DNA of 10,891 nt from CAVPRW01 sp046727435 [NCBI: bacterium] (GTDB lineage: Bacteria; Tectomicrobia; Entotheonellia; J063): contig JBKPCR010000136.1 of NCBI GenBank assembly GCA_046727435.1, forward strand, positions 1-10,891, given 5' to 3'. Positions 1 to 10,891 of the stretch are shown here, in pieces. A program made the translations under genes and the position numbers. The notes under the pieces were generated by a model that had not been told where the DNA came from, made no database searches, and saw only the letters and a program-made list of their open reading frames with translations. Every line of letters begins with the position of its first letter. The first letter of the stretch is position 1.

Positions 1-339
1 GCACAGCCCGCAGAACGTCCCTCGCTGTTGCCACAAGGACCATAGGCGCATGCGTCCTCCGGATTACTGATGAACTCATCACGTCGCTATCGTCGCTGCC
101 GTGTCTTCCTCTATACCACCGCATCCGTCTGCAGCGCCGCCACCATCAGTGGGCACGCCATGCGCATCACCCTGTGGTTCGACAGGCGCGCGCGCGAGAG
201 GGGGATCGACCATCGCGGCCTGTGCTTCTATCCTCCTGTGCACTTTTGCGCCTCGGCTCCCATAGGCGGTGTCATCAGCACGTCACGCAACGTCGCTGTG
301 AATCGGTCCACTCCTCAATCTTCCCGGTTTGGGCGTCTG
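1..339. other. Region without a supportable gene
   Basis: No reading frame here has a convincing start, ribosome binding site and protein-like composition. The longest open frame (70-369, +) has a low-complexity, Arg/Ser-rich translation and runs into the end of the TIR gene on the other strand, so I regard it as chance. No RNA gene or terminator stands out. It may be the 3' flank of the TIR gene. Confidence 0.5.
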
Positions 340-1197
340 TTAGATGTCCGCCTTCAGATCACGGAGTAGTCGCTGAAACGTCTGTTGATAAGCATCGTGG
401 TCCTTCCACTGCCGAAAATCTCCGATATGACGTTGTCTGCGGATGTCTGCCGCCCAGCCTACGGCACTGTGGATGACCGCCTCGTCGATCCGGATAGGGA
501 ACAGTATAGTCGGGTTCTCTTTGCCTTCCTTCTCGAAGGCTGTTTCGACCTCCTTTTGGACCCAACGGCTTGTGACGGAATGTTCCGACAGGATGAGGAG
601 TAATCGGTCATACACCTGAATTGATTCATCGATACGGGACCGAAATTCATCCCCGATTTTCAAGTCCTCCGGCGCAAACCAGCAGCGCACTTTGTGGGCC
701 TGGAGATCAGTATGTAAGCGTTGGGCAAGCGCCTCATCATGGCTGGAATAACTAATAAAGCAGGAATCATACTGGAACGGTTGCCCGACTAGCGACTTGC
801 TATAGGTGATCATGTCATCGGGCACGCCAGCCCCTCGGAGAAATGCTTCGGGAATATTGCCATGCGAGCGATAGAGCGTGTCGATACCCATGGTTGAAGG
901 ACCCAGATGCCGTACTGTTTCGAGTCCTCGAACCCTGCTCAGGTCAATATCCCCAAACGTGGTCCATCCAAACTCCGCCTTGGAAAGGTGCACCCCGGTG
1001 AGGTGCGCCCCGGTAAGGTTCGCATTGGAGAGGTCCGCCCCGGTAAGGTGCGCCCCGGAGAGGTCCGCCTCGGGGAGGTGCGCCCCGATGAGGTCCGCCG
1101 CGAATAGGTTCGGCCGTATCGTGGGGTTTTCGGCTCGCCATCGATTCCATACCTCCGCCCCTTGCTTCAGCCGTGCGAGATGTTCCTCGTTCGCCAT
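340..1197 (-). CDS. Pentapeptide-repeat and TIR-domain protein
   Basis: A 285-aa protein with two recognisable parts. Residues about 31-90 are pentapeptide repeats (A-D/H-L-x-x, e.g. AADLIGAHLPEADLSGAHL), which fold as a right-handed beta-helix. A linker (about 95-140) contains GIDTLYRS, a segment I associate with this architecture. Residues about 143-283 are a TIR domain (TIR_2 type): YDSCFISYSSHDEALAQRL is strand A and helix A, CWFAPEDLKIGD the BB-loop side, and RWVQKEVETA (W212, E216) carries the WxxxE glutamate that is catalytic in NAD-cleaving TIRs. Bacterial TIR proteins cleave NAD or make cyclic ADP-ribose signals, often in phage defence; that function is inferred here. GGAGGA lies 10 nt before the start. 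The pentapeptide part is written in tandem 15-bp DNA repeats (about 985-1110). It stands alone: no Thoeris, Sir2 or CBASS partner is adjacent. Confidence 0.9.
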   Translation of the reverse strand: MANEEHLARLKQGAEVWNRWRAENPTIRPNLFAADLIGAHLPEADLSGAHLTGADLSNANLTGAHLTGVHLSKAEFGWTTFGDIDLSRVRGLETVRHLGPSTMGIDTLYRSHGNIPEAFLRGAGVPDDMITYSKSLVGQPFQYDSCFISYSSHDEALAQRLHTDLQAHKVRCWFAPEDLKIGDEFRSRIDESIQVYDRLLLILSEHSVTSRWVQKEVETAFEKEGKENPTILFPIRIDEAVIHSAVGWAADIRRQRHIGDFRQWKDHDAYQQTFQRLLRDLKADI

Positions 1198-1323
1198 CGC
1201 TCATGTCTCCTCCGCCTGGCCATAGGCATCGAGGCCAATCTACCCTACTCGGTGGTCGGTCAGTTTCGACAGCCGTGGTCAGCCCCCACTCCCACAGGGC
1301 GATGAAAGCCTCGTCGATGGGGG

Positions 1324-1572
1324 TCATGGGGGCTGCTTCCGCAACCGCCAGCCATGCGCCTCCAAGCACTGCGTCAAGGTCTGCAGCCGGGCGACTTCCG
1401 CATCCGCGCCCGTCCCAGTTTGTGCCGCTGCGGCCTGCCGTGCGTCCTCCTCACATGCTGACCGGTCGCTGGCTTGTGCCGCGGGCGACATGCCAGCCGG
1501 GGCCTGCCAGGTCGGGGCGCAGCCCGCCAACAGCAGGACCGCCAGCACGCGGGCTAACGGATGAATATCCAT
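1324..1572 (-). CDS. Small lipoprotein
   Basis: About 82 aa. The N-terminus MDIHPLARVLAVLLLAGC is a short lipoprotein signal peptide with the lipobox LLAG-C, so the mature protein should be a diacylated, envelope-anchored peptide of about 65 residues. The mature part has two further cysteines (in SACEED and TQCLEAHGW) that could form a disulfide, and otherwise low-complexity Ala/Gln. An ATG six bases upstream (1578) is possible, but AAGGA is only 3 nt from it and 9 nt from the start chosen. It is the last gene of the leftward operon, just after the winged-helix gene. Position and size recall phage Rz1-type or plasmid entry-exclusion lipoproteins, but I see no specific family signature. Confidence 0.7.
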   Translation of the reverse strand: MDIHPLARVLAVLLLAGCAPTWQAPAGMSPAAQASDRSACEEDARQAAAAQTGTGADAEVARLQTLTQCLEAHGWRLRKQPP

Positions 1573-1584
1573 GAGCATCTATCC

Positions 1585-1866
1585 TTAATCACAACTGGCC
1601 GTCCGCGCGGCGACCCGGTTTCGCCCCTCGGCGGTCAAGTCGACGGCTTCGGCCCTCCTGCCGGGCGTCCGGGTGATCGTCACCAGCTCCTTCGCCTCCA
1701 GGCCCGTGAGCGGGGTGGAGACGTTACCCTTGTCGAACCCCAGCGCTACCAGCGCCCGCACGAGGGCCTCGTGGCTGGCGGCCATGGTGCCGCGGAGGCG
1801 CCGGTCCTCGACCACCAGCCAGGCCAGGATGCGGCGTTGCAGATGGGACAGGCGCTGATCAGCCAT
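1585..1866 (-). CDS. Winged-helix (MarR-like) small DNA-binding protein
   Basis: A 93-aa protein that reads as one winged-helix domain. LSHLQRRILAWLV (7-18) is helix 1, SHEALVRALVAL (31-42) helix 2, and DKGNVSTPLTGLEAKELVTI (45-64) the recognition helix and start of the wing, followed by R-T-P-G-R-R-A-E and a C-terminal LTAEGRNRV helix. The order 'helix - DKGNVS - LExxELVTI - LTAEGR' is typical of MarR/PadR-like or replication-type winged helices. GGAGGAGG lies immediately upstream. The start overlaps the stop of the preceding gene by 8 nt (ATGGCTGA), implying translational coupling. Probably a second transcriptional regulator of the element; the DNA target is unknown. Confidence 0.72.
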   Translation of the reverse strand: MADQRLSHLQRRILAWLVVEDRRLRGTMAASHEALVRALVALGFDKGNVSTPLTGLEAKELVTITRTPGRRAEAVDLTAEGRNRVAARTASCD

Positions 1867-2128
1867 GGCCCTCCTCCCCGTCGAGGTGGTCCTTGAGGTC
1901 GCGGTAGCGGGCCTCGGCGGCCTGGTCCATGCGGTCGAGGACCTGCCCGAGCTGGCCCAGGGTGGTCTGGGTCGCGGTGTGCATGGTCGTGAGCGTCTTC
2001 TGGGTCTCGTCGTGCATGCTCTTGACCGTGCGGTTGCCCACCACGGCGACGATCAGACCCGCCACTGAAGCCGCACCGGTCAATACGCCGAACCAGGCCA
2101 GGGCGGTGGTCCAAGTCAGCTCAGGCAT
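1859..2128 (-). CDS. Membrane-anchored coiled-coil small protein
   Basis: An 89-aa protein starting MPELTW. Residues about 8-31 form one transmembrane segment (ALAWFGVLTGAASVAGLIVA). Residues about 33-82 are polar and helical, with a near-repeat (SMHDETQKTL / TMHTATQTTL) and heptad-like spacing (LGQLGQVLDRMDQAAEARYRDL), suggesting a coiled coil. I chose the start at 2128 because GAGGAGG lies 6 nt upstream. A longer frame opens at 2179 but adds only Arg-rich sequence inside the preceding gene. It overlaps the HTH gene by 8 nt (ATGCCTGA) and the winged-helix gene by 8 nt. The shape recalls small phage membrane proteins (holin- or XhlA-like) or superinfection-exclusion peptides; I do not recognise a family. 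Confidence 0.68.
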   Translation of the reverse strand: MPELTWTTALAWFGVLTGAASVAGLIVAVVGNRTVKSMHDETQKTLTTMHTATQTTLGQLGQVLDRMDQAAEARYRDLKDHLDGEEGHG

Positions 2129-2426
2129 GCGCGTCCTCCTCAGGCGCGGCAGGTGCCTTCCGGGGGCGGCCCCGAGCACGCGGCGGCGTCGTGTGCGGCC
2201 GTTTGACGGCGGGCACGGGGTCGATCTGCATCAGCTCCTCGAACGGGAGGCCCAGCCGCTCATGCAGCCGCTTGGCGGTCGCCTTGCCCACGCCGACATA
2301 GCCGTGCCAGAGGTTCCAGCTTTGCTGGCGCGAGAAGCCGGTCCGGTGCATCAGCTCTTTGATCTTGGTGATACCGTGTTGACGCAATAGCGTTTGTAGG
2401 GTCATGCCCCCGACTGTAGCGCGCAT
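2121..2426 (-). CDS. HTH (XRE/Cro-like) regulator with AT-hook-like tail
   Basis: A 101-aa protein. Residues about 9-66 form a helix-turn-helix domain of XRE/Cro type: LQTLLRQHGITKIKELMHRTGFSRQQSWNLWHG, then a second helical part KATAKRLHERLGLPFEELMQ. In this family the 'FSRQQSWNLWHG' stretch is the recognition helix. The tail holds PPRARGRPRKAP (81-92), an AT-hook-like RGRPRK core that would bind AT-rich minor groove. The start at 2426 is backed by AGGAGG 5 nt upstream; an internal ATG at 2405 lacks such a site. It is first in the leftward operon, about 40 nt downstream of the predicted start site of its promoter. The symmetric AT-rich element 2475-2512 is the natural operator for autoregulation and for control of the rightward operon. 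Confidence 0.75.
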   Translation of the reverse strand: MRATVGGMTLQTLLRQHGITKIKELMHRTGFSRQQSWNLWHGYVGVGKATAKRLHERLGLPFEELMQIDPVPAVKRPHTTPPRARGRPRKAPAAPEEDAHA

Positions 2427-2474
2427 CTCGCCCTCCTGTCAATGGTGCCGTGTACAATTTCCCTGACCTTGTAG

Positions 2475-2503
2475 ATTATACCGTTTACTTTAGTGAACGT
2501 AAA
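2475..2503 (-). promoter_or_regulatory. Leftward sigma70 promoter of the HTH operon
   Basis: Read on the minus strand: -35 TTTACG (2503-2498), a 17-bp spacer, and a perfect -10 TATAAT (2480-2475). Transcription would start near 2468 and give a leader of about 40 nt before the HTH gene. The hexamers and spacing are seen directly; activity is inferred. Confidence 0.75.
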
Positions 2504-2512
2504 GCGTATAAT
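2484..2512 (+). promoter_or_regulatory. Rightward sigma70 promoter of the recombination operon
   Basis: -35 TTTACT (2484-2489), 17-bp spacer, perfect -10 TATAAT (2507-2512). Transcription would start near 2519 and run toward the intron-split gene and the annealing-protein candidate. It occupies the same DNA as the leftward promoter, so the two cannot be bound by polymerase at once. Confidence 0.72.
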
Positions 2513-2629
2513 GTACTTATCGATGAATCGAACGGCGCACGAGGGTGGTGGGCATGGGCGAACCGTCCAGGCGGACACGCCGGAGAGCAGCCCGTAGGCA
2601 TCACCCGCGCCAGCACACGAGAGGAGGTC

Positions 2630-2731
2630 ATGATACACGCAGGGAGACGCGGCAGCGCCGCGCGTGTGGAGGAGGTCCCCGGCAGGGTGCGTGAACACCC
2701 CGCCAGGGCAATGCAGGTTCGGTCTCGGTAG
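2630..2731 (+). CDS. Possible 33-aa leader peptide or small ORF
   Basis: The frame starts MIHAGRRGSAARVEEV and ends at a TAG at 2729-2731. A strong Shine-Dalgarno-like AGGAGGT lies directly before the ATG, but the spacing of about 2 nt is short. The peptide is basic with no recognised motif. It would be the first frame of the rightward transcript. It could be a genuine small protein, a leader, or chance. Confidence 0.3.
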   Translation: MIHAGRRGSAARVEEVPGRVREHPARAMQVRSR

Positions 2732-2774
2732 ACCCTATGAACCCGGCTCATAGTATGAGCCTGAAGGAGCAACG

Positions 2775-3839
2775 ATGTCAACTCGTTGGGCGCGGCGCTA
2801 GGCCGTGTCGCAATGCAAACGAAGTTTGCCAGAGCTGGTAAGGCAGCTCTGTCCTAACCCACCCAATGCTCTGTGGATAGCCCCACAGAGCGGGCATGAG
2901 AACAAGCTTGGTGGGGACACGGGCGAGGGGTGCGGGGGAGCCATACCCCCAAGATGCCCACGTCACGGACGCTGCTATGGTGAAGCTGAATTGCCGAACC
3001 TGAGACACCCTATAAGACATGACACACCCCATTAACGATGGCTAAGGGGTGTGGGAACGAAGCTAGGGGCAAATCGTACCCCTAGCCCCGCAGGCAGAGT
3101 GACGGGTCTGAAAGAGCGGGAACCTCACGGGCCTTACATCCCACGAGGCTAGTTCCAAACCCGGTACGCCGGGCTAAGGGGTCAAAAGGGCACCTACGGC
3201 AGCACAACACTTGCGACATGAGCAACGCCGGAACCGGAACCGACTCCCGCAAGGGTAGGCTGGCTGATGGCCAATGTCGGGACCGGGGCAGAGAGGCCGT
3301 AGTAGCCGGTGGAGTCACGACCACCCAGGGTCACGGGTAATGCCGTGGCAGGGCGAAGGGCCTCAGCCGACAGTGAGGGAGAGCAAGCGAGGACGGATCG
3401 CACTAGGCGGTCTTAACGAAATCGCAGATGCCTTCAACCCGAAAGGGTTTGCTGTCGGGGGATAGCCGGATGTCATGAAAGTGGCTTGTCCGGTTTGGGA
3501 AGGGCTTCAGGAAGACCGCGTGGTGTGAGCCACGTATGGCGTCCTGATTCTACTTCATACACCCCGGAACCCTCGCAGATCGATTATCACGCCGATGTCC
3601 AGGCCCAGCGCGTCCAGGCAGTCATGAAATTGATCGACCCCGGTGAGGTCCTGGCCGTCATCGACCGCCGCATCGCCGAGGAGCCTGACCCCAAGGCCCA
3701 CCCGCTCTATGGCCTGGTCCTGTTTTGCCTCGATCGCCAGGTCGCCGTCCATGGCGGCGAGTTCTGGGACACCTGGAAGCGGCGCGTCCTGGCCGCCATC
3801 GACACCTGCCTCGATGAACTCCTGACCATGGAGGACTAG
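2775..3839 (+). CDS. Small phage-type protein split by a group II intron (97 aa spliced)
   Basis: Exon 1 is predicted as 2775-2789 (MSTRW) and exon 2 as 3561-3839 (starting TPEPSQIDYHADVQAQR and ending DELLTMED). The start ATG has AAGGAG 5 nt upstream. Without splicing the frame stops at TAG 2799-2801, after eight codons. Removing 2790-3560 joins the exons in frame and gives a 97-aa acidic protein with helical segments (AVMKLIDPGEVLAVIDRRIAEE, RRVLAAIDTCLDELL). I do not recognise its family. It ends 3 bp before the annealing-protein candidate, so the two belong to one operon. If splicing failed, a truncated version could start inside the intron. Exon borders could be off by a few bases: cutting at 2784/2785 and 3558/3559 also keeps the frame. 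Confidence 0.6.
3463..3496 (+). ncRNA. Group II intron domain V
   Basis: Exactly 34 nt, the usual length. It starts TAGCCGGA with the catalytic AGC at 3464-3466. The lower stem AGCCGGA/TCCGGTT is followed by the upper stem GTCA/TGGC closing a GAAA tetraloop, with a 2-nt bulge (TT) on the 3' side as in known domains V. This pattern is very specific to group II introns. Confidence 0.9.
3498..3556 (+). ncRNA. Group II intron domain VI with candidate branch point A3552
   Basis: A stem runs from GAAG (3499-3502) and CAGGA on the 5' side, through CGCGTGG/CCACGT around a short loop, to TCCTG and CTTC (3553-3556) on the 3' side. In this fold A3552 is unpaired between a G-T and a G-C pair, as the lariat branch adenosine would be. 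It lies 8 nt before the predicted 3' end at 3560, close to the usual 6-7. Confidence 0.6.
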
Positions 3840-3842
3840 GCC

Positions 3843-4697
3843 ATGGACACGACCACGACTACCCACGACACCACCGCGGTGGCGATCGCCAACCTCACGC
3901 CCCAGGTCCCGCCGGAAGTCCTGGAGCAAGTCCTGATTGGGGGCGATCTCGCCCAGCTCACCGAGGCGCAGCGCCTGGCCTACTGCCGGGCCGTGTGCCA
4001 GAGCCTGGGCCTCAACCCCCTCAGCAAGCCCTTTGAGTACCTCACCTTGAACGGCAAGCTCCGCTTGTATGCGCTCAGGGACTGCGCCGACCAGCTGCGC
4101 CGGTTGCACGGCATCAGCATCTACATCACCAACCGCGAGCGCCTAGGCGACCTCTACCTCGTCACCGCCCGCGCCAAGGACAAGACCGGGCGCGAGGATG
4201 AGAGCACCGGGGCGGTGGCGCGGGGCACGCTCAAAGGCGATGCCCTGGCCAACGCGCTGATGACGTGCGAGACCAAGGCCAAGCGGCGCGTGACGCTGAG
4301 CCTGGCGGGCTTGGGCTGGCTGGACGAGACGGAGCTCGACACCATCCCAGGGGCACGCACGGGCGAGCTCACTGGCAACCCCGAAGCTGGGGACCTCCAC
4401 GGCACCGGCATGCTCACAGCCCCGGAGCCCACGCGCCTCACCGCCGACCAGGCCCGCGAGCTCAAACGCGTCGCCCAGGCGGCGTTTGGCTATGCCGAGG
4501 GCGAGCGGCGGCTGCGCCATGACCTCGGCTTCGAGCCGGACGAACGCCTGACGCTCCGGCACCTCTGCGCGCATGTCACGGCCGACCAGTATCAGGCGCT
4601 CATGGACAGCTACACGGCCATCCTGCGCCAGGCGGTCGAGCGCGATGTGCCCCACTTCGACCCGCCTACCGCGGTCACCACCACGGGGGAGGGCTGA
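3843..4697 (+). CDS. Putative phage-type single-strand annealing protein (RecT-like)
   Basis: A 284-aa protein. The core (about 45-165) reads LAYCRAVCQSLGLNPLSKPF, then EYLTLNGKLRLYALRDCADQL, a beta-rich segment (ISIYI...DLYLVTARAKD), and GDALANALMTCETKAKRRVT followed by LSLAGLGWLDETELDTIP. I associate the order 'LGLNPLxxPFEYLxLNGKLxLYAxxDxxDQLR ... ETKAKRRVTLSLxGLGxLDETE' with prophage and phage proteins near recombination genes, resembling RecT/Redbeta-type annealing proteins. The family call is from memory and only moderately secure. Residues about 198-275 form a helical C-terminal domain. GGAGG sits 8 nt before the ATG, inside the end of the previous gene (3-bp gap), and the next gene follows after 3 bp. 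It would promote annealing of ssDNA during replication or integration of the element; no exonuclease or SSB gene is adjacent. Confidence 0.6.
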   Translation: MDTTTTTHDTTAVAIANLTPQVPPEVLEQVLIGGDLAQLTEAQRLAYCRAVCQSLGLNPLSKPFEYLTLNGKLRLYALRDCADQLRRLHGISIYITNRERLGDLYLVTARAKDKTGREDESTGAVARGTLKGDALANALMTCETKAKRRVTLSLAGLGWLDETELDTIPGARTGELTGNPEAGDLHGTGMLTAPEPTRLTADQARELKRVAQAAFGYAEGERRLRHDLGFEPDERLTLRHLCAHVTADQYQALMDSYTAILRQAVERDVPHFDPPTAVTTTGEG

Positions 4698-4700
4698 GCC

Positions 4701-4901
4701 ATGGAGCACATTCTCCTCCTCGCCTACTGGCCGGAGCGCGTGGAGACCTACGGCTGCTGCCGCCGCGACCTGCCATGGCTCTTGCGGCGCTACTGTCGGG
4801 GTGCCACGCGTGTGGTCGTCTATGAGGCCCGCGAGACCATCTGGGACGTGCGCCACGTGACGCGCGCCCTGGAGCGCTGGCAACAGGCCGGACACGTGTA
4901 A
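4701..4901 (+). CDS. 66-aa protein of unknown function
   Basis: It begins MEHILLLAYWPERVETYGCC and is rich in Arg and aromatic residues (RRDLPWLLRRYCRGATRVVVYEARETIWDVRHVTRALERW). GGAGGG lies 7 nt before the ATG, and it follows the annealing-protein candidate after 3 bp, so it is almost certainly the last gene of that operon. Three cysteines lie in the first half (CC and C), but not in a clear zinc pattern. The second half looks like a strand followed by a helix. I do not recognise a family. Confidence 0.6.
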   Translation: MEHILLLAYWPERVETYGCCRRDLPWLLRRYCRGATRVVVYEARETIWDVRHVTRALERWQQAGHV

Positions 4902-4909
4902 CCCCTCGA

Positions 4910-4934
4910 CGCGGCGGGGGGCCTCTCCGCCGCG
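4910..4934 (+). terminator. GC hairpin after the rightward operon
   Basis: Arms CGCGGCGG (4910-4917) and CCGCCGCG (4927-4934) pair perfectly around a 9-nt loop, 8 bases after the stop of the 66-aa gene. There is no U-tract, so it may be a weak or Rho-assisted terminator or an mRNA-stabilising hairpin. Confidence 0.4.
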
Positions 4935-4970
4935 CGCCGCACCGTCAGCGTGCGCCCCAGGACACGAGGG

Positions 4971-4999
4971 TTGACAGGCTCGGCCCACCCGCCTACACT
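4971..4999 (+). promoter_or_regulatory. Sigma70 promoter of the ABC substrate-binding gene
   Basis: Perfect -35 TTGACA (4971-4976), 17-bp spacer, -10 TACACT (4994-4999), about 55 bp upstream of the start codon at 5056. Confidence 0.7.
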
Positions 5000-5055
5000 C
5001 GCGCCCAATACCCTTCTGGCTTGTGATCCGGCCATTCATGCTGGAGGACACGACT

Positions 5056-6053
5056 ATGATAGGCCACGCCATCGCACTCCTCGTCACCCTTGCCTTAGGC
5101 CTCTTCGTGGCACCGCTCATGGCCCAGGCGCAGCCGGTGGGGAAGGTGCCTCGGATCGGCCTTCTGCGCCTGAGTCTGGTCTCGCCCTGCCGCACCGAGG
5201 CCTTCGCCCAAGGGCTGCGCGAGCTGGGGTACGTTGAGGGTCAAAACATCGTGATCGAGTGGCGCTGTGCGGACGGGACGGTGGAGCGGCAGCGGGCGCT
5301 GGCGGTCGAGCTGGTCCAGCTCCCCGTGGACGTTTTCGTGGCGGCGTCTGTCGACGGCCCCCTGGCGGCCATGCAGGCGACACGCACGATCCCCATCGTC
5401 TTTGTGTCGGTTCCCGAGCCGGTGGCCACGGGGCTGGTCACCAGTCTGGCGCAGCCGGGCGGGAACGTCACCGGCGGGCGAAGCAGGTGGGCCTGGAATT
5501 CCACGCGAAACGTCTCCAACTGCTCCTGGAGGCCGTGCCCGGCGTGACCCGCGTCGCCGCGCTCCAGCAGGGTGCGATGACCAGAGCCGTGCCCGCGCGG
5601 GCACACATCCTGCGCGCCGCGGAGGAGGCTGCCCGGCGTCTGGGCGTCCACCTGCAGTACACGGAGGTCGACGCGCCCGACGAGCTAGAAGGCGCTTTCG
5701 CGGCGATGAAACGTGAGGGGGCCGGGGCACTCTTGATGTTTTTTTCGCCGTTCTTCACCACGCACCGCCAGCGGCTCATGGAGCTGGTGGCCCAGCACCG
5801 GTTGCCGGGCATCTTCGAATCCAGACCGTACGTGGAGGCGGGCGGCCTCATGTCCTATAACGCGAACAATGCCGCCCTCTTTCGGCGCGCCGCCACCTAC
5901 GTGGACAAGATCCTGAAGGGGGCCAAGCCAGCCGACTTGCCGGTGGAACAGCCCACCACGTTCGAGCTGGTCATCAACCTCAAGACCGCCGAGGCGCTGG
6001 GCCTGACCATTCCTCCACCCCTCCTCTTCCAGGCGACCGAGATCATCCGGTAA
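5056..6053 (+). pseudogene. ABC transporter substrate-binding protein (PF04392-like), frameshifted
   Basis: The N-terminal frame (5056-5547) starts MIGHAIALLVTLALGLFVAP, a Sec signal peptide ending near MAQAQP, and GGAGG lies 8 nt before the ATG. It continues GKVPRIGLLRL, FAQGLRELGYVEGQNIVIEW, VDVFVAAS, IPIVFVSVPEPVATGLVTSL and AQPGGNVTG, the classic first lobe of ABC_sub_bind proteins. Homology then jumps to the next frame (KQVGLEFHAKRLQLLLEAVP near 5481) and runs through the second lobe to LGLTIPPPLLFQATEIIR. The span of 998 nt is one base short of 333 codons, the usual family length, so a single-base loss near 5475-5485 explains it. The family takes up small organic solutes; the substrate here is unknown. 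No permease or ATPase gene follows. The break is a real decay event or a sequence error. Confidence 0.88.
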
Positions 6054-6441
6054 GCGAAGCGATGAGGACTCCTGCGCAATGTCGGCAATAATTCCCGGAG
6101 CGATGCCCCGCCGGCGCGGGATGTCACCTTTCGTTAACTCGTAACCGCTGAGAAGCACAGGGATCAGCCGGCCAGGATCTCATAAGGCCGTTTGGTCAAC
6201 TGCGTTAGGAGTGACCATTATTAATCAATTTTGATCATATGGAGTGACGGGCACTCTTCCCCGAGCATAGGCGTGACGGTCAGCGGCCCAGATCGGCGCA
6301 GGAGCGACGATCTCACCAGGGCCTGGACCCCTGGTTGGACCCTGGGGGCGATCGGCAGGCGAGGGGGCGAGGCGGCGGCCTCGTAGGGGAACGTAGGGGT
6401 GCTCCGGAGGCTTTTCTTCGTGAAAGACGAAAAAACCCCCA
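6054..6441. other. Intergenic region, no gene seen
   Basis: I see no protein-like frame. A hairpin CCCGC-CGGC-GCGGG lies at about 6107-6120 without a T-tract. A short AT-rich patch (about 6215-6240) contains the inverted repeat ATCAA-TT-TTGAT. The minus strand has a T-run (6428-6434 on the plus strand) next to the CRISPR-like repeats. Confidence 0.45.
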
Positions 6442-6531
6442 GGTTTGTCCCCGCGCGCGAGGGCTCAGGGTCATCACCGATGTCACTCACCCTGACAACG
6501 ATGGGCTCTCCCCACACGCGAGGGCTTCCCC
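6442..6531. CRISPR. Two-repeat type I-E-like CRISPR remnant
   Basis: Copy A (6442-6470) starts GGTTTGTCCCCGCGCGCGAG and copy B (6503-6531) starts GGGCTCTCCCCACACGCGAG; 19 of the first 24 positions match. The offset is exactly 61 bp, leaving a 32-nt unique spacer (6471-6502). A 29-nt repeat plus 32-nt spacer is the type I-E geometry. Copy A closely resembles the known I-E repeat form GGTTTATCCCCGCG...GGGG. No third copy occurs 61 bp to either side, and no cas gene is in the window. This is either a decayed array end or a coincidence of GC-rich hairpins. Confidence 0.42.
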
Positions 6532-6687
6532 TCACGCCGCCAGTAACTCCCGTTGCAGCCGGGCCAGCACCGCCGGGGCGCCCACCCCCGCGACCGCGGC
6601 CAGCACCTTGTCGTCGTCCAGCGCCAGGCGCAACTCGGCCAGCACGTCGCCGCAGCGCTCCTCCAGCGTGGAAGCTACGCGGCGACC
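6532..6687 (-). pseudogene. C-terminal gene fragment, family unknown
   Basis: Between an in-frame TGA (6688-6690) and a TGA stop (6532-6534) the minus strand encodes about 51 residues. The last part is strongly protein-like: LEERCGDVLAELRLALDDDK, then VLAAVAGVGAPAVLARLQ and RELLAA, an Ala/Leu-rich helical end. There is no start codon with a ribosome site and no N-terminal remainder, so it looks like the decayed 3' end of a gene. It ends at the edge of the CRISPR-like copy B. Confidence 0.35.
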
Positions 6688-6782
6688 TCACCAATGCGGC
6701 CTCGATGGTGACACGGCCCGTGGATGAAACGAGGACCCTGAGCTCCGTGCGGAGCCTAGGTGAAAGACGACACACGCTATTT

Positions 6783-6816
6783 GGCCTTAATATAGAGAAG
6801 CTGTCATACGGTGCCA
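6783..6816 (+). repeat. Left terminal inverted repeat
   Basis: It starts GGCCTTAATATAG and ends CATACGGTGCCA, and is the reverse complement of 7651-7684 except at one position (A at 6796 here, G in the partner). Confidence 0.9.
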
Positions 6817-7069
6817 CTCGGGCTCATACCGTCTATCAGAGTCGTTTGGGGGAAGTATCCCGGAGAATAACTTTGCCGAAAATGATGCCTGGAGCACATT
6901 TGAGAGTGCCTTGGAAATCCCCATGGCAACTAAGATTGATCTGTTCAACTTGTCCTAATATGAACGTTGTCGGGAAAGTCCCCGAAGCTGAGGGTGAGAC
7001 CTTTGACAGCGACGTGCTCGCAAGGCCAAGTATGCGTGAGAGGCAGTTGCTGAGAAGGAAAAACACGCG

Positions 7070-7663
7070 ATGAAGAGCAATGCTGCTCAGCATATCTTTG
7101 TCACAGGGGCATGCGGCGCTGGCAAGTCGACGCTTGGGAAGGCGTTGTCTCGCCAGTTGCAGCTCCCGTTGCATCGACTCGATGACGATCCGGACTTCCG
7201 GCAGATGCTTCCGTACGAGCCGTATCTCCACAGGTTGACTGATCCACAACGGTATGCCCGGTGGCAAGCCCGCCGTCGGCATTTAGTCCATGAGGCGGTC
7301 AAGCTCCAACAGCCGCACATCATCGAGGGCACTCACATCCTGGTGGCCCCCGAATTGACCTCAGGCTACAGACGGATCTTGGTCGATACGCCCTTGCGCC
7401 AGATTATCCGGCAATATCTGGCGCGGGATCGCGCCAAGTACGCCGAGGACCCCACACGGTACGCCGATCGCCATGCGGGTGCGCCTGGCTCTGCGGCTGC
7501 ACGGCAGCGCGCGTTACGAGCACGACAGATCTACGAAAGCCTTCGACCGGAAATTGATGCCTTCCGGCAACTCCCTGGGGTAGAAATTGTGCCAAGCCGT
7601 GCGTTCAAAACCTGGCTGCCAAAGCAGGTGAAGACCAGCCCGGACCTTACTGGCACCGTATGA
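7070..7663 (+). CDS. P-loop kinase / adenylate-kinase-like ATPase
   Basis: A 197-aa protein. Residues 9-21, IFVTGACGAGKST, are a Walker A motif (GxxGxGKST), followed by LGKALSRQLQLPLHRLDDDP, the substrate-binding start seen in adenylate/shikimate/uridylate-type kinases. HIIEGTHILVAPELTSGYRR and ILVDTPLRQIIRQYLARDRA fit the second core strands and the Arg-rich LID-like region of this fold. The C-terminal 25 residues (FKTWLPKQ...) reach into the right terminal repeat. GAAGGA lies about 11 nt upstream, so the start is fair rather than strong. A small-molecule phosphotransferase is likely but the substrate is not readable. As the sole cargo of the transposon-like unit it may serve resistance, defence or addiction; no partner gene is present. 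Confidence 0.78.
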   Translation: MKSNAAQHIFVTGACGAGKSTLGKALSRQLQLPLHRLDDDPDFRQMLPYEPYLHRLTDPQRYARWQARRRHLVHEAVKLQQPHIIEGTHILVAPELTSGYRRILVDTPLRQIIRQYLARDRAKYAEDPTRYADRHAGAPGSAAARQRALRARQIYESLRPEIDAFRQLPGVEIVPSRAFKTWLPKQVKTSPDLTGTV

Positions 7664-7684
7664 CAGCTTCCCTATATTAAGGCC
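7651..7684 (-). repeat. Right terminal inverted repeat
   Basis: It starts TGGCACCGTATG and ends CTATATTAAGGCC. It contains the last codons and the TGA of the kinase gene, so cargo and end have evolved together. Confidence 0.9.
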
Positions 7685-8172
7685 TATTTCTTTGTGGGGG
7701 TCGCGACAAAGCCATGCTGTCCACCGCTCGAATCGGTGTAGGTCCCTACGATCTGGCCGCGATTATTGATCCCGAAGGCTTGGGTGTGAGTGGCGTCGGG
7801 CACATCGAGAGGCGTGAAGACGCCGGCCACATAGAGAAAGCCATGCGGGCGAAATTCGCTATCAAAGCCGACAGAATAGTACCCCACAATCTGACCGTCA
7901 TCGTTAATTCCACTAGGGTTGGTGTTGTTGGCGCCGGGTACATCGATGTGCGTAAAGCCGCCTGCGTCGTAGAGAAAGCCGTGGCCTCCGCTCAGACTGC
8001 CATAGATCCCGACAATCTGGCCGCTATTGTTGATGCCATTGGCCACGGAGGCAGTGGCGCCGGAGAAGGGAACATCGATCGTGGTGAACGTATACGACGC
8101 GCTTTGGGCCGCGACCAGGGTACTGAGCAGGACGCTCAGGGACAGCACGATAGACAGCAGCGAGCGGTGCAT
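7684..8172 (-). CDS. HAF-repeat secreted protein
   Basis: A 162-aa protein. The start MHRSLLSIVLSLSVLLSTLV gives a Sec signal peptide cut near AAQSA; the frame is open 46 codons further upstream, but that part is Arg-rich and lacks a signal. The mature part has three HAF-type repeats, each roughly 'GINNSGQIVGxYxx...HGFLYxAGxFTxLDVPxA' (GINNSGQIVG, GINDDGQIVG, GINNRGQIVG), which probably form beta-propeller blades. The protein ends HGFVATPTKK. HAF repeats are found in extracellular proteins of unknown function. Its stop codon TAG straddles the right border of the kinase transposon: the C comes from the element and TA from the target duplication. Confidence 0.85.
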   Translation of the reverse strand: MHRSLLSIVLSLSVLLSTLVAAQSASYTFTTIDVPFSGATASVANGINNSGQIVGIYGSLSGGHGFLYDAGGFTHIDVPGANNTNPSGINDDGQIVGYYSVGFDSEFRPHGFLYVAGVFTPLDVPDATHTQAFGINNRGQIVGTYTDSSGGQHGFVATPTKK

Positions 8173-8419
8173 GGGAGGACCTCTTTCTCGTCGTAGGGGT
8201 CGGGTCAGCAGACATAGGAGCCATGGGGTGAGGCTATCCGAGTGGGCGGAGAAAGTATAGAAGAATCGATAGTTGTGGCGGGCAGAGCCTATGCGGGCGT
8301 CTCGCGGCATCCATCCCGGAGGGCCGAGACGCGACGGTCAGTAGAGGGGCCTGGACCCGCCCCAGGGGACAGGTCAACTCGGCGTGCCTGGCGGCGCGGA
8401 GGCGGGTCTCTCCCCGCAC

Positions 8420-8716
8420 TCAGTCCACGATCCACACGCCCTCGACCGCCGTCATGCGGCTCACCGACCCCGTCCTGACGCTGGCCCCGTGCGCGGTCAG
8501 CCAGGCGAGCACCTGGTCCTCGGCCAGCACCGGCTCCCCGTAGCTCGCACACCAACGCGCATACGCCAAGAAGAGTAGATCAATAGGCGCGGCCGCCTGA
8601 GCGTCCCACTCCAACCGACTGGCCGCACAGGTCTCCCAGCCGGCCGCGGGGTCCGGTGGTGGCGGCAGCGCGACGCGCGTCTGGGCCTCGGCCAACTCCC
8701 GCAGGGCCCACACCAC
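8420..8716 (-). pseudogene. Possible P4-type primase C-terminal fragment
   Basis: About 98 residues from a GTG at 8716: MVWALRELAEAQTRVALPPP, then IDLLFLAYARWCASYGEPVL, AEDQVLAWLTAHGASVRTGS and GVWIVD. The '..LFxAYxxWCxxxGEPxLxxxxxxxxLxxxG....G.W' pattern is what I know from the C-terminal domain of phage/plasmid primase-helicases, which are several hundred residues longer. Upstream the frame is closed by a TAA inside the 28-bp palindrome, and no start with a ribosome site is visible, so I read it as a truncated remnant. It could instead be a small intact protein. Confidence 0.4.
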
Positions 8717-8744
8717 CTGTTACCGCGGGGTCCCGCGGTAACAG
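8717..8744. repeat. Perfect 28-bp palindrome
   Basis: Arms CTGTTACCGCGGG and CCCGCGGTAACAG are exact reverse complements around a 2-bp GT. It lies immediately upstream of the primase-like fragment and closes that frame with a TAA. It may be an operator, a very stable hairpin or a recombination scar. Confidence 0.7.
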
Positions 8745-9251
8745 CCGCAGGGCTCGAATCAGACGAAATCCCTGAAGGGTCAGATTAGCGTGAAGCGTGG
8801 GGCCTCAGCTCGCAGGTGCCCGTTACTCATCTCAACTCATCTCCATTGATGAATACCTGTATCTCTTCTTCTCTGGTTTCCATCTAAACTATTGTATTGA
8901 CAAGTCTTTCCATCTGCTCTAGGCTTGCGCCTATTCACCTTTATATTGCTGCATCCTGTGCTGTCCTTGCTCAGGAGCATACTGCTGATGTTTGCAACAT
9001 CTCCATTGCCGCCTCGCCTCTCAAGCAGTCTTCCGGCGTCTGCCCGCTTTTTAGCGCGGCCGCAACTCCTGACCCGCTATGCTCCCCTCCCGTGGGAGGG
9101 ACATCCCTCGGTCTAGCTCAACATCGGAACATCCGTATCGCACCAGTCGCACCTCTCCTATGTGGATAGGCAGGCGCGTTGGCTTGACTGCCAAACGGTC
9201 GCCCCATTTGCACGGTGGCTCCCATCACTCTCGCCCGTGGAGGATGAACAC
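8745..9251. other. Non-coding region upstream of the surface protein
   Basis: This stretch is pyrimidine-rich and lower in GC than its neighbours (about 8820-9010). I see no protein-like frame. It holds a tandem ACTCATCTCA/ACTCATCTCC (about 8825-8844), the 11-bp direct repeat CATCTCCATTG (8838 and 8998) and one promoter-like pair at 8897-8925. It is probably a long leader or regulatory region. Confidence 0.45.
8897..8925 (+). promoter_or_regulatory. Candidate sigma70 promoter
   Basis: Perfect -35 TTGACA (8897-8902), 17-bp spacer and a weak -10 TAGGCT (8920-8925). If active, it would drive the surface protein with a leader of more than 300 nt. Confidence 0.4.
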
Positions 9252-10154
9252 ATGGACAGCCTGGACAACTTGCGTGAACGAGTTGAGGCGTTGGAACAGC
9301 ATAATCGCACCGTTGAACGGCGACTCCGCTGGTGGCGTGGCATGGCTGGAGGCCTGCTGGTGCTCGGCCTGTTGAGCTGGGCGTTGCCGTCGGGCAAAGC
9401 GGCGGATGCCCCAGGAAGAGGGATGGCCGAACGCATGGCCACCCTGGAAAAGAAGCTCGCCGCGATGGACGTTGATGATGCGGCCAATGAAGTGGTCATT
9501 AGTGGAGCAAACCTGCGCATCGTTAACGGACTGGGGACCACGAACACCACCAATGGGCTGGGCAATCTGATCGTGGGCTATAACGAAGATCGCGGCGGCG
9601 GCACAGACACCCGCATCGGCTCGCACAACATGGTGGTGGGAAGAGAGCACAATTTCTCCAGCTTTGGAGGCTTGGTGGTTGGCTTGCGTAACGAGATCAG
9701 TGGGGAGTTTGCCTCGGTCAGCGGGGGAGCTGGGAACACGGCGAGCGGTGGTGCCGCCTCGGTCAGCGGGGGAAACTCGAACACGGCGAGCGGTGGTAAC
9801 TCCTCGGTCAGCGGCGGGACCATCAATACGGCCAGCGGGCTTCGCGCCGTCTGGGTCGGCGGGGGGATCGGCAACACGGCTAGCGGTAATGTCTCCTCGC
9901 TCTGCGGGGGAAACTCGAACACAGCTACGGGGTTCTCATCGTCGGTCTGTGGGGGAAACGCGAACACAGCTAGCGGAGCTGCGTCTTCAGTGACCGGAGG
10001 GAGCTTCAACACGGCCAGCGGAGAGTCAGCCTCGGTCAGCGGCGGTGAGAGTAATACGGCTAGCGGCTTCCGCTCCTCGGTCAGCGGCGGACGCAACCGA
10101 ACAGCCCCAGCACAGTTCAACTGGGCGGCCGGGGCCTTGTTCTCCGACAACTAG
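9252..10154 (+). CDS. Membrane-anchored SVSGG/NTASG-repeat surface protein
   Basis: A 300-aa protein. Residues 1-27 are a short coiled coil (MDSLDNLRERVEALEQHNRT). About 27-47 is an N-terminal membrane segment (WWRGMAGGLLVLGLLSWALP), followed by a second coiled coil (about 57-72). About 80-150 is a conserved domain (NEVVISGANLRIVNGLG, GNLIVGYNE, SHNMVVGREHNFSSFGGLVVG). About 152-287 holds nine 15-residue repeats of type 'xxSSVSGGxxNTASG', resembling the stacked head repeats of YadA-like trimeric adhesins, so a trimeric beta-roll fibre is likely. Two repeats have Cys in place of the second Ser (CGG, 218 and 233). It ends [10 protein letters not shown], a capping sequence I associate with this family. 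The start at 9252 has GGAGG 9 nt upstream. It overlaps the end of the convergent phosphatase gene by 38 nt. Confidence 0.8.
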   Translation: MDSLDNLRERVEALEQHNRTVERRLRWWRGMAGGLLVLGLLSWALPSGKAADAPGRGMAERMATLEKKLAAMDVDDAANEVVISGANLRIVNGLGTTNTTNGLGNLIVGYNEDRGGGTDTRIGSHNMVVGREHNFSSFGGLVVGLRNEISGEFASVSGGAGNTASGGAASVSGGNSNTASGGNSSVSGGTINTASGLRAVWVGGGIGNTASGNVSSLCGGNSNTATGFSSSVCGGNANTASGAASSVTGGSFNTASGESASVSGGESNTASGFRSSVSGGRNRTAPAQFNWAAGALFSDN

Positions 10155-10698
10155 GCATGCGGCGCTTCCTGAAGGCCAGCGACTTCCATCTCTGTGACTG
10201 ACCGATGAAGGGGTCGGTCAAATTGCAGGAAGCCCGCTGAAACGCCTCGACCGCGGACGCATACGAGTCGTCGGGTAAGACATGCAGGTCTTTGGCCAGA
10301 AACAGCATCGCCAGGGACGGCGCCCGCGACTCGCCCTGGTTGCAGTGGATGAGCAGGGCCTGGTGCCCATCGACATACGTGCTCATCGCGAAGTCGCGAA
10401 AGTGGCGGAACGACTCGACCCGAAACAACGGCGTCGGCGGGTCGATGAGGTTCAGGTAGAGGTTGTGCGGCGTCTCCAGGGCCAGATACGAGCGGTCATC
10501 GACGGGCAGCGTGCCGCGATAGCCGATCGCCTCTTGATGGCACGGCGACTTGCAGGCATGTACCACCGCGCAGCCGTCGAATCCACCCATGCAGGCGGAG
10601 TGGTCGCCGACGAACAGACGGGGATGCAGTTCAATATCCTGGGAGCTGCGGGCGGCGATGAGCCTGAGCCGGCTGTGGCAGCAGCAGGGTAGGTGCAA
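10117..10698 (-). CDS. Phage-type dual-specificity protein phosphatase, altered ends
   Basis: The signature is [21 protein letters not shown]118-C119-x5-R125, the cysteine phosphatase P-loop with nucleophile C119. Upstream, [10 protein letters not shown] (23-32), [20 protein letters not shown] (45-64) and LYLNLIDPP match a DSP subfamily I know from phages and accessory regions. The first 20 residues ([20 protein letters not shown]) are unlike the family; they are antisense to an ATPase/TPR gene tail, so the native start has been lost or replaced. The end (after EAFQRAS, about 157) also departs from the usual C-terminus and runs into the 3' end of the surface-protein gene. Possibly no longer functional, although the active site is intact. 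Substrates of such phosphatases are phosphoproteins or phosphorylated nucleotides or RNA. Confidence 0.72.
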
Positions 10699-10801
10699 GG
10701 AGGCTCACGACCTGCTGGCGCCGGTGTACGGCTGGTTCACCGAGGGCTTCGACACCGCCGACCTGCAGGAGGCCCAGGCGCTGTTGGGGGAGCTCTCATG
10801 A
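10634..10801 (+). pseudogene. 3' fragment of a predicted ATPase/TPR (adenylate-cyclase-type) protein
   Basis: From about 10634 the frame reads [40 protein letters not shown] and [14 protein letters not shown], ending at TGA 10799-10801. This is the highly recognisable C-terminal TPR end of large multidomain proteins (AAA-type ATPase plus TPR, often with a guanylate/adenylate cyclase domain) of about 1000 residues. Everything upstream is missing: the frame before 10634 is antisense to the phosphatase gene. It is therefore a severed tail without a start. Confidence 0.82.
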
Positions 10802-10810
10802 GGTACCGCG

Positions 10811-10891
10811 ATGACCCATTTCATAGCCATCCAGATCCTTACCGCCTTGACCCTCGTGATGGCGAGTACTCCCATCGGTTCTGCCGAGCTT
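10811..10891 (+). CDS. N-terminus of a secreted protein (runs off the window)
   Basis: An ATG at 10811 with GAGG 7 nt upstream opens a frame to the window end, beginning MTHFIAIQILTALTLVMAST and continuing PIGSAEL. This is a typical Sec signal peptide with likely cleavage after GSA. Only 27 codons are visible, so the family cannot be named. Another ATG at 10798, overlapping the stop of the ATPase tail, opens a different, less protein-like frame. Confidence 0.55.
   Translation, partial: MTHFIAIQILTALTLVMASTPIGSAEL

What the first reader, a model, noticed from the sequence alone, without database searches (positions are those of the whole stretch)
2775..3839. ORF-less group II intron splits a gene after codon 5
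A 34-nt domain V with AGC triad and GAAA loop, a domain VI with an unpaired A3552, and a 7-bp EBS1-IBS1 match (3032-3038 with 2783-2789) define an intron of about 771 nt. Removing it joins ATG TCA ACT CGT TGG to ACC CCG in frame; unspliced, the gene stops after eight codons. Bacterial group II introns usually sit outside genes or after terminators, so insertion at the start of a gene in a recombination operon makes expression depend on splicing, with a maturase supplied in trans. The split could act as a switch. The first bases GCGCG, not GUGYG, are also unusual.
Basis: partly seen in the sequence, partly recalled or inferred. Interest (0 to 1): 0.78.

Follow-up and report, generated by a model that had tools for sequence, protein, structure and literature searches.

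The report
Self-splicing intron inside a gene start
A protein-less, probably self-removing RNA element sits just after the start codon of a small gene in front of a DNA-repair-type gene, so that gene can probably be read only after the element cuts itself out; it belongs to a known kind of element, in an unusual place.

Summary
A covariance model of domains V-VI, built from 11 relatives without the window, hits window 3461-3558 at 61.7 bits (E 6.5e-12; next site 11.3 bits) and ends at 3558, not 3560. In seven relatives whose 3' ends are fixed by exon joins or several copies, the end lies 6 (six) or 7 (one) nt after the branch A, and the gamma base in J2/3 pairs with the last base in 7 of 7: G with C five times, A with U twice. 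The window has gamma = A3290, which calls for U3558. The best intron is 2788-3558 (771 nt). It still joins in frame, as ATG TCA ACT CGT TAC ACC CCG. No reverse transcriptase was found in the window. Exon 2 looks coding up to the junction. No homologue of the 97-aa protein was found, so no intron-less allele was seen. The next gene is modelled as Rad52-like. New member of a known kind: an ORF-less bacterial group II intron within a gene. Splicing itself is inferred; a switch is possible but untested.

The parts
2763..2787 (+). Shine-Dalgarno (GAAGGAG, 2763-2769), start codon ATG 2775 and exon 1 (2775-2787, 13 nt)
   Evidence: sequence; in-frame join
2775..2779 (+). candidate IBS2 (AUGUC), overlapping the start codon; candidate EBS2 GACAU at 3016-3020
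   Evidence: sequence; five base pairs, weak on its own
2783..2787 (+). IBS1 (UCGUU), pairs with EBS1 AACGA 3034-3038; two further G-U pairs possible with 2788-2789
   Evidence: sequence
2788..3558 (+).
2789..2809 (+). 5'-terminal hairpin starting at intron nt 2, as in 3 of 8 relatives folded
3016..3020 (+). candidate EBS2 (GACAU)
   Evidence: sequence
3034..3038 (+). EBS1 (AACGA), in the apical part of a domain I hairpin
   Evidence: sequence; hairpin in the fold
3290..3292 (+). J2/3 (AGA); gamma = A3290, would pair with gamma' U3558
3293..3360 (+). domain III (approximate ends) with the family motifs CGTAGTAG and GGCGAAGG
3366..3458 (+). domain IV (approximate ends), about 93 nt, closed by CCGACAG/CUGUCGG, without an RT gene
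3464..3495 (+). domain V: AGC triad, GAAA loop; reads UU at the bulge, where 16 of 17 relatives have A first
3499..3558 (+). domain VI with branch A3552, ending at U3558
3559..3839 (+). exon 2 of the split gene (97 codons with exon 1, stop TAG 3837-3839)
3843..4697 (+). next gene, 284 aa, predicted Rad52-like single-strand annealing protein

Best explanation
Window 2788-3558 is a group II intron without a protein gene of its own. It interrupts a 97-codon gene after 13 coding bases. In the pre-mRNA, domain I pairs with the first codons (IBS1 and probably IBS2) and domain V forms the catalytic centre. A3552 attacks the junction 2787/2788, and exon 2 is then joined at 3559, with the last intron base U3558 held by A3290. 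Splicing restores one frame from ATG 2775 to the stop at 3839, three bases before the start codon of the next gene, which looks like a Rad52-type annealing protein. A maturase from a related intron elsewhere in the cell probably helps. Shown: intron family, domains V-VI, branch site, gamma-gamma' match, in-frame join, coding character of exon 2. Inferred: that it splices in the cell, the trans maturase, and the effect on the next gene.
For: A model of domains V-VI from 11 relatives, window left out, scores the window at 61.7 bits and stops at 3558. Its helices covary in the relatives: 22 of 30 pairs change on both sides, 0 of 500 shuffles reach this. The 3' ends of relatives were fixed by exon joins that read as one protein for six (Vibrio lentus L102, Leptolyngbya L101, Spirosoma L112, Rhizobium L113, Herpetosiphon L008, virus contig L115/L119) and by several copies for one (Shinella). 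In 7 of 7 the gamma base and last base form a Watson-Crick pair (5 G-C, 2 A-U); the aligned branch A lies 6 nt (6 of 7) or 7 nt (1 of 7) before the end. The window has A3290 and U3558 at 6 nt. Domain III motifs are shared. The join is in frame. The first 21 codons of exon 2 score as coding: 6.4 bits, reached by 8 of 1690 overlapping non-coding 63-mers, and the score falls to -16.4 inside the intron. Fold z -5.56.
Against: No intron-less homologue of the gene was found, so the join rests on frame and structure. No Rfam D1-D4 hit. The 5' end is not GUGYG, and the 5' hairpin register varies among relatives. Domain V has U where 16 of 17 relatives have A at the bulge, which may lower activity. EBS-IBS pairings are short. 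In the coding test the reverse strand scores as well as the forward one (6.6). No IEP-bearing partner could be sought in the host.
Confidence: 0.78

Rival explanations
1. The ends are as the first reader gave them, 2790-3560.
For: In frame; a seven-pair EBS1-IBS1 with two G-U pairs; intron ends in AC, also a legal AY end (sequence).
Against: The 3' end would lie 8 nt after the branch A, seen in 0 of 7 relatives with fixed ends; gamma A would face C; the relatives' model ends at 3558.
Confidence: 0.1
2. It is a decayed intron that no longer splices; the small gene is dead and the downstream gene is translated on its own or not at all.
For: Rfam score just under the cut-off; changed base at the domain V bulge; non-consensus 5' end; no RT in the window.
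Against: The RNA folds well, gamma-gamma' and branch spacing are kept, and exon 2 keeps an open, coding-like frame up to the junction, which decay would erase unless recent.
Confidence: 0.15
3. The intron lies in a leader; the real protein starts at ATG 3624 and splicing does not touch its reading frame.
For: First in-frame start codon of exon 2 is ATG 3624 (sequence); no homologue fixes the N-terminus.
Against: Codons 3561-3623 score as coding in the same frame, no good Shine-Dalgarno is seen before 3624, and a good one precedes ATG 2775 in the frame that splicing restores (sequence).
Confidence: 0.07
4. Splicing is a regulated switch for the gene pair, not just a tolerated insertion.
For: Start codon, candidate IBS2, IBS1 and 5' splice site lie within 13 nt, so ribosome and intron contend for one stretch; unspliced RNA stops after eight codons and would uncouple the next gene (sequence).
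Against: No riboswitch or other sensor family matched in the window; relatives with resolved joins sit well inside genes such as transposases, as expected of a selfish element.
Confidence: 0.12

Closest known systems
IEP-bearing group II introns on plasmids of Vibrio lentus (in an annotated JAB-domain gene, radC by its motif as I recall it), Leptolyngbya boryana, Herpetosiphon aurantiacus and Shinella
   Same: Domain V-VI sequence and covarying structure, branch spacing, J2/3 and domain III motifs; the first three join coding exons in frame
   Different: They carry a reverse transcriptase/maturase in domain IV; the window intron has about 93 nt there and no RT. Their domain V bulge keeps A. 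The Shinella copies lie outside annotated genes.
ORF-less TeI3 introns of Thermosynechococcus elongatus (PMC2882425, passages read)
   Same: Bacterial ORF-less introns spliced and moved by the protein of a related intron
   Different: There the ORF-bearing partner is in the same genome; here it could not be sought. The paper says only a small number of those introns are within genes.
[quoted passage not shown]
   Same: Introns without IEP; 6 of that paper's 20 curated phage introns are ORF-less, and 14 of 20 lie in coding regions with an alignable intron-less homologue
   Different: Whether the window is viral is unknown; no intron-less homologue found here.

Membership tests
group II intron | domain V: hairpin of about 34 nt, AGC/CGC triad, tetraloop | tested here: met
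   RF00029 37.1 bits, below gathering score 40 but E 1.9e-4; family model 61.7 bits
group II intron | domain VI with bulged A near the 3' end | tested here: met
   A3552, 6 nt before 3558
group II intron | 3' end AY and gamma-gamma' pair | tested here: met
   AU at 3557-3558, A3290-U3558
group II intron | 5' consensus GUGYG (a consensus, not strict) | tested here: not met
   GGGCG at 2788 (or GCGCG at 2790); a Rhodococcus relative may begin GAGCG (end not proven)
group II intron | EBS1-IBS1 and EBS2-IBS2 pairing | tested here: inconclusive
   five Watson-Crick pairs each, from sequence; short enough to arise by chance
group II intron | domains I-IV by Rfam D1-D4 models | tested here: inconclusive
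   no match up to E 10; at the gathering cut-off 3 of the 12 loci have a D1-D4 match and 9 have none, Vibrio, Herpetosiphon and Leptolyngbya among the latter
group II intron | splicing | not testable with these tools
   needs RNA
lineage of the Vibrio / Leptolyngbya / Shinella introns | shared domain V-VI model and domain III motif | tested here: met
   the window was not in the model
ORF-less intron helped by a related maturase | related IEP in the same genome | not testable with these tools
   no genome held; none in the window
Rad52-like annealing protein (gene 3843-4697) | Rad52 fold | tested here: inconclusive
   Foldseek rows 1-21 are RAD52 or Mgm101, E 6.6e-4 to 1.1e-2, TM-scores low; best Z 8.9, rmsd 5.7, 96 aligned, against 7.7 for the best dsRNA-binding domain; Pfam Rad52_Rad22 in 1 of 7 members at E 0.0095

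The most novel reading that the evidence does not exclude
The intron makes translation start and splicing mutually exclusive. The start codon and the next two bases (AUGUC) are the candidate IBS2, IBS1 follows three bases later, and the 5' splice site is 13 nt from the A of AUG, so a starting ribosome covers the whole stretch that domain I must hold. Before splicing a ribosome stops at intron nt 12-14. Such an arrangement would tie output of a recombination gene pair to the balance of ribosomes and maturase.
Probability: 0.12. Interest if true: 0.65.

Novelty: new member of a known kind. Interest (0 to 1): 0.36.

Why it matters
[quoted passage not shown] One whose exon binding sites coincide with the start region of a gene gives a clean test of whether ribosomes and group II splicing compete, and whether such introns can be kept as switches. 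The boundary correction also shows that a gamma-gamma' and branch-spacing check against relatives can settle splice sites that reading frame alone leaves open.

Tried and rejected
Homologues of the 97-aa protein: none in Pfam or NCBIfam, only E 0.061 in PHROGs, none in viral contigs or phages. The one genome-contig hit, L001, is a 19-residue match in another frame of a different gene, taken as chance. None in 86 loci around genes like the downstream one, best E 0.37. None in 398 genomes drawn from one phylum, with no positive control. L098 shares only the motif EFWDTWK and looks unrelated.

Intron by plain DNA search: no plasmid match for 2700-3900. In 398 genomes two short matches, L005/L006, lie in other genes with no domain V found at the Rfam cut-off; taken as chance. 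Domain V pattern and first domain III pattern: none in viral contigs. A looser domain III pattern hit three viral contigs: L114 and L115 are introns of the family; L116 showed no domain V to the search and is taken as chance. The same kind of pattern hit 1 of 398 genomes; its domain V was not found by my text search, and it is not used. Model R1 in 398 genomes: 5 of 398 at E up to 1e-8, 10 candidates per genome scored.

Rows left out. Of the 12 loci, five went into model R1 (L008, L099, L100, L101, L102) and seven did not (L007, L009, L103-L107), because their domain VI differs or does not align well. Rhodococcus L100, Streptomyces L099, S. numidicum L111 and virus L114 are in the model, but I count none of them among the seven with fixed ends: L100 gives an incoherent join, L099 was not convincing, and the joins of L111 and L114 were not tested. 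L099, L100 and L114 would also pair G with C (L100 at 7 nt).

Names recalled or judged by eye, not from a call: radC for L102 (annotated JAB domain), IS256 for L113, DUF2924-like for L115, and gamma as the base before GA in J2/3.

Other: structure of exon 2 alone, mean pLDDT 55.9, not used. PDB by sequence for the next gene: none. The first coding-score run had one training gene out of frame; one search repeats it correctly.

Full report
What is there. The window holds a domain V hairpin with an AGC triad and a GAAA loop at 3464-3495, found by Rfam RF00029 at 37.1 bits, E 1.9e-4, a little under the family's cut-off of 40; no Rfam domain I-IV model matched up to E 10. Upstream, a clear Shine-Dalgarno and ATG 2775 open a frame that stops after eight codons; downstream, a long open frame runs to TAG 3839, three bases before the ATG of the next gene. 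The RNA between folds better than 20 of 20 shuffles, z -5.56.

Relatives. Domain V matched introns on plasmids of Herpetosiphon, Nostoc and Deinococcus, and from the Herpetosiphon reverse transcriptase and then the Vibrio domain V-VI further introns were collected. Among the 12 loci compared the closest by domains V-VI is in Vibrio lentus, where the distal stem of domain VI is changed on both strands and still pairs. Most relatives share the domain III motifs CGTAGTAG and GGCGAAGG.

A test that leaves the window out. Eleven relatives were aligned over domains V-VI; 22 of 30 pairs show changes on both sides, and none of 500 shuffles does as well. The model built from them finds the window at 61.7 bits, E 6.5e-12, with the next site at 11.3 bits. 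Over 81 sources, the window and 80 viral loci, only the window scores E below 1. The match ends at 3558.

Where the 3' end is. Exon joins read as one protein in Vibrio (NHPS/GDATPS, the radC motif as I recall it), a Leptolyngbya reverse transcriptase gene, a Spirosoma IS3-type integrase, a Rhizobium transposase-like frame and a Herpetosiphon frame, and in a virus contig. Several copies fix the Shinella 3' end. In these seven the aligned branch A lies 6 nt (six) or 7 nt (one, L119) before the end. The first base of J2/3, taken as gamma from general knowledge of group II introns, is G in five and A in two (Leptolyngbya and the virus contig); the last base is C in those five and U in those two. 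One of the seven, Rhizobium, ends TC rather than AY.

Where the 5' end is. Here the evidence is weaker. Eight relatives were folded over their first 28 nt: a hairpin starts at nt 2 in Leptolyngbya, Spirosoma and Rhodococcus, at nt 1 in Vibrio, Streptomyces and Herpetosiphon (the last two with nt 2 unpaired), at nt 3 in Rhizobium, and is unclear in Shinella. In Leptolyngbya and Rhodococcus nt 2 pairs as U-A and A-U; the window fits as G-C if it starts at 2788. The frame then decides: 2787 joined to 3559 is open for 97 codons, while 2789 joined to 3559 is not. I give about 0.9 for the 3' end and 0.8 for the 5' end.

Is the gene real? The first 21 codons of exon 2 have codon usage like the window's other genes (6.4 bits; 8 of 1690 overlapping non-coding 63-mers reach it), the other two forward frames score -9.4 and -12.5, and the score drops to -16.4 inside the intron; the reverse strand scores 6.6, so this test does not tell the strand. 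Over the whole exon 2 the forward frames score 43.0, -54.8 and -60.8. No homologue was found anywhere searched, so the N-terminus and function of the protein stay open. Its model (mean pLDDT 79.9) is most like RAD52 and Mgm101 (Foldseek best E 6.6e-4 with low TM-scores; best Z 8.9, rmsd 5.7, 96 aligned). 'Recombination operon' is therefore a fair reading, though sequence libraries alone do not give it.

How it most likely works. The intron folds, selects the first codons of the gene by base pairing, and removes itself; the joined message carries one frame up to the annealing gene. The lack of a domain IV ORF means a maturase in trans or unaided splicing. ORF-less bacterial introns are called rare, nearly always with related IEPs in the genome (PMC4424553, passages); help in trans was shown in Thermosynechococcus (PMC2882425, passages); ORF-less members occur in phages (PMC12350094, parts 1-3 of 4). 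Against full activity: domain V has U where 16 of 17 relatives (11 of 11, 5 of 6) have A at the bulge, and the 5' end is off consensus.

Verdict. Real feature, ordinary kind, unusual place. The most interesting open point is the overlap of start codon, exon binding sites and splice site.

Noticed in passing
340-1197 (-): Protein with pentapeptide repeats and a C-terminal TIR domain (TIR_2 E 3.9e-25), a possible defence effector.
   Followed up: no
5023-6053 (+): ABC-type substrate-binding protein (by eye) that seems split over two frames near 5480.
   Followed up: no
8713-8773: Strong GC-rich hairpin resembling Rfam P36 below its cut-off (23.2 bits, cut-off 36), maybe a REP-like repeat.
   Followed up: no
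9252-10154 (+): Protein with many SVSGG-x-x-NTASG repeats.
   Followed up: no
2121-2426 (-): Cro/C1-type HTH protein divergent from the split gene, as in a phage or mobile-element control region.
   Followed up: no
L007 3771-4076: Deinococcus plasmid: group II intron domains III-VI with no annotated RT between two transposase ORFs, probably a truncated relative.
   Followed up: partly
L108 834-5369: Two identical group II introns head to tail on a Shinella plasmid.
   Followed up: partly
   Followed up: partly
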